A stretch of DNA of 50,367 nt, taken from the NCBI GenBank assembly GCA_010014665.1, contig RZYF01000002.1, forward strand, positions 1 to 50,367, written 5' to 3'. This document shows, in pieces, positions 1 through 50,367 of this stretch. The position numbers and the translations under genes were made by a program. The first letter of the stretch is position 1. Every line of letters begins with the position of its first letter. The DNA comes from Candidatus Saccharimonadota bacterium. GTDB lineage: Bacteria > Patescibacteriota > Saccharimonadia > Saccharimonadales > Saccharimonadaceae. The notes below the pieces were generated by a model. The model made no database searches and was not told where the DNA came from. It was given only the letters and a program-made list of their open reading frames with translations.

Positions 1-38
1 TCAATCTTGCCCCGATCCGCAGCCGTTAGATGACTCAT
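1..38 (-). CDS. N-terminal fragment of a possible IS30-type transposase, cut by the window edge
   Basis: Only the first 12 to 13 codons are inside the window, on the minus strand, starting at the ATG at 36-38 and reading MSHLTAADRGKIE. A good Shine-Dalgarno (AGGAAAGG) lies just upstream. The pattern LT..DR..IE resembles the N-terminal helix-turn-helix entry of IS30-family transposases, but the fragment is too short to be sure. It could equally be another HTH protein. If it is IS30, a mobile element lies just left of the M13 peptidase gene. Confidence 0.4.
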   Translation of the reverse strand, partial: MSHLTAADRGKI

Positions 39-112
39 GTTAATCCTTTCCTGATTACATGTTTTATTCTAGCGGTTGCGTTTGATATTGGAAGTTAGGG
101 TAAGACATCTGT

Positions 113-118
113 TACAAT
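113..118 (+). promoter_or_regulatory. -10 box of the M13 peptidase gene (leaderless)
   Basis: TACAAT ends 7 bases before the ATG at 126 and no Shine-Dalgarno is present, so the transcript would start at or next to the start codon. A poor TTGGAA lies 19 bases upstream as a possible -35. Confidence 0.55.
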
Positions 119-125
119 AGTTAGT

Positions 126-2054
126 ATGCAAAAAATAATCTTCGATACTAAAACCCGCCCACAAGATGATTTCTATGGTTACGTAAACAATTTTTGGTTG
201 GCCAAGAACCCCATACCAGCTAGTGAAACCCGCTGGGGGACTTTTGATATATTACGTGACAATTCATGGCGAGCTGTCCATGAAATCGTCAACGATCTAA
301 CAGCTATGGATACCCGGGAGATAACTCGTGACCAACAAACTTTGAAGCGTTTTTTTGAAAGCGCTCTGACATTTGATTCGCACGGCCAAAATCATATCGA
401 CAGCCTACTAGTTGAGAAACAGCTAATCGACGAAGTTTCTACCCAGTCCGATATCGCCCGTCTGATCGGTCGTCATCATAGGTTAGGCCTTGCGCCACTT
501 TTTACTGAATACACAGAACTCGACGACAAAAACTCTCAGATGCAAGTCCTGCGAATTCATCAAGCTGGACTAAGCTTACCAAACCGAGATTACTACCTAG
601 AGGCAGACACACGGATGGTTAAAATACGTACTGCCTACACTAACCATCTGGAAACTATTGGTAAAGTTGTAGGAAATCTAGCGCCAAAAAAGTCTAAAGA
701 GATTATCGATTTTGAAACCAAACTAGCCAAAGCTTCTTGGACCGACGTTGAACTACGCGACGTCCAGCGCAACTACACGCGCATGACGTTAGCAGAACTA
801 GAAAAACGTTATGCCAGCTTCGACTGGACAGCATTCTTCGACGGTCTGGGCTGGAAAAAACCAAGTGATCATATAGTCGTTGACCAGCCAACTTATCTCG
901 ATGCTATGTTCGGCCTACTTGATAAAACGCCGATTGAGATTATCAAAGAATATTTAAACTGGCATCTGTTGAACGGTTTCGTTAGTTGGATCGACCAGGC
1001 CGGATCAGACAAAAACTTTGCTTTTTACGGAATGATACTCGGCGGTATGAAACAGCAAAAACCCCTCTGGAAGCGGGCTACTATATTAGCCGACAGTTTA
1101 GTAATCGGTGAAGCTCTGGGGCGTGAATATGCTACTCGCCACTTCCCAGAAAGTTCCAAACTAGCAGTTACCGAACTAGTCAATCAGATCCGTGAAGCTT
1201 ATCATGTACGGATAGACCGTTTAACTTGGATGAAACCTGATACAAAAAAACTCGCCCATCGGAAACTGAACAATATAAAGGTTTTCGTAGGCTATCCGAG
1301 TAAATGGAAGGATTTGTCGTCACTGGATTTTAGTCAAAACAACTTGATTGCCAATCTGATGCAGGCTCGCGAACTAAATACCGATATAGAGCTTGCCAAA
1401 ATTGGCACCCCACCACCAAACGAAGAATGGTACATGAATGCCCAGACAGTCAACGCTTATAATCACCCGAATCGCCTAGAGATTGTGTTTCCAGCTGCTA
1501 TATTGCAACCGCCTTTTTACGACCCTACCGCGTCACAGGCCACCAACCTAGGCGGAATCGGCGCTGTTATCGGCCACGAATTGACTCACGGTTTCGATGA
1601 CCAAGGCGCCCAATACGACGAACAGGGTAACACCAACCAATGGATTAGTGACAACGAGCTCAAATCCTTTACCAGCCTAGCAGATAATATCGTGCGTCAG
1701 GCTGACGCTTTCGAAGCAGCGCCGGGTATATTTTTACAAGGCAAATTAATATTAGGTGAAGCGATTGCTGATATCGGTGGTCTAGCGCTGGCTGTAGAAG
1801 CCCTCGAGCACTCCGCAACCCCAAAAGAGTTCCAGTCTTCGTTACCTGATTTGTTTGTAAATTTTGCTCGCTGTGAATGTGGCGCTACCCGCTTGGAACG
1901 TGCTATAGAACTTGCCAAAACTGACCCACACCCACCTAGCCCATTTCGCGTCAACTATGTTGTCTGTCACATCGACACGTTCTATGAAGCCTACGATGTA
2001 ACCGAAACTGACAAACTATATCTACCACCAGAAAACCGCGCTAAGATTTGGTAA
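126..2054 (+). CDS. pepO: M13 family zinc metallopeptidase (neprilysin / PepO-like)
   Basis: A 642-residue zinc endopeptidase of the M13 family, which typically cleaves oligopeptides. The zinc site is visible as HELTH at residues 484-488, with the third ligand in the E-A-I-A-D segment at 545-549, followed by GG as in the family. The upstream N-A-Y-N/H-P-N and F-P-A-A-I-L-Q-P-P-F segments and the C-terminal ending RAKIW are also typical, so the protein is full length. No signal peptide or membrane anchor is seen at the N-terminus, so it is probably cytoplasmic, as in lactobacillar PepO. The C-terminal FRVN is followed by YVVCHIDTF, where the family usually has FRVNG and an N. A decayed second copy of its 3' end lies at 2886-2954. 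Confidence 0.93.
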   Translation: MQKIIFDTKTRPQDDFYGYVNNFWLAKNPIPASETRWGTFDILRDNSWRAVHEIVNDLTAMDTREITRDQQTLKRFFESALTFDSHGQNHIDSLLVEKQLIDEVSTQSDIARLIGRHHRLGLAPLFTEYTELDDKNSQMQVLRIHQAGLSLPNRDYYLEADTRMVKIRTAYTNHLETIGKVVGNLAPKKSKEIIDFETKLAKASWTDVELRDVQRNYTRMTLAELEKRYASFDWTAFFDGLGWKKPSDHIVVDQPTYLDAMFGLLDKTPIEIIKEYLNWHLLNGFVSWIDQAGSDKNFAFYGMILGGMKQQKPLWKRATILADSLVIGEALGREYATRHFPESSKLAVTELVNQIREAYHVRIDRLTWMKPDTKKLAHRKLNNIKVFVGYPSKWKDLSSLDFSQNNLIANLMQARELNTDIELAKIGTPPPNEEWYMNAQTVNAYNHPNRLEIVFPAAILQPPFYDPTASQATNLGGIGAVIGHELTHGFDDQGAQYDEQGNTNQWISDNELKSFTSLADNIVRQADAFEAAPGIFLQGKLILGEAIADIGGLALAVEALEHSATPKEFQSSLPDLFVNFARCECGATRLERAIELAKTDPHPPSPFRVNYVVCHIDTFYEAYDVTETDKLYLPPENRAKIW

Positions 2055-2163
2055 TATCAAAGCCAGTTAAGCCTAAGACGTAGCAAACGAACTAGCAAGC
2101 TATTAAATACAACTGATCGATTCGATAAGTTCCTGTTTAGTGCAGAAGTGATAAAATTTTGTC

Positions 2164-2183
2164 TTAAATTTAAAGTAATTTTG
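2164..2183 (+). repeat. Unit E1, left (3') arm of inverted repeat
   Basis: TTAAATTTAAAGTAATTTTG is an imperfect inverted copy of 2810-2830 (three or four differences). It lies just beyond the terminator hairpin of the E1 gene. It is AT-rich, so weaker evidence than the arms of E2-E4. Confidence 0.4.
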
Positions 2184-2193
2184 GCATGAGCGA

Positions 2194-2219
2194 GGCCCGC
2201 TAGTGTGCACTAGCGGGCC
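2194..2219 (-). terminator. Hairpin after the E1 gene
   Basis: GGCCCGCTAGTG and CACTAGCGGGCC form a perfect 12-base inverted repeat with two bases between, starting 8 bases after the E1 gene stop. There is no clear U-run after it on the minus strand, so it may stabilise the 3' end or terminate only in part. Confidence 0.75.
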
Positions 2220-2227
2220 AATGGAGC

Positions 2228-2731
2228 TCAAGCTCCTTGAGTGGCATCTCCGAGTTCAGAGAGCCGTTGCTCCATGACTTCGATGAGTACCTTGGCGTAG
2301 TGGTGAAGCTTGCCACCGGCGTCAAATTTCTCGCCAGGCTGTCGATTGTCGGCGAAGCCTACGAAGACCTCACCTGCTTCCGAAAGCCCAAAGCACTGGT
2401 CCGGCACGCCACTATGGGGCCGAGTGAGGTCAGGCACTCTACTGAGGAGGTCGATGTGACACAGGAACTGCGTTGGGAACGTACCGTACGACTCCACGAG
2501 CTCTCGGTTGACTATGTCAGCCCAAGTGCGACGTTGAAGAATCACAAGCGGAACGCTCTTGAACCCCGCTTCATTGAGTTGTTTGCCGAGCTCAGAGATA
2601 CGTGCGTTTAGCTTATTGCACAATTCTGCCTTCTCCTCTTCGGCAATCCTGCGTCGGATCTCGCCATCAGCTTCTTCAGCCGTTCTGGCGAGTACTTCCT
2701 GTCTGATGGCTTCGCGCCTTGCGTCATCCAT
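2228..2731 (-). CDS. GC-rich orphan protein (unit E1), N-terminal coiled coil
   Basis: I do not recognise this 167-residue protein. The first about 55 residues are rich in Arg, Glu and Ala with heptad-like spacing and probably form a coiled coil. The rest is a mixed globular region with no cysteine motif or membrane segment. The start ATG is preceded by GGAAGG at a suitable distance, unlike the leaderless genes around it. Base composition is clearly GC-richer than its neighbours and codon choice differs, which suggests a separate origin. It sits alone between the end of the M13 gene and a decayed copy of that end, and its transcription unit has the same layout as E2, E3 and E4. The coding call is well supported; the function is unknown. 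Confidence 0.75.
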   Translation of the reverse strand: MDDARREAIRQEVLARTAEEADGEIRRRIAEEEKAELCNKLNARISELGKQLNEAGFKSVPLVILQRRTWADIVNRELVESYGTFPTQFLCHIDLLSRVPDLTRPHSGVPDQCFGLSEAGEVFVGFADNRQPGEKFDAGGKLHHYAKVLIEVMEQRLSELGDATQGA

Positions 2732-2809
2732 CGCTTCTACCTTCCGTCGAGCTCCAAACTTTGCGGAGCATGGTTTTTTGGAAAAACCTTAGGACCTTAC
2801 TCCCAAAGT

Positions 2810-2830
2810 CAATATTACTTTACTATTTAA
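2810..2830 (-). repeat. Unit E1, right (5') arm of inverted repeat
   Basis: On the minus strand this reads TTAAATAGTAAAGTAATATTG and could pair with 2164-2183. It directly follows the small 5' hairpin at 2831-2845, as in the other three units. Confidence 0.4.
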
Positions 2831-2845
2831 TTGCATTTAATGCAA
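2831..2845 (-). other. Unit E1, 5' terminal hairpin
   Basis: On the minus strand TTGCAT-TAA-ATGCAA, a perfect 6-base stem with a 3-base loop, starts 11 bases after the proposed -10 box. It sits at the same relative place as the 5' hairpins of E2-E4. Confidence 0.5.
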
Positions 2846-2856
2846 CTTGTTCAGTA

Positions 2857-2884
2857 TTTATAACTTTAAGCAATTTCCTGACCA
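2857..2884 (-). promoter_or_regulatory. Possible promoter of unit E1
   Basis: On the minus strand TGGTCA (2879-2884), a 16-base spacer and TATAAA (2857-2862). It is weaker than the promoters of E2-E4, but its place relative to the 5' hairpin is the same. Confidence 0.45.
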
Positions 2885-2885
2885 T

Positions 2886-2954
2886 AAAACCTATGACGTA
2901 ACCTAAACTGACAAACTATATCTACCACTAGCTCGACGAGCTTATATCTGGTAA
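2886..2954 (+). pseudogene. Decayed copy of the M13 peptidase 3' end
   Basis: Read in frame this gives K-T-Y-D-V-T-stop-T-D-K-L-Y-L-P-L-A-R-R-A-Y-I-W-stop. The intact gene ends E-A-Y-D-V-T-E-T-D-K-L-Y-L-P-P-E-N-R-A-K-I-W-stop. Several differences are synonymous third-position changes and the similarity continues past the stop codon, so this was once coding. It carries an internal TAA. It is most likely what is left of a tandem paralogue, with unit E1 lying between the two copies. Confidence 0.8.
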
Positions 2955-2963
2955 CTACAAAAA

Positions 2964-3926
2964 CTAGTCAATCACCAAAAAGTCTGAAACCACTAGAGGA
3001 TCACCAGTAGTGGACATGGCTAGTAACCGGCAATCAGCAAAATCTTGTCCAGTAAAATGAAGATATACTTGTGAGGCAAATTTCATTTGTTGAAGTTTTT
3101 TTGGCGTAATCGCGGCAAATCCTCCACCTTGATGGTCGGTTTTGCGATGTTTTACTTCAACAAAGTATAGAACGTTGTCTTTTTTTGCGATTATATCTAT
3201 CTCGCACTGTGTCTTTTTCCAATTCCGTTCGACGATCCCAAAACCACGCTTCGACAGATAATCAGTTGCTAGGTTTTCAGAAGCATTACCGATTTCTCGA
3301 GTCGTCGTTTTTGTTTGAGTATAAGTCGTATCATGATGAAGTGAAGATACGTCATCTACGTTTTCCAAATATTTCTTTATCGGGCTAAAACTTCGTCTAT
3401 GTAGTGGTGTCACGCCGTATTTTTCAATTGCTTCACGATGAAGCTTCGTGCCATAACCGACGTGATGTTCGAAGCCGTACTGAGGATACAGTCTTGCCTG
3501 TTCAATCATATAGCTGTCGCGCGCTACTTTAGCGACTATCGAAGCTGCACTGACGCTAGGAACCAACAGATCAGCCTGTTTCATAGTAGTCACGTAGGGT
3601 GCTTTGCCGGTATCCAGCAAAAAATTAACCGTGCCGTCAAGAATAATCTGATGATACGGTACGCTAATTTGTTCAAGTGCCCGCCGACAAGCCAGTGAAC
3701 AGGCCTGGCTCATACCGATTTCGTCCAGTTCGTCAGCATGCACCCAGCCAAGACCAATCGACTTTGCTTTTTCACGCACCTTCGGTTCAAGTTCGCGCCG
3801 TTTTTTGTCGGTTAGTTTCTTGCTATCTGTCAGACCGTCGATTTCTACACCACCCAAAACTACAGCACAAAAAACCAGTGGTCCCGCCCACGGCCCTCTC
3901 CCGACTTCGTCAATTCCAACTATCAT
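2964..3926 (-). CDS. rnhB: Ribonuclease HII fused to a YraN (UPF0102) nuclease-like domain
   Basis: Residues 1-190 are RNase HII, which cuts the RNA strand of RNA-DNA hybrids and removes ribonucleotides from DNA. The catalytic acids are visible as D6 and E7 in GIDEVGRG, D97 in ILDG and D119 in KQAD. After a Thr-rich linker (about 195-212), residues 213-320 form a YraN-type domain with the PD-(D/E)xK-like core: E217, D244 in CEID, and E257/K259 in FVEVK. In many bacteria rnhB and yraN are neighbours near rplS, and rplS is close by here, so the fusion fits known gene order. A TATAAT box 8 bases upstream of the ATG suggests a leaderless mRNA. The linker is intact and the frame continuous. Confidence 0.93.
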   Translation of the reverse strand: MIVGIDEVGRGPWAGPLVFCAVVLGGVEIDGLTDSKKLTDKKRRELEPKVREKAKSIGLGWVHADELDEIGMSQACSLACRRALEQISVPYHQIILDGTVNFLLDTGKAPYVTTMKQADLLVPSVSAASIVAKVARDSYMIEQARLYPQYGFEHHVGYGTKLHREAIEKYGVTPLHRRSFSPIKKYLENVDDVSSLHHDTTYTQTKTTTREIGNASENLATDYLSKRGFGIVERNWKKTQCEIDIIAKKDNVLYFVEVKHRKTDHQGGGFAAITPKKLQQMKFASQVYLHFTGQDFADCRLLAMSTTGDPLVVSDFLVID

Positions 3927-3934
3927 GTAAATAG

Positions 3935-3940
3935 ATTATA
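3935..3940 (-). promoter_or_regulatory. -10 box of the RNase HII gene (leaderless)
   Basis: TATAAT on the minus strand, 8 bases before the ATG, with no Shine-Dalgarno. Confidence 0.6.
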
Positions 3941-3979
3941 AACGTTATTGGCAATCTAGGCACATTTCTCTTAGTAAAC

Positions 3980-4008
3980 TTGACCTTTTTGATTGTGTGT
4001 GTTATGAT
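3980..4008 (+). promoter_or_regulatory. Promoter of unit E2
   Basis: TTGACC (3980-3985), an exact 17-base spacer and TATGAT (4003-4008). It lies outside the inverted repeat, so the repeat is transcribed. The RNA should start near 4015. Confidence 0.75.
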
Positions 4009-4016
4009 ATAAGGGT

Positions 4017-4039
4017 TTCGTTGAGATAAATTCTCCGAA
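4017..4039 (+). other. Unit E2, 5' terminal hairpin
   Basis: TTCG (4017-4020) pairs with CGAA (4036-4039) and GAGA (4023-4026) with TCTC (4032-4035), with a TT bulge and loop TAAAT. It begins about where the RNA should begin. The E3 hairpin has the same two-stem form. Confidence 0.55.
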
Positions 4040-4045
4040 GCACTT

Positions 4046-4057
4046 TGACAGAGCAGG
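4046..4057 (+). repeat. Unit E2, left (5') arm
   Basis: TGACAGAGCAGG is a perfect 12-base inverted copy of 4525-4536. The context CACTTTGACAGAGCAG matches the E3 arm context TACTTTGACAAACAG. Confidence 0.75.
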
Positions 4058-4065
4058 AACAAACT

Positions 4066-4119
4066 GTTCGACTGGTCTCAATGCGTGTGATATCTCGCAT
4101 GTATCGAGACCATTCGAAC
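4066..4119 (+). other. Unit E2, long leader hairpin before the ribosome binding site
   Basis: Three nested complementary pairs: GTTCG with CGAAC, GGTCTC with GAGACC, and ATGCG with CGCAT. They form one long stem-loop ending just before the Shine-Dalgarno at 4121-4127. It could control translation or shape a functional RNA. Confidence 0.65.
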
Positions 4120-4136
4120 GAAAGGGGCATGAACAA

Positions 4137-4481
4137 ATGCTATTGGTCAACGAAGAAAGGTCGGCACTGCGACAAGTCAATCGTGCTGCCAGGAAGCTGA
4201 AGAAGCGGATCGACAAGTTGGAAAACTCCGAGAGATGGAAGAAGATGGAAGTGTGGGAGCGCTATCTCGAACACGACCACCTCATCTGGTCAGCTGTCTG
4301 GCACATCCCATTGAGGATGCACAAGAGCATCGCTTCCCTCACCTCCTGGCTCGAGAGCCGGGCCCTCCTCACAGACTACTACAAAGATAACCGCTCCAAA
4401 CCAACAAGAAGGGATGTTCGTGAATTGTGCGTGTACGCACTTCTGGTGAAGAGTGTATACGCCACAGAAGAAGTTCGCTAG
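4137..4481 (+). CDS. GC-rich orphan protein (unit E2), helical and basic
   Basis: I do not recognise this 114-residue protein. It is rich in Arg, Lys, Glu and Trp, has no membrane segment or cysteine motif, and its first about 45 residues look like a charged helix or coiled coil. Of two nearby ATGs, the one at 4137 is preferred: the AAAGGGG at 4121-4127 is 9 bases away, but only 1 base from the ATG at 4129, which opens another frame of about 23 codons. The frame is also free of stops upstream to 4008 but has no start codon there. The gene is GC-richer than its neighbours, has its own promoter and ends 2 bases before a very strong hairpin. Its layout matches E1, E3 and E4. Confidence 0.72.
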   Translation: MLLVNEERSALRQVNRAARKLKKRIDKLENSERWKKMEVWERYLEHDHLIWSAVWHIPLRMHKSIASLTSWLESRALLTDYYKDNRSKPTRRDVRELCVYALLVKSVYATEEVR

Positions 4482-4483
4482 TT

Positions 4484-4507
4484 GGCGCGGGGCTTCGGCC
4501 CCGCGCC
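4484..4507 (+). terminator. Strong hairpin after the E2 gene
   Basis: GGCGCGGGGC and GCCCCGCGCC... pair through at least 9 G-C pairs around a C(UUCG)G tetraloop, starting 2 bases after the TAG stop. There is no U-run directly after it. Confidence 0.8.
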
Positions 4508-4524
4508 CAGGCGCTCCTTCTTGC

Positions 4525-4536
4525 CCTGCTCTGTCA
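4525..4536 (+). repeat. Unit E2, right (3') arm
   Basis: CCTGCTCTGTCA, the exact inverted copy of 4046-4057, followed by ATTTTCTC. In RNA the two arms would close the whole transcript. Confidence 0.75.
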
Positions 4537-4570
4537 TTTTCTCTACAATTTATTTAGATTAATAAACCAA

Positions 4571-4593
4571 AACTCCCGCATAACGCGAGAGTT
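4571..4593. terminator. Bidirectional terminator between E2 and rplS
   Basis: AACTCCCGC and GCGAGAGTT form a 9-base stem with one mismatch. A T-rich run follows on the plus strand (GTTTGTTTTTG) and a shorter one on the minus strand. It can end both E2 and rplS transcripts. Confidence 0.65.
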
Positions 4594-4618
4594 TGTTTTT
4601 GTACTTCAGTTTTAGGTT

Positions 4619-5143
4619 TTAACTATTGGCTTTGTGTGCAGCTTCAACAGCTTCAGCCTTTGCGTCAAGTTCAGCTTGCTTGGCAGCTTCTTCAGCAGCT
4701 TTTGCCTCAGCTTCTTTGGCTGCTTCTTCTTTCATACGAGCTTCTTCGGCTTCAGCTTCTTTGTCACGAACGTCGTTTACGCCTTCACGGTCAAATTTTA
4801 CAGCCGATAGACGAGCACTCTTCCCAGCGCGATCACGCAGATAACTGAGATAGTTACGTCGAACTTTGGATCGTTTGGTAACTTCTACTTTAAGGACGAG
4901 CGGGCTGTGTAGCAAAAAGCTTTTTTCGACACCGACACCACTAGCTATTTTACGAACAGTTATTCGGCTAGTCAGACTATTTTTGCGATCACAACGTATT
5001 ACTACACCTTCAAAAATTTGAGTGCGTTCTTTGTTTGCTTCTTTGATTTTTTGGTGGACGCGAACTGTATCGCCACTGCGAACGTCTACGACCTTTTTTT
5101 TCATGAATTCTTGGTTGACCTTATCGATAATAGCAAAACTCAT
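4619..5143 (-). CDS. rplS: 50S ribosomal protein L19 with a long acidic C-terminal tail
   Basis: Ribosomal protein L19 sits at the 30S-50S interface. Residues 1-120 are the conserved core, with typical segments such as F-x-x-G-D-T-V-R-V, F-E-G-V-V-I and R-S-K-V-R-R. The protein is 174 residues, about 55 longer than usual. The extra C-terminal part is almost only Glu, Ala and Lys and is probably one long charged helix. Similar Ala/Glu-rich tails are seen on ribosomal proteins of some reduced bacteria, but its role is unknown. A purine-rich GTGAGAGAG upstream of the ATG serves as Shine-Dalgarno, and the gene ends before the bidirectional terminator at 4571-4593. It lies near rnhB, a common arrangement. 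Confidence 0.96.
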   Translation of the reverse strand: MSFAIIDKVNQEFMKKKVVDVRSGDTVRVHQKIKEANKERTQIFEGVVIRCDRKNSLTSRITVRKIASGVGVEKSFLLHSPLVLKVEVTKRSKVRRNYLSYLRDRAGKSARLSAVKFDREGVNDVRDKEAEAEEARMKEEAAKEAEAKAAEEAAKQAELDAKAEAVEAAHKANS

Positions 5144-5220
5144 AACTCTCTCACTTTATTGGTTTAATATTTTACAATCAATTTAAGATTGTACCACAGA
5201 TACAGTAAAAAGAAAAGATG

Positions 5221-5226
5221 TATAAT
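5221..5226 (+). promoter_or_regulatory. -10 box of the malic enzyme gene (leaderless)
   Basis: TATAAT, 7 bases before the ATG at 5234. This box decides the start: it overlaps the codons of any longer reading. Confidence 0.65.
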
Positions 5227-5233
5227 GAATGGT

Positions 5234-6367
5234 ATGAATTATGACGAATTAGCCCTAGAACTCCACGAAAAATATAAAGGTAAGATCAAAACCGCGCTAC
5301 GCGATACAACCGAACTAGACAAGACAAAACTAAGCGCTTACTATAGCCCAGGAGTGGGCGCAATCAGCCGTGCAATCGCCGAAGATCCCAGTACACTACC
5401 GAAATATACCTGGACCAATAATCTAGTTGCTGTTATTTCTGACGGTTCGGCAATTCTTGGCCTAGGCGACTTAGGACCAAAAGCAGCTATGCCGGTTATG
5501 GAGGGTAAAGCACTACTGTTTAAGAATTTTGCAGGAATCGATAGCGTACCGATTGTACTCGACGTTCATAGCGCCGACGAAATCGTCGATGTAGTTAAAG
5601 CAATCGCACCAAGTTTTGGGGCCATCAACCTTGAAGATATTTCGGCTCCAAAATGCTTTGAAGTTGAAGAACGACTGAAGGCTGAGCTGGATATACCAGT
5701 TTTCCATGACGATCAACACGGTACAGCTATAGTAACCTTGGCTGGACTTATAAATGCGATGAAAGTCGTTGGCAAAGAACTAGCGAACTGTAAAGTTGTT
5801 ATTGTCGGCGCCGGCGCTGCAGGAACGGCTATCATGAAACTTTTGCATAAATACGGTGTAGGCTCTATCATCGCTGTCGATAGCAAGGGAATTTTATCGA
5901 CTAAGAGAGATGATCTAAACGACGAAAAAAAAGCCCTTCTGCCATATCTCACGACTTCCATCTCTGGTTCACTTGAAGATGCTGTCGCTGATGCCGACGT
6001 GTTTATTGGCGTCAGTAAACCGAACCTTTTAACCGAAAAAATGATACAAACAATGGCTAGAAACCCGATTGTTTTTGCACTTGCAAATCCTCTGCCTGAA
6101 ATTATGCCAGATGTCGCCAAAAAAGCCGGTGTCACTGTCATAGCCACCGGAAGAAGTGATTTTCCTAACCAAGTTAACAATGCTATTGCCTTCCCTGGAA
6201 TATTCCGGGGCGCCCTAGACAACGGTGTTCAAAAAATCACTGACGAGCATAAGCTAGCCGCCGCTAAAGCTATCGCCAGTTTAATCGAAAACCCGACCGC
6301 TGATGAAATAATCCCATCAGTTTTCAACAAACAACTCGTCCCGGCAATAGTAAAAGTAATCGTCTAA
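5234..6367 (+). CDS. maeB: NAD(P)-dependent malic enzyme
   Basis: Malic enzyme converts malate to pyruvate and CO2 with reduction of NAD(P). The 377-residue protein is the short bacterial type without the phosphotransacetylase extension. Family segments are all present: [46 protein letters not shown] and the Rossmann loop [11 protein letters not shown], with LANPLPEI near the C-terminus. The ATG at 5234 is chosen because TATAAT lies 7 bases upstream; longer in-frame starts run through the promoter. Cofactor choice cannot be read from sequence with confidence. In a fermentative cell it would link C4 acids to pyruvate. It overlaps the end of the convergent PQ-loop gene by 4 bases. Confidence 0.94.
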
Positions 6368-6642
6368 TATTGATAGATAATAATTGCTATAACCACAGTT
6401 ATCTGTAGTGTTGCGTTAATAATTTGCGTGACTATAATTGGACGTAATCTATGAACGATGCCATACAGCAAAATAGGTAATCCTAAAAGCAGTGTCCCAG
6501 CCCAGGTAGCCAAGGATACGTCGTTAGCGCTTTTATTAACAAGAATTGTAGATATCTGTGGCAGTATCATTAGTGGCTGAAATACACCTGCGAGTAGAGC
6601 CATTTTTTCGGTATTTCTAATTAGGGCTGAGGTTTGTTTCAT
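6364..6642 (-). CDS. PQ-loop / SemiSWEET-like small membrane protein
   Basis: A 92-residue protein with three predicted membrane helices and one PQ-loop motif, L-P-Q-I-S-T-I at about residues 27-33, followed by K-S-A-N-D-V-S-L, as in SemiSWEET sugar transporters. Such proteins dimerise to form a sugar path. The gene starts 5 bases after the stop of the upstream PilB-like gene on the same strand and is probably co-transcribed with it, although no functional link is evident. Sugar transport is inferred from the fold only; PQ-loop proteins also carry other small solutes. Confidence 0.75.
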   Translation of the reverse strand: MKQTSALIRNTEKMALLAGVFQPLMILPQISTILVNKSANDVSLATWAGTLLLGLPILLYGIVHRLRPIIVTQIINATLQITVVIAIIIYQY

Positions 6643-6647
6643 AGTAA

Positions 6648-8267
6648 CTAAATAACCCTGTTGATCTCTTCTAGGGTAGTTTCACCTGCCAGCACTCGGA
6701 GGATACCGTCTTGAAGCATTGTCACCATACCTTCTGCCACGGCAGCTTTTTCGATAGCTTGAACACTTACATCCATAGCGTCACCACGTATAAATTCACC
6801 AATTTTTTCGGTTATAATCATCTGTTCCATGACAATAATACGTCCTTTATATCCAAGCGGTACTTCTTCGCTCTTGCCTGGTTTATAAAGCACATAATCA
6901 TCGAGGTTAGGTTTTGTAATATTATCAGGTAAAACACCTAGATTTTCACGAATCCAGCGTTTAGTTGTTTCATCGGGCGTGTAGGGTACCTTCGAAGCAT
7001 CATCGAGTTTACGTACTAAACGCTGTGAAGTTACCATCTTGACAGCACTTGAGAAAATCGGATTTTGTCCGATCATATCAATCATACGCGCAAAAGCAGC
7101 TGCCGAAGAACTAGCGTGAAAAGTCGTAAGTACTAAATGCCCAGTTATCGATGCTTGAATAGCAGTTTTAGCAGTATCAACATCACGAATCTCACCTACC
7201 ATTATGACGTCGGGGTCTAACCGCATGATAGCACGCAAGTTTTCACCGAAAGTTTTGCCACGATTGGTATCAACTGGAATTTGCGAGATACCTTCTAGAG
7301 CAATTTCTACTGGGTCTTCGAGAGTAATAATCTTCCTCGTCGTGTCATTGAGCGCATTGATTATGCTATAGAGAGTAGTGGATTTACCTGAACCAGTTGG
7401 CCCAACCATCATAACCATCCCGTGCGGGTGTGATATCACCTCTTCGACATGAGATCTGCGTTCTGGGTCTAAGCCGAGATTCTCAAGATTCAGCAGATCT
7501 TGATCAAACATAAAAAGGCGTACTACCACATCCATACCATACACCGTCGGCACTGTTTCAATACGCATATTTAGTATTTCACCGGGCTTACGAACTGAAG
7601 GATGTTGCATATGACCGGTCTGTGCATCAACTGCCGCCGTACTGATATCAGCGCGCGAGCCGAGCGAAGCCATGATAACGTGGTATTTCTCGTGTGTAAG
7701 ATAGGCTACCGGGTGTAGAGTACCGTCGATACGAAAACGTATACGTACTCGTTCTCTTTGATTTTCTACGTGAATATCGCTAGAACCCAAAATATCAGCC
7801 TGTTCAATCAAATAATCAAGTATCTTTTCACTGCTGACTCCGTCGAGGATTTTCGACACAGACGCTATAGTTTCACTATCACCTCCCGAAGCAATCACTA
7901 CATTATCATATTCAACCTCTTTTGGCGGATCATATCGAATTATGTATTCGTTATAACCTGATTCGGATATCAAATAAAACTGAATAATCTTACCATCTCG
8001 TCGATAAATAGCTGACAAATCACGGGTTTCTGATTGGGGAGTTTTTGATGTAATAGCAAATATAAAGCTAGTCGAGTCACTACCTACTTGCAGAGGAACG
8101 ATATGCATCTCACGCATCTCATAACCCTCTAGAACGCCCGATATGAGTGGTGAGGTGGTTGCTACCCCACGAGTATCAAAATATTTAATGCCTAGTAGCA
8201 CCGCACGTTGCTTGGTAGCGTCTTCTTCTCTATTGCGCCTAGCGTCTAACTGCTCATCATTATTCAT
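6648..8267 (-). CDS. pilB: PilB/GspE-family type IV pilus assembly ATPase
   Basis: A secretion/pilus ATPase that powers extension of type IV pilus fibres from the cytoplasmic side. The 539-residue protein has an N-terminal domain of about 170 residues. The ATPase core follows, with Walker A GPTGSGKST, the Asp-box region ITLEDPVE, Walker B-region DPDVIMVGEIRD and the His-box segment HLVLTTFHASS. The tetracysteine zinc site of classical PilB is absent. The ATG at 8265-8267 is chosen because a TATAAT box lies 13 bases upstream; a longer frame exists but runs through the promoter and the divergent methyltransferase gene. Saccharibacteria carry type IV pili used in host contact, so a pilus role is likely, but no other pilus gene is in this window. 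Confidence 0.9.
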   Translation of the reverse strand: MNNDEQLDARRNREEDATKQRAVLLGIKYFDTRGVATTSPLISGVLEGYEMREMHIVPLQVGSDSTSFIFAITSKTPQSETRDLSAIYRRDGKIIQFYLISESGYNEYIIRYDPPKEVEYDNVVIASGGDSETIASVSKILDGVSSEKILDYLIEQADILGSSDIHVENQRERVRIRFRIDGTLHPVAYLTHEKYHVIMASLGSRADISTAAVDAQTGHMQHPSVRKPGEILNMRIETVPTVYGMDVVVRLFMFDQDLLNLENLGLDPERRSHVEEVISHPHGMVMMVGPTGSGKSTTLYSIINALNDTTRKIITLEDPVEIALEGISQIPVDTNRGKTFGENLRAIMRLDPDVIMVGEIRDVDTAKTAIQASITGHLVLTTFHASSSAAAFARMIDMIGQNPIFSSAVKMVTSQRLVRKLDDASKVPYTPDETTKRWIRENLGVLPDNITKPNLDDYVLYKPGKSEEVPLGYKGRIIVMEQMIITEKIGEFIRGDAMDVSVQAIEKAAVAEGMVTMLQDGILRVLAGETTLEEINRVI

Positions 8268-8280
8268 GTTTATGTTTATA

Positions 8281-8286
8281 ATTATA
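8281..8286 (-). promoter_or_regulatory. -10 box of the pilB-like gene
   Basis: TATAAT on the minus strand, 13 bases before the ATG at 8267; a very short leader with no Shine-Dalgarno. Confidence 0.5.
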
Positions 8287-8321
8287 GCGCATTTATGATG
8301 AGTATACAGAAGAAAAAGCTG

Positions 8322-8327
8322 TATACT
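8322..8327 (+). promoter_or_regulatory. -10 box of the SpoU methyltransferase gene (leaderless)
   Basis: TATACT, 7 bases before the ATG at 8335. Confidence 0.55.
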
Positions 8328-8334
8328 AAGTTTT

Positions 8335-8823
8335 ATGCGTTCAGTAATTCTAATCGCCCACAATATCAGGTCAACCCACAATATCGGATCAATCTTTCGC
8401 ACTGCCGAAGGCCTAGGAGTTGAAGAGATTATAATCAGTGGATACACACCATACCCTACGACACCTGACGATTCACGGCTACCACATATACGTAAAAAAA
8501 TAACCTCTCAGATACACAAAACGGCTCTCGGCGCCGAAACTATCGTACCGTTTCGAGTTTTATCAAATCCACCACTAAACGAACTGCAAGAATCGGGCTA
8601 CCGCATAGTCGGACTTGAGCAATCCAACCGTAGCACACCGCTTCAGACATATCCTGCACCGCAAAAAATCGTCTTGATGATAGGCGAGGAAGTAGATGGA
8701 ATTAAGCCAGAAATTCTTGAATTATGTGACGATATAGTCGAAATCCCTATGGTCGGCAGAAAAGAATCTTTCAATGTTAGTGTAGCAACTGGTATGGCTC
8801 TTTACCAATTTCTTGTTCTTTAG
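8335..8823 (+). CDS. TrmH/SpoU-family RNA 2'-O-methyltransferase
   Basis: A 162-residue SPOUT-class methyltransferase that would transfer a methyl group from S-adenosylmethionine to a ribose 2'-OH in tRNA or rRNA. The family's three motifs are visible: N-I-R-S-T-H-N-I-G-S-I-F-R-T-A near the N-terminus (with the catalytic Arg), I-G-E-E-V-D-G-I in the middle, and E-I-P-M-x-G-x-x-E-S-F-N-V-S-V-A near the end, which forms the knot. It lacks the N-terminal substrate-binding extension of RlmB, so the target RNA is uncertain; TrmL/TrmH-like tRNA modification is possible. It is divergent from the pilB-like gene and its mRNA is probably leaderless. Confidence 0.9.
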   Translation: MRSVILIAHNIRSTHNIGSIFRTAEGLGVEEIIISGYTPYPTTPDDSRLPHIRKKITSQIHKTALGAETIVPFRVLSNPPLNELQESGYRIVGLEQSNRSTPLQTYPAPQKIVLMIGEEVDGIKPEILELCDDIVEIPMVGRKESFNVSVATGMALYQFLVL

Positions 8824-8825
8824 TA

Positions 8826-8831
8826 TATAAT
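8826..8831 (+). promoter_or_regulatory. -10 box of the CAP protein gene
   Basis: TATAAT, 13 bases before the ATG at 8845, lying over the end of the upstream gene. Confidence 0.5.
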
Positions 8832-8844
8832 AGACTTTAGCACC

Positions 8845-9882
8845 ATGATAGACAAAAATCCCCAAAATCATACCTTGTTTCATTTGTCACGTATGCTTCT
8901 TTCGGGTCTTTTGCTCGTTTCCGTATTGTTAGCACGCTCCAACATAACAGCGTTAACACTTGCTAGTCAATCAAATAATTCGACTGGTAGTGTTTTAGCA
9001 TACGCGACCAACATGTCGATCGGCGACCTATTGACTGCTGCCAATATGTCACGACAAGCCAATGGCTTACCTGCCTTGCAGCTCAACGGTCAACTTAACA
9101 GTTCAGCTCAGGCAAAAGCTAATCACATGATAAGTTTTGACTATTGGGCGCATGTCGCACCTGACGGTACAGAACCGTGGTATTTTTTCAACCAGGCAGG
9201 CTACAATTATCTCAGAGCTGGTGAAAACCTAGCCTACGGTTTTAATACGGGGTTTGAAGTAAATACCGGCTGGATGAATAGTACAACCCATCGTGAAAAT
9301 ATATTAGGTGACTATGCTGATGTTGGTTTTGGCATTGCTAACGGCGTTAATTATCAGGGTAGCGAAAATACTGTTGTAGTAGCACACTACGGAAAACCTG
9401 TATCACCGCCTCCAGTACCAGCACCAGCTCCGGCGCCGACTGCTCCTGTCGTAGCACCCACTGTTACACCTACACCAACTACCACTGTCACTACTGAGTC
9501 AGCTAGTAATCTTCCTGACACAACCGATACTCAAGCTGAAGAAACAGCTTCAACGCCAGTTGCGGAAACAGAAAAACCCAAACCTGATAAATCTAGCACT
9601 AAGCAGTCTGATGATTCACCTACCGCGAACCTACAGAACAAATCTAAAGCAGTCAGTGTTCTCGAACAGCTCTCAACTGGTAATTCTTCGGCAGCTGTTT
9701 ATGCTAGCTTAGGAATCGTTACGTTATCATCTGCCGGTTACGCCATGACTCATCGTCTACGTATGAAACATCTACTAAAAAAAGGTAAAAAACTGGCACT
9801 CCATCACCCGATGCTTGATCTAACACTAATTGGAACAGCTCTAATATTCATACTTAGTGCCAACGCTGGTTATTTACTGTGA
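8845..9882 (+). CDS. CAP/SCP-domain surface protein with membrane anchors
   Basis: A 345-residue exported protein. Residues about 17-40 are a hydrophobic signal or anchor. Residues about 55-190 are a CAP (SCP-like) domain: L-L-x-x-x-N-x-x-R, then Y-W-A-H-V-A-P-D-G, A-G-E-N-L-A-Y-G and W-M-N-S-x-x-H-R-E-N-I-L, which carry the usual His/Glu cleft residues. A Pro/Ala/Thr-rich stalk (about 192-270) follows, then two hydrophobic segments near the C-terminus flanking a short Lys/His-rich loop. The CAP domain would therefore face outside and stay membrane-bound. Bacterial CAP proteins are poorly understood; a role in contact with the host cell is possible but unproven. It converges on dnaE with only 5 bases between stops. 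Confidence 0.88.
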   Translation: MIDKNPQNHTLFHLSRMLLSGLLLVSVLLARSNITALTLASQSNNSTGSVLAYATNMSIGDLLTAANMSRQANGLPALQLNGQLNSSAQAKANHMISFDYWAHVAPDGTEPWYFFNQAGYNYLRAGENLAYGFNTGFEVNTGWMNSTTHRENILGDYADVGFGIANGVNYQGSENTVVVAHYGKPVSPPPVPAPAPAPTAPVVAPTVTPTPTTTVTTESASNLPDTTDTQAEETASTPVAETEKPKPDKSSTKQSDDSPTANLQNKSKAVSVLEQLSTGNSSAAVYASLGIVTLSSAGYAMTHRLRMKHLLKKGKKLALHHPMLDLTLIGTALIFILSANAGYLL

Positions 9883-9887
9883 CAGAA

Positions 9888-12800
9888 TTATTTCACAACA
9901 ACGCAATCACTACCATACAGTTCAGAAACACTTGATATTAATCGTTCCGAAATCTCAACACGATAAGGCAAACGTAGAGCAGATTTCTTATCTTCTCCAA
10001 GCACCAAAATAATCTCACTCAAGCCCGTATGATCGTTTAAATGAATTTTTAAATCTTTAAGCAGGTTGTGGTTATCGGGATCTTTGACGTGAATATACAA
10101 AATTTTCGCTGGTTCGTCTTCGATTGGACTGTAAGTAACGTTAGCACTTTCTACTCCCGGTATATCAAATGTTTGTCTATTTTTTTTAGCCTTGTTAGTC
10201 ATGATTGCTTGACTTTTAATTTTAGGAATTCTCATATTTTTACCAGTTTTTTTGTAGTTATCCAATTCATCATTGGTGACAAATACTACCTCGTCAGCTA
10301 TGACTTTTGCCTCACCCAATAAATTGCCATCTCGATCACTACTCGAAACTTTGCCACTAACTTTTACTACGGCGTCCTGAGTTATATCTGAACCTATAAT
10401 TTCAAATGTTTTCGGGAACACGATCACTTCACCTTCTCCCGATTTATCTTCGAGTTTCAAAAATGCCATTTTACTACCACTTTTTGTTAAGATTGTTCGA
10501 ACTGATGATAATACACCACCGACCACGACAGCTTTTTTGTCGTGACCAGTCTGAAGACTTGCCAATGGCACTGTTTGCTCTGCAAAATAATCATCATATT
10601 TATCTAGTGGGTGTGCACTCAAATATAACCCCAGAAGCTCCCTTTCCCACAAAAGTTGCTCGCGTTCAGGAGTTTGTTCGGGAGCATTATTGATAATAAT
10701 ATCTGGAACCTGTACGGCATCGGATAGACCACCAAATAAATCTGCCTGATTGGTATTGGCCTCTTTTTGAACACGGGAAGCGTAAGCTATAATAGTATCA
10801 AGATTGAAAAGCATATCTGAACGAGAAGCAAATCTATCGAATGCTCCCGATTTGATAAGTGATTCCCAGGCTTTTCGATTAAACTTACTCGTACTGACAC
10901 GACGGCAAAAATCGCTTATACTACTAAACTCACCGTCTGTGTCACGAGCATGTAGCACTTCTTCAACTGCACCGACCCCAACTCCTTTGACAGCCGCCAT
11001 ACCAAAACGAATCTTTTTTTCATTAGGAACAATCGCAAACTCAGCATAGCTCTGGTTTATGTCTGGTGGCAGAACTATCAAGCCTGAATATTTACACTCG
11101 GCTATTTCAATCGCAAGTCTATCGATATTATCAGCGTCACTTGTCATCAACGCAGCCATAAATGCATCAGGGTAATAAGTTTTTAAGTAAGCTGTCCAAT
11201 ATGATATCAAACCATAACAAGCGGCGTGAGATTTGTTGAAACAATAAGCTGCAAAATCTTCGAGTTGCTTCCAGAATCGTTCCATTAACTGACGATCAAT
11301 CCCGGAAACTTTTTCTCCACCAACAATCATTTTGTCTTTCATTTTTGCCATAAGATCAGCATTTTTCTTACCGATTGCTTTTCGCAGAGTATCAGCTTCT
11401 CCACCCGTAAAGCCACAAACTTCCTTAGATATCTGCATAACTTGTTCCTGGTAGACCAATATACCATAAGTACTTTCAAGCGCATTTTTCATACTATCAT
11501 GCGGATAAGTTATTTTTCTTTCGCCATGTTTTCGTTTAATAAATTCGTCGATGAATTGCATTGGGCCTGGTCGGTATAAAGCACCCATTGCCACTATATC
11601 ATCAAAAATTGATGGTTTAAGTTCTTTGAGATAGCGCTTCATCCCAGCCGACTCCAACTGGAAAACTCCTGTCGTGTCACCACGCTGAAACAGTTCAAAC
11701 GTCTTAATATCATCAAGTGGAATTTTATCTAACTCAATATCTTGGCCGTAGACTTTTTTAATAATCCGTAAAGTATTTTTAATTATCGATAAGTTAGAAA
11801 GACCCAAAAAATCCATTTTGAGTAGACCAAGATCCTCAATCGGTCCCATAGGAAACTGAGTGGCTACCACGCCTTTTTGGGCCATCTCGAGTGGTACGTA
11901 TTTGACTATGTCGTCCGGCGCTATCACTACACCAGCAGCATGGACACCGTGTGACCGAATCGTACCTTCTAGCCTGATGGCAAAATCAATAACTTTTTTG
12001 GCTGTTGGACTAGTTTCATATTCCTTTTTTAAATCAGGATCTTCGATAATGCTTTTTTTGAGCGGTATATGACGACCTTGAATCGGTGCTGGTATGAGCT
12101 TAGCTAAACGATCCGCTTCACTATATGGTACTTGCAGCACTCGAGCTACGTCACGCACGGCATTTCTGGCAAACATTTTGCCAAAAGTTGCAATATTGGC
12201 TACTCTCTCAGGACCATATTTTTGGACACAGTACTGGATCACTTCGTCGCGACGCGTATCTTGTATGTCGATATCGATATCAGGCATTGATACACGATCA
12301 GGATTCAGAAAACGCTCAAAAAGTAGCTCATATTTTAACGGATCAAGATCGGTTATACGAAGAGCAAAAGCAACTATAGAACCAGCAGCCGAACCGCGCC
12401 CTGGACCAAAAATAATACCTTTGTCTTTGCCCCAGTTTATAAAATCCTGGACAATTAAAAAATAACCATCAAATCCCATGTTATGAATTATTCCTAGCTC
12501 ATAATCAGCACGCTCAACCACTTCTTTAGTAAGTAGATTGCGAACAGCCGACTCAGCTAATTCTTCAGCGTCTTGCCGTAATTTTCCACCATATCGATAA
12601 GCTAGACCACTCCAGACCAGTTTGTGTAAATATTTGGTCTCGTTATATCCTTTTGGCGTCGGAAAAATCGGTATCAATATCTTACCAAACTCAAACTCAA
12701 CGTTACATCGATCAGCCACAGATTTAGTATTTATGATAATTTCAGGGTGTTTATCTCCCCAACGTTCAATAACTTCTATAGGATCGGTAACATGTAGGTG

Positions 12801-13565
12801 AAATTCAGCCAAGCTCATCCGCTTTTCATCGGCTAAATAGGCACCTGTACCGATACAAAGTAATATTTCATGAGGCTCCTGATCTTCGGCATACACATAG
12901 TGGGCATCGCTAGTTAAAATACATTGTATATCTAGCTCTTTAGCTAACTTGAACAAATACTCGTTTACTTTATGCTGCAAGGGAACAGCTTCATGATCTT
13001 GAATTTCGATATAATATCGATCACCAAATACTTTTTTATACCATTTAGCTATTTCTTTAGCTTTATCGTAATCGTCGTGTTGTAGCGGCTCGCTTATTTC
13101 ACCACCCAAACAAGCACTGGTAGCGATTAATCCTTCGTTATATTTTTCTAGTAAATCATGATCAATTCTAGGTTTATAATACATGCCCTCTAGGTTGGCG
13201 ATGGTCGAAAGTTTAATTAAATTTCGATAACCGGTCTGGTTCATCGCAAGCAGTACTAGGTGAAAGCGACGTTTGTCTTTGGAAGGATCACGATCATGTA
13301 TAGTACGAGCGGCCACGTAAGTTTCTATTCCTATAATCGGCTTGATCCCTTCAGCCTTACAGGTTTTATAAAAATCAATCGTACCTGACATCGTGCCATG
13401 GTCGGTCATAGCGACAGCACTCATACCTTTTTGTTTGACGTTGTCTACAAGCTCATCAACCTTCGTTAACCCATCGAGTACGCTATAGTGAGTATGATTA
13501 TGTAAATGCACATAATCCGAAGCTTTCAATGACGTGGCAACCAATTTAGATTTTTTATCGTTCAT
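9888..13565 (-). CDS. dnaE: DNA polymerase III alpha subunit
   Basis: The replicative polymerase (1225 residues), C-family. The N-terminal PHP domain keeps its metal-binding residues: H-L-H-N-H-T-H-Y-S near residue 20, T-D-H-G-T-M, and S-D-A-H-Y further on. The polymerase core shows G-P-G-R-G-S-A-A-G-S, then the catalytic P-D-I-D-I-D-I, and Y-R-P-G-P-M-Q-F. A helix-hairpin-helix region and a C-terminal OB-fold with a tail domain follow. The intact PHP site suggests it can proofread by itself; no dnaQ-type exonuclease is in the window. TATAAT lies 11 bases before the ATG, and no Shine-Dalgarno is seen, so the mRNA has almost no leader. Confidence 0.97.
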   Translation of the reverse strand: MNDKKSKLVATSLKASDYVHLHNHTHYSVLDGLTKVDELVDNVKQKGMSAVAMTDHGTMSGTIDFYKTCKAEGIKPIIGIETYVAARTIHDRDPSKDKRRFHLVLLAMNQTGYRNLIKLSTIANLEGMYYKPRIDHDLLEKYNEGLIATSACLGGEISEPLQHDDYDKAKEIAKWYKKVFGDRYYIEIQDHEAVPLQHKVNEYLFKLAKELDIQCILTSDAHYVYAEDQEPHEILLCIGTGAYLADEKRMSLAEFHLHVTDPIEVIERWGDKHPEIIINTKSVADRCNVEFEFGKILIPIFPTPKGYNETKYLHKLVWSGLAYRYGGKLRQDAEELAESAVRNLLTKEVVERADYELGIIHNMGFDGYFLIVQDFINWGKDKGIIFGPGRGSAAGSIVAFALRITDLDPLKYELLFERFLNPDRVSMPDIDIDIQDTRRDEVIQYCVQKYGPERVANIATFGKMFARNAVRDVARVLQVPYSEADRLAKLIPAPIQGRHIPLKKSIIEDPDLKKEYETSPTAKKVIDFAIRLEGTIRSHGVHAAGVVIAPDDIVKYVPLEMAQKGVVATQFPMGPIEDLGLLKMDFLGLSNLSIIKNTLRIIKKVYGQDIELDKIPLDDIKTFELFQRGDTTGVFQLESAGMKRYLKELKPSIFDDIVAMGALYRPGPMQFIDEFIKRKHGERKITYPHDSMKNALESTYGILVYQEQVMQISKEVCGFTGGEADTLRKAIGKKNADLMAKMKDKMIVGGEKVSGIDRQLMERFWKQLEDFAAYCFNKSHAACYGLISYWTAYLKTYYPDAFMAALMTSDADNIDRLAIEIAECKYSGLIVLPPDINQSYAEFAIVPNEKKIRFGMAAVKGVGVGAVEEVLHARDTDGEFSSISDFCRRVSTSKFNRKAWESLIKSGAFDRFASRSDMLFNLDTIIAYASRVQKEANTNQADLFGGLSDAVQVPDIIINNAPEQTPEREQLLWERELLGLYLSAHPLDKYDDYFAEQTVPLASLQTGHDKKAVVVGGVLSSVRTILTKSGSKMAFLKLEDKSGEGEVIVFPKTFEIIGSDITQDAVVKVSGKVSSSDRDGNLLGEAKVIADEVVFVTNDELDNYKKTGKNMRIPKIKSQAIMTNKAKKNRQTFDIPGVESANVTYSPIEDEPAKILYIHVKDPDNHNLLKDLKIHLNDHTGLSEIILVLGEDKKSALRLPYRVEISERLISSVSELYGSDCVVVK

Positions 13566-13576
13566 ATCAGAGTATT

Positions 13577-13582
13577 ATTATA
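13577..13582 (-). promoter_or_regulatory. -10 box of dnaE
   Basis: TATAAT on the minus strand, 11 bases before the ATG at 13565. Confidence 0.55.
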
Positions 13583-13634
13583 GCAAAAATCACGCCCTAA
13601 AGCGCGTAAAAACCTTGTCTTATATGTTGTCTTA

Positions 13635-13895
13635 TTAACTGTTTAAAGACTTAATCAAATCACCAACTAAAGGCCAGTCGACAAGCCAACTTAAAACCCA
13701 TAGTAAAACAGCAATCACTACAGTACCGCCAATCGCACTTCCGATTCCAAAAAAAATACCGCGGACAAAATTGACTGCATAAATTAATTTTCTTTTTCGA
13801 TACATATTGTCATATATATCATCGAGCACAGCTTTACTAGATACCAAATCATCTTTTTTATCGACAGTATCTTTAGGCTGTGCTCGTTTCATCAT
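13635..13895 (-). CDS. Small membrane protein, DUF5665-like
   Basis: An 86-residue protein with a charged N-terminal half (K-K-D-D-L-V-S and D-D-I-Y-D-N-M-Y-R-K-R-K) and a C-terminal hydrophobic stretch R-G-I-F-F-G-I-G-S-A-I-G-G-T-V that continues into a second one. This matches what I recall of the DUF5665 family, whose function is unknown. A TTG three codons upstream (13904) is also possible; I chose the ATG pair at 13890-13895. It is the last gene of a three-gene membrane operon with the YtxH-like gene 11 bases upstream. Confidence 0.7.
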   Translation of the reverse strand: MMKRAQPKDTVDKKDDLVSSKAVLDDIYDNMYRKRKLIYAVNFVRGIFFGIGSAIGGTVVIAVLLWVLSWLVDWPLVGDLIKSLNS

Positions 13896-13906
13896 ACTAT
13901 ACAAAT

Positions 13907-14179
13907 TTATTTTTTATTGAAACCGTCACGTGCACCTTGAATAGCATTTTCGGCTCGATCGCCAAAATCTTTTGCTTTTGCTTCAACGTCTGACTTGATA
14001 TTCCCAGCTTTATTTTTAGCGACATCGGCTTTGCTTTGTGCCTCGGTTTTTAACTCATTTGCTTTGCGTTTAATGTCTTCTCGAGTTTCCTTACCACTTT
14101 TTGGAGCTGACAGTAAAGCCGCAACCGCACCGATAGATGCACCCAAAAATGCTCCTAGTGCAAATTTACCTTTTGACAT
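13907..14179 (-). CDS. YtxH-like protein
   Basis: A 90-residue protein with an N-terminal glycine/alanine-rich membrane segment (G-A-F-L-G-A-S-I-G-A-V-A-A-L-L) followed by A-P-K-S-G-K-E-T-R, the signature of YtxH proteins, and a long Lys/Ala/Glu helix. YtxH-family proteins are linked to stress in Bacillus, but the molecular role is not known. A perfect Shine-Dalgarno (AGGAGG) lies upstream of the ATG. It is the middle gene of the 14443-13635 operon. Confidence 0.82.
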   Translation of the reverse strand: MSKGKFALGAFLGASIGAVAALLSAPKSGKETREDIKRKANELKTEAQSKADVAKNKAGNIKSDVEAKAKDFGDRAENAIQGARDGFNKK

Positions 14180-14191
14180 ATCTTATTCCTC

Positions 14192-14443
14192 CTACTTATT
14201 ATGTTTCTTCTTAAAACGATTCATCTGAGAAGCTATCAATTTTGCAAGTATTGCTGGCGATGCCATCTGTATTGCCGAACTAGTAAACGAACTAAATTTT
14301 TCGATAGTCGATTTTGTGGATGTCGCAATTTCATTTATTTGCTTCGTCACTCGTATTAACATAACAGCCAAAGCGATAGCCAGCAACAGAAAAACTGCTA
14401 GAAAGATAGACAGGATAACTACTAGAATCTGCATTGCATCCAT
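14192..14443 (-). CDS. Small single-helix membrane protein (DUF948-like)
   Basis: An 83-residue protein with one strong N-terminal membrane helix (residues 5-29) and a cytoplasmic amphipathic tail with I-N-E-I-A-x-S-T-K-S-T-I-E-K-F, similar to DUF948-type proteins that often precede YtxH genes. Here too the YtxH-like gene follows 12 bases later. A TATAAT box about 40 bases upstream and AAGGAAA before the ATG mark this as the first gene of the operon. Function unknown; an envelope role is likely. Confidence 0.68.
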   Translation of the reverse strand: MDAMQILVVILSIFLAVFLLLAIALAVMLIRVTKQINEIATSTKSTIEKFSSFTSSAIQMASPAILAKLIASQMNRFKKKHNK

Positions 14444-14527
14444 ATTTTCAATATTTCCTTATATTTACTACACTACTATTATAACATACCTAAATCTATT
14501 GAATTGCTCGAGCTTAAATATAATCGG

Positions 14528-15418
14528 CTATTTATTTGAGATAGCTTTTCTAACATCTTCGGAATAGCCTTCGTGATCCATTACATATTTGAGATGAGCT
14601 AGAAAATAATTTTTTGGATCACCGGTTGTCATCCATTGACCCTTAGTTTTAACAACATACACATCGTCCTTAACAGCGGCTCGTGTTATAGCATCGACTG
14701 TCCATAGTTCATCATCTAAACCGGTATGATTTGGCTTTAGGGAATCAAATATCTCGGGTGTTAACAAGTATCTACCATATGACGCAAGTGTCGACGGTGC
14801 CTTGCCGATTGCAGGTTTTTCGACAATATTATCTAATTTATCACTGTTTTTTAATGAAATAATACCGTATTTATCGACCACGCCTGGATCAACTTCTTGG
14901 GCCATAATTACACCTTTAGCGTCAGGATGTTTCTTGAAAGTATCGATCATGCTTTTTGTATCTGAAGTTCCGAAAACCACATCATCACTATAAATAACAA
15001 TAAATGCTTCGTCATCAGCGATATAATCTCTGGCACTCACGATTGGTGATCCGTTGCCATATGGCAGTGCGGGATCTTGAATTATAACTCTAATTTTTGG
15101 AAAATCTAATACGTGACGAACTGCCTCGTAGCGGCTTTCTTTACCCTGACCAATAAGCTGTTTACGAATATGATTGACTGCATTGTTGAAATAATCTTCA
15201 TAGATAGGCTTGCCTTCAAGGGTAGACACAATAATAATTTCTTTGATACCGGCAGCTACACATTCTTCAACCGCCAATTGAATAATTGGTCGATTACCTA
15301 GTGGTAACATAGCCTTAGGTATTGTTTTAGCAATTGGTAAATATCGACTAGCATATCCAGCATCAGTGATAATTGCCTTGGTTGGTATACGATAGTTTCT
15401 CGATAAATTGTCCTTCAT
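14528..15418 (-). CDS. galU: GalU-like nucleotidyltransferase (UTP-glucose-1-phosphate uridylyltransferase family)
   Basis: A 296-residue nucleotidyltransferase that should join a sugar phosphate and an NTP, most simply UTP and glucose-1-phosphate to UDP-glucose. The overall GalU layout is clear: I-P-K-A-M-L-P-L-x-N-R-P-I-I-Q near the N-terminus, then V-E-E-C-V-A-A-G-I-K-E-I-I-I-V, K-Y-G-I-I, V-E-K-P, and G-x-W-M-T-T-G-D-P-K-N-Y at the end. The nucleotide-binding loop is unusual: T-D-A-G-Y-A-S-R-Y-L-P instead of A-G-x-G-T-R-x-L-P, and the usual L-G-x-G-H-A is Y-G-N-G-S-P. Arg, Pro and the P-K lysine are kept, so activity is plausible, but substrate choice is open. The gene starts 3 bases after gatB and is probably in its operon. 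Confidence 0.8.
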   Translation of the reverse strand: MKDNLSRNYRIPTKAIITDAGYASRYLPIAKTIPKAMLPLGNRPIIQLAVEECVAAGIKEIIIVSTLEGKPIYEDYFNNAVNHIRKQLIGQGKESRYEAVRHVLDFPKIRVIIQDPALPYGNGSPIVSARDYIADDEAFIVIYSDDVVFGTSDTKSMIDTFKKHPDAKGVIMAQEVDPGVVDKYGIISLKNSDKLDNIVEKPAIGKAPSTLASYGRYLLTPEIFDSLKPNHTGLDDELWTVDAITRAAVKDDVYVVKTKGQWMTTGDPKNYFLAHLKYVMDHEGYSEDVRKAISNK

Positions 15419-15421
15419 ATT

Positions 15422-16858
15422 CTACGATATCCTTTTACGTATTAATTTTTGTGCTAAGCCGGGGTTTGCTTTACCTTTAGATTCCTTCATGATTAGACCT
15501 ATTAAATATCCTATTACTTTATCGTTACCGGCTTTTATGTCTGCGATGGCTTTTGCGTTAGCGGGGTCAGCGAGTACTTTTTCGACTATCGCCGCTATGG
15601 CATTTTCATCACTCACCTGTAACAGGTTCTTCTGCTCAGCTATATGCCGTGGCGACTCAGGACTAGATAACATAGAGATCAGTACGTCTTTTGCCGCCGT
15701 CGAACTAAGCTCAGCTGTATCTACCATACCGGATAGTTCCACTAAACGCGCTGTTCCTATGCTAGATATATCGGTATGTCCTTCCGCCGAACCAAGTACA
15801 CTCGACAACCAATGAGCTACACGAGATGCAGTTTCCTTGCCAGCAATAGTATATATTTCAGCAACAATCTCGGCGTTAGATTTGACACCTAGTAACGCAG
15901 TTATCACCGAGCCATCAAGACCCATCGCAGTAAATTCTTGGCGATATTGATTTGGTAATTTTGGCATAACCTTAGCTACAGCTTCAACTTCACTTCGCTC
16001 AATTTTTAAAGGTGGTATATCAGCATCCGGAAAATAACGATAATCGTGGGCGTCTTCTTTTGAACGTTGAGAAAAAGTAGCTTGACGATCCTCGTTCCAA
16101 CCGCGGGTTTCTTGGACAACTCTTTCGTTTTTATCGAGTAGTTTTACTTGTCGATTTATCTCAAAATCAACTGCACGCTCAACGGCTTTAAACGAGTTAA
16201 GGTTTTTAGTTTCAGTTCGAGTTCCTAGTGGCGCACCAATTGGTGCTACCGATACATTAACATCAAACCGTATATTGCCATGGTAGAGATCGCCGTAAGT
16301 TACATCTACATAAGTCATGAGTAAATATATTTCCTGAGCGTATGCTTTAGCTTCGGAAGCACTGTGCATATCAGGCTCAGAAACAATTTCAATCAAGGGT
16401 GTTCCGGCGCGATTAAGATCAACTAAGCTATAATCTACACCGTTTGGATGAGTTAATTTACCAGCATCTTCCTCGATATGAGCATGGTGAATCCGAACTA
16501 CCTTATCGCTACCATCTTCAAGATGTATTGTCACAGAACCAGCTCCTATAGTCGGGTGGGCTAGCTGAGTTATCTGATAGCCTTTTGGCAAATCTGGATA
16601 AAAATAGTGTTTGCGCTCAAAATAACTGTTTTCTGCTATTTCTGCATTTAGAGCTAAACCAGCCCGAATCGCTAGCTGAACCGCTTCACGATTTAAAACT
16701 GGTAAAGTACCTGGCAGCCCAAAACATATTGGACTAACCATTGTATTTGGTTTAGCATCCCGAGCATCATTATTAGCACCACTAAACAATTTTGTGCGTG
16801 TCTTAAGCTGAACATGACATTCTATTCCGATAGTTGGAATATATTGAGTCTGACTCAT
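15422..16858 (-). CDS. gatB: Aspartyl/glutamyl-tRNA amidotransferase subunit B
   Basis: GatB of the GatCAB complex, which converts misacylated Glu-tRNA(Gln) or Asp-tRNA(Asn) to Gln-/Asn-tRNA. The 478-residue length is normal. Typical segments are I-G-I-E-C-H-V-Q-L, T-K-L-F-S, Y-F-Y-P-D-L-P-K-G-Y-Q-I-T-Q, E-E-D-A-G-K, D-x-N-R-A-G-T-P-L-I-E-I-V-S, and the C-terminal helical/YqeY-like domain ending in K-x-N-P-G. The region that often holds zinc cysteines reads V-S-P-I-C-F-G-L-P-G, so only one cysteine remains and a zinc site is unlikely. The ATG overlaps the stop of the upstream gene (ATGA), so the two are translationally coupled. Confidence 0.97.
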   Translation of the reverse strand: MSQTQYIPTIGIECHVQLKTRTKLFSGANNDARDAKPNTMVSPICFGLPGTLPVLNREAVQLAIRAGLALNAEIAENSYFERKHYFYPDLPKGYQITQLAHPTIGAGSVTIHLEDGSDKVVRIHHAHIEEDAGKLTHPNGVDYSLVDLNRAGTPLIEIVSEPDMHSASEAKAYAQEIYLLMTYVDVTYGDLYHGNIRFDVNVSVAPIGAPLGTRTETKNLNSFKAVERAVDFEINRQVKLLDKNERVVQETRGWNEDRQATFSQRSKEDAHDYRYFPDADIPPLKIERSEVEAVAKVMPKLPNQYRQEFTAMGLDGSVITALLGVKSNAEIVAEIYTIAGKETASRVAHWLSSVLGSAEGHTDISSIGTARLVELSGMVDTAELSSTAAKDVLISMLSSPESPRHIAEQKNLLQVSDENAIAAIVEKVLADPANAKAIADIKAGNDKVIGYLIGLIMKESKGKANPGLAQKLIRKRIS

Positions 16859-17277
16859 AACGCCCCTAGGTCTTTCAAAGCTTTTTTAAAACTTATCAGA
16901 ACTTTATTGGTCAAATTAATGTTTATTTTTACACTTTCTTCGTGAGCGATGCGATTACGAAACTTATGTGCAGCCCATGCTGCTTCACGCCTAGTGAATA
17001 CTCGGCTAGCAGACGTCATACGCTCTCCCATAGTTTCACCCTTAAAGCGTGAGATCCGCAAAGCTTTATCTAATAGTTTGTCGGCATTCAAAATCGCCAT
17101 ATATTGAGAAGTAACGTCTTCGGATACGCTATTTTCTATCGCTAGCCAAGCTTCCTGAAACTCTTGAACATTTATAGATTTAGGTGCTTTTCGACTAAAA
17201 GTAATTATTACGATTAACAATATACCTATAATCACAATACTAACTAAAAACAATATTATTGTTGTTCCACTACTCAT
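16855..17277 (-). CDS. Membrane-anchored protein of unknown function, possible HEPN-like domain, between gatA and gatB
   Basis: A 140-residue protein with one N-terminal membrane helix (residues 6-28) and a helical cytoplasmic part. Near the C-terminus it reads K-F-R-N-R-I-A-H-E, an R-x4-H arrangement like the RNase motif of HEPN domains. HEPN identity is only a suggestion from this motif and the helical character. It overlaps gatA and gatB by ATGA at both ends, so its dosage is tied to the amidotransferase subunits. It might anchor or modulate the complex, or be an unrelated passenger. No function is known to me. Confidence 0.6.
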   Translation of the reverse strand: MSSGTTIILFLVSIVIIGILLIVIITFSRKAPKSINVQEFQEAWLAIENSVSEDVTSQYMAILNADKLLDKALRISRFKGETMGERMTSASRVFTRREAAWAAHKFRNRIAHEESVKININLTNKVLISFKKALKDLGAL

Positions 17278-18668
17278 CGGTTTATTACCTCCTCAACCAA
17301 TTTTGCGGCATTTATCAAATTTACATCAAGTCGATAAGGTGCAACCAGTTGAATACCGATAGGTAAATTGTTCTGGCCCGTGCCATTCGGTAGACTAATT
17401 GCCGGTAATCCTGCCAAACTAGGTGGTACCGTCAAAATATCAGTTAGATACATTTTGAGTGGATCACTAACATTTTTACCCAACTTAAAGGCTGGTGTCG
17501 GCGCAGTTGGAGATAGTAATATGTCATATTTTTCAAAAGCCTCTTCATACTCACGAATAATTACTGTTCGAACTGCTTGAGCTTTATGATAATAGGCATC
17601 ATAGTAACCACTCGAAAGTACGTAATTCCCGATCAATATACGACGCTTGTTTTCGTCCATAAATCCTTCACTGCGACTATTTTCGTAAACAGCCTGCAGT
17701 GAATCACCGGTTTTTTGTGTCCCATATTTTATTCCATCATAACGCGCCAAGTTAGACGATAATTCGGCTGGTACAATTATGTAGTAGACCGCTAGAGCAT
17801 AAGGTGATGTAGGTAACGATACTTCACCGACTTCGTAATCGTTATTACGTAAAGATTCTATAAGATTATCAGTACATCGTCTTACGTCTGGATCTATTCC
17901 CTCTCCTAAACCTTCCTTGATTACACCAAAACGAGGCTTTTTGAGTTCAGGGGTAGTTTTTTCAATTTTAATAGTAGTACTATCACGTTCATCTACGCCT
18001 GCCATACAGTTCAGGACTAATTCAGCGTCTTCAGTATTTGTCGTAATCGGTCCCACGACATCTGTACTGCTAGCCATAGCAACTACCCCATAACGGCTAA
18101 CTGAACCATAGCTAGGCTTCAGGCCGACTACACCGTTATAGCTAGCTGGTTGGCGGATTGATCCACCGGTGTCTGTACCTAGCGCAAACGGGACTATACC
18201 GGCAGCTACCGCTGTAGCTGATCCACCCGAACTACCACCCGCAACCCGTTTTTTATCAACTGCATTGGAAGTTGGGCCAAAATATGAGTTTTCCGTGCTA
18301 CCACCATGTGCAAACGAGTCTAAGTTAGTTTTGCCTATACATATAGCCCCCTCAGCCTCAAGTCGCTCGATAACAGTAGCCTGAAAAGGCGCCTCGAAAT
18401 TCTCAAGCATATGTGAGCTAGCGGTTGTTTTGCTATCATATGTCAGTATGTTGTCTTTGGCCAAAAAAGGAACACCCGCCAAACGACCGATAGTCTCATT
18501 TTTTTTGATCCTAGCATCCAGTTCGTCGGCGCGCTCTAGTGCTCGAGCTTCGATAACTTCTAACACGGCGCTATTCTGGTCTTTACGAGCCCGATTGATT
18601 GCTTCAGTTACAACTTCACGAACCGTCGTACCTTTTTCATACATCTGACGAATATCGCTAATTGTCAT
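17274..18668 (-). CDS. gatA: Aspartyl/glutamyl-tRNA amidotransferase subunit A
   Basis: GatA is the amidase subunit that releases ammonia from glutamine for GatCAB. The 464-residue protein shows the amidase signature G-G-S-S-G-G-S-A-T-A-V-A-A, followed by T-D-T-G-G-S-I-R-Q-P-A with the nucleophilic serine, and an N-terminal F-L-A-K-D-N-I containing the catalytic lysine. The Ser-cisSer-Lys triad is therefore intact. The start codon overlaps the gatC stop (ATGA) and the stop overlaps the start of the membrane-protein gene. Confidence 0.97.
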   Translation of the reverse strand: MTISDIRQMYEKGTTVREVVTEAINRARKDQNSAVLEVIEARALERADELDARIKKNETIGRLAGVPFLAKDNILTYDSKTTASSHMLENFEAPFQATVIERLEAEGAICIGKTNLDSFAHGGSTENSYFGPTSNAVDKKRVAGGSSGGSATAVAAGIVPFALGTDTGGSIRQPASYNGVVGLKPSYGSVSRYGVVAMASSTDVVGPITTNTEDAELVLNCMAGVDERDSTTIKIEKTTPELKKPRFGVIKEGLGEGIDPDVRRCTDNLIESLRNNDYEVGEVSLPTSPYALAVYYIIVPAELSSNLARYDGIKYGTQKTGDSLQAVYENSRSEGFMDENKRRILIGNYVLSSGYYDAYYHKAQAVRTVIIREYEEAFEKYDILLSPTAPTPAFKLGKNVSDPLKMYLTDILTVPPSLAGLPAISLPNGTGQNNLPIGIQLVAPYRLDVNLINAAKLVEEVINR

Positions 18669-18958
18669 TCTATCACTCGCTTTACTTTTATCTGTCCATC
18701 CTGTTGATTTGGAGTGTTTCTAAGCAGAGCATCGCGGTCTAAGCCGTAGTCCACCACTTCGTCCTCGCGCATAACGTTCGACAAGCCAGTTACTTGATAT
18801 GTCGGTTCGATACCTAACGTGTTGACTTCAGACAATTTACTTACAAAACCTAATATCTCATCTAATTGGTTTCGCAACGCATCAGCCTCAGTGTCACTAA
18901 TCGTCAAAGCAGACAATTTAGCCAATTTTTTTACATCTTCAATAGAAATAGAGCTCAT
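18665..18958 (-). CDS. gatC: Aspartyl/glutamyl-tRNA amidotransferase subunit C
   Basis: GatC, the 97-residue subunit that wraps around GatA and stabilises it. Family features: V-K-K-L-A-K-L-S-A-L near the N-terminus, L-D-E-I-L-G-F-V-S-K-L in the middle, then R-E-D-E-V and the C-terminal N-T-P-N-Q-Q-D-G-Q-I-K-V-K-R-V. It is the first gene of the gatC-gatA-membrane protein-gatB-galU-like operon. A TATACT box ends 9 bases before the ATG and no Shine-Dalgarno is seen, so the operon mRNA probably starts almost at the gatC start codon. Confidence 0.94.
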   Translation of the reverse strand: MSSISIEDVKKLAKLSALTISDTEADALRNQLDEILGFVSKLSEVNTLGIEPTYQVTGLSNVMREDEVVDYGLDRDALLRNTPNQQDGQIKVKRVIE

Positions 18959-18967
18959 ATGACATAT

Positions 18968-18973
18968 AGTATA
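18968..18973 (-). promoter_or_regulatory. -10 box of the gat operon (leaderless)
   Basis: TATACT on the minus strand, 9 bases before the gatC ATG. Confidence 0.55.
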
Positions 18974-19332
18974 ACACTTTAAACCAACGAATAGGGATTG
19001 GTTGACTTCATCAAATTTACTTTTGATATCGACTACGATTAATAGTCTATTTTAAGATTTAAGATACCTACATGCTATGAAATGAGTAGATGTGTCGGTT
19101 GAGAAAAACAAAGTATATGATTTCTCAGAACCAAATAGCACAGCAAAAGATATGAACGTTGCCTGTGTTATTGTTTAATAAATCTAGCAAACGGTAATTT
19201 CTCGACAATTGAATAATTTTGTCTCTATAAAATAACATCGATTATGAAAATAAAAAACGAGGCTAGACGCCGCGATTTAATTAAATTTGTTCTATTGTTA
19301 AAGCTATAAAGAATTCTCGAAATCAATTTTTA
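18974..19332. other. AT-rich stretch without a recognisable gene
   Basis: About 360 AT-rich bases between the gat promoter and unit E3. Only very short open frames occur, and I see no tRNA, strong hairpin or repeat. Confidence 0.6.
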
Positions 19333-19347
19333 ACAAACAGACAGACT
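19333..19347 (-). repeat. Unit E3, left (3') arm
   Basis: ACAAACAGACAGACT, a perfect 15-base inverted copy of 20156-20170. It lies beyond the terminator hairpin of the E3 gene. Confidence 0.85.
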
Positions 19348-19357
19348 AGCAACCCGA

Positions 19358-19391
19358 CTTTGCGGACCCGGGATGACCCGGGTCCGCAAAG
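19358..19391 (-). terminator. Very strong hairpin after the E3 gene
   Basis: CTTTGCGGACCCGGG and CCCGGGTCCGCAAAG form a perfect 15-base stem with a 4-base loop, starting 8 bases after the stop codon. There is no U-run after it. Confidence 0.85.
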
Positions 19392-19399
19392 TATTCGAG

Positions 19400-19810
19400 T
19401 CAGTCGCAGAGACCCAGATCTTCGAATAGGCGTCTTACGAGGTTGTAATCGGCTGTGGAGCCAGCCTCGCCCTCGTCATCGGTGAACGACATGGGCACCT
19501 GGGTAGTACGATCGATCAAGAAGTCGACTGTGTTTTCAAGTCTATTGATGACCACACCGACCACGAACCGCTTGGCCTCGTTGCAGAGCGCCTCCGTGGT
19601 GAGGGTATGTAAGCGGGCACGCTCCTCTTGCACCTTACCGTCAGGAGTACAGGCAATGATCTGCTCGATGTGAACTTGCCGGTGCGCGAGATCTTTCTTG
19701 CGTGCCTTCTCGCCGACCGGATCGTCGACCAGCTCCACAAACCTTCCAACGACGTAGTCAGTGATAGCGGTGGCAACCCCGCGTGCGTCCTCAGCACCGA
19801 CTACAGTCAC
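19400..19810 (-). CDS. GC-rich orphan protein (unit E3), intact 3' part of an interrupted frame
   Basis: I do not recognise this protein. The uninterrupted part could start at the GTG at 19808-19810 and gives 136 residues, with an Arg/Lys-rich helix in the middle, a hydrophobic segment K-R-F-V-V-G-V-V-I, and an acidic C-terminal third. No membrane segment or cysteine motif is obvious. The natural start is probably the ATG at 20057-20059, which has a Shine-Dalgarno and the same frame, but an amber codon at 19982-19984 interrupts it. The GTG has no convincing ribosome binding site. So the gene is either read through at TAG, is a recent pseudogene, or contains a sequence error. GC content is clearly above that of gatC and uvrB on either side. 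Confidence 0.6.
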   Translation of the reverse strand: MTVVGAEDARGVATAITDYVVGRFVELVDDPVGEKARKKDLAHRQVHIEQIIACTPDGKVQEERARLHTLTTEALCNEAKRFVVGVVINRLENTVDFLIDRTTQVPMSFTDDEGEAGSTADYNLVRRLFEDLGLCD

Positions 19811-20059
19811 CTCAACGTAGAGGCTGTAGCCGACACCGCTGGAGCTATTGACGATTGAGTGACTGTTGTTGCCGGGCTCAACCCGACCAACGATGTCGAA
19901 GGGGTCCAGATCGTCAATCTCCCTGATAACTTCGTCGACTGTCGAGAAGTCCCGTCCTGGATGTAGCTGTCGGAATTCCGACTACTGTCTCCGTAGACCG
20001 CTAGCCCTCATGAGACACTCAGTTGTAATCTTGGGTTCAGTGGTTGGATTAGTAGTCAT
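19811..20059 (-). pseudogene. 5' part of the E3 gene, with in-frame TAG at codon 26
   Basis: From the ATG at 20057-20059, preceded by GAGGAG, the frame runs in phase into the orphan gene. The only stop before the true end is TAG at 19982-19984. The codons after it (S-E-F-R-Q-L-H-P-G-R-D-F) keep the same GC-rich character, so this is one 220-codon gene with one break. No ATG, GTG or TTG follows the TAG before 19810. Confidence 0.7.
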
Positions 20060-20101
20060 AGCAAAACTCCTCGGTTGTCACATGGATCCTGGATGGATCG
20101 C

Positions 20102-20155
20102 GTGTAGTGTGGCAAGCTAGGTTCATCTCTATAAACACAGCTTGCCAAACTACAC
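20102..20155 (-). other. Unit E3, long leader hairpin
   Basis: GTGTAGTGTGGCAAGCT (20102-20118) and AGCTTGCCAAACTACAC (20139-20155) form a 17-base stem with one mismatch and a 20-base loop. It abuts the 5' arm at 20156-20170 directly and lies before the Shine-Dalgarno. E2 has a leader hairpin in the same place. Confidence 0.75.
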
Positions 20156-20170
20156 AGTCTGTCTGTTTGT
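20156..20170 (-). repeat. Unit E3, right (5') arm
   Basis: AGTCTGTCTGTTTGT on the plus strand, the exact inverted copy of 19333-19347. On the transcribed strand its context reads TACTTTGACAAACAGAC, close to the E2 and E4 arms. Confidence 0.85.
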
Positions 20171-20178
20171 CAAAGTAT

Positions 20179-20201
20179 CTCGGAGCAATATGCTACACGA
20201 G
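20179..20201 (-). other. Unit E3, 5' terminal hairpin
   Basis: On the minus strand CTCG-TGT-AGCA-TAT-TGCT-C-CGAG: two stems split by a small internal loop, beginning 11 bases after the -10 box. It has nearly the same form as the E2 hairpin at 4017-4039. Confidence 0.6.
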
Positions 20202-20212
20202 CACTGTTTTTT

Positions 20213-20241
20213 ATAATAGCACTATTATTTAAAATTGTCAA
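20213..20241 (-). promoter_or_regulatory. Promoter of unit E3
   Basis: On the minus strand TTGACA (20236-20241), a 17-base spacer and TATTAT (20213-20218), a near-consensus promoter. The predicted leader before the ATG is about 145 bases. Confidence 0.82.
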
Positions 20242-20280
20242 TGATTTTTTAACATCGACCAATAGGCTAGATGCGAAGAT

Positions 20281-22248
20281 TTATTGGCGACTTTTGACTT
20301 CAGTTATTAGGTCTCGGAGTTCAGCGGCTTTTTCGAACTCTAGATTAGAAGCCGCAAATTCCATCTGGACCTCTAGATCTTTGATAAGCCCAGAATATTC
20401 GTCTTTTGGAATCTTTTTGAGATCTATCAGAGGTTTAGACCCTTCTTTTTTCGGTATGACTGAGCGTAGTCCTTCGTCAACAACTTTTGCAATACTAGTT
20501 GGGGTAATACCATGTTCAGTATTGTAGTTTTTTTGAATTTCTCGACGTCGATTAGTTTCGTCGATAGCTCGTTGCATACTACCGGTTACAACGTCGGCAT
20601 ACATCAGCACGCGGCCTTCGACATGCCTTGCAGCGCGACCAATAGTTTGGACTAGTGCTATTTCGCTACGCAAAAAACCTTCTTTGTCGGCATCCATAAT
20701 CGCTACTAGAGAAACTTCCGGTAAATCTAAACCTTCTCGTAGTAGATTAATACCAACTAAAACGTCATATACGCCAGTTCTTAGATCACGTAAAATATCA
20801 CTGCGCTCTAACGTGTCGACGTCGCTATGTATGTAAGCTGTCTTAATATCAAGCTCTAATAGATACGTTGATAAATCTTCGGCCATACGTTTAGTCAATG
20901 TGGTTATTAAGACGCGTTGGTTTTTTTCGGTTCGACTTCGTATCTCCCCAATCAAATCGTCGATCTGACCATCAATTGGACGAATCTCAATCGTCGGATC
21001 AATCAGTCCAGTCGGACGGATTACCTGCTGAGTTGGCTCAGGTGAGTGCTCAAGCTCGTAAGTACTAGGCGTAGCCGAAACATATATAACTTGGTTGATA
21101 TGTTTTGTAAACTCGTCGAAACGCAGCGGACGATTGTCTAAAGCGCTCGGCAAACGAAAACCGTAATCAACTAAAACCTCTTTGCGCGCTCGGTCACCGT
21201 TATACATCCCCCGTACTTGAGGTAGTGTCATGTGCGACTCGTCGATAAACATCAGAAAATCATCTGCGAAATAATCCATGAGAGTAGCGGGCTGCTCACC
21301 AGGTTCACGGTTCGTTAGATATCGACTATAGTTTTCGATACCTTTTACAAAACCAGTTTCTGCTAACATCTCAAGGTCAAATTTGGTTCTTTGAGCTAGT
21401 CGTTGAGCTTCAAGTAACTTGCCTTCACGTTCAAAAAATGCCAACCGTTGATCTAATTCTTCTTGGATTTTTACCAGAGCCCGCTTCAGTTTTTCCTCAG
21501 GTGTAACATAATGACTACCAGGAAAAATCATAAACTCTTGTGGCAAAGTTATAATTTCACCAGTTAGCGGATTTATTTGAGAAATTTTCTCAATCTCGTC
21601 ACCAAAAAACTCTACCCGAACCGCCGACTCACTACCAGCTGGAAAAACATCTACTACATCACCGCGAACTCGAAAATTCGAACGGGTAAAGTCTATATCG
21701 TTTCGATGATATTGTATATCAGTCAAGTTCCGAATAAATTTGTCACGCTGACGACGTTCGCCAACCCGTAGTCGTATTGCCATGTTTCCATAATCCTCAA
21801 CTGAGCCAATTCCATAAATACAACTAACACTTGCCACGATTATCGTATCGCGACGAGTCAATAGTGCGCTGGTTGCAGCATGTCGCAAACGATCAATTTC
21901 TTCGTTGATTGCACTATCTTTCTCGATAAAAGTATCACTGCTAGCCACATAGGCTTCAGGTTGATAATAATCAAAATAACTGACGAAATAATGAACTTCG
22001 TTATCGGGAAAATAGGCTTTGAATTCCGAGAACAGCTGGGCTGCCAAAGTTTTGTTATGGGCAAGTACCAGAGTCGGTACGTTTCGATTAGCGATTACGT
22101 TCGCCATAGTATAAGTCTTACCGCTACCAGTAACACCTAGCAAAGTCTGTTCACGATTGCCTGTTTCTAGACGCTCAATCAATTGGGCAATCGCCGACGG
22201 CTGATCGCCGGTAGGTTCGTATAGACTCTCCAATCGAAAACTATTCAC
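20281..22248 (-). CDS. uvrB: Excinuclease ABC subunit B
   Basis: UvrB is the damage-verifying helicase of nucleotide excision repair. It takes over the lesion from UvrA and recruits UvrC. The 655-residue protein is full length: Walker A G-V-T-G-S-G-K-T, the beta-hairpin region [14 protein letters not shown], the DEAD-like D-E-S-H, then [17 protein letters not shown] and Q-T-I-G-R-A-A-R-H, and a C-terminal UVR domain (F-E-K-A-A-E-L-R-D) that binds UvrC. The start is a GTG only 6 bases after a TATAAT box, so this looks like a leaderless mRNA with a GTG start. The gene lies downstream of unit E3's promoter region but on the same strand and is read towards it. Confidence 0.97.
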
Positions 22249-22254
22249 TTAGTT

Positions 22255-22260
22255 ATTATA
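22255..22260 (-). promoter_or_regulatory. -10 box of uvrB (leaderless, GTG start)
   Basis: TATAAT on the minus strand, 6 bases before the GTG at 22246-22248. Confidence 0.6.
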
Positions 22261-22268
22261 CTCTATCG

Positions 22269-23315
22269 CTAGTTTGAAATAGGTGGTGTAGTAATAGCCC
22301 GAGATTGCTTAAACTTCAGCGATGCTGCCATTTTAGCGACCTGTTCACTTTGATCGATATCTTTTCGCTTTATGAAGTAGTCAATTATCGTCTGTTTTTC
22401 GTCGTACTCAAACACATATCTGTAAACTTTTTCACCACCCTCAGCTTTTGTGGTTCCAATAGCGTCACTGGGTTGATACGTCCGCTGATAATACTTTGCT
22501 TGCACGCCATCAGCATAAAACGGGGTGGTTGGCTTAACCCCTGCTATCGCGACTGTGTTAGTTTTCTTCTGAGTCCAAATAGAAAGTGTCGGCCTATCTC
22601 CACCACCAACTCCGTCGACATAACCCTGTTTTATCGGTTCATCCTTGCCCTCACCAAGCTTATGGAACACTATCATATCGCCCTGAGGATCAATTACAAG
22701 ATCACTACCGTTTGGAACAAATACTTGAAAGGCTTTTTGGCCTGATGAAACAAAAATTCCTGAGTAAGGGTATTTTATGCCTGCGCTGAAGTTATTAGCA
22801 GCAACTGTAGCGTTATTTAAGGTTTGTTCGGTCGTAAAATAAAAATATCCAGTGACCAACGAAGCTAATATAATAAATCCTATTAGGATTATCCAGTTCT
22901 TTAGGTTTTTGATTTTCGGACTTTTGGCTTGCGCGTCTTGTACAGTGGCTAAAGTAGCCGATGACGGTAAATCTTGGACCGGATTAGAAACTGAGCTAGT
23001 AGTTACAGGTTGTTGGTTCGGGGTTGGTGGATTAGAATTTAAATTATAATTTCCTGACTCTAGGGAAGTGCTTGAATCGGTTTGGCCTAGTTGTGGTTCT
23101 TGATTTATCTGATTGACCTGAATATTTTGAGCCAGAGATTCAGTACTTGCCAGCTGGGAAACCGGCTGAGAGTGGTTTTCTACCAACGAAGGGAAAACCG
23201 ATACTCCCGATTGATCAATTGGATGGATTACCGGTGCTACAGGCTCGAGCGCTGTGTTGTCAGGTTGATTAACATCACTAGTGTTTTGTTCATTAATAAA
23301 TTGATCGTTTTGCAT
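22269..23315 (-). CDS. Single-pass membrane protein of unknown function
   Basis: A 348-residue protein. Residues 1-135 are low complexity, rich in Gln, Asn, Pro, Ser and Thr, probably disordered and cytoplasmic. One membrane helix (about 138-160, N-W-I-I-L-I-G-F-I-I-L-A) follows. The remaining about 185 residues would be outside and look like a compact beta-rich domain with G-G-G-D-R-P and Y-Q-R-T-Y-Q-P-S-D. I see no catalytic motif. This layout (disordered N-terminus, single helix, external domain) recurs in Saccharibacteria for proteins of unknown role. It ends 20 bases before uvrB. Confidence 0.7.
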   Translation of the reverse strand: MQNDQFINEQNTSDVNQPDNTALEPVAPVIHPIDQSGVSVFPSLVENHSQPVSQLASTESLAQNIQVNQINQEPQLGQTDSSTSLESGNYNLNSNPPTPNQQPVTTSSVSNPVQDLPSSATLATVQDAQAKSPKIKNLKNWIILIGFIILASLVTGYFYFTTEQTLNNATVAANNFSAGIKYPYSGIFVSSGQKAFQVFVPNGSDLVIDPQGDMIVFHKLGEGKDEPIKQGYVDGVGGGDRPTLSIWTQKKTNTVAIAGVKPTTPFYADGVQAKYYQRTYQPSDAIGTTKAEGGEKVYRYVFEYDEKQTIIDYFIKRKDIDQSEQVAKMAASLKFKQSRAITTPPISN

Positions 23316-23357
23316 AATTAACTAGATTTAAATAGCTGATAAATACATTATGGCAGG

Positions 23358-23387
23358 TTGATATAATAAACTCAAGCATGATACAAT
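23358..23387 (+). promoter_or_regulatory. Promoter of the LOG-family gene (leaderless)
   Basis: TTGATA (23358-23363), an 18-base spacer and TACAAT (23382-23387), ending 8 bases before the ATG at 23396. Confidence 0.65.
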
Positions 23388-23395
23388 AACACCAG

Positions 23396-24085
23396 ATGCT
23401 TAAAAAAACAAAAAGAAAAATCAATGTTACTTGGTCACCATCTAGGCGAATGGCAATTCGTCGTGGCCGTGCTAAGAAGCGTCTGATCAATAGTGATGAT
23501 GAATTTGATACTGCCTTAAAAATTCTTGATCGTTATCCAAAGCGTGTTACTTTTTTTGGTTCAGCTCGCGACGTTCCTGCAAACGAACATTTGCGTGAAC
23601 AAGCTTATGAGCTAGCCTATAAACTTGCCAAGAACGATTATGCGATTATTTCCGGTGGCGGACCAGGGATTATGGCGGCTAGTAACAAGGGGGCTTATGA
23701 GGCTGGAGGTGTATCTATCGGTTTCAATATACATTTACCACGCGAACAAACGCCTAACCCACACGTAACACATTCGTTTGAATTTCATTACTTTTTTACG
23801 CGTAAAGTCACGATGACTTTTTATTCTCATGCTTATATTTATTTTCCGGGTGGATTCGGCTCACTCGACGAGTTATCAGAAGTCCTAACTTTGATACAAA
23901 CCAAGAAAATGCCTCCTCTGAGAGTTATTTTGTTTGGTTCGAGTTATTGGAACAATTTTGCCAAATTTATTAGAGAACAAATGCTCGAAAACGGTTACAT
24001 ATCGCCTGGTGACGATGATATTTTTGTTATAACCGATGACGTCGATGAAGCTCTAGAGCTTGTAAATACCGGTTACGATTCCTAA
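23396..24085 (+). CDS. LOG-family nucleotide phosphoribohydrolase
   Basis: A 229-residue LOG-family enzyme, a Rossmann-fold protein that splits nucleoside 5'-monophosphates into base and ribose 5-phosphate (cytokinin activation in plants). Diagnostic motifs are G-G-G-P-G-I-M-A-A-S-N-K-G-A and F-P-G-G-F-G-S-L-D-E-L-S-E, the latter being the PGGxGTxxE motif with a Ser-Leu-Asp variation. The first about 45 residues are strongly basic (K-K-T-K-R-K, R-R-M-A-I-R-R-G-R-A-K-K-R) and go beyond the usual domain; this tail may bind nucleic acid. The gene stands alone between the convergent pfkB-type gene and the divergent membrane protein. The bacterial substrate is not certain. Confidence 0.87.
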   Translation: MLKKTKRKINVTWSPSRRMAIRRGRAKKRLINSDDEFDTALKILDRYPKRVTFFGSARDVPANEHLREQAYELAYKLAKNDYAIISGGGPGIMAASNKGAYEAGGVSIGFNIHLPREQTPNPHVTHSFEFHYFFTRKVTMTFYSHAYIYFPGGFGSLDELSEVLTLIQTKKMPPLRVILFGSSYWNNFAKFIREQMLENGYISPGDDDIFVITDDVDEALELVNTGYDS

Positions 24086-24096
24086 ACTAAGCAAAA

Positions 24097-25062
24097 CTAA
24101 ATATTTCGCTCGATTATATTCATCGGTTTTAGTTCAGCCCCGTATTCGAGTATGCCAGCTTTAGCGCCGATTTGTTGGACAACACTCGATGAGTTGGCTG
24201 ATGCAAAGTGCAACGATTCCTTGAGCGAATGTCCCTGTAACCATTTACTTAAAAAGCCAGCTGCAAATGCATCACCTGCACCGGTGCGTTCGACGGATGG
24301 AAGATTATCATACAACCCGGTGGTGACAAAGGTCTTGCCGTCAGAAGCACAGGCGCCATTACGCCCATCAGTCACGATTATTACCGGACAGTAATGTAGC
24401 CCATGCATTACCAACTCTTCAATATTATTGCCCTCAACTAACTGCTGCATTTCTTCTTTGTTTGTTACCAGTATTTCAACATCTTCCAGTAGCGAGCGTA
24501 ATTTCTGAGAATCGCCCAATTCAATTCCCGCTGGATTGAGCATGACTTTGATATCTTGCTTAACCGCCCAATCAACAACTTTTGTCAATGATTCTATGGA
24601 ACCGAGCGATGAAGGGTATACCCAGTCTGGCTTATCGACTGTACGCAACATTCGTTCGACATCATGAGCAGACGGTAAAATCCCTTTATAATTCAAAATC
24701 GTTCTCTCTCCACCGTGAAGCGCTACCAAAACAGTTGATAAGCTAGCTTGCAAACTCAAGTCCTGGACTACAGCTGAAGTATCCACTCCCTCTTCGTCGA
24801 GTGATTGCAGAGCCTTTATTGAAGCAACATCGTGACCTAGAGCCCACAAATAGCGCGTGTCTATACCTTGTCGAGCCAAAGTAACAGCAACATTGGTAGC
24901 ATTGCCACCGCTAGCGAATACTGCTTGAGAAATATCAAGCTTAGCACCAAGTGGCAGATGAGTGTAGCACACATCCCCTTCACAATGCGGATCAAATTCG
25001 TCGTCAATCAAAAATATATCTTGAGCAGCCTTACCGACACACAAAACACTTGGTGGTTTCAT
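24097..25062 (-). CDS. PfkB-family sugar kinase
   Basis: A 321-residue kinase of the ribokinase/PfkB family. It shows G-G-N-A-T-N-V-A-V-T-L-A near the N-terminus (sugar binding) and R-T-G-A-G-D-A-F-A-A-G-F-L near the C-terminus with the catalytic Asp. The ATG at 25060-25062 lies one base after the fba stop, so it is preferred over a longer frame inside fba. It closes a run of pentose- and triose-phosphate genes, so a sugar phosphate (fructose-6-P, sedoheptulose-7-P or tagatose-6-P) is a more likely substrate than a nucleoside. The family has many substrates and motifs do not settle it. Confidence 0.85.
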   Translation of the reverse strand: MKPPSVLCVGKAAQDIFLIDDEFDPHCEGDVCYTHLPLGAKLDISQAVFASGGNATNVAVTLARQGIDTRYLWALGHDVASIKALQSLDEEGVDTSAVVQDLSLQASLSTVLVALHGGERTILNYKGILPSAHDVERMLRTVDKPDWVYPSSLGSIESLTKVVDWAVKQDIKVMLNPAGIELGDSQKLRSLLEDVEILVTNKEEMQQLVEGNNIEELVMHGLHYCPVIIVTDGRNGACASDGKTFVTTGLYDNLPSVERTGAGDAFAAGFLSKWLQGHSLKESLHFASANSSSVVQQIGAKAGILEYGAELKPMNIIERNI

Positions 25063-25063
25063 G

Positions 25064-25975
25064 TTATCTAATAGCCTTTCCGGCTGATCCAAAGGCTTGA
25101 ATTTTTTCCTCAACTACAGCTTGAATAACATCTTTTATTTCATCCATTAATTTTACTACTGCAAATTCTGTTGGATCTTCTCGTAATACTTTTTCGAGAG
25201 TGGTGCGAAAAGCATAGCGGATATCACTGTTGATGTTTACTTTGCTGACACCGATATGAGCTGCTTTCTCAAAATAATTCAGTGGTGTTCCCGAACCACC
25301 ATGCAAGCTAATCTGACAGTCTATAACGTCACGTATATTCTGTAATAAATCAAGATCTAGGACTTTTGGTCCAGGGTATTTACCGTGTAAGTTACCAATT
25401 GAGGCTGCGAATATATCTATACCCGTAGCCTCTACAAAAGCTTTTGTGTCTAGAGGCTTGCTAAAGGTTTTTTTGATTTCTTCGTAATCAATCTCTTCGC
25501 TATGAACGTTTGAGCTACCACCAAAATAATGTGGTTCACTTTCAACTAGAGCCCCGGTGAAAGCAGCGTACTCTACTACCTCCTTAGTCTTGGCAATTAT
25601 TTCTTCGTCTAACGCATCGTGTTTGGCTTGACTAATGTCGATGTGAATAAATTCATAACCAGCATCAATCGCCCGTTTACAATCATCGACTGTCGGGCTG
25701 TGGTCAAGGTTTAGATATATCTCTACCCCGTATTCAGCCTTATAGTTGTCTACCATATCACGAACATTCTCGAGTCCGAGGGCTTCAACTTCGCTATCAC
25801 TAACTTCTACGATTACTGGTGAATTTGTCTTCTGAGCAGCCCGAACTACAGCAACAAGAATTTCCTGATTATCGATATTAAAAGCCCCAACAGCAAAGTT
25901 CTGTTGACGACTTCTTTGCATCAAATGTCGAGCCCGCGTGGTATTATTTCTAATTTCTCGAATCCCTAGCGACAT
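25064..25975 (-). CDS. fba: Class II fructose-bisphosphate aldolase
   Basis: A zinc-dependent aldolase, 303 residues, which splits fructose-1,6-bisphosphate to DHAP and glyceraldehyde-3-P. Zinc and substrate segments are present: N-L-D-H-S-P, H-I-D-I-S, G-N-L-H-G-K-Y-P-G-P, and L-H-G-G-S-G-T-P, then V-S-K-V-N-I-N-S-D. The ATG at 25973-25975 has a Shine-Dalgarno (AGGGGG) 5 bases away; a longer frame into the upstream gene is less likely. A TATAAT box at 26006-26011 could give it its own transcript within the operon, with a TAGATATCTA palindrome in the leader. These aldolases often also join DHAP and erythrose-4-P to sedoheptulose-1,7-bisphosphate. Confidence 0.95.
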   Translation of the reverse strand: MSLGIREIRNNTTRARHLMQRSRQQNFAVGAFNIDNQEILVAVVRAAQKTNSPVIVEVSDSEVEALGLENVRDMVDNYKAEYGVEIYLNLDHSPTVDDCKRAIDAGYEFIHIDISQAKHDALDEEIIAKTKEVVEYAAFTGALVESEPHYFGGSSNVHSEEIDYEEIKKTFSKPLDTKAFVEATGIDIFAASIGNLHGKYPGPKVLDLDLLQNIRDVIDCQISLHGGSGTPLNYFEKAAHIGVSKVNINSDIRYAFRTTLEKVLREDPTEFAVVKLMDEIKDVIQAVVEEKIQAFGSAGKAIR

Positions 25976-26005
25976 ACGCCCCCTAATTGTTAGATATCTA
26001 AAAAT

Positions 26006-26011
26006 ATTATA
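26006..26011 (-). promoter_or_regulatory. Possible internal -10 box before fba
   Basis: TATAAT on the minus strand, about 30 bases before the fba ATG, with a Shine-Dalgarno in the leader. The upstream gene ends right there, so it may allow separate fba-pfkB expression. Confidence 0.4.
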
Positions 26012-26027
26012 GCTTATGCTTCTTAGA

Positions 26028-27068
26028 TTAAGCAAATCGCTTATCGGCCATAAATTCTTGTATTGATTTAGCTATCCCTGCAGCGTCCAGACCATAAGCT
26101 TCGTATAATTCCTCAGCTTTACCGGACTCACCGAATTTATCCAACACACCAATTCTCTTGAGAGGTGTAGGATACCGTTCCCCGAGTACCTCAGCAACTG
26201 CACCACCAAAACCAGCTACTACCTGCCCATCCTCCACTGTAACAACACGTCCGGTTTTCTTAGCACTAACAATTATGGTTTTGTAATCAAGCGGTTTGAT
26301 AGTCGGGATATGCAGTAGTTCAACGGAGACTCCCCTGCGGGCTAGCATACGCGCAGCCAACAAAGTGCGGTAAGTCATAGTGCCAGTTGAACATACAGTA
26401 ACATCGGATCCATTACGTAAAACGTAAGCAACGCCAATCTCGAACGGAGTTAGGATTGTCGTAAATACTGGAGTAGAGTCACGTGATAAACGCAAATAAG
26501 CTGGCGTATTTAATTCGCCTAAAGCTAATACGACTTTTTCTGCCTCTAAGCTGTCAGCTGGAGCAACTACTGTCATGTTCGGCAAACTTCGCATCATAGC
26601 AATATCTTCCAGTACTTGGTGCGTAGCGCCATCAGGACCAACACTAAGCCCAGCATGAGAACCAACAATCACAACCGGACGATCGTTGATACAGATAGTA
26701 GTGCGAATCTGCTCCCAATTGCGTCCCGGGCTAAACGCCCCATAGCTAGCCAAGAACGCTTTTCGTCCCATAGCTGCCATACCGGAAGCTACAGTCGCTA
26801 AATTTTGTTCAGCTACTCCGACCTCAACATATCTATTAGGAAAAGCCTCTACGAAAGACTGCATACCCACTGATTCAGCCAAATCCCCGCTAAGACCTAC
26901 TACCCGATCATCTGCGCTAGCTAGCTTAACAAGTCCACGACCAAATCCAATACGAACACTCTCGGTGCGGATATCTTCAGAACCAAGTTGTCTACTAAGA
27001 TGCATTAGCACTTCAGCTTTGGCTGCAGACGCACGTTGCTTTGAAGTCGATTGCCTACGAAGTAGCAC
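26028..27068 (-). CDS. tktB: Transketolase, C-terminal subunit (PYR and C-terminal domains)
   Basis: The second half of a split transketolase, 346 residues, with the pyrimidine-binding domain (L-S-G-D-L-A-E-S, then Y-V-E-V-G-V-A-E-Q-N-L-A, which carries the Glu that activates thiamine diphosphate) and the C-terminal domain (V-V-T-V-E-D-G-Q-V-V-A-G-F-G-G-A). It pairs with the N-terminal half encoded just upstream. The frame opens at a GTG overlapping the upstream gene by 14 bases with GGAAGG before it; an ATG at 27003-27005 is an alternative start. Split transketolases are common in archaea and CPR bacteria. Dihydroxyacetone or DXP synthase-like activity cannot be excluded but is less likely given rpe and rpiB nearby. 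Confidence 0.93.
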   Translation of the reverse strand: MLLRRQSTSKQRASAAKAEVLMHLSRQLGSEDIRTESVRIGFGRGLVKLASADDRVVGLSGDLAESVGMQSFVEAFPNRYVEVGVAEQNLATVASGMAAMGRKAFLASYGAFSPGRNWEQIRTTICINDRPVVIVGSHAGLSVGPDGATHQVLEDIAMMRSLPNMTVVAPADSLEAEKVVLALGELNTPAYLRLSRDSTPVFTTILTPFEIGVAYVLRNGSDVTVCSTGTMTYRTLLAARMLARRGVSVELLHIPTIKPLDYKTIIVSAKKTGRVVTVEDGQVVAGFGGAVAEVLGERYPTPLKRIGVLDKFGESGKAEELYEAYGLDAAGIAKSIQEFMADKRFA

Positions 27069-27906
27069 TGTCAGATATCCTTCCGTCTAATGTTCTTAAT
27101 TTTTTGATAGCAGTTTTAGCCTGGGCTGAAGACGGCACCATGCCGTGCCATTTATAATCATATTCCATAAAATCTACTCCCTTACCAGGAATCGTGTGCG
27201 CAATTATAACGCTTGGACGATTAGTCACCGCCCGAGCCATAGCGCATGCATCGACAATACTCTCAACGTTATTACCATCAATTTCTTGAACATGCCAGCC
27301 AAAGCTTTCCCACTTGCCACGAAAGTCTTCTAACGGCATTGTCTCTTCAGTACTACCACTAATCTGTATGTTGTTACGGTCAATAATCGCTACTAGATTA
27401 GCAAGTTTATATTTGGCGGAAAGCATTGCGCCTTCCCAGACGTTACCTTCATTACACTCACCATCACCTAAGGTTACGTAGATCCACCGTGAACTATTAT
27501 GCTCTAACTGTTGTAAAACATAGGCCATTCCAGCTGCTTGGCTTAAACCGCTACCAAGCGGTCCACTAGTAACTTCGACACCTGGTAACTTGGTACGTTC
27601 TGGGTGGCCTTGAAGAGAAGAACCATATTTACGCAATGTTTTTAATCGATCGGTTGAAAAATATCCACTCCGAGCCAGCACCGCGTAAAGCACTGGAGCA
27701 ATATGACCATTGCTAACAACGCAGATATCGCGTTCAGACCAATCGGGATTTTTAGGATCATGGCGTAAAATTGAAAAATACAAGGCAGCAAAAACATCAG
27801 CCATACCTAACGGCCCGGCACTATGTCCGCTATTTGCTGATTCTAACATACGCACAACGTCCTGACGGATCGTATTCGCTAAATGTTCTATCTGGGTGTA
27901 TGTCAT
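27055..27906 (-). CDS. tktA: Transketolase, N-terminal subunit (ThDP-binding domain)
   Basis: The first half of a split transketolase, 283 residues. The thiamine-diphosphate motif is G-D-G-E-C-N-E-G-N-V-W-E followed by N-L-V-A-I-I-D-R-N-N. Other family segments are N-S-G-H-S-A-G-P-L-G near the start, S-N-G-H-I-A-P-V-L-Y-A and G-P-L-G-S-G-L-S-Q-A-A-G. It moves two-carbon units between sugar phosphates together with the C-terminal subunit. The ATG at 27904-27906 is preferred; a GTG five codons earlier is possible. A TATACT box sits about 25 to 30 bases further upstream and may add a promoter inside the cluster. Confidence 0.93.
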   Translation of the reverse strand: MTYTQIEHLANTIRQDVVRMLESANSGHSAGPLGMADVFAALYFSILRHDPKNPDWSERDICVVSNGHIAPVLYAVLARSGYFSTDRLKTLRKYGSSLQGHPERTKLPGVEVTSGPLGSGLSQAAGMAYVLQQLEHNSSRWIYVTLGDGECNEGNVWEGAMLSAKYKLANLVAIIDRNNIQISGSTEETMPLEDFRGKWESFGWHVQEIDGNNVESIVDACAMARAVTNRPSVIIAHTIPGKGVDFMEYDYKWHGMVPSSAQAKTAIKKLRTLDGRISDSATS

Positions 27907-27970
27907 ATAACCCTGCTTCACTAGATATTATTTTAACATAAGCAGTATAACAATTTAGTTATGAAATATA

Positions 27971-28606
27971 TCACCGTCCAGCTAGCTGTGATAATCTGTC
28001 AAATTCAGCCGCAGGATTCTGAGCGTTCCGCAAAGCAGCACCAACATTTATAACACTAACTCCTTGGTCTACAATCAAATATATATTGCTACTATCCGCA
28101 CCACCATCCCATCCAATCTCAACTGACGAATTAATTGAGCGAATGTCACTAATTTTTTCTAATGCAGCCAACTCGCCATGACCGTCACCACCCAACTCGC
28201 CGCCGAACAACATTACATGATCTGCCTGTTCGACTAGGTTTCTATGATCATACACGTTAGTTGTCCGCAAAAAAGATACCCCAGCTCGCACACCTGTTTC
28301 CTTAATACGACGTAGAGTCTCGACTAAATCACCCTCAGCCTCAGCATGTATGATAATCATTGACGGAAGACTGGCAACAGCGTCATCGATTACCTCTAGC
28401 GGTCGACGGTACATTAAATGCACATCGGCTTGCACTCCCTCGGGCCACCAGATCATATTCGATGCAATATTACGATGTGGCGCAAAATCGCCATCCATCA
28501 GATCGATATGTATCCGTTTAGCATAGGAAGTTACACGTTCCATAATATCTCTAAAAACATGAGGATTATCCGTAGTTGGCATAACGGTCGGAACTATAAT
28601 CGCCAT
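27971..28606 (-). CDS. rpe: Ribulose-phosphate 3-epimerase
   Basis: A 211-residue TIM-barrel protein that interconverts ribulose-5-P and xylulose-5-P. Segments match the family: H-I-D-L-M-D-G-D-F-A-P (catalytic Asp), A-D-V-H-L-M (metal ligands), and a late E-I-G-W-D-G-G-A with the second catalytic Asp. The usual opening P-S-I-L-S is replaced by V-P-T-V-M-P, and the barrel is somewhat divergent, so the assignment leans partly on context: it sits between rpiB and the transketolase genes. Confidence 0.85.
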   Translation of the reverse strand: MAIIVPTVMPTTDNPHVFRDIMERVTSYAKRIHIDLMDGDFAPHRNIASNMIWWPEGVQADVHLMYRRPLEVIDDAVASLPSMIIIHAEAEGDLVETLRRIKETGVRAGVSFLRTTNVYDHRNLVEQADHVMLFGGELGGDGHGELAALEKISDIRSINSSVEIGWDGGADSSNIYLIVDQGVSVINVGAALRNAQNPAAEFDRLSQLAGR

Positions 28607-28612
28607 GATGTA

Positions 28613-29071
28613 CTATTTTCCTTCTTTTTTACCATACAGTAACCCCAGTAGTACACGTATACCAACAACCAGCAAAGCAACAATTGGAGATAGTACTCGT
28701 AAGCCCGTGGCATGCACTGCTGCGACACTAACAAAACTAGGAACTATAAAACAACTAGCAATGACTATATCAGCTAGTATGACAACCCATCGGTCAAGCT
28801 TCTGATCAAGAGGTTTTGAGCGCGCCACCATAACATACAGTAGATCGGTTAATATCAAAATACCTAGGGCATATATTAATACTTGAGCCTCTCCGATTAC
28901 GTAGTATGGTGAGCTGACATCTATTAAAGATATATTTAACACGAAAGCTATAAAAACCAGCATACTAACAAGTAGAAACCGTGTGGCAGTACCCCAATAC
29001 GATATTGAGCCTAAAAGTCCATGTAGTGTTGGCGATTCTTTTTTGCTAAGTGTAGATATTTTCTTTTTCAT
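28613..29071 (-). CDS. Four-helix membrane protein of unknown function
   Basis: A 152-residue protein with about four membrane helices. The first is near residues 28-50 (F-L-L-V-S-M-L-V-F-I-A), two more are around 58-80 and 92-115, and the last lies near 125-147. The N-terminus is Lys/Ser-rich and the protein ends in K-K-E-G-K, so both ends are probably inside. No family motif is recognised. It lies between rpiB and rpe with short gaps and is likely co-transcribed with them. Confidence 0.62.
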   Translation of the reverse strand: MKKKISTLSKKESPTLHGLLGSISYWGTATRFLLVSMLVFIAFVLNISLIDVSSPYYVIGEAQVLIYALGILILTDLLYVMVARSKPLDQKLDRWVVILADIVIASCFIVPSFVSVAAVHATGLRVLSPIVALLVVGIRVLLGLLYGKKEGK

Positions 29072-29089
29072 GCTTTCAACTATAAAGCA

Positions 29090-29539
29090 TTAGCTTAGTT
29101 CGTCAAGTTGACGATTACGCCTAACATATCGGGCTGCACCCGCAAAATGTGTGTTAAGCCATGTATCTAGAATATTCTTCCATACTTCATCGTCCTGTCT
29201 AGTAAGTACATCGGCTGACAAACACAGAACATTGCTATCGTTATCTACTCGGCTAACTTTGGCTTCATATATATCACTAACAACTGCTGCACGTATACCG
29301 TTAAACCTATTTGCTGCCATCGCCATACCTTGGCCACTGCCGCAAAGCAAAATTGCCCTCGCATCATCTTCGCCAAGCACTTTGATGACTGCAGAGGCTG
29401 CAATTTGTGGAAAATCATCCTCTGGGTCTAGTTCACCCTCACGAATATCCTCAGTTTCAATCCCTCTTTTAGTTAAATATGCAAAGACCGATTCCTTAAA
29501 ACTAAAACCACGATGATCTGCTCCGATAAATATCTTCAT
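29090..29539 (-). CDS. rpiB: Ribose-5-phosphate isomerase B
   Basis: A 149-residue sugar-phosphate isomerase that interconverts ribose-5-P and ribulose-5-P. The N-terminal I-G-A-D-H-R-G-F carries the substrate His, and L-C-G-S-G-Q-G-M-A-M-A-A-N-R-F-N-G-I-R-A carries the catalytic Cys and the anion-hole loop. The ATG at 29537-29539 is chosen because TATAAT lies 7 bases upstream; a GTG two codons earlier is the alternative. It begins the run rpiB-membrane protein-rpe-tktA-tktB-fba-pfkB-type kinase. It might also act on other aldoses, as LacAB-like members do, but the context supports pentose phosphates. Confidence 0.94.
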   Translation of the reverse strand: MKIFIGADHRGFSFKESVFAYLTKRGIETEDIREGELDPEDDFPQIAASAVIKVLGEDDARAILLCGSGQGMAMAANRFNGIRAAVVSDIYEAKVSRVDNDSNVLCLSADVLTRQDDEVWKNILDTWLNTHFAGAARYVRRNRQLDELS

Positions 29540-29546
29540 AGCCACT

Positions 29547-29552
29547 ATTATA
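29547..29552 (-). promoter_or_regulatory. -10 box of rpiB (leaderless)
   Basis: TATAAT on the minus strand, 7 bases before the ATG. Confidence 0.55.
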
Positions 29553-29592
29553 TCTCATAATGATTACGCTTTACTAGAGGCTATAAAGCTAA

Positions 29593-29617
29593 TATGCGGG
29601 TCAGTTCGACCCGCATA
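29593..29617 (-). terminator. Terminator hairpin between GAPDH and rpiB
   Basis: TATGCGGGTC and GACCCGCATA form a perfect 10-base stem with a 5-base loop just after the GAPDH stop; a weak T-rich stretch follows. It separates GAPDH from the rpiB promoter. Confidence 0.7.
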
Positions 29618-29639
29618 GATAAAACTTTGATTATTTACA

Positions 29640-30653
29640 CTATTCAGTTAGACGAGCTACGTCGCAAGTTAATTCAACTAATCGATTACTGTATCCCCAT
29701 TCATTGTCATACCAAGCAACGACCTTAAGCATATTACCAGCTGTCACTGCTGTTAGTGGTAAATCAACTATGCAAGAATGCGAGTTTCCTCGAAAGTCCG
29801 TACTTACCAGTTCTTTTTCGGTTACATCCAAAATACCCTGGTAATAGAGCTCTTGTGCAGAAGCTTTAAAAACTTGGTTAACTTCCTCGACACTAACGTC
29901 ACGTTTTGTCACAACTGTAATATCACTCAGAGAGACGACTGGAGTCGGCACACGCACACTCAAACCACCAAACTTACCTTTTAAACTTGGGATTACTAGC
30001 GTAGTAGCTATCGAAGCACCGGTAGTTGTCGGAACTATGTTTTCTGCAGCAGATCTAGCTTCTCGTAAATCTTTAGCAGGGGCATCCTGAAGGCGTTGAC
30101 TTGAAGTATAGCTATGTATGGTTGTCATCATAGCTTTTTCGACCCCGAAATGATTTTCAAGAATACTCATGATAGGTGCAATACAGTTCGTTGTGCATGA
30201 AGCATTGGAGATTACATCACTAACACCTTCTTTTAGCTTATTGTCGTTTACACCTAGAACTATCGTATCGGCACCCTCAACCTTCACGGGAGCAGAGATT
30301 ATAACTCGTTTAGCACCAGCTTGATCAATATGAGCACGTGCTTTAGCTGGGTCAACGAAGAAACCGGTTGATTCAATAACTACGTCTACATTCATATCAC
30401 GCCACGGTAACTGACCAGGGTCTGATAAGGCAAATGTCCGAATCTTTTTTCCGTTAACAGTTATCGAATCATCATCATAGCTGACATCATGGTCGTATTC
30501 ACCATAGTTCGAGTCATGCTTTAGTAAATGAGCTAAAGTCTTGTTGTCAGCCAAATCATTGACAGCTACTACTTCAATATCACTTCGTTCAAACGCTATC
30601 TTGAATGCATTGCGCCCAATCCGTCCAAAACCGTTAATTGCTACTCGTTTCAT
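29640..30653 (-). CDS. gap: Glyceraldehyde-3-phosphate dehydrogenase
   Basis: A 337-residue GAPDH, which oxidises glyceraldehyde-3-P with phosphate and NAD(P). The N-terminal Rossmann motif I-N-G-F-G-R-I-G-R and the catalytic S-N-A-S-C-T-T-N-C (Cys at about 153) with the downstream H-S-Y-T are intact, as is W-Y-D-N-E-W-G-Y-S-N-R near the end. Residues after V-N-D-L at the end of the second strand suggest NAD. The ATG at 30651-30653 has a strong Shine-Dalgarno (AGGGAGGG) and is preferred to an ATG nine codons upstream. A TATAAT box lies about 40 bases further up, so this is one of the few first genes with a normal leader. Confidence 0.97.
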   Translation of the reverse strand: MKRVAINGFGRIGRNAFKIAFERSDIEVVAVNDLADNKTLAHLLKHDSNYGEYDHDVSYDDDSITVNGKKIRTFALSDPGQLPWRDMNVDVVIESTGFFVDPAKARAHIDQAGAKRVIISAPVKVEGADTIVLGVNDNKLKEGVSDVISNASCTTNCIAPIMSILENHFGVEKAMMTTIHSYTSSQRLQDAPAKDLREARSAAENIVPTTTGASIATTLVIPSLKGKFGGLSVRVPTPVVSLSDITVVTKRDVSVEEVNQVFKASAQELYYQGILDVTEKELVSTDFRGNSHSCIVDLPLTAVTAGNMLKVVAWYDNEWGYSNRLVELTCDVARLTE

Positions 30654-30760
30654 GCCACCCTCCCTATAGTTTATAAGCATTAGCTATTCATTTTGTATTA
30701 TAGCAGATGAGTCAGTATAAGTAAGGTTTTTCAAAGAAAAACTTCTAAACCATACTACTG

Positions 30761-30766
30761 TATAAT
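30761..30766 (+). promoter_or_regulatory. -10 box of the RelA/SpoT gene (leaderless)
   Basis: TATAAT, 10 bases before the ATG at 30777. Confidence 0.55.
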
Positions 30767-30776
30767 TATTCTTGCG

Positions 30777-32246
30777 ATGAAAAAAGCTAGCCTGTTAGAA
30801 CTTGCGAAACATCTCTATGACGATGATCAACTAGCAGATCTGTCTAGTGCGATTGATTATGCAACTGAACTTCATGCTGGTCAGAAGCGCAATAGTGGTA
30901 AACCCTACGTCAGCCACACCATATCAGTCGCAGCAATATTGGTAGATTGGGGTATGGACATAGACACCGTCATCGCAGGAGTTTTGCATGACACTATAGA
31001 AGATACCGATACTAATATTGATAATCTTGAGTCACTGTTTGGCCGTGACGTTGCTTTCTTGGTCGACGGCGTTAGCAAGATATCCAAAGCTCGAGCTGGC
31101 ATGCGCCACATAAACAGCTACCTCCCAGAAACCAAAGATAACCTGACGAAACTATTGATTGCTGTAGGCGAAGACGTTCGAGTAATTATCATCAAGCTAG
31201 CTGATCGCCTCCATAATATGCGTACTCTTAAACACCTATCTCCGGAAAAACAACAGAAAATCGCCAGTGAGACTTTGGAAGTTTTTGCACCTTTGGCTGA
31301 TCGTTTAAATATGGGCCAGGTACGCGTAGAGCTTGAAGAGATTGCTTTTCGTTATATTGACCCACTTCGCTATGAGTATCTGCAACAAGAGTTAAAAAGA
31401 CGCGTCGGTAAAAGCAAACGTAAACTCGACAAGGTACGTCGATCAGTCGAAAAGCGCCTTAAACAAGAAAAAATTCAGTTTCAAATGGATGGTCGAGTTA
31501 AAAGCGTATACAGCTTACATAAGAAACTATCCAAGGTAGATTCTATAGATGATATTTATGACCTAATCGCCCTTCGTATTATAGTTTCCGACGTAGATAA
31601 CTGTTATCTAATCCTCAGCGAACTTCATAGTTTATTTGAGCCCGTAACTGAACGAATCAAAGATTATGTTTCACGTCCTAAGCGCAACGGTTATCAAAGC
31701 CTACACACCACAGTCCTAACTCAAGATGGGCTACATGTCGAATTTCAAGTCCGAACTGAACAGATGCATGAATACGCTGAGCGTGGTTTGGCAGCACATT
31801 TTCACTACAGCGAACAAAAAATGACCGATGCTTACCGCCAAGGTAAAATCGCCGAGATGCCAGCAGAATTATCCTGGATGCTCGATCTCCATGAAGCTGC
31901 TACCGAATTAAGTAAAGGCCATAGTGTGGATCTAAGCTCACTCAAAATAGATCTTTTTGGAAACAGGATATTTGTTTTTTCACCTAAAGGTGATATTTAC
32001 GATTTACCTCTTGGTTCATATCCACTAGATTACGCCTACCGCGTTCACAGTGACGTTGGTGCGTCAGCGGCAGGATTTTTGATTAACGGCAAAATGATGC
32101 CTTTTGACTACCTACTACAGGACGGTGATTGTATAGAAATTATTACTAAAAAAACTGCTAAACCCAAACGCGATTGGCTCGACACCGCTGCTACTTCTCA
32201 TGCTCGCAATAAGATCAAAGCTCAAATAAATAAACTTCGGGTGTAA
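30777..32246 (+). CDS. rel: RelA/SpoT-family (p)ppGpp synthetase/hydrolase, short form
   Basis: A 489-residue alarmone enzyme. Residues about 25-170 are the HD hydrolase domain (H-T-I-S-V-A, then L-H-D-T-I-E-D-T with the HD pair at 71-72). Residues about 200-350 are the synthetase, with R-V-K-S-V-Y-S-L-H-K-K and R-P-K-R-N-G-Y-Q-S-L-H-T. Residues about 395-460 are a TGS domain. The helical, zinc-finger and ACT domains of full-length Rel are missing, so ribosome control is probably reduced. Both catalytic sites look intact, which suggests it makes and breaks (p)ppGpp. Confidence 0.94.
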   Translation: MKKASLLELAKHLYDDDQLADLSSAIDYATELHAGQKRNSGKPYVSHTISVAAILVDWGMDIDTVIAGVLHDTIEDTDTNIDNLESLFGRDVAFLVDGVSKISKARAGMRHINSYLPETKDNLTKLLIAVGEDVRVIIIKLADRLHNMRTLKHLSPEKQQKIASETLEVFAPLADRLNMGQVRVELEEIAFRYIDPLRYEYLQQELKRRVGKSKRKLDKVRRSVEKRLKQEKIQFQMDGRVKSVYSLHKKLSKVDSIDDIYDLIALRIIVSDVDNCYLILSELHSLFEPVTERIKDYVSRPKRNGYQSLHTTVLTQDGLHVEFQVRTEQMHEYAERGLAAHFHYSEQKMTDAYRQGKIAEMPAELSWMLDLHEAATELSKGHSVDLSSLKIDLFGNRIFVFSPKGDIYDLPLGSYPLDYAYRVHSDVGASAAGFLINGKMMPFDYLLQDGDCIEIITKKTAKPKRDWLDTAATSHARNKIKAQINKLRV

Positions 32247-32295
32247 TCACTAATCCGTAATCGGAAATTTATAAGATATGAAGAATTATGTATTG

Positions 32296-32766
32296 TTATT
32301 TATTGTTATGGATTTCAGTAAAATTTTTTAATGTACCATTAGCATTCATAAAATCAACTACAAACCGTTGACTTGGGCGCCAATTAACCGTTACGAATTC
32401 AGCAATATCTACCCAATAAAATGCGGAGTGCTCCCAACTCAAAGTCACATCACTACTTAAACTTTCTGCCAAAAAGTAATAATTTTGCCAGTATTCAGAT
32501 TCGTGTAATGATAAGTAAGTATTTTGGAAAACAAGGCTCACAGAATCAACAGCTAACTCTAGACCAGTCTCTTCAGAAACTTCACGAGTTAAACCTTGGA
32601 CAATTGTCTCGTCCGATTCAATATTACCCCCTACCAGATCCGGTTGCAGTGACCGGTCAGGTCGATCGTGCCACTTCGATCCGACCAAAACTAGCAGTTT
32701 ACCACTAGGTGACACAACAACAGCGTTGGCTGAACGACGATAAGTAAATTTATTATTTTGCACCAT
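32296..32766 (-). CDS. NUDIX hydrolase
   Basis: A 156-residue NUDIX protein. The box G-G-N-I-E-S-D-E-T-I-V-Q-G-L-T-R-E-V-S-E-E-T-G-L contains the full G-x5-E-x7-R-E-U-x-E-E-x-G-U pattern, so it should hydrolyse a nucleoside diphosphate linked to another group. The substrate is not evident; housekeeping of oxidised or alternative nucleotides is a common role. It ends before, and is read away from, the pyrophosphatase gene on the same strand. Confidence 0.88.
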   Translation of the reverse strand: MVQNNKFTYRRSANAVVVSPSGKLLVLVGSKWHDRPDRSLQPDLVGGNIESDETIVQGLTREVSEETGLELAVDSVSLVFQNTYLSLHESEYWQNYYFLAESLSSDVTLSWEHSAFYWVDIAEFVTVNWRPSQRFVVDFMNANGTLKNFTEIHNNK

Positions 32767-32810
32767 TAAAAATTCTCATTTTTTAGTTATCTGGCTACCA
32801 ATAACTAACT

Positions 32811-33350
32811 CTATTCTCTAGCTTCAGTATTCCAACGTTCAATAGATTTACGTATTACTATCTTAGCTTCTTCGACATCACCAAAATGATCTACATGCGT
32901 GCTACCTGGTTTTTTTAAAGCCTTATAGTTATTGAAGTGAAATTCAATTTGTTTGAGTAATTGAGCTGGTAAATCATTCAATGATTGATAAGCATTACCC
33001 GTAGATCGATCATCTGCCGGAACGGCTATTATCTTGTCGTCAACTTCACCGTCATCGCTAAAAACCATCACACCTAGAGCACGCGCCTCAACCACTACAC
33101 CGGTCCAAAGTGGCTCGCTAGTAATCAATAGTACGTCCAGTTCGTCACCGTCTTCGTCAAGTGTTTGCGGTATAAAACCGTAGTTAGTCGGCTTAGCAAA
33201 TATTCTTGGTTCCACCCGATCAAGTTTAAAATATCCTTCATGTCGATCCCATTCAATCTTATGGCTCGAGCCTTCGGGTATCTCTACTACCATATTGAAA
33301 GTTCCATCGTCGATTTTTCCAGGTTTAATTTGTTTATTAAAATCTGTCAT
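32811..33350 (-). CDS. ppa: Inorganic pyrophosphatase (family I)
   Basis: A 179-residue soluble pyrophosphatase that hydrolyses pyrophosphate from biosynthetic reactions. The active-site pattern E-I-P-E-G-S-S-H-K-I-E, then N-Y-G-F-I-P-Q-T and D-G-D-E-L-D-V-L with metal-binding Asp residues, and V-D-D-K-I-I-A-V-P-A-D-D are all present. A consensus Shine-Dalgarno (AAGGAGG) precedes the ATG. It runs opposite to the PLD gene, whose promoter lies about 75 bases away. Confidence 0.95.
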   Translation of the reverse strand: MTDFNKQIKPGKIDDGTFNMVVEIPEGSSHKIEWDRHEGYFKLDRVEPRIFAKPTNYGFIPQTLDEDGDELDVLLITSEPLWTGVVVEARALGVMVFSDDGEVDDKIIAVPADDRSTGNAYQSLNDLPAQLLKQIEFHFNNYKALKKPGSTHVDHFGDVEEAKIVIRKSIERWNTEARE

Positions 33351-33422
33351 AGCCTAACTCCTCCTTACGATATTGTTTTTTCGTTGTTGTTATTAGTTTA
33401 TCATCCCGCAACGCATATGGTA

Positions 33423-33428
33423 TATAAT
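33423..33428 (+). promoter_or_regulatory. -10 box of the PLD gene (leaderless)
   Basis: TATAAT, 6 bases before the ATG at 33435; it decides the start over longer readings from inside ppa. Confidence 0.6.
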
Positions 33429-33434
33429 TTAAGT

Positions 33435-34421
33435 ATGTTTTCAAAACCGAAGCTATTGCTTCCGGAAGAATATGTTAATGATGCGATACTGCATATCAAT
33501 CGCGCTTCATCACAAATACACCTTCTGACAACAATCATGATGTATGATGACGAGACCATCCCTTTGTTTGAAGCTCTCATAGCTGCAGCCAACCGCAATG
33601 TACATGTCGAAGTCGTAGGTGATATGTTTAGCTACATGGAACGATTTGGCCAGTATCGTATAGGTATGCCAGTGCGGAATCATTTGCAGCCACTTAAAAT
33701 TCTTCGCAACAGATTACGTCGTGCTGGTGTGAAATTTATCTGGTTAGGCGACAAAGCCAATAGTATCGTCACTGGCCGAACTCACAGTAAATGGTTAGTG
33801 ATCGACGATGTTGTTTATTCTTTTGGCGGAGTTAATCTATCGCCTGATGGGTTATCTAGTGCTGATTACATGATCCGGCTAAAAAATATCGGTCTAGCAA
33901 GTGCTATAGTGGCCGAGCAGGCTCGTATAATCAAGGCTAATAAACAAGGACATCCCTATCGTTCGCATCAAATAGAAGATGGGGAAAATACAATTCTAAT
34001 AGATGGTGGTTTTGTAGGTAGATCAATCATTTATAATGAAGCTTGTAATCTAGCAAAACAATCTCGTCGTGTTATTTACGTTTCACAGTATTGCCCTTCA
34101 GGAAAGCTCGGTAAACTACTTAAAGCGACTGATACCACTTTCTACTTTAACCCCTTAAACAAAGCTGTTTTTTTGAATAGAGCGGCTATTTGGCTAGGTA
34201 GTTTACTGAGTGGTATAAAAACATCTTATTCGAAAAACGTTTATATACATGCAAAGTGCATAATATTTGAGTTAAAAGATGGTAAAAAGGTTGCACTTTC
34301 AGGATCGCATAATTTTTCGAACGGTGGAGTTTGGCTAGGAACTCGTGAAATATGTCTAAAAACTAGCGATCCTGAGATAGTGAAGTTACTAGAGCAGTTT
34401 GTTGAAGAAAATATTGCCTAA
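33435..34421 (+). CDS. Phospholipase D / cardiolipin synthase-like protein
   Basis: A 328-residue PLD-superfamily protein. The first HKD motif reads H-S-K-W-L-V-I-D-D followed by S-F-G-G-V-N-L. The second reads H-A-K-C-I-I-F-E with S-G-S-H-N-F-S-N-G-G, where Glu stands in for the usual Asp. Such proteins transfer phosphatidyl groups or hydrolyse phosphodiesters; cardiolipin synthase is the most common bacterial role. There is no N-terminal membrane segment, so it may be peripheral or act on another phosphodiester. A GDPD-like gene follows on the same strand after 28 bases, which fits lipid metabolism. Confidence 0.85.
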   Translation: MFSKPKLLLPEEYVNDAILHINRASSQIHLLTTIMMYDDETIPLFEALIAAANRNVHVEVVGDMFSYMERFGQYRIGMPVRNHLQPLKILRNRLRRAGVKFIWLGDKANSIVTGRTHSKWLVIDDVVYSFGGVNLSPDGLSSADYMIRLKNIGLASAIVAEQARIIKANKQGHPYRSHQIEDGENTILIDGGFVGRSIIYNEACNLAKQSRRVIYVSQYCPSGKLGKLLKATDTTFYFNPLNKAVFLNRAAIWLGSLLSGIKTSYSKNVYIHAKCIIFELKDGKKVALSGSHNFSNGGVWLGTREICLKTSDPEIVKLLEQFVEENIA

Positions 34422-34435
34422 CGACTAGTTAATGT

Positions 34436-34441
34436 TACAAT
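34436..34441 (+). promoter_or_regulatory. -10 box of the GDPD-like gene (leaderless)
   Basis: TACAAT, 8 bases before the ATG at 34450. Confidence 0.45.
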
Positions 34442-34449
34442 CAGCATAG

Positions 34450-35127
34450 ATGTTATTTATTACCAGATACGATCGAGACTCTTCTTCTTGCCAATACCAC
34501 AATCTTGGAGCACTGGCCCGAGCGGTTGCGACCAACACAGATATGGTCAGCCTTCCTGTCCGAGTTACCTCCGACAAAAAGTTAGTTCTATCTGCTCATT
34601 CTTCAATAGGTACAAAACAGTCCCTGACTCATATACGAAGTTCGTCACTCAAGCAGATTCGCCGAGCTGCCAGTGGTTCGGAGCAACCGTTGGTCACCCT
34701 GGAAGAAACGTTGAACAGGCTTTACGGTAAAACCTTTCTAGAAATCGAGATTTACGAATGGAGTAGTGTTTCACCAATAGTTCTACTTATCAAAAATTAC
34801 GCCAAGCGAAAATCCGATTGGTCTTCGTTATTAATAGCCTCTGAGAACCCGCTTTTACTACTTCGGGTTCGTAAATTAGCTCCTCATGCTTTACTCTGTC
34901 TTAAACATCGTCGCTATCCCTTAACGTTCATTAGTTGGCACCCGATCCTACAGCTTAGCGCTGTCGGATTTCGCAGACTTCATACTAGTTCCATAGCTAT
35001 TGAGGCCGCGCGTAAACTCGACCTACTCATTTATGTATATACAATAAATCGCAAAAAATCTTTAAAAAATCTCGAACGATATGGTATTGATGCTATCGTT
35101 ACTAACACACCAGAACGATTCACCTAA
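34450..35127 (+). CDS. GDPD-like protein with lost catalytic residues
   Basis: A 225-residue protein with the shape of a glycerophosphodiester phosphodiesterase. The C-terminus is typical (V-Y-T-I-N-R-K-K-S-L, then G-I-D-A-I-V-T-N-T-P-E-R-F), and so are T-S-D-K-K-L-V-L-S-A-H and V-T-L-E-E-T-L-N. The catalytic positions are not kept: the H-R-G at the start reads R-Y-D, E-N-T reads Q-Y-H, and the E-x-D pair after the first strand reads L-P-V. It is likely a pseudoenzyme, or a family member with a changed site. It is not frameshifted and its frame is clean. It overlaps the end of trxB by 4 bases. Confidence 0.72.
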   Translation: MLFITRYDRDSSSCQYHNLGALARAVATNTDMVSLPVRVTSDKKLVLSAHSSIGTKQSLTHIRSSSLKQIRRAASGSEQPLVTLEETLNRLYGKTFLEIEIYEWSSVSPIVLLIKNYAKRKSDWSSLLIASENPLLLLRVRKLAPHALLCLKHRRYPLTFISWHPILQLSAVGFRRLHTSSIAIEAARKLDLLIYVYTINRKKSLKNLERYGIDAIVTNTPERFT

Positions 35128-36083
35128 ACAACTGGTTGCTCTCGACCTTGCTGTTCTAGATATTCACGAATTGATAACGCAGCAGTAGCTCCCTCACCAA
35201 CTGCACTGGCTATTTGAGCGGTAGCCCCTGAACGTACATCACCGCTAGCAAACACCCCTGGTATAGAAGTCTCGAGCCGGATGTTTGTTTTTATCATACC
35301 AATCTCGTCTAGTTCGACATCAGAATCTTTCAGGAATCCAGTGTTTGGTAATAGTCCGATAAATACAAAAACTCCATCGACATCTAGCTCAAAGGCCTCG
35401 CCTGCTTTTGTACCGACAACTTTGTCAACCGATTTATTATTACTTGCAATAATCTCTGAGAGTACTGTTTCTAAATGCACAGTGATTTTGCCTTCAGAAA
35501 TCGCTTTATCTATTTCGCATTGTAATACTTCAGAGGCACGTAGCTTCGATCGGACTAATAGGTCAATATGAGAAGCAAAACGTGTCAAAAACAAAGCTTC
35601 TTGGACTGCTGAATTTCCACCACCAATTACAGCCAACTTCTTGTCTCGGTAAAAAGCCCCGTCGCAAGTCGCACAGTAATGCACGCCTCGACCATAATAC
35701 TTTTCTTCACCGGGGATCTCTAGCTTTCGATAGTTGCTACCGGTAGCTACTAGAATAGTCTTAGCTCTAAGTGGTCCTTCGCTAGTCTCAACTACTTTTT
35801 CCTGACCTATATCGCGAATAGATAACACTTCACCATAGCGAATATCGGCACCGAACCGTTCAGCTTGAGCCTGAAGCTCGGTCGCTAATTCCATACCAGA
35901 TATACCCTTCGAAAATCCTGGATAGTTATCTACCCAATCAGTTATCGCAGCTAGTCCACCGACTACAGCTTTTTCCACTAAAACTGTGTCGATATCTTCG
36001 CGTGTTGTATAAACGGCCGCACAAAGAGCACTTGGTCCAGCGCCAATCATTACTACGTCATGTAATTTATCGTCTTGTTGCAT
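35124..36083 (-). CDS. trxB: Thioredoxin reductase
   Basis: A 319-residue FAD/NADPH flavoenzyme that reduces thioredoxin or a glutaredoxin-like partner. It has the FAD motif G-A-G-P-S-A-L, the redox C-A-T-C in H-Y-C-A-T-C-D-G-A-F, the NADPH motif I-G-G-G-N-S-A-V, and A-S-G-D-V-R near the end. AGGAG before the ATG and an 18-base gap to the upstream glutaredoxin-like gene point to a two-gene redox operon, so the glutaredoxin-like protein may be its partner. Confidence 0.95.
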   Translation of the reverse strand: MQQDDKLHDVVMIGAGPSALCAAVYTTREDIDTVLVEKAVVGGLAAITDWVDNYPGFSKGISGMELATELQAQAERFGADIRYGEVLSIRDIGQEKVVETSEGPLRAKTILVATGSNYRKLEIPGEEKYYGRGVHYCATCDGAFYRDKKLAVIGGGNSAVQEALFLTRFASHIDLLVRSKLRASEVLQCEIDKAISEGKITVHLETVLSEIIASNNKSVDKVVGTKAGEAFELDVDGVFVFIGLLPNTGFLKDSDVELDEIGMIKTNIRLETSIPGVFASGDVRSGATAQIASAVGEGATAALSIREYLEQQGREQPVV

Positions 36084-36101
36084 AAAATCTCCTATATATT
36101 T

Positions 36102-36356
36102 CTAAGCCGCCAATGCTGATGATAAAGCCCCTGGATTCCAGCCTATGCTGGCTATTAATTCATCGCCTTTTTCGTTAGTTATCATTACTATCGGGACTGT
36201 TCTTGCTCCGCTTTTTGCTACTACAGAAGCTTCTTCCGACGGATTTTCATCGAGATTAATTACATCATAATCCTGTTTTTTGATGTCGAGATAGCGTTTT
36301 ACTTGGACACAATATGCGCAATTATTACGTGTGTAAACTGTTACTTTTTTACTCAT
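36102..36356 (-). CDS. Glutaredoxin / NrdH-like redoxin
   Basis: An 84-residue redoxin of the thioredoxin fold with active site N-C-A-Y-C-V and the cis-proline turn T-V-P-I-V at about residues 54-58. The short length and lack of a clear glutathione-binding pattern make an NrdH-type redoxin, reduced directly by thioredoxin reductase, a good guess; trxB follows directly. It has a TATAAT box about 60 bases upstream and GGAGAG before the ATG. Confidence 0.88.
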   Translation of the reverse strand: MSKKVTVYTRNNCAYCVQVKRYLDIKKQDYDVINLDENPSEEASVVAKSGARTVPIVMITNEKGDELIASIGWNPGALSSALAA

Positions 36357-36455
36357 ATACTCTCCACTCTCCCAAATTTGATATTTATAGTTTTTGTGCT
36401 TATAACCATTATATAGCGTATATAATATGTTTCAAGACACTATATGTTGTATTTT

Positions 36456-37118
36456 TCATTGTATAGTCATCAACTGTTGTGGTATCGAAGGCTGAGCAAA
36501 CTGCTCCGGCAAAGATATCGCCATAACTACAAAACGAATCGGCGAATTAGCCGGAATATCTTCGCCAGAGCCCTGGGCTCCGTAGGCTTGTGAAGCTGGA
36601 ATTGTCAACAGTCTTACGCCTCCAATTCGCATACCCTTCATGCCTTCTTTCCAGCCGGTGATAAGTCCAGCACTCATAAGACCATCAGCAACTGGAAGTG
36701 GCGCCTTAAGTCTCTGACCATCTATCGACTGATCAAATATCTTTCCCGAAGGGTTCCAGCCTATATAATAAGCAGCAAACGTCGTAGTATCGTCAATTAT
36801 CTCACCATCGCCAACCTTCAAATCCTCACTTGAAATTGTGGTATTAGCCGACTCGGCGTCGAAGCTACTAACTCTAGTTGCATATTGCGAGAAATCTTCA
36901 TAGTAAAGACCAGAAAGTTCATCACCCTGTGCATCTACCTTTGCTTGATATGCTTCGTATTCCTTCATATATTTATCATAGACTTGTTGCTGACTTAATT
37001 GCTGCGCCTGGTCATTGTTGTTAGCAAGTATTGCCACAAAATAAACTCCAACCGCGCCAATAACCATAGCGACGAGTATAATCCAAATTACAATTCTTTG
37101 AGACTTCGGTGTAGCCAT
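36456..37118 (-). CDS. Membrane-anchored FKBP-type peptidyl-prolyl isomerase
   Basis: A 220-residue protein. One membrane helix (residues 8-30) anchors it, and a Gln/Tyr/Lys-rich coil follows. The C-terminal about 110 residues are an FKBP domain: V-G-D-G-E, Y-Y-I-G-W, K-I-F-D-Q-S, then G-L-I-T-G-W-K-E-G-M-K-G-M-R-I-G-G and A-Y-G. It would help fold exported proteins outside the membrane. The ATG at 37116-37118 has GGGGGA just upstream and removes 16 doubtful residues of a longer frame. Drug-binding aromatic residues are only partly kept, so activity is likely but not proven. Confidence 0.88.
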   Translation of the reverse strand: MATPKSQRIVIWIILVAMVIGAVGVYFVAILANNNDQAQQLSQQQVYDKYMKEYEAYQAKVDAQGDELSGLYYEDFSQYATRVSSFDAESANTTISSEDLKVGDGEIIDDTTTFAAYYIGWNPSGKIFDQSIDGQRLKAPLPVADGLMSAGLITGWKEGMKGMRIGGVRLLTIPASQAYGAQGSGEDIPANSPIRFVVMAISLPEQFAQPSIPQQLMTIQ

Positions 37119-37334
37119 AATATCCCCCATTTTTATAAAATTTTGTTTTGTGTTTAAAAACATCAAACACTTACAACCTCCACGGTCTTATGACTATTAT
37201 AGCTCCTTCTAGCCTAGAACGATAGCGCTTTTGAAAAAATACTACGCTAACTACAGAGTTATCAATCTTTAAACGTTTAAACTTAGCTTTAACTATATCT
37301 GTTTATTATTTTCACAACTTCTATGATCGGTAGT

Positions 37335-37340
37335 TATAAT
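37335..37340 (+). promoter_or_regulatory. -10 box of the branching enzyme gene
   Basis: TATAAT, 21 bases before the ATG at 37362; leader of about 15 bases with no Shine-Dalgarno. Confidence 0.4.
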
Positions 37341-37361
37341 TTAGGTCATTAGTAGATACTG

Positions 37362-39365
37362 ATGCAAACTCTATATGCTAACATGGAACGTATGAACAAA
37401 ACGCTTGTTGATTTAGACCCATGGCTAGAACCTTATGAGTCTATTATTATTCAGCGGCAAAAATATATGACCGGTAAACGTCAACAGACACTTGGCAAAA
37501 AATCAGCCAGCGAATTCGCCCTTGGTTATTTGCACTATGGACTACATCGTACTACAGATGGTTGGGTGTTTCGTGAATGGGCTCCTCATGCCAGTCAAAT
37601 ATTTCTAGTTGGCGAAGTCAATAACTGGCAGGATGACAAGTTATATGAAATGATTCGACAGCCAATGGGAAACTGGGAGCTTACTCTGCCCGACTCAGCT
37701 CTCAAACACGGTCAGCGTTACAAGCTTCACATACACTGGCCAGGCGGCCAAGGCTTTCGAATACCGTCCTATGCTACTCGAGTTACCCAAGACGAAACAA
37801 CCAAAGGTTTCGACGCAGTAGTTTGGAATCCTCCGAAATCATACATCTGGAAAAACCTTAGCCCCAACATCACCGAGCCACCGATGATCTACGAGGCCCA
37901 CGTCGGGATGAGTAGTGAATCCCCCCAAGTCGCTACCTACCGTTACTTCGAGAAAAACATCCTACCCCGCATCAAATCTGACGGCTACAATACTGTTCAG
38001 CTCATGGCGATCCAAGAACACCCCTACTACGCTAGTTTTGGCTACCATGTCTCGAATTTCTTTGCCGCTAGCTCACGTTACGGAACTCCCGACGAGCTAA
38101 AAAGCCTCATCGATACTGCACACGGCATGAATCTTCGTGTAATTTTAGACATCGTTCATTCACATTCAGTCAAAAACGAAGAAGAGGGTTTGGGTCGGTT
38201 CGATGGTACATTAGAACAATATTTCTACCCTGGTGAACGCGGTAATCACGAGCTTTGGGACTCGCGTGTCTTCGACTATGGCAAGAACCAAATTCAGCAT
38301 TTTTTGTTATCTAATTTACGTTACTGGCTCGAAGAATATCATGTCGACGGCTTCAGATTTGATGGTGTCACCAGCATGATATATACCCATCACGGCCTCT
38401 CGAAGGATTTTATCGGTTATAACGACTACTACAACGATGACGTTGACACCGATGCCCTATCTTACCTAGCAACAGCCAACGAGCTTGTCCACGAATTCCA
38501 CCCGAGTGCCATCACTATAGCCGAAGAAATGAGCGGCTTCCCTGGAGTAGCTGGTCCACTTGACCATGGCGGACTAGGTTTTGATTATCGTATGAGTATG
38601 GGTGTACCGGATCTCTGGGTAAAAACTCTCAAAGAAAAAAAAGACGAAGACTGGGATCTAACTCATCTATTTCACGAGTTAACTGCCCGTCGACCTGAAG
38701 AAACTGTTATTTCCTATGCCGAAAGCCACGACCAAGCTCTTGTTGGCGACCAGACTATCCTGTTTCGCTTACTCAAACACGATATCTACTACCACATGAC
38801 GGCTAGCGACCGCCACGACAAGGTTGAACGCGGTATTGCCTTACATAAACTAATTCGTCTTGTCACTGCCAGCCTAAACGGCGGCGGTTATCTGAATTTC
38901 ATGGGTAACGAGTTTGGTCACCCAGAATGGATTGATTTTCCCCGCCAAGGCAACGACTGGTCATTCCATTATGCCAGGCGCCAATGGTCTTTAGCTGAAA
39001 ACCCCAAACTCAAATATCATTGGCTCGGTGCCTTCGATAAAGCTATGATTGATGTAATCAAACACCTAACATCGGCACCCGAATACGTTCACATACACAA
39101 CGACGACCACGTTCTGTCATATATGCGCGACGGGTTTTTGTTTGCTTACAATTTTTCGCCAAACCGCTCCTACGAAAACTACCAGTTACCCTCCCTCAGT
39201 GGCTCTTACCAACTTGTTATTAGCAGTGACGACAAAGACTTCGGTGGCCAAAACCGTGTTATATCCAACGCACCTTACCTTACGCAATCTAGCGGTAGAC
39301 TTGGTACTAAACTCAGTCTCTATCTACCGGCACGTGTCGCTGTAGTCATGAAACATAATTCATAA
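37362..39365 (+). CDS. glgB: 1,4-alpha-glucan branching enzyme, eukaryote-like (GH13_8 type)
   Basis: A 667-residue glycogen branching enzyme that cuts an alpha-1,4 chain and rejoins it by an alpha-1,6 link. Residues about 60-165 are a CBM48 domain (V-F-R-E-W-A-P). The GH13 core carries the nucleophile in F-R-F-D334-G-V-T-S-M, the acid in A-E388-E-M-S-G and the H456-D457 pair in Y-A-E-S-H-D-Q-A. The surroundings (Y-T-H-H-G-L, Y-A-E-S-H-D-Q-A-L-V-G-D, N-E-F-G-H-P-E-W-I-D-F-P-R) resemble animal and yeast branching enzymes rather than bacterial GlgB. Storage glycogen is implied, but glgA and glgC are not in the window. An ATG seven codons in (37383) is a possible alternative start. Confidence 0.93.
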   Translation: MQTLYANMERMNKTLVDLDPWLEPYESIIIQRQKYMTGKRQQTLGKKSASEFALGYLHYGLHRTTDGWVFREWAPHASQIFLVGEVNNWQDDKLYEMIRQPMGNWELTLPDSALKHGQRYKLHIHWPGGQGFRIPSYATRVTQDETTKGFDAVVWNPPKSYIWKNLSPNITEPPMIYEAHVGMSSESPQVATYRYFEKNILPRIKSDGYNTVQLMAIQEHPYYASFGYHVSNFFAASSRYGTPDELKSLIDTAHGMNLRVILDIVHSHSVKNEEEGLGRFDGTLEQYFYPGERGNHELWDSRVFDYGKNQIQHFLLSNLRYWLEEYHVDGFRFDGVTSMIYTHHGLSKDFIGYNDYYNDDVDTDALSYLATANELVHEFHPSAITIAEEMSGFPGVAGPLDHGGLGFDYRMSMGVPDLWVKTLKEKKDEDWDLTHLFHELTARRPEETVISYAESHDQALVGDQTILFRLLKHDIYYHMTASDRHDKVERGIALHKLIRLVTASLNGGGYLNFMGNEFGHPEWIDFPRQGNDWSFHYARRQWSLAENPKLKYHWLGAFDKAMIDVIKHLTSAPEYVHIHNDDHVLSYMRDGFLFAYNFSPNRSYENYQLPSLSGSYQLVISSDDKDFGGQNRVISNAPYLTQSSGRLGTKLSLYLPARVAVVMKHNS

Positions 39366-39371
39366 GCATAC

Positions 39372-39400
39372 TTGACAATTATTCATTTCTGTGATATTAT
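39372..39400 (+). promoter_or_regulatory. Promoter of a small membrane-protein gene (leaderless)
   Basis: TTGACA (39372-39377), an exact 17-base spacer and TATTAT (39395-39400), ending 6 bases before the ATG at 39407. The clearest leaderless promoter in the window. Confidence 0.78.
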
Positions 39401-39406
39401 TCTATT

Positions 39407-39625
39407 ATGAATAAATCTCCCTTCCGCTCAATGGGACCTGAGACCGCCGACCCTTTGGAGCGATTCAATAAATTGACTCAAAAAATTGGCATCGGCGTTG
39501 TTTTGGGGGCTACAGCCCTCGGAGCTATGGGTATAGCCGTGGCAGCTGGAGTCGGTGTGGGAATCGATAAGGTTGGTGGGACAGTTTATAGCGATCTCAA
39601 AAAACGCTTTAGAAAAAATTTATAA
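39407..39625 (+). CDS. Small glycine/alanine-rich membrane-type protein
   Basis: A 72-residue protein with a hydrophobic Gly/Ala/Val stretch (residues about 28-55: I-G-I-G-V-V-L-G-A-T-A-L-G-A-M-G) and a basic C-terminus (K-K-R-F-R-K-N-L). The promoter is near consensus and the ATG is 6 bases after the -10 box, so it is probably well expressed without a leader. I do not recognise the family; a small single-helix envelope protein is likely. Coding is supported by the promoter and the clean frame. Confidence 0.65.
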   Translation: MNKSPFRSMGPETADPLERFNKLTQKIGIGVVLGATALGAMGIAVAAGVGVGIDKVGGTVYSDLKKRFRKNL

Positions 39626-39677
39626 TAGCCTACGAATTACCCGAGCTAACCGCAAATTAATTATTCATAGAGACAAG

Positions 39678-42272
39678 TTAAATACGCACGGCATTTAAAT
39701 TACTGACTTCTAGTTCAGATATTTTATCCATAGTTCTAGCGACCTCTTTATCAGTCAATGTCTTGTCATAACTAGCGATTTCGAGACGCAAAGTAATAGT
39801 CTTGTAGCCCTGGTCTTCTTTGGCCTGGTATATACTAAGTGGCGATAGTTTGGCGTCACAGTTTCGAGAATTATCAGCTACAATTTTTTGAGCTAAATCA
39901 AATACTTGCTCATATGTTACATCATCTGCAACTTTCAATGAAATATCTTGAGTCACTTTCGGAAACCGACTTAGAGGTCTATAAGAACTCTCGCCCAGCT
40001 CAACAAGTTGCATGATTGCATGAAAGTCCAGAGTCACACCAGCGCAATACTCAGGTAGTTTGAAACCTTTTCGAACCGATTGTTTTAGCTCACCAACGTA
40101 TCCGACTTCACCCAATTCAACCTGTTGTTTGTCACGATAATAATACGCAACCACAGTTGCTGTACGTGAGCGTTCAAACTGATCGACAAATGGTCCGGTA
40201 ACCCTATCGGCTAAACGCGCGAATTTGACCACAAAACCCAGATCTGACGCCAACTGCTCTACATAGCGTCTCGTTATATAGTACGGAGTGCTTTGTTGAG
40301 CTTTTTTACTAGCATAAACCAAATCCAAACTAGTCTGTTCTGTAGGTAAACCATCACCATAGTCGGGATAGGTTTTGTCATGGCTTTTGCCAATTTCAAA
40401 CAGTACAAATTCGTCATGACCAGCTTTTATATTCGGGTGAACTTTTTCGAGCAAACTTGGCAAAATTGACAACCGATAATACTGTAAGTCTGGGCTAAGA
40501 GCATTACTCAAACGATAGGCTCGAGATACATCCTGTTCAGCTTTTTCGATAGTTTTTGCATTCACGAAACTATAACACAGTACTTCGTTGGCGCCAGCTC
40601 GGACTAGACTGTCACGAATCTGTTGCTTGACTTCAAGGTCTGAATTTTTAGGTGCAGGACTGATACTTCTCTTAGGTAGCTCGCGTGGTAATTTATCAAA
40701 ACCATTCAAACGACCGATTTCTTCGACAATGTCTTCAGGAAGATTAATGTCGGTACGCCAAAAAGGCGTGGTGAACGTAATGAAAGGTTCAGAAATTAGC
40801 GTTTGATTATCGGCCGAAGTTCCATAAGTGCCCGCGAATTCCACATTATGAAGTAGCTGATGCATTTCTTCGTTCGATAAAGCAGTCCCTAGACGTTGAT
40901 TGACGAAATCAGTATAAGTTCTGTTAGCATAGATACCTCCATCTAAGCTTTCATCGTTTTTACTAAAGTTTTCGTCAATTGCTGTATTGTTGCAGTCAAA
41001 CACTTTACTAGCCTGTTCGCTTCCGATTACGTCTTGAAAGTAGCTAATTGTCTTTGCTAGAACTGCAGAATTTTGCAGCGGCGATTGTCCTTTATTGAAG
41101 CGCGTGACAGCGTCGGTAAATAGCCCATGACGCATGCTGGATTTGCGGATGCAGTACATGTCAAACGTAGCACATTCTAGCACGATGTTTTTTGTATCAG
41201 CGCTTACCTCACTATTGCCGCCGCCCATAATTCCACCCATACCGATTGACTTTTCGCCATCAACGATTACGATATCTTCGGGTGTAGTTTCATAAGTCTT
41301 ACCGTTGAGTAATGTTAACTTTTCGCCTGATCTGCCCATGCGCACACCAAGTGCATGGCCAGCAAGTTTATCATAATCGTAGGCGTGTAGCGGTTGCGCA
41401 GTGATCAGCATCACATAATTAGTAATGTCAACGACGTTATTTATCGGTTTACTACCCAGTACTACTAGTTTAGCTTGCAGCCAAAACGGACTTGGTTTTA
41501 TCGTCAAATCTCTGAAAGCTACCGCCATAAAGCGCGGAACTGCTTCCTCAGCATCATTTGTAACAGTTAATTCTAAACTATCGGCGAATGTAAACTCTGG
41601 TGTATCGAGATACCAGCTAGGGCTTACAAACTTGTGTCTTAAAATTCCCGCAATCTCACGCGCCACACCCAACTGACCAAAACAGTCCGGGCGGTGGGTA
41701 AACATCTTGTTTTCGATGTCGATGATTATGTCATCAAGACCAAAAACCTTTGCAAAATTTTGCCCTGGTTCTAAAGACTTGATTTCTGAAGCCTCGGGCA
41801 AATCACCTTCTGTCAATTCGATAATTCCAGTATGATCACTGCCGGTCGCTAGCTCGTCTGGCGCCGCCAACATACCTTGACTTACCGCGCCACGAAGCTC
41901 ACGCGCACTCAAAACAAACGGCTCGATGTCGTCAAAACTTGCCGGTACAGTAACCCCTGGTGGTAGCCAGACAGCAAACATATCTTTGTGAACATTTGGT
42001 GCGCCACAGACTACCTGCACATGACCGTTTTCGTCACGTGGCACGTCTTTCACTACACCGCCATCATCAACTTTACAAATCGTCAGTTTGTCGGCGTTAA
42101 AATGCTGGGTTGTACTGACTACTTTAACAATCACGATGCCTTGGTATTTAGCGCCTAAATCAACGACATTCTCGATACCACCAAGCTGTTCGTTGATATG
42201 TTTTTTCAACTCATCAAGTTGCGGAAGTTCAAAATCTATATATTGTTTTATTGTATTTAAACTAACAATCAT
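39678..42272 (-). CDS. pheT: Phenylalanine-tRNA ligase beta subunit
   Basis: PheT (864 residues) of the alpha2-beta2 phenylalanyl-tRNA synthetase, holding the tRNA-binding and editing parts. An N-terminal EMAP-like OB-fold (residues about 40-165) is followed by B3/B4, the B5 domain, a degenerate class II core and the C-terminal anticodon-binding FDX-ACB domain (R-F-P-K-V-T-Q-D-I-S). The ATG at 42270-42272 has GGAGAAG upstream and overlaps the stop of a 40-codon ORF (ATGA), so a longer frame is not used. It is the last gene of the pheS-hydrolase-small ORF-pheT operon. Confidence 0.96.
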   Translation of the reverse strand: MIVSLNTIKQYIDFELPQLDELKKHINEQLGGIENVVDLGAKYQGIVIVKVVSTTQHFNADKLTICKVDDGGVVKDVPRDENGHVQVVCGAPNVHKDMFAVWLPPGVTVPASFDDIEPFVLSARELRGAVSQGMLAAPDELATGSDHTGIIELTEGDLPEASEIKSLEPGQNFAKVFGLDDIIIDIENKMFTHRPDCFGQLGVAREIAGILRHKFVSPSWYLDTPEFTFADSLELTVTNDAEEAVPRFMAVAFRDLTIKPSPFWLQAKLVVLGSKPINNVVDITNYVMLITAQPLHAYDYDKLAGHALGVRMGRSGEKLTLLNGKTYETTPEDIVIVDGEKSIGMGGIMGGGNSEVSADTKNIVLECATFDMYCIRKSSMRHGLFTDAVTRFNKGQSPLQNSAVLAKTISYFQDVIGSEQASKVFDCNNTAIDENFSKNDESLDGGIYANRTYTDFVNQRLGTALSNEEMHQLLHNVEFAGTYGTSADNQTLISEPFITFTTPFWRTDINLPEDIVEEIGRLNGFDKLPRELPKRSISPAPKNSDLEVKQQIRDSLVRAGANEVLCYSFVNAKTIEKAEQDVSRAYRLSNALSPDLQYYRLSILPSLLEKVHPNIKAGHDEFVLFEIGKSHDKTYPDYGDGLPTEQTSLDLVYASKKAQQSTPYYITRRYVEQLASDLGFVVKFARLADRVTGPFVDQFERSRTATVVAYYYRDKQQVELGEVGYVGELKQSVRKGFKLPEYCAGVTLDFHAIMQLVELGESSYRPLSRFPKVTQDISLKVADDVTYEQVFDLAQKIVADNSRNCDAKLSPLSIYQAKEDQGYKTITLRLEIASYDKTLTDKEVARTMDKISELEVSNLNAVRI

Positions 42273-42391
42273 TTTTTCTTCTCCGCGTTTACTATCAACC
42301 ATTTTTTATCAAGGATATAACCAATCTCAATAATCGCAAAACCTGCATCTTCGTCCGTCGAGACCGGCTGAAAAAATTTAATTTTCATCAT
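42269..42391 (-). CDS. Forty-residue small protein between hydrolase and pheT
   Basis: A short ORF starting at the ATG pair 42386-42391 and ending in a TGA that overlaps the pheT start (ATGA). It starts one base after the hydrolase stop, with AAGGGA at a suitable distance inside the hydrolase gene. The peptide has K-F-F-Q-P-V and G-F-A-I-I-E-I-G-Y-I-L segments and a C-terminal W-L-I-V-N-A-E-K-K. No family is recognised. Tight coupling on both sides argues that it is translated, perhaps mainly to feed ribosomes to pheT. Confidence 0.62.
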   Translation of the reverse strand: MMKIKFFQPVSTDEDAGFAIIEIGYILDKKWLIVNAEKKK

Positions 42392-42392
42392 C

Positions 42393-42929
42393 TTATCCCT
42401 TACTTAGTCCTAATATATCGACAAGTATTGGTAGTTGAGTATGCTCTGGACTTTGTTGGGCAGAAAAATGTTGCGCACCAGGCACTATAACCAACTTGCC
42501 TGCAGTTTGCCTGGCCAGATCTTTAACCCCTTCAAGTGGGGCAATCGGATCGTTATCACCATGAACAAAAATTAATCTTCGAGCTTTATTTTGAACCATA
42601 TTAGTGCGAATTTTATCTATAAAATCCGCCGGTTGATAAGCCCCTACCGCCACTACAGTATCGATACGACTACCGACAGGTAGCATTTCGAGCAATTTTA
42701 GTGCCAATACCGCTCCTGAACTATGTCCAACTATTATAGTCTCGGGACTAAATTCAAATTCTCCAGCAAATATAAATCGCCGATTAAGTTTTAAATCAGG
42801 GCTATCGGTGTGAGGCAGTTGCGGTATATAAACCTCATAGCCTTTTTCGGACAATTTGCTAGCCAACCAATCAAACCAATTAGAGTGTGAGTTCGCACCT
42901 GTCCCGTGTAATATTAAAGCGTTTTTCAT
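42393..42929 (-). CDS. RBBP9/YdeN-type alpha/beta serine hydrolase
   Basis: A 178-residue small alpha/beta hydrolase. The oxyanion segment L-H-G-T-G-A-N is near the N-terminus. The nucleophile elbow is G-H-S-S-G at about 68-72, the acid lies in H-G-D-N-D-P-I-A-P and the His in A-Q-H-F-S. RBBP9/YdeN proteins are serine hydrolases of mostly unknown substrate. It starts within one base of the pheS stop and is cotranscribed with pheS and pheT, although a functional link to tRNA charging is not expected. Confidence 0.87.
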   Translation of the reverse strand: MKNALILHGTGANSHSNWFDWLASKLSEKGYEVYIPQLPHTDSPDLKLNRRFIFAGEFEFSPETIIVGHSSGAVLALKLLEMLPVGSRIDTVVAVGAYQPADFIDKIRTNMVQNKARRLIFVHGDNDPIAPLEGVKDLARQTAGKLVIVPGAQHFSAQQSPEHTQLPILVDILGLSKG

Positions 42930-43961
42930 TTAAAACTGCCTCAAAAAATCAAGTTTTCCACTTTGAAAATGCCGTATATCTTCTATGCCTGTTTTCATCA
43001 TCACTAGTCTATCGATACCGCAGCCGAAAGCAAAACCAGTGTATTCATTGGGGTCGATTTTGGCCGATCTAAGGACATTGGGATGAATCATACCACAGCC
43101 CAAAAGTTCAATCCATTTGCTATTCGAGCAAACATTACAACCGTTGTCACAAAACGGACAACTCAGCGCGAATTCAAAGCTTGGTTCGGTAAACGGAAAA
43201 TAAAACGGATTAACACGTACTTCAAGCTTCTGCCCATAATATTCTTCTAAAAATTTCTGAAGTGTCGCCACCAGCATACCGGCATGAACCCCGCGATCGA
43301 CGTATATACCTTCGACTTGATAAAATGTATGCTCGTGTCGAGCGTCTAAATCTTCGTTGCGAAACACCCTATCGGGTACAATCGCCGCTATCGGTTCTCG
43401 GTTTTCTAAATTATCGCGATATTTTATGAGCGTACGATTTTGCATAGTACTAGTGTGAGCTGGTGCGATAAACTGATCACCGTCGGCGTCAGTTTCAACC
43501 GTCATGAAAGTATCGTAGTCATCGCGTGCTGGATGGCCTTTGGGAAAGTTTAGCGATTCGAACATGTGGTATTGGTCGTCAATCTCACGGGATTCTTCGG
43601 CTACAAAACCCATACGTCCAAAAATATCGACTATCTTGGTAATTTCCCGCGTCAACGGGTGCATAGTGCCCTGACTACTTGGTATGAGATTAGGGAGAGA
43701 TGAATTAATATCAAAAGGCGCCGTAACGTCTATAGGCCGTAGTACCTCGGTCGTTTGATCAAGATTTTTGGAAACGATATCTTCTAATTCGTTTCGCAAA
43801 GCATTTATCAACTTTCCGAACTCACCGCGCTTTGAAGCCTCAACTGTAGGTATAGCACCAAAAAGTTGTTTAAGCTCGGGTGATTTTAAAATCTCTGCTT
43901 TGTTTTCAAGGCCTTTTAAACGTTCAAGCAAAATCAAGCGGGTTTCGGCTATCTGTTCCAT
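42930..43961 (-). CDS. pheS: Phenylalanine-tRNA ligase alpha subunit
   Basis: PheS, 343 residues, the catalytic subunit that activates Phe and joins it to tRNA(Phe). Class II motif 2 is V-F-R-N-E-D-L-D-A-R-H-E-H-T-F-Y-Q-V-E-G and motif 3 is G-C-G-I-D-R-L-V-M. An N-terminal coiled coil (residues 1-85) should contact the tRNA. A C-P-F-C-x3-G-C-x-V-C cluster may bind zinc, as in some bacterial PheS. The start is 9 bases after TATAAT with no Shine-Dalgarno, so the operon mRNA is probably nearly leaderless. No Phe-dependent leader attenuator is seen; the terminator at 43978-44012 belongs to the upstream gene. Confidence 0.96.
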   Translation of the reverse strand: MEQIAETRLILLERLKGLENKAEILKSPELKQLFGAIPTVEASKRGEFGKLINALRNELEDIVSKNLDQTTEVLRPIDVTAPFDINSSLPNLIPSSQGTMHPLTREITKIVDIFGRMGFVAEESREIDDQYHMFESLNFPKGHPARDDYDTFMTVETDADGDQFIAPAHTSTMQNRTLIKYRDNLENREPIAAIVPDRVFRNEDLDARHEHTFYQVEGIYVDRGVHAGMLVATLQKFLEEYYGQKLEVRVNPFYFPFTEPSFEFALSCPFCDNGCNVCSNSKWIELLGCGMIHPNVLRSAKIDPNEYTGFAFGCGIDRLVMMKTGIEDIRHFQSGKLDFLRQF

Positions 43962-43970
43962 GTAATCTAT

Positions 43971-43976
43971 ATTATA
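43971..43976 (-). promoter_or_regulatory. -10 box of the pheS operon (near-leaderless)
   Basis: TATAAT on the minus strand, 9 bases before the pheS ATG and right next to the terminator of the upstream aquaporin gene. Confidence 0.6.
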
Positions 43977-43977
43977 T

Positions 43978-44012
43978 CAAAAATCTCGCAGAGTTCGTCC
44001 GCGAGATTTTTG
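43978..44012 (-). terminator. Terminator after the aquaporin gene
   Basis: CAAAAATCTCGC and GCGAGATTTTTG form a perfect 12-base stem with an 11-base loop; on the minus strand the second half reads into a T-run. It separates the aquaporin transcript from pheS. Confidence 0.82.
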
Positions 44013-44037
44013 TAGATCAAATACATGTCAAATCTAA

Positions 44038-44979
44038 TTATTCAGAACGACGAGCGATAAGCAAATATAGATTACCGCCTAGAGCCGCACCAATCAGGGT
44101 GCCCAAAATCAGATCTAGGGTGAAACGATTTGCTAAACTCTCACCAGCTGGAGCCTGACCACCCATCAATTGGTCTTCGCTCACTTCTTTAACTGCCAAA
44201 GCTACTGCGGGGTTAGCCACAACGCCTCGAATTAACAATGCTCGGGGTGTCTTAGGTTGTTCGGTCCCTTCAGCATCAGCATTCTGTGCAATTTTATCAG
44301 CCTCATCTTGATAAGCTGCATACGCACCTTCTTTTGAAGCAGTCAAAAGCGATGAGCCTGCAACCAAAGCTGCGGTCAAAGACAAACCAATAACTACGGC
44401 GCGGGATGTCACGCCTAAACTCGTTCGCGTTACTGCAGCTGTAATACCAAACATAAACACAGCGGCAGCGACTAGTTCGACTGCAAACAGTGACCAGTCA
44501 AACAGCGCAATACTAGAGAAGTTCATACTCATAGTATTGTTTGATACCAAGAACATAACAGCCAGGGCCAAAAGGCTACCAACGAACTGAGCTGCCCAGT
44601 ACATTAGACCAGTTGCCCAATTTATTTTACGCATAGTCCAGAAACCAAACGTAACCGCTGGGTTCAAGTGAGACCCGGAGATCCCACCGATGGCTAATAC
44701 TATAACTGCGAACGCCAAACCAACGAACAGTTCACCGAGCGCAATAGAGGCTACTGCTACAAGTGTTAGTACAAATGTACCCAAAGCCTCGGCTAACATG
44801 ATATTTGGTATATTCAGAGGCAGTCGTAGTTTCTTAATTACTTGACCTGATGTTGCTGCACTCTTAGTTAGTACTGGTTTTTCTGCCACTGTTGTTGCAG
44901 TAGCTTTCCGCGAACTTGCGGATTTTGTAGACGCAGCCTTTGCAGCCGTCGACTTCTTGGTGGCTTTTTTAGTAGCCAT
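44038..44979 (-). CDS. MIP-family aquaporin/glycerol facilitator with a basic N-terminal tail
   Basis: A 313-residue MIP channel for water or small polyols. The two pore motifs are visible: H-L-N-P-A-V-T near residue 105 and V-A-N-P-A-V-A-L in the second half; the usual Asn-Pro-Ala pair is complete. About six membrane helices lie between residues 50 and 310. The first about 40 residues are almost only Lys, Ala, Thr and Ser (K-K-A-T-K-K-S, A-S-S-R-K-A-T), like a histone H1-type tail, and would be cytoplasmic. A loop with A-Y-Q-D-E-A-D-K-I and E-G-T-E-Q lies before the second NPA and is longer than in typical aquaporins. AGGAGG precedes the ATG. Confidence 0.9.
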   Translation of the reverse strand: MATKKATKKSTAAKAASTKSASSRKATATTVAEKPVLTKSAATSGQVIKKLRLPLNIPNIMLAEALGTFVLTLVAVASIALGELFVGLAFAVIVLAIGGISGSHLNPAVTFGFWTMRKINWATGLMYWAAQFVGSLLALAVMFLVSNNTMSMNFSSIALFDWSLFAVELVAAAVFMFGITAAVTRTSLGVTSRAVVIGLSLTAALVAGSSLLTASKEGAYAAYQDEADKIAQNADAEGTEQPKTPRALLIRGVVANPAVALAVKEVSEDQLMGGQAPAGESLANRFTLDLILGTLIGAALGGNLYLLIARRSE

Positions 44980-45046
44980 AGTCGTTCTATCCTCCTATCA
45001 TTAAACGGTATATACTTGATAGTATAGCATAGGAGTTTTTAAACAA

Positions 45047-45268
45047 ATGGGTTTATTTTTGAGACAGACTGAAGACCGTAGTGAATTACAAACCAAAATA
45101 GCTACCGAACTGCAAGAAAAATTGCGAGCTAGCTCTATAGAAGAATCTGATCCGGTCGAGCCTCAACTACTAGCAAACCAACACAATACACGTACGGCAG
45201 GTGTAATAATTACCTTTTTGGTTTTTATCTTAATAGTTGTCGCAATCATAGCCGTAAGTAAACTTTAG
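45047..45268 (+). CDS. Small tail-anchored membrane protein
   Basis: A 73-residue protein with a charged N-terminal half (S-E-L-Q-T-K-I-A-T-E-L-Q-E-K-L) and one membrane helix at the end (G-V-I-I-T-F-L-V-F-I-L-I-V-V-A-I-I-A-V). The ATG has TAGGAG 10 bases upstream. It is divergent from the aquaporin gene and shares a short AT-rich promoter region. Function unknown. Confidence 0.68.
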   Translation: MGLFLRQTEDRSELQTKIATELQEKLRASSIEESDPVEPQLLANQHNTRTAGVIITFLVFILIVVAIIAVSKL

Positions 45269-45278
45269 ATATCAAATA

Positions 45279-45959
45279 TTATTTGTGACAAATATTGGTA
45301 CCAAATTCAATCAAATCATCAAAATTTTTATCTTCTAGCCAACGCTCATATAATTTAACCCGTAATTTATGGTGATCTGTATAGCCTAAGTCAGGTTTTT
45401 CAAGTGGTGGTACTAAACTCTGATCCAACACAAACGTCAGTGATTCTTTCAGTACCTCAAAATCCTCTTTAGACATTTTATTCATTGCCGATTTTGGGTT
45501 GTTACGCCAATAGTATATCGTCTGAAAATGTAAAATTTCGTGCATAAAATTAGCAATCGGGTTAATCCATAATATTGGCAACCACAAGCTACCACTCTGA
45601 AAATCATAGGGGCCACGAGGAAAAGTAGTCAGGTAAATCGTAAAATCATCACGATACAGTGGTCTGCCTGTAATCTCAATTAATTTCTGACAAGCAAGCT
45701 CAAAGTGCTCTTCGAATCTTTTATTTATGAACTCGAGACCTAACCGTATTGTCTCCGAATCTTCTTGATATTTTTGCTTCAAATATTTATCGAGAAATTC
45801 GTAGGCTTCGTCTGGTTTTGCCTTCGACAATTTATCGGCTACATCACTGTCAATTCTTTGTTTCCAATCCACCCCGAAACCAGTCTTTTGGCAACCATTA
45901 TACCAATTCCAGGCATCTTTTTCAGGATTGAAAACCAACTTGTAGGTATAGTTATTCAT
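45279..45959 (-). CDS. Uncharacterised zincin-like protein (HEILH motif)
   Basis: A 226-residue soluble protein not recognised as a known family. It contains M-H-E-I-L-H-F-Q-T near residue 138, a full HExxH zinc-protease motif in a helix, and a later E-S-L-T-F-V-L-D about 30 residues on that could supply the third ligand as in gluzincins. The rest is helical and acidic, rich in Tyr and Trp. The frame starts inside the end of rmuC (8-base overlap), so the two are probably co-transcribed. Proteolytic activity is only inferred from the motif. Confidence 0.65.
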   Translation of the reverse strand: MNNYTYKLVFNPEKDAWNWYNGCQKTGFGVDWKQRIDSDVADKLSKAKPDEAYEFLDKYLKQKYQEDSETIRLGLEFINKRFEEHFELACQKLIEITGRPLYRDDFTIYLTTFPRGPYDFQSGSLWLPILWINPIANFMHEILHFQTIYYWRNNPKSAMNKMSKEDFEVLKESLTFVLDQSLVPPLEKPDLGYTDHHKLRVKLYERWLEDKNFDDLIEFGTNICHK

Positions 45960-47031
45960 CAACTCTAGGCTTATCTAGTAGTATAGGGTCTATTGCACTA
46001 TCGGAGCCAGTTATCTTTACCACGTCTTTATCGATTCTGCCAAATTCTTTGTAAGCGCCATTATAATGATTGACCGTAGTGCCGAGACTAATCCCAAGTT
46101 TTTTCATGTAGTCGTCGTATTTGGCGATATGAGTGCCCAGCTTGCCGACACGCACCTGTATGTCTTTGGCTTGCTCTTCAATCTGTAAACTACGCAACCC
46201 TTGTAAAACGGTTTGTAGATACGCCATAAAACTCGTCGGACTAGTGATAATGACATGCTTGTCACGAAAAGCGTATTCTATTAGGTCACGGCTACTTCCA
46301 CCCTGCCCGACATTACCGATCAAAAGATCATAGTAAAGCGATTCGCTCGGTATGAACATGAAAGCAAAATCCATGGTATTTTCACTTGGACGAATGTATT
46401 TGGCAGTTTCGTCGATTCGACTTTTTAGATCAGCCTTAACTTTCATAAGATATTTCTGACGCTCTTCTCCGTCTGCTTCGATCATGCGATTGTAGTTTTC
46501 GAGGCTGAATTTGCTATCAATTGGTAATATTTGACCTTTGTCCAGAAATATCACCGCGTCGGCTATTTCGCCGTCGTTAAACTTGTATTGCATCTGAAAC
46601 TGTCCGGTTGCTAGTACATTATCAAGCACGCTTTCTAGATAAAATTCACCGAATACACCTCGCTGTTTTGGGTTTTGTAAAACATTCTGTAAAGTTTTTA
46701 GCTCGTCAGCCACATCAACAACTCGCTTGTTTGTCTCATCAAGTTTGGTTAAACGCTGGGTCACTTCTGTAATTAATTTGGCACTTTCAGATAGTTGTTT
46801 TTGAACACTCGATTGCATTTGAGCGTTCGACCGGTCCAATTTATCGCCAACGGTTTGTTGTAAGCTATCTTTGAGTGCTACGACGCCCCGATTTAGTTCA
46901 GTTATGTCAGCTTTCAGTAGTTCCGCACCGGGTTGTTTCTGAAGTATGTTCAGCTTTGAAACGAGAAAAATCGTCACAAACAAAAAGCCCAGAACCAGCA
47001 CCACCAAAATAACTACCAGGAGAGTTTCCAT
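45952..47031 (-). CDS. rmuC: DNA recombination protein RmuC homologue
   Basis: A 359-residue RmuC-family protein. An N-terminal membrane helix (residues 4-25) is followed by a coiled coil (about 35-105) and the RmuC domain (I-L-P-I-D-S-K-F-S, F-M-F-I-P-S-E, and S-P-T-S-F-M-A-Y-L). RmuC limits DNA rearrangement in E. coli and the domain resembles PD-(D/E)xK nucleases. Start: TATAAT lies 6 bases before the ATG, so the mRNA is probably leaderless. Confidence 0.92.
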   Translation of the reverse strand: METLLVVILVVLVLGFLFVTIFLVSKLNILQKQPGAELLKADITELNRGVVALKDSLQQTVGDKLDRSNAQMQSSVQKQLSESAKLITEVTQRLTKLDETNKRVVDVADELKTLQNVLQNPKQRGVFGEFYLESVLDNVLATGQFQMQYKFNDGEIADAVIFLDKGQILPIDSKFSLENYNRMIEADGEERQKYLMKVKADLKSRIDETAKYIRPSENTMDFAFMFIPSESLYYDLLIGNVGQGGSSRDLIEYAFRDKHVIITSPTSFMAYLQTVLQGLRSLQIEEQAKDIQVRVGKLGTHIAKYDDYMKKLGISLGTTVNHYNGAYKEFGRIDKDVVKITGSDSAIDPILLDKPRVDE

Positions 47032-47037
47032 GTGATA

Positions 47038-47043
47038 ATTATA
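47038..47043 (-). promoter_or_regulatory. -10 box of rmuC (leaderless)
   Basis: TATAAT on the minus strand, 6 bases before the ATG. Confidence 0.6.
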
Positions 47044-47050
47044 ACATGAG

Positions 47051-47533
47051 CTATATTGCTGATATCAGATGAATAACAACAACTGCAACAATCGACGAGA
47101 CTAGCGAAACTACAAAAATCGTGTGCGAAGCTAGCCATGAAAACAGTGCATATGCTAGACCAAAAAGTAAACCAGACCAGAGCATACCCTGCCACCAAAA
47201 CATCGGCATAAGCCAAGCGCCAATACCCCATAAAGCCGCTACCGCAGCAACGACAACGAGCAATGGACGGTGCATGTTCGTCCGCATAAGCACGAACACA
47301 CTGACGAGCGCCAATATTATATAGGCTATATCCCAGGCTATTGTGCCTCCGCTTGAGCATAGTGAAAATGTATCGGCCGAGCGACAGAAAAGACTAGCTA
47401 CTACAACGTTTTTAAAAAACAGAGTTAGTAACCAGCCGAGCATTCCGACGCCAATACCAATAAGAAATGGCCGGAGTACTCCCGATAGGCCAATTGAGTA
47501 GATACGTGCTGTGGGTGGTGTTTGTGGTTCCAT
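47051..47533 (-). CDS. Five-helix membrane protein of unknown function
   Basis: A 160-residue protein with about five membrane helices, rich in Val, Leu, Ala and Trp, and two cysteines in the first external loop (L-F-C-R-S and L-C-S-S-G). No family motif seen. A near-consensus promoter (TTGACA-17-CATAAT) ends 8 bases before the ATG. The gene ends just before the rmuC promoter. Confidence 0.65.
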   Translation of the reverse strand: MEPQTPPTARIYSIGLSGVLRPFLIGIGVGMLGWLLTLFFKNVVVASLFCRSADTFSLCSSGGTIAWDIAYIILALVSVFVLMRTNMHRPLLVVVAAVAALWGIGAWLMPMFWWQGMLWSGLLFGLAYALFSWLASHTIFVVSLVSSIVAVVVIHLISAI

Positions 47534-47541
47534 ATACTTTG

Positions 47542-47570
47542 ATTATGCCTGGTTTGCCTTATGTTGTCAA
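47542..47570 (-). promoter_or_regulatory. Promoter of the five-helix protein gene (leaderless)
   Basis: On the minus strand TTGACA (47565-47570), a 17-base spacer and CATAAT (47542-47547), 8 bases before the ATG. It overlaps the end of the PAP2 gene. Confidence 0.7.
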
Positions 47571-48038
47571 TTATGATGTACTTATGTCACGCTTACGCTT
47601 AATATACCACCAAGACCCAGCAAGACCCGCCACTAGCCCTCCTAGCATATCAAGTGGAGTATGTACTAGCGCTGCTACACGTGCGACCGCCATCGCTAAG
47701 ACCAAAATAGCGAGTAGATAACTGAGTTTTTTATAGGTTGTCAAGCAATAAACCGTCGCCACTACGATAACCGCAAGTAACATATGATCAGACGGAAAAC
47801 CTGGATTGTCTATATAAGCCGCCCCAGCCTCAACGCCTTTTTCTATAAATGGACGTATGGTACTAGGCTGCCAGAAACTCATTAGCTTGCCGACTGTCAG
47901 TGAAGTCAAACCAGCCATCAGAACATATGGTAGCCATGTCTGCCACTTTGGTCGTTCACGAACTAACCAAACCAAACCGGCAATAGCCGAAACACTCAGT
48001 AGTAAAATTAGCGAACCATCTGCCAAAAAACGTAACAT
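47571..48038 (-). CDS. PAP2-family membrane phosphatase
   Basis: A 155-residue membrane phosphatase. The three PAP2 motifs are visible: K-x8-R-P (K-L-M-S-F-W-Q-P-S-T-I-R-P), G-F-P-S-D-H, and A-R-V-A-A-L-V-H-T-P-L-D with the catalytic His. Five or six membrane helices. Members dephosphorylate undecaprenyl pyrophosphate, phosphatidate or other lipid phosphates; recycling of the peptidoglycan carrier is a likely role. It is last in a gpm-sod-PAP2 run on the minus strand. Confidence 0.87.
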   Translation of the reverse strand: MLRFLADGSLILLLSVSAIAGLVWLVRERPKWQTWLPYVLMAGLTSLTVGKLMSFWQPSTIRPFIEKGVEAGAAYIDNPGFPSDHMLLAVIVVATVYCLTTYKKLSYLLAILVLAMAVARVAALVHTPLDMLGGLVAGLAGSWWYIKRKRDISTS

Positions 48039-48047
48039 AATACCTGT

Positions 48048-48647
48048 CTAACCCTCAAACCTCTCGGCGGTTCGTTGCCAATCGACAATTTTCCACCAAG
48101 CTTTTATGTAATCCCCTCGTGACGCTTTGTAATCTAGGTAGTAGGCATGCTCCCAGACGTCCAGCCCCAGTATCGGCGCTGGTTTACCCTGCATAATCGG
48201 ATTGTCCTGGTTGGGTGTGGTTTCGATAGTCATATCTGGCATCAACCAAGCCCATCCGCTACCGAACACCCCTGTAGCTTTAGCCGAAAACTCGTCCACA
48301 AACGACTGAAAATCGTCATACTTGGCCTCTAGAGCCTCCAGGAGCCTCCCAGAGGGGTTTTTAGTGCTATCCGGTGTCATACACTGCCAAAAAAGCGAGT
48401 GATTGTAGTGGCCACCTCCGTGATTCCGAACAGCGGTCCGAACGCTCTCGGGGACGGTTTCGAGGTTTCGTAACAACGTAACAAGGTCTTTGTCCTGAAG
48501 TTCCGGCACCTGCTCAAGAGCTAAATTAAGTTTGTCGACATATGTTTGATGATGCGTACCGTGGTGTAGCTTCATAATATCGGCCGAAATATATTTTCCG
48601 AACGCGTCGTAACTATAGTCAAGCTTTGGTAGTGTAAACTGTGTCAT
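48048..48647 (-). CDS. sod: Superoxide dismutase (Fe/Mn type)
   Basis: A 199-residue Fe/Mn superoxide dismutase, which converts superoxide to O2 and H2O2. Metal ligands are visible: H-H-G-T-H-H-Q-T-Y-V in the N-terminal helix pair, then G-H-Y-N-H-S-L-F-W, and D-V-W-E-H-A-Y-Y-L-D-Y near the C-terminus. The ATG at 48645-48647 follows AGGAG; a longer frame upstream lacks family similarity. Iron or manganese cannot be decided by eye. Oxygen stress defence fits a bacterium exposed to air. Confidence 0.95.
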   Translation of the reverse strand: MTQFTLPKLDYSYDAFGKYISADIMKLHHGTHHQTYVDKLNLALEQVPELQDKDLVTLLRNLETVPESVRTAVRNHGGGHYNHSLFWQCMTPDSTKNPSGRLLEALEAKYDDFQSFVDEFSAKATGVFGSGWAWLMPDMTIETTPNQDNPIMQGKPAPILGLDVWEHAYYLDYKASRGDYIKAWWKIVDWQRTAERFEG

Positions 48648-48717
48648 CTTATGCTCCTCTTTTTGCGTTAACGCGATTATTGCGAATCTGCCTATTTTCC
48701 ATTCCCCAACCCCCAAC

Positions 48718-49383
48718 TCAGGCGTGAGTTTGCTCTATGTCGGCTTGACGCTCCTTTTTATCGACAGGCCTGTCATTACCCTGCTTGAAACGATAGATCA
48801 ACACCTTTCCAAATTTCATCTCGACGTCGGCAATGTCTTCGTCGCTAATCCTATCTAAATATTTGATAAGGGCCCGTATACTGTTGCCGTGGGCGACCAC
48901 CAGAATCGTTTTGCCAGCCTGGAGCTTAGGCAAAATCTCAGCTTTGAAATATGGTATGACGCGGTCATAAACCTGCTTGAGGTTTTCGCCCTCCGGTATG
49001 ACGTTGTCCCAGCCCCGACGAATTACAGTAAACTCGTCTTCACCGACTTCTTCTTTGACTTCCCACTTCTCTTTGCCGGTGTAGACACCGTAGTCGCGCT
49101 CGTTTAGGGCCGCGTTAGCAGTTTTCGGTAGCTCGTTCATCTCAGGCCGACCAAGACCACGGATGATACCTTGCAAAGTTTCCTCGGTACGTTTTAGAAC
49201 GGAGGTATAGATTTCGTCATACTCAAAATCTCCGATAATCTTTCCGATCTCTTCAGCATCACTGGCGCCTTTTTCAGTCAATCCAACATCCGTCCAACCC
49301 GTCCATTTACCAAGTAGATTCCATTCGCTCTCGCCGTGGCGAGTTATTACCAATGTTCCAGTATTATTTTGTGATTGATTCAT
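48718..49383 (-). CDS. gpmA: 2,3-bisphosphoglycerate-dependent phosphoglycerate mutase
   Basis: A 221-residue histidine-phosphatase-fold mutase interconverting 3- and 2-phosphoglycerate. The catalytic R-H-G-E-S-E-W-N is at residues about 15-22, L-N-E-R-D-Y-G-V-Y-T-G follows, and V-A-H-G-N-S-I-R-A supplies the second His. The ATG at 49381-49383 is preferred because TATAAT is 7 bases upstream. It opens the run with sod and the PAP2 gene and completes lower glycolysis with the GAPDH above. Confidence 0.94.
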   Translation of the reverse strand: MNQSQNNTGTLVITRHGESEWNLLGKWTGWTDVGLTEKGASDAEEIGKIIGDFEYDEIYTSVLKRTEETLQGIIRGLGRPEMNELPKTANAALNERDYGVYTGKEKWEVKEEVGEDEFTVIRRGWDNVIPEGENLKQVYDRVIPYFKAEILPKLQAGKTILVVAHGNSIRALIKYLDRISDEDIADVEMKFGKVLIYRFKQGNDRPVDKKERQADIEQTHA

Positions 49384-49390
49384 ATCTACT

Positions 49391-49396
49391 ATTATA
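49391..49396 (-). promoter_or_regulatory. -10 box of gpmA (leaderless)
   Basis: TATAAT on the minus strand, 7 bases before the ATG. Confidence 0.6.
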
Positions 49397-49729
49397 GCGC
49401 ACAGTTTTCTGGTACTTAAACGCAAAAACCTGCTATCCACTAGGAGACGACTAGGTTCGGCTGACGGATAATCAGATCTCGGCGTTTAGCCACTCTTCGA
49501 ACAACTACTCCTGAAATTCTCCCAGCTCGCGTCGACACCCAGACTAATTAAGATTAAAAGAGATTGTATACCCTGTCCCTGTTAGGATTGAGCTTTCTAC
49601 CTAGACTTCTAACAATCAAATGTCATTGCGTTTAAAATATTTTCAAAAATTAAATATAAAAAATCACCCCATTTTAGTGAATCATTACGTTGAACATTAT
49701 TTTAGCATTAATTTTATCTAAGCGCTGAA
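49397..49729. other. Stretch without a recognisable gene before unit E4
   Basis: About 330 bases. The first about 130 are of mixed composition with an inverted AGGAG...CTCCT pair about 60 bases apart; the rest is AT-rich. I see no open frame of note, no complete tRNA and no strong hairpin. Confidence 0.55.
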
Positions 49730-49743
49730 CGACAAGCAGACCA
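49730..49743 (-). repeat. Unit E4, left (3') arm
   Basis: CGACAAGCAGACCA, a perfect 14-base inverted copy of 50233-50246, about 100 bases past the gene stop. Confidence 0.82.
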
Positions 49744-49814
49744 TTATAGAATAAAGCACGTAGCTTCAACTACAAAAGCGATGATTGGCGTCAGCGATGT
49801 TGCCCTTGAGGCTT

Positions 49815-49856
49815 GGAGTCAGGATGTTATTCCAGGTACTCAGGGAGTCAGGATGT
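49815..49856 (-). repeat. Short direct repeat across the end of the E4 gene
   Basis: GGAGTCAGGATGT occurs at 49815-49827 and again at 49844-49856, 29 bases apart. The second copy holds the last codons of the gene (I-L-T-P-stop), the first lies just after it. The region can also fold into an imperfect hairpin (49803-49845). Confidence 0.6.
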
Positions 49857-50214
49857 GGGCTTTGCAGGGCTCACAGCGGCTCAGGTGAAGTTCCCACGCC
49901 AGCTCGTAAGCGGCTGCCGCGAGTTCGCGTTCCGCTGGCGAAGCCTCTTCCGGAGCATACATAGCGGCGACGTAATCCATGGACAGATGGTCCTCTTCCC
50001 AATTGCGAGTGAGGACTCGACGGGCACGGGGTGTGTAGAGGATCGCTTCCACCTGCTGAGGGCTACGTGGCCCCTGGTAAAGGAGCCTCACGAGCTGCCT
50101 TAGCCAGAGTCCGTTCCCTAGGTACGTTGGGTTAAACTCTTGCTTGAGCGCTACGCGAGCCAATGCAGCGCGCAGTTTTTCGAGATCGAACAAGTGCTGT
50201 GGCGCGTCGGTCAT
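49840..50214 (-). CDS. GC-rich orphan protein (unit E4)
   Basis: I do not recognise this 124-residue protein. It is helical, rich in Arg, Ala, Leu and Glu, with R-A-R-R-V-L-T-R-N in the middle and a C-terminal C-E-P-C pair (R-C-E-P-C-K-A-H), which might bind a metal or form a disulphide. No membrane segment. GC content is well above that of gpmA and its flanks. AGAAGG lies before the ATG, unlike the leaderless gpmA. The gene has its own consensus promoter and the same layout as E1-E3. Confidence 0.72.
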   Translation of the reverse strand: MTDAPQHLFDLEKLRAALARVALKQEFNPTYLGNGLWLRQLVRLLYQGPRSPQQVEAILYTPRARRVLTRNWEEDHLSMDYVAAMYAPEEASPAERELAAAAYELAWELHLSRCEPCKAHILTP

Positions 50215-50232
50215 GACAGCCTTCTTTCGTAG

Positions 50233-50246
50233 TGGTCTGCTTGTCG
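50233..50246 (-). repeat. Unit E4, right (5') arm
   Basis: TGGTCTGCTTGTCG on the plus strand, the exact inverted copy of 49730-49743. It sits 18 bases before the start codon, next to the Shine-Dalgarno. Confidence 0.82.
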
Positions 50247-50249
50247 AGG

Positions 50250-50279
50250 TGCATATGATAGGATAATCCTACCGATGCA
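50250..50279 (-). other. Unit E4, 5' terminal hairpin
   Basis: TGCAT with ATGCA and TAGGA with TCCTA form a two-stem hairpin starting 6 bases after the -10 box, just before the arm. Same place and form as in E2 and E3. Confidence 0.55.
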
Positions 50280-50285
50280 TTGCTT

Positions 50286-50314
50286 ATTATAGCACGTAAT
50301 AGATTTTAAGTCAA
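50286..50314 (-). promoter_or_regulatory. Promoter of unit E4
   Basis: On the minus strand TTGACT (50309-50314), an exact 17-base spacer and TATAAT (50286-50291). The RNA should start near 50279 and begin with the 5' hairpin. Confidence 0.82.
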
Positions 50315-50367
50315 CAGTTACCAGTATATATCCATCAGTCAATACCTCATAGCTTTAATGTATACTA

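Follow-up and report, generated by a model that had tools for sequence, protein, structure and literature searches.

A bulged 5′ hairpin and a distantly paired arm as the possible start of a modular gene cassette in Saccharibacteria

A bulged hairpin followed by a short conserved motif recurs at the 5′ end of transcript units in Saccharibacteria. In the reading towards which we lean, by a modest measure, this feature opens a modular gene cassette that acts at the RNA level, with its two ends joined in a panhandle that would give end protection and shared control. The anatomy of the units (promoter, hairpin, core, arm, gene and complementary arm) is strongly supported by sequence comparison, and the combination of a bulged 5′ hairpin, paired ends and a GC-rich unique gene is apparently an undescribed architecture.

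Layout of the units in the window

The window, which is the whole stretch of 50,367 nucleotides analysed here, is contig C26 of a 928-kb genome (G000) and holds three units, named E2, E3 and E4. The three motif strings given in the initial annotation are all found as written, E2 at 4041-4057 on the forward strand, and E3 at 20177-20161 and E4 at 50251-50235 on the reverse strand. The single matches to the E3 and E4 strings far exceed chance expectation, which is 0.00 with one mismatch; the E2 string alone (three mismatches) is expected 0.37 times by chance and is not above it.

E2 has a promoter at 3980-4008 (+), read from the sequence as a −35 box TTGACC (3980-3985), a 17-nt spacer and a −10 box TATGAT (4003-4008), from which a transcription start at about 4015 is predicted. 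At that position begins a bulged hairpin (4015-4041, fold z −4.3) whose pairing covaries across 18 leaders. Its RNA reads GUUUCG-UU-GAGA-UAAAU-UCUC-CGAAGC, with an outer stem (4015-4020/4036-4041), an inner stem (4023-4026/4032-4035) and, on the 5′ side between the two, a 2-nt UU bulge (4021-4022). The sequence CACTTTGACA comes after this hairpin (4015-4057). The core CACTTTGACAGAGCAGG at 4041-4057 consists of an unpaired CACTT and then the 5′ arm TGACAGAGCAGG (4046-4057). A long 5′ UTR hairpin in the minimum free energy fold (4066-4119) lies between the arm and the ribosome-binding site, and the cargo gene (4137-4481) encodes a 114-aa ORFan with a GC3 of 0.68 against a genome mean of 0.37. 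Behind it are a GC-rich 3′ hairpin (4484-4507, from sequence and fold) and the 3′ panhandle arm CCTGCTCTGTCA (4525-4536).

E3, on the reverse strand, has the same parts: a promoter at 20213-20241 (TTGACA 20241-20236, TATTAT 20218-20213), a 5′ hairpin at 20175-20206 (fold z −2.45), the core ACTTTGACA with the 5′ arm ACAAACAGACAGACT (20170-20156) together spanning 20156-20177, a long 5′ UTR hairpin seen in the fold at 20102-20155, and then, from the inverted-repeat scan that also gave the arms, a GC-rich 3′ hairpin at 19357-19392 and the 3′ arm at 19333-19347, complementary at 15 of 15 positions. Its cargo frame (19400-20059, 219 codons) is coding-like in composition (GC1/2/3 0.62/0.40/0.64) and has one in-frame TAG at 19984-19982, which may reflect a pseudogene, a sequencing error, readthrough or something else. 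E4, also on the reverse strand, starts with a promoter at 50286-50314 (TTGACT 50314-50309, TATAAT 50291-50286) and a 5′ hairpin TGCAT..ATGCA at 50250-50279 (fold z −3.14). The scan places its core CACCT and 5′ arm CGACAAGCAGACCA (50246-50233) at 50233-50251 and its 3′ arm, a 14/14 complement, at 49730-49743; the cargo gene (49840-50214) encodes a 124-aa ORFan with a GC3 of 0.65.

The order of parts is thus promoter, 5′ hairpin, ACTTTGACA core, arm, long hairpin (not in E4), ribosome-binding site, gene, 3′ UTR and complementary arm, with a strong GC hairpin within the 3′ UTR of E2 and E3. The DNA between the arms is 54-56% GC with one reading frame, and the flanks are 33-42% GC. Whole window units fold with z-scores of −6 to −7, and with relatives included the range is −6 to −13, against about 0 for ordinary window genes and for control genes. 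Since folds of the reading frames alone are near normal, the excess structure of E2, E3, E4 and E5 (a further unit of the same genome) lies in the UTRs.

More GC-rich ORFans or surface-protein genes, among them those named E1 and E6, are found in the window at 2228-2731 (−) and in loci L079 (1669-2116), L084 (6507-7099) and L038 (860-1858). Genes of this type have their own promoter and a GC hairpin, without a clear long arm pair, and may be a sister class of cassettes. The window also contains, at 2967-3926 (−), a single gene matching both RNase HII and UPF0102 (YraN-like) domains; the fusion appears in relatives too, where a single tblastn match spans it.

Pairing of the arms and of the 5′ hairpin

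The sequence GACA(A)GCAG(A)C forms one side, the 5′ arm, of a perfect inverted repeat, and its partner lies 3′ of the gene. In E2 positions 4046-4057 are perfectly complementary to 4525-4536; the arms of E3 (20170-20156/19347-19333) and E4 (50246-50233/49743-49730) are 15 and 14 bp long. The predicted probability of arm pairing is near 1 in E2 to E5 (0.81-1.00 in E2). An alignment of 29 units at the arm shows 100% pairing at positions 7-10, where 3′ arms swapped between units give a mean of 82.5%, and 78% pairing at positions 11-13, where swapped arms give 51%. None of 2000 such arm-swap shuffles, which ignore the relatedness of units, reaches the observed pairing. ACTT outside the arms has no consistent pairing, and in the 29 aligned units CACTTT is found on the 5′ side only, with no mirror image on the 3′ side. 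The initial annotation had described a conserved single-strand motif. Its conservation holds, but only ACTTT is unpaired, and the description as single-stranded is wrong because GACAAGCAGA forms the 5′ arm of a predicted long-range helix, the other strand of which is the 3′ end of that transcript unit. The protein- or RNA-binding role that the annotation suggested for the motif is conceivable.

The hairpin with two stems that had been noticed ahead of each motif is present in E2, E3 and E4, and its general plan is an outer stem, a bulge that is mostly 2 nt on the 5′ side, and an inner stem. That its pairing is kept while the sequence changes is borne out in a larger set: of 143 stem pairs in 18 leaders 142 are standard, where 2000 shuffles average 110 and never exceed 121, counted on a structure-anchored hand alignment and with shuffles that ignore relatedness. 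RNAalifold on an automatic MAFFT alignment of the leaders gave no consensus structure, probably due to their varying loop lengths. Related leaders (n = 32) have a mean fold z of −2.25 against −0.35 for 89 neighbouring control segments, and the core CTTTGACA is invariant across 17 aligned leaders from many genera. The motif does not lie at random positions away from promoters, a case that the initial annotation had considered; the hairpin adjoins promoters, and the spacing between −10 box and hairpin seen in E2 recurs in most of the 32 units.

Related units, their cargo and their 3′ ends

In total 32 units were assembled, and members were found through their arms. A scan of the window's own genome with ACTTTGACARRCAGRC and a test for a distant partner gave E5, on contig C12, where a 12/12 inverted repeat surrounds a GC-rich reading frame. 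In the congeneric genome G002 its counterpart L040, with matching arms of its own, occupies the same locus beside an mscL-like gene. Further units were found in G002 and in G017, from another genus of the family. One of those in G002, L054, is 904 nt long with no reading frame above 79 aa and a fold z of −13, and BLAST with it found a unit in a different family (G099) whose cargo is an LPxTG-like surface protein. A degenerate motif pattern was scanned in 394 genomes of the family; 12 of the 51 matches examined have a partner of at least 11 bp, compared with two direct-repeat controls. The exact form CTTTGACAAGCAGA has 21 matches in 392 genomes of the order (two for the reversed control); 15 of the 21 have an inverted-repeat partner of 11 bp or more, and six copies are in one genome, G510. 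The degenerate and the exact search yielded what we call the canonical form of the unit. Long 5′ UTR hairpins like that of E2 are found in E3, L054, L105 and canonical units. The motif pattern had no match in viral contigs. Genome-wide, inverted repeats of 11-12 nt around genes are no commoner than direct repeats, save for a small excess among the most GC-rich genes; this gene-by-gene test is crude, and gene calling missed several cargo genes.

Several other arrangements were seen in these genomes. Beside the 904-nt noncoding unit is an apparently noncoding unit of 213 nt and 61% GC (L054 4865-5077, −), built on the same plan, with arms TTGGCATACCAG. Upstream of the LPxTG-like surface-protein unit of G099 is a c-di-GMP-II riboswitch match (L093 1617-1692, −) of 47.8 bits, below the gathering score and cut by the locus end. 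Similar-looking two-gene operons for GC-rich membrane and secreted proteins (L102 4120-6311, +; G017:C1 285656-287994, +) have AT-rich arms in each genome, unlike GACAAG. Ahead of E5 and of its counterpart, with similar flanks, is a leader with a strong terminator-like hairpin (L079 about 3050-3200, −; L040 about 13900-14000, −) that looks like an attenuator or a new riboswitch; Rfam gave no match near E5. In L227 (G178:C4) two motif copies at about 1602 and 5176 lie 3.5 kb apart with a 24-nt direct repeat. No arm partner was found for the first copy, which is possibly a broken or nested unit.

The cargo frames of E2 to E5 have coding periodicity, with GC lowest at the second position. On this periodicity, together with the near-normal folds of the reading frames alone, we rejected a purely noncoding RNA for these four. 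The E2 cargo has no relative in 40 genomes, and cargo searched against Pfam, PHROGs and NCBIfam gave no convincing match. A phage or plasmid origin of the cargo was considered and rejected (P0001, no phage match; P0002, no plasmid match). Cargo genes are unrelated between units except for L223 and L224, where the proteins are 28% identical by BLAST, the promoter and 5′ UTR 89% and the 3′ UTR 94%; judging from these sequences, the frame is conserved in this pair and the content is fast-changing.

Codon usage in the cargo is strongly biased. Across 26 units GC3 ranges from 0.52 to 0.96, with a z-score of 2.5 to 8.2 against the genome where computable. The window units are less extreme (0.52-0.68); most units of G002, G017 and several relatives have 0.73-0.96, as for example 0.96 in G17a, 0.94 in L105 and G17b, and 0.90 in L221. 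Mean GC3 is 0.37 in the window genome, about 0.43 in G002 and 0.48 in G017. In units with a GC3 above 0.75, AAG and AAC each make up 97% of the codons for their amino acid, ATC 92% and CTC plus CTG 83%, a usage which we take to resemble that of a high-GC actinobacterium. The 5′ UTRs of the 26 units are mostly 39-59% GC and the UTRs mostly stay close to the genomic value; in G002 and G017 the genes for EF-Tu and ribosomal proteins are unbiased (GC3 0.38-0.54). The bias is therefore not a regional one, nor is it the mark that highly expressed genes usually bear in the epibiont.

The 3′ end of the canonical units has further parts. In 12 of 20, a full type III hammerhead core, CUGAUGAG / GAAA with three stems, comes directly after the 3′ arm. 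One example reads ..UGUCUGCUUGUCA UAUUCGCUC^CACAAAUGUGUAUUUGUG CUGAUGAG UCC GAAA GGA CGAAA GCGAA, where the cleavage position (^) is taken from the family. Matches to the Rfam model RF00008 have E-values down to 1e-5 and 28-40 bits, under the gathering score of 48.5; the relatives' core matches the known ribozyme, which in the cassettes marks the end of a protein-coding unit. The type is recognised by three stems with a CUGANGA and GAAA core behind a NUH cleavage triplet, and predicted cleavage is within about 10 nt of the 3′ arm. Rfam gave no hammerhead of any useful score in the window units or near E2 to E5. Around the 3′ arm, a local hairpin of 24 bp has 96.5% of its cells paired, compared with 30-57% for slid controls, and shows compensatory changes; its end coincides, in several units, with the predicted cleavage site. 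In canonical units this hairpin is predicted to be more stable (−38 to −50 kcal/mol) than the panhandle duplex (−21 to −24 kcal/mol), and the panhandle probability goes from 0.02 (L257) to 0.96 (L221). Because the two compete for the 3′ arm, a switch between them is possible in the modelled folds of canonical units. For the window units, which are without the hammerhead, the panhandle is the predicted stable form.

The 5′ UTR of some relatives matches RAGATH-10 (RF03147), an orphan Rfam motif of only about 80 nt known from the vicinity of twister- and hammerhead-associated genes. Several canonical units match it immediately inward of the 5′ arm and as far as the Shine-Dalgarno sequence. Carriers make up six of 392 genomes of the class, one of them above threshold: L261 scores 72.9 bits against a threshold of 41.2, and other relatives 25-38 bits. 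This sole above-threshold match (G134) belongs to a unit whose arms pair over 17 bp, the match in L263 to one with a 15-bp arm pair and a hammerhead, and RAGATH-10 therefore appears, at the sequence level, to be a piece of the cassette architecture. The covariance model, at the 41.2-bit threshold, had no match in the window or near E2 to E5 and no useful score there. The motif excludes the promoter, bulged hairpin, arms, cargo and 3′ end, all of which the cassette has. Our literature search found no paper naming RAGATH-10, its function or anatomy, and none linking the hammerhead and Saccharibacteria.

Possible roles and competing explanations

In the proposed mechanism, each cassette would be transcribed from its own promoter, with the RNA predicted to begin at the first base of the bulged hairpin. 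After the unpaired ACTTT, the arm GACAAGCAGA would pair with the 3′ end of its own transcript and close the mRNA into a panhandle, with hairpins, inside the closed ends, on either side of the coding region; for many relatives, cleavage by a downstream hammerhead is predicted at a constant position beside the 3′ arm. The cargo would be one fast-changing ORFan per cassette, with extreme GC-rich codon usage. Ends capped off in this way could make the mRNA resistant to exonucleases and bring unrelated cargo under one shared control, and in some relatives, where the competing local hairpin holds the 3′ arm, the pairing might switch. What the sequences show is the anatomy of the units, recurrence in many genomes, covarying arms and hairpin, a core on the 5′ side only, association with the putative ribozyme and RAGATH-10, and codon bias; the start site, an active ribozyme, a panhandle formed in the cell, protected ends and common control are inferred. 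The likeliest role, we think, is end protection plus common control of a class of fast-evolving proteins.

Like insertion sequences, the cassettes are multi-copy and have perfect inverted repeats around a short gene, and it is conceivable, if improbable, that they are mobile DNA, a transposon-like element bounded by the arms as its terminal inverted repeats, loaded with GC-rich passengers and dependent on an enzyme encoded elsewhere. The TGACAAGCAGACA arms do recur in many genomes with unrelated cargo (the six copies in G510 among them), E2 is absent from the corresponding rplS-rnhB gap of the genome G001, and the coding part looks foreign in composition. Against this, the ends are asymmetric, with CACTTT and hairpin on one side only, no transposase is present, and the arms vary between units and match within a unit, as for paired RNA. 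The promoter and hairpin outside the arm are conserved parts of the unit and belong to the extra DNA at the E2 site, which means that the arms are not its boundary. A target-site duplication is not visible by eye in E2 to E5, the empty-site relative being too diverged for exact junctions, and E5 has kept its locus in two species. G017 does contain a true IS30-like element (622120-623144), which does not resemble the cassettes. A plain transposon with terminal inverted repeats was rejected on the asymmetric ends and a unit larger than the repeat; mobility is possible as an account of how the units spread, but it leaves the asymmetric, covarying ends unexplained.

A little less probable still is translational repression, in which the ribosome-binding site would be masked by the 3′ arm and the resulting duplex open to attack by RNase III. 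Long-range pairing of the 5′ and 3′ UTRs through a 7-nt motif regulates a single bacterial mRNA, icaR of Staphylococcus aureus (PMC3868564), and the cassettes are alike in pairing UTR with UTR within one mRNA. In E5 and L040 the likeness goes further, as the Shine-Dalgarno sequence is inside the arm: the 5′ arm has AAGGAGG right before the start codon and the 3′ arm has CCTCCTT. By analogy, these two may additionally mask their ribosome-binding site. RAGATH-10-like folds also adjoin the ribosome-binding site. Yet pairing of this kind is not found in E2 to E4, which have arm and ribosome-binding site in separate places; outside E5 and L040, most units have their start codon about 80-180 nt from the arm (91 nt in E2) and uncovered, and canonical arms are not anti-Shine-Dalgarno. 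Where icaR is one gene, the cassettes are dozens of unrelated genes with a common hairpin and core and with arms of 10-17 bp mostly far from the start codon.

The codon bias brings up a doubtful but striking idea, namely that the epibiont makes mRNAs which are translated in a high-GC actinobacterial host, with ends armoured by the bulged 5′ hairpin, the panhandle and a 3′ hairpin trimmed by the ribozyme, and with fast-evolving effector genes written in the host's codon dialect. We know of no transport route for such mRNAs into the host. The high GC3 of most cargo in G002, G017 and several relatives beside UTRs mostly near genomic GC, the unbiased EF-Tu and ribosomal genes, and the two relatives with UTRs 89-94% identical and cargo only 28% identical would fit it, and the known hosts of Saccharibacteria are Actinobacteria (PMC10746230). 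The window cargo is only moderately biased, though, and a foreign origin of the coding part could also explain the codons. The broad tRNA set of G002 includes GC-reading anticodons, so that the epibiont could read these codons itself; missing tRNAs as proof of translation in the host were rejected on this ground.

Circularisation, by which a ribozyme-made 3′ end and paired arms would ready the transcript for ligation into a circular mRNA, we regard as quite improbable. Hammerhead cleavage, predicted here about 10 nt or less from the 3′ arm, leaves a 2′,3′-cyclic phosphate, and paired ends beside ribozyme cuts resemble designed ribozyme-RtcB circles. But RtcB (PF01139) is in none of 41 Saccharibacteria genomes, compared with 9 of 14 control genomes, which makes ligation by RtcB in the epibiont unlikely; no 5′ ribozyme was found, the RNA apparently begins at the hairpin and would then bear a 5′ triphosphate, and the window units are without the hammerhead. 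That short repeats surround unrelated GC-rich genes by chance is very nearly negligible as an explanation: 11-nt inverted repeats abound in these genomes without outnumbering direct ones, but the motif predicts partners of 12-17 bp in independent genomes, direct-repeat controls are rare (2/51), and the arms covary.

Saccharibacteria, which grow on other bacteria, have many genes that lack relatives, and little is understood, to our knowledge, of the ways in which they manage their hosts. With a modular cassette as the preferred reading, CACTTTGACAAGCAGA and its distant partner would serve as a sequence handle that groups such ORFans into one co-controlled class, and the architecture would give RAGATH-10 and the hammerhead ribozymes of Saccharibacteria a context. 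It also raises the question why cargo in a genome of 42-48% GC uses the codons of high-GC actinobacteria when its own UTRs mostly do not.
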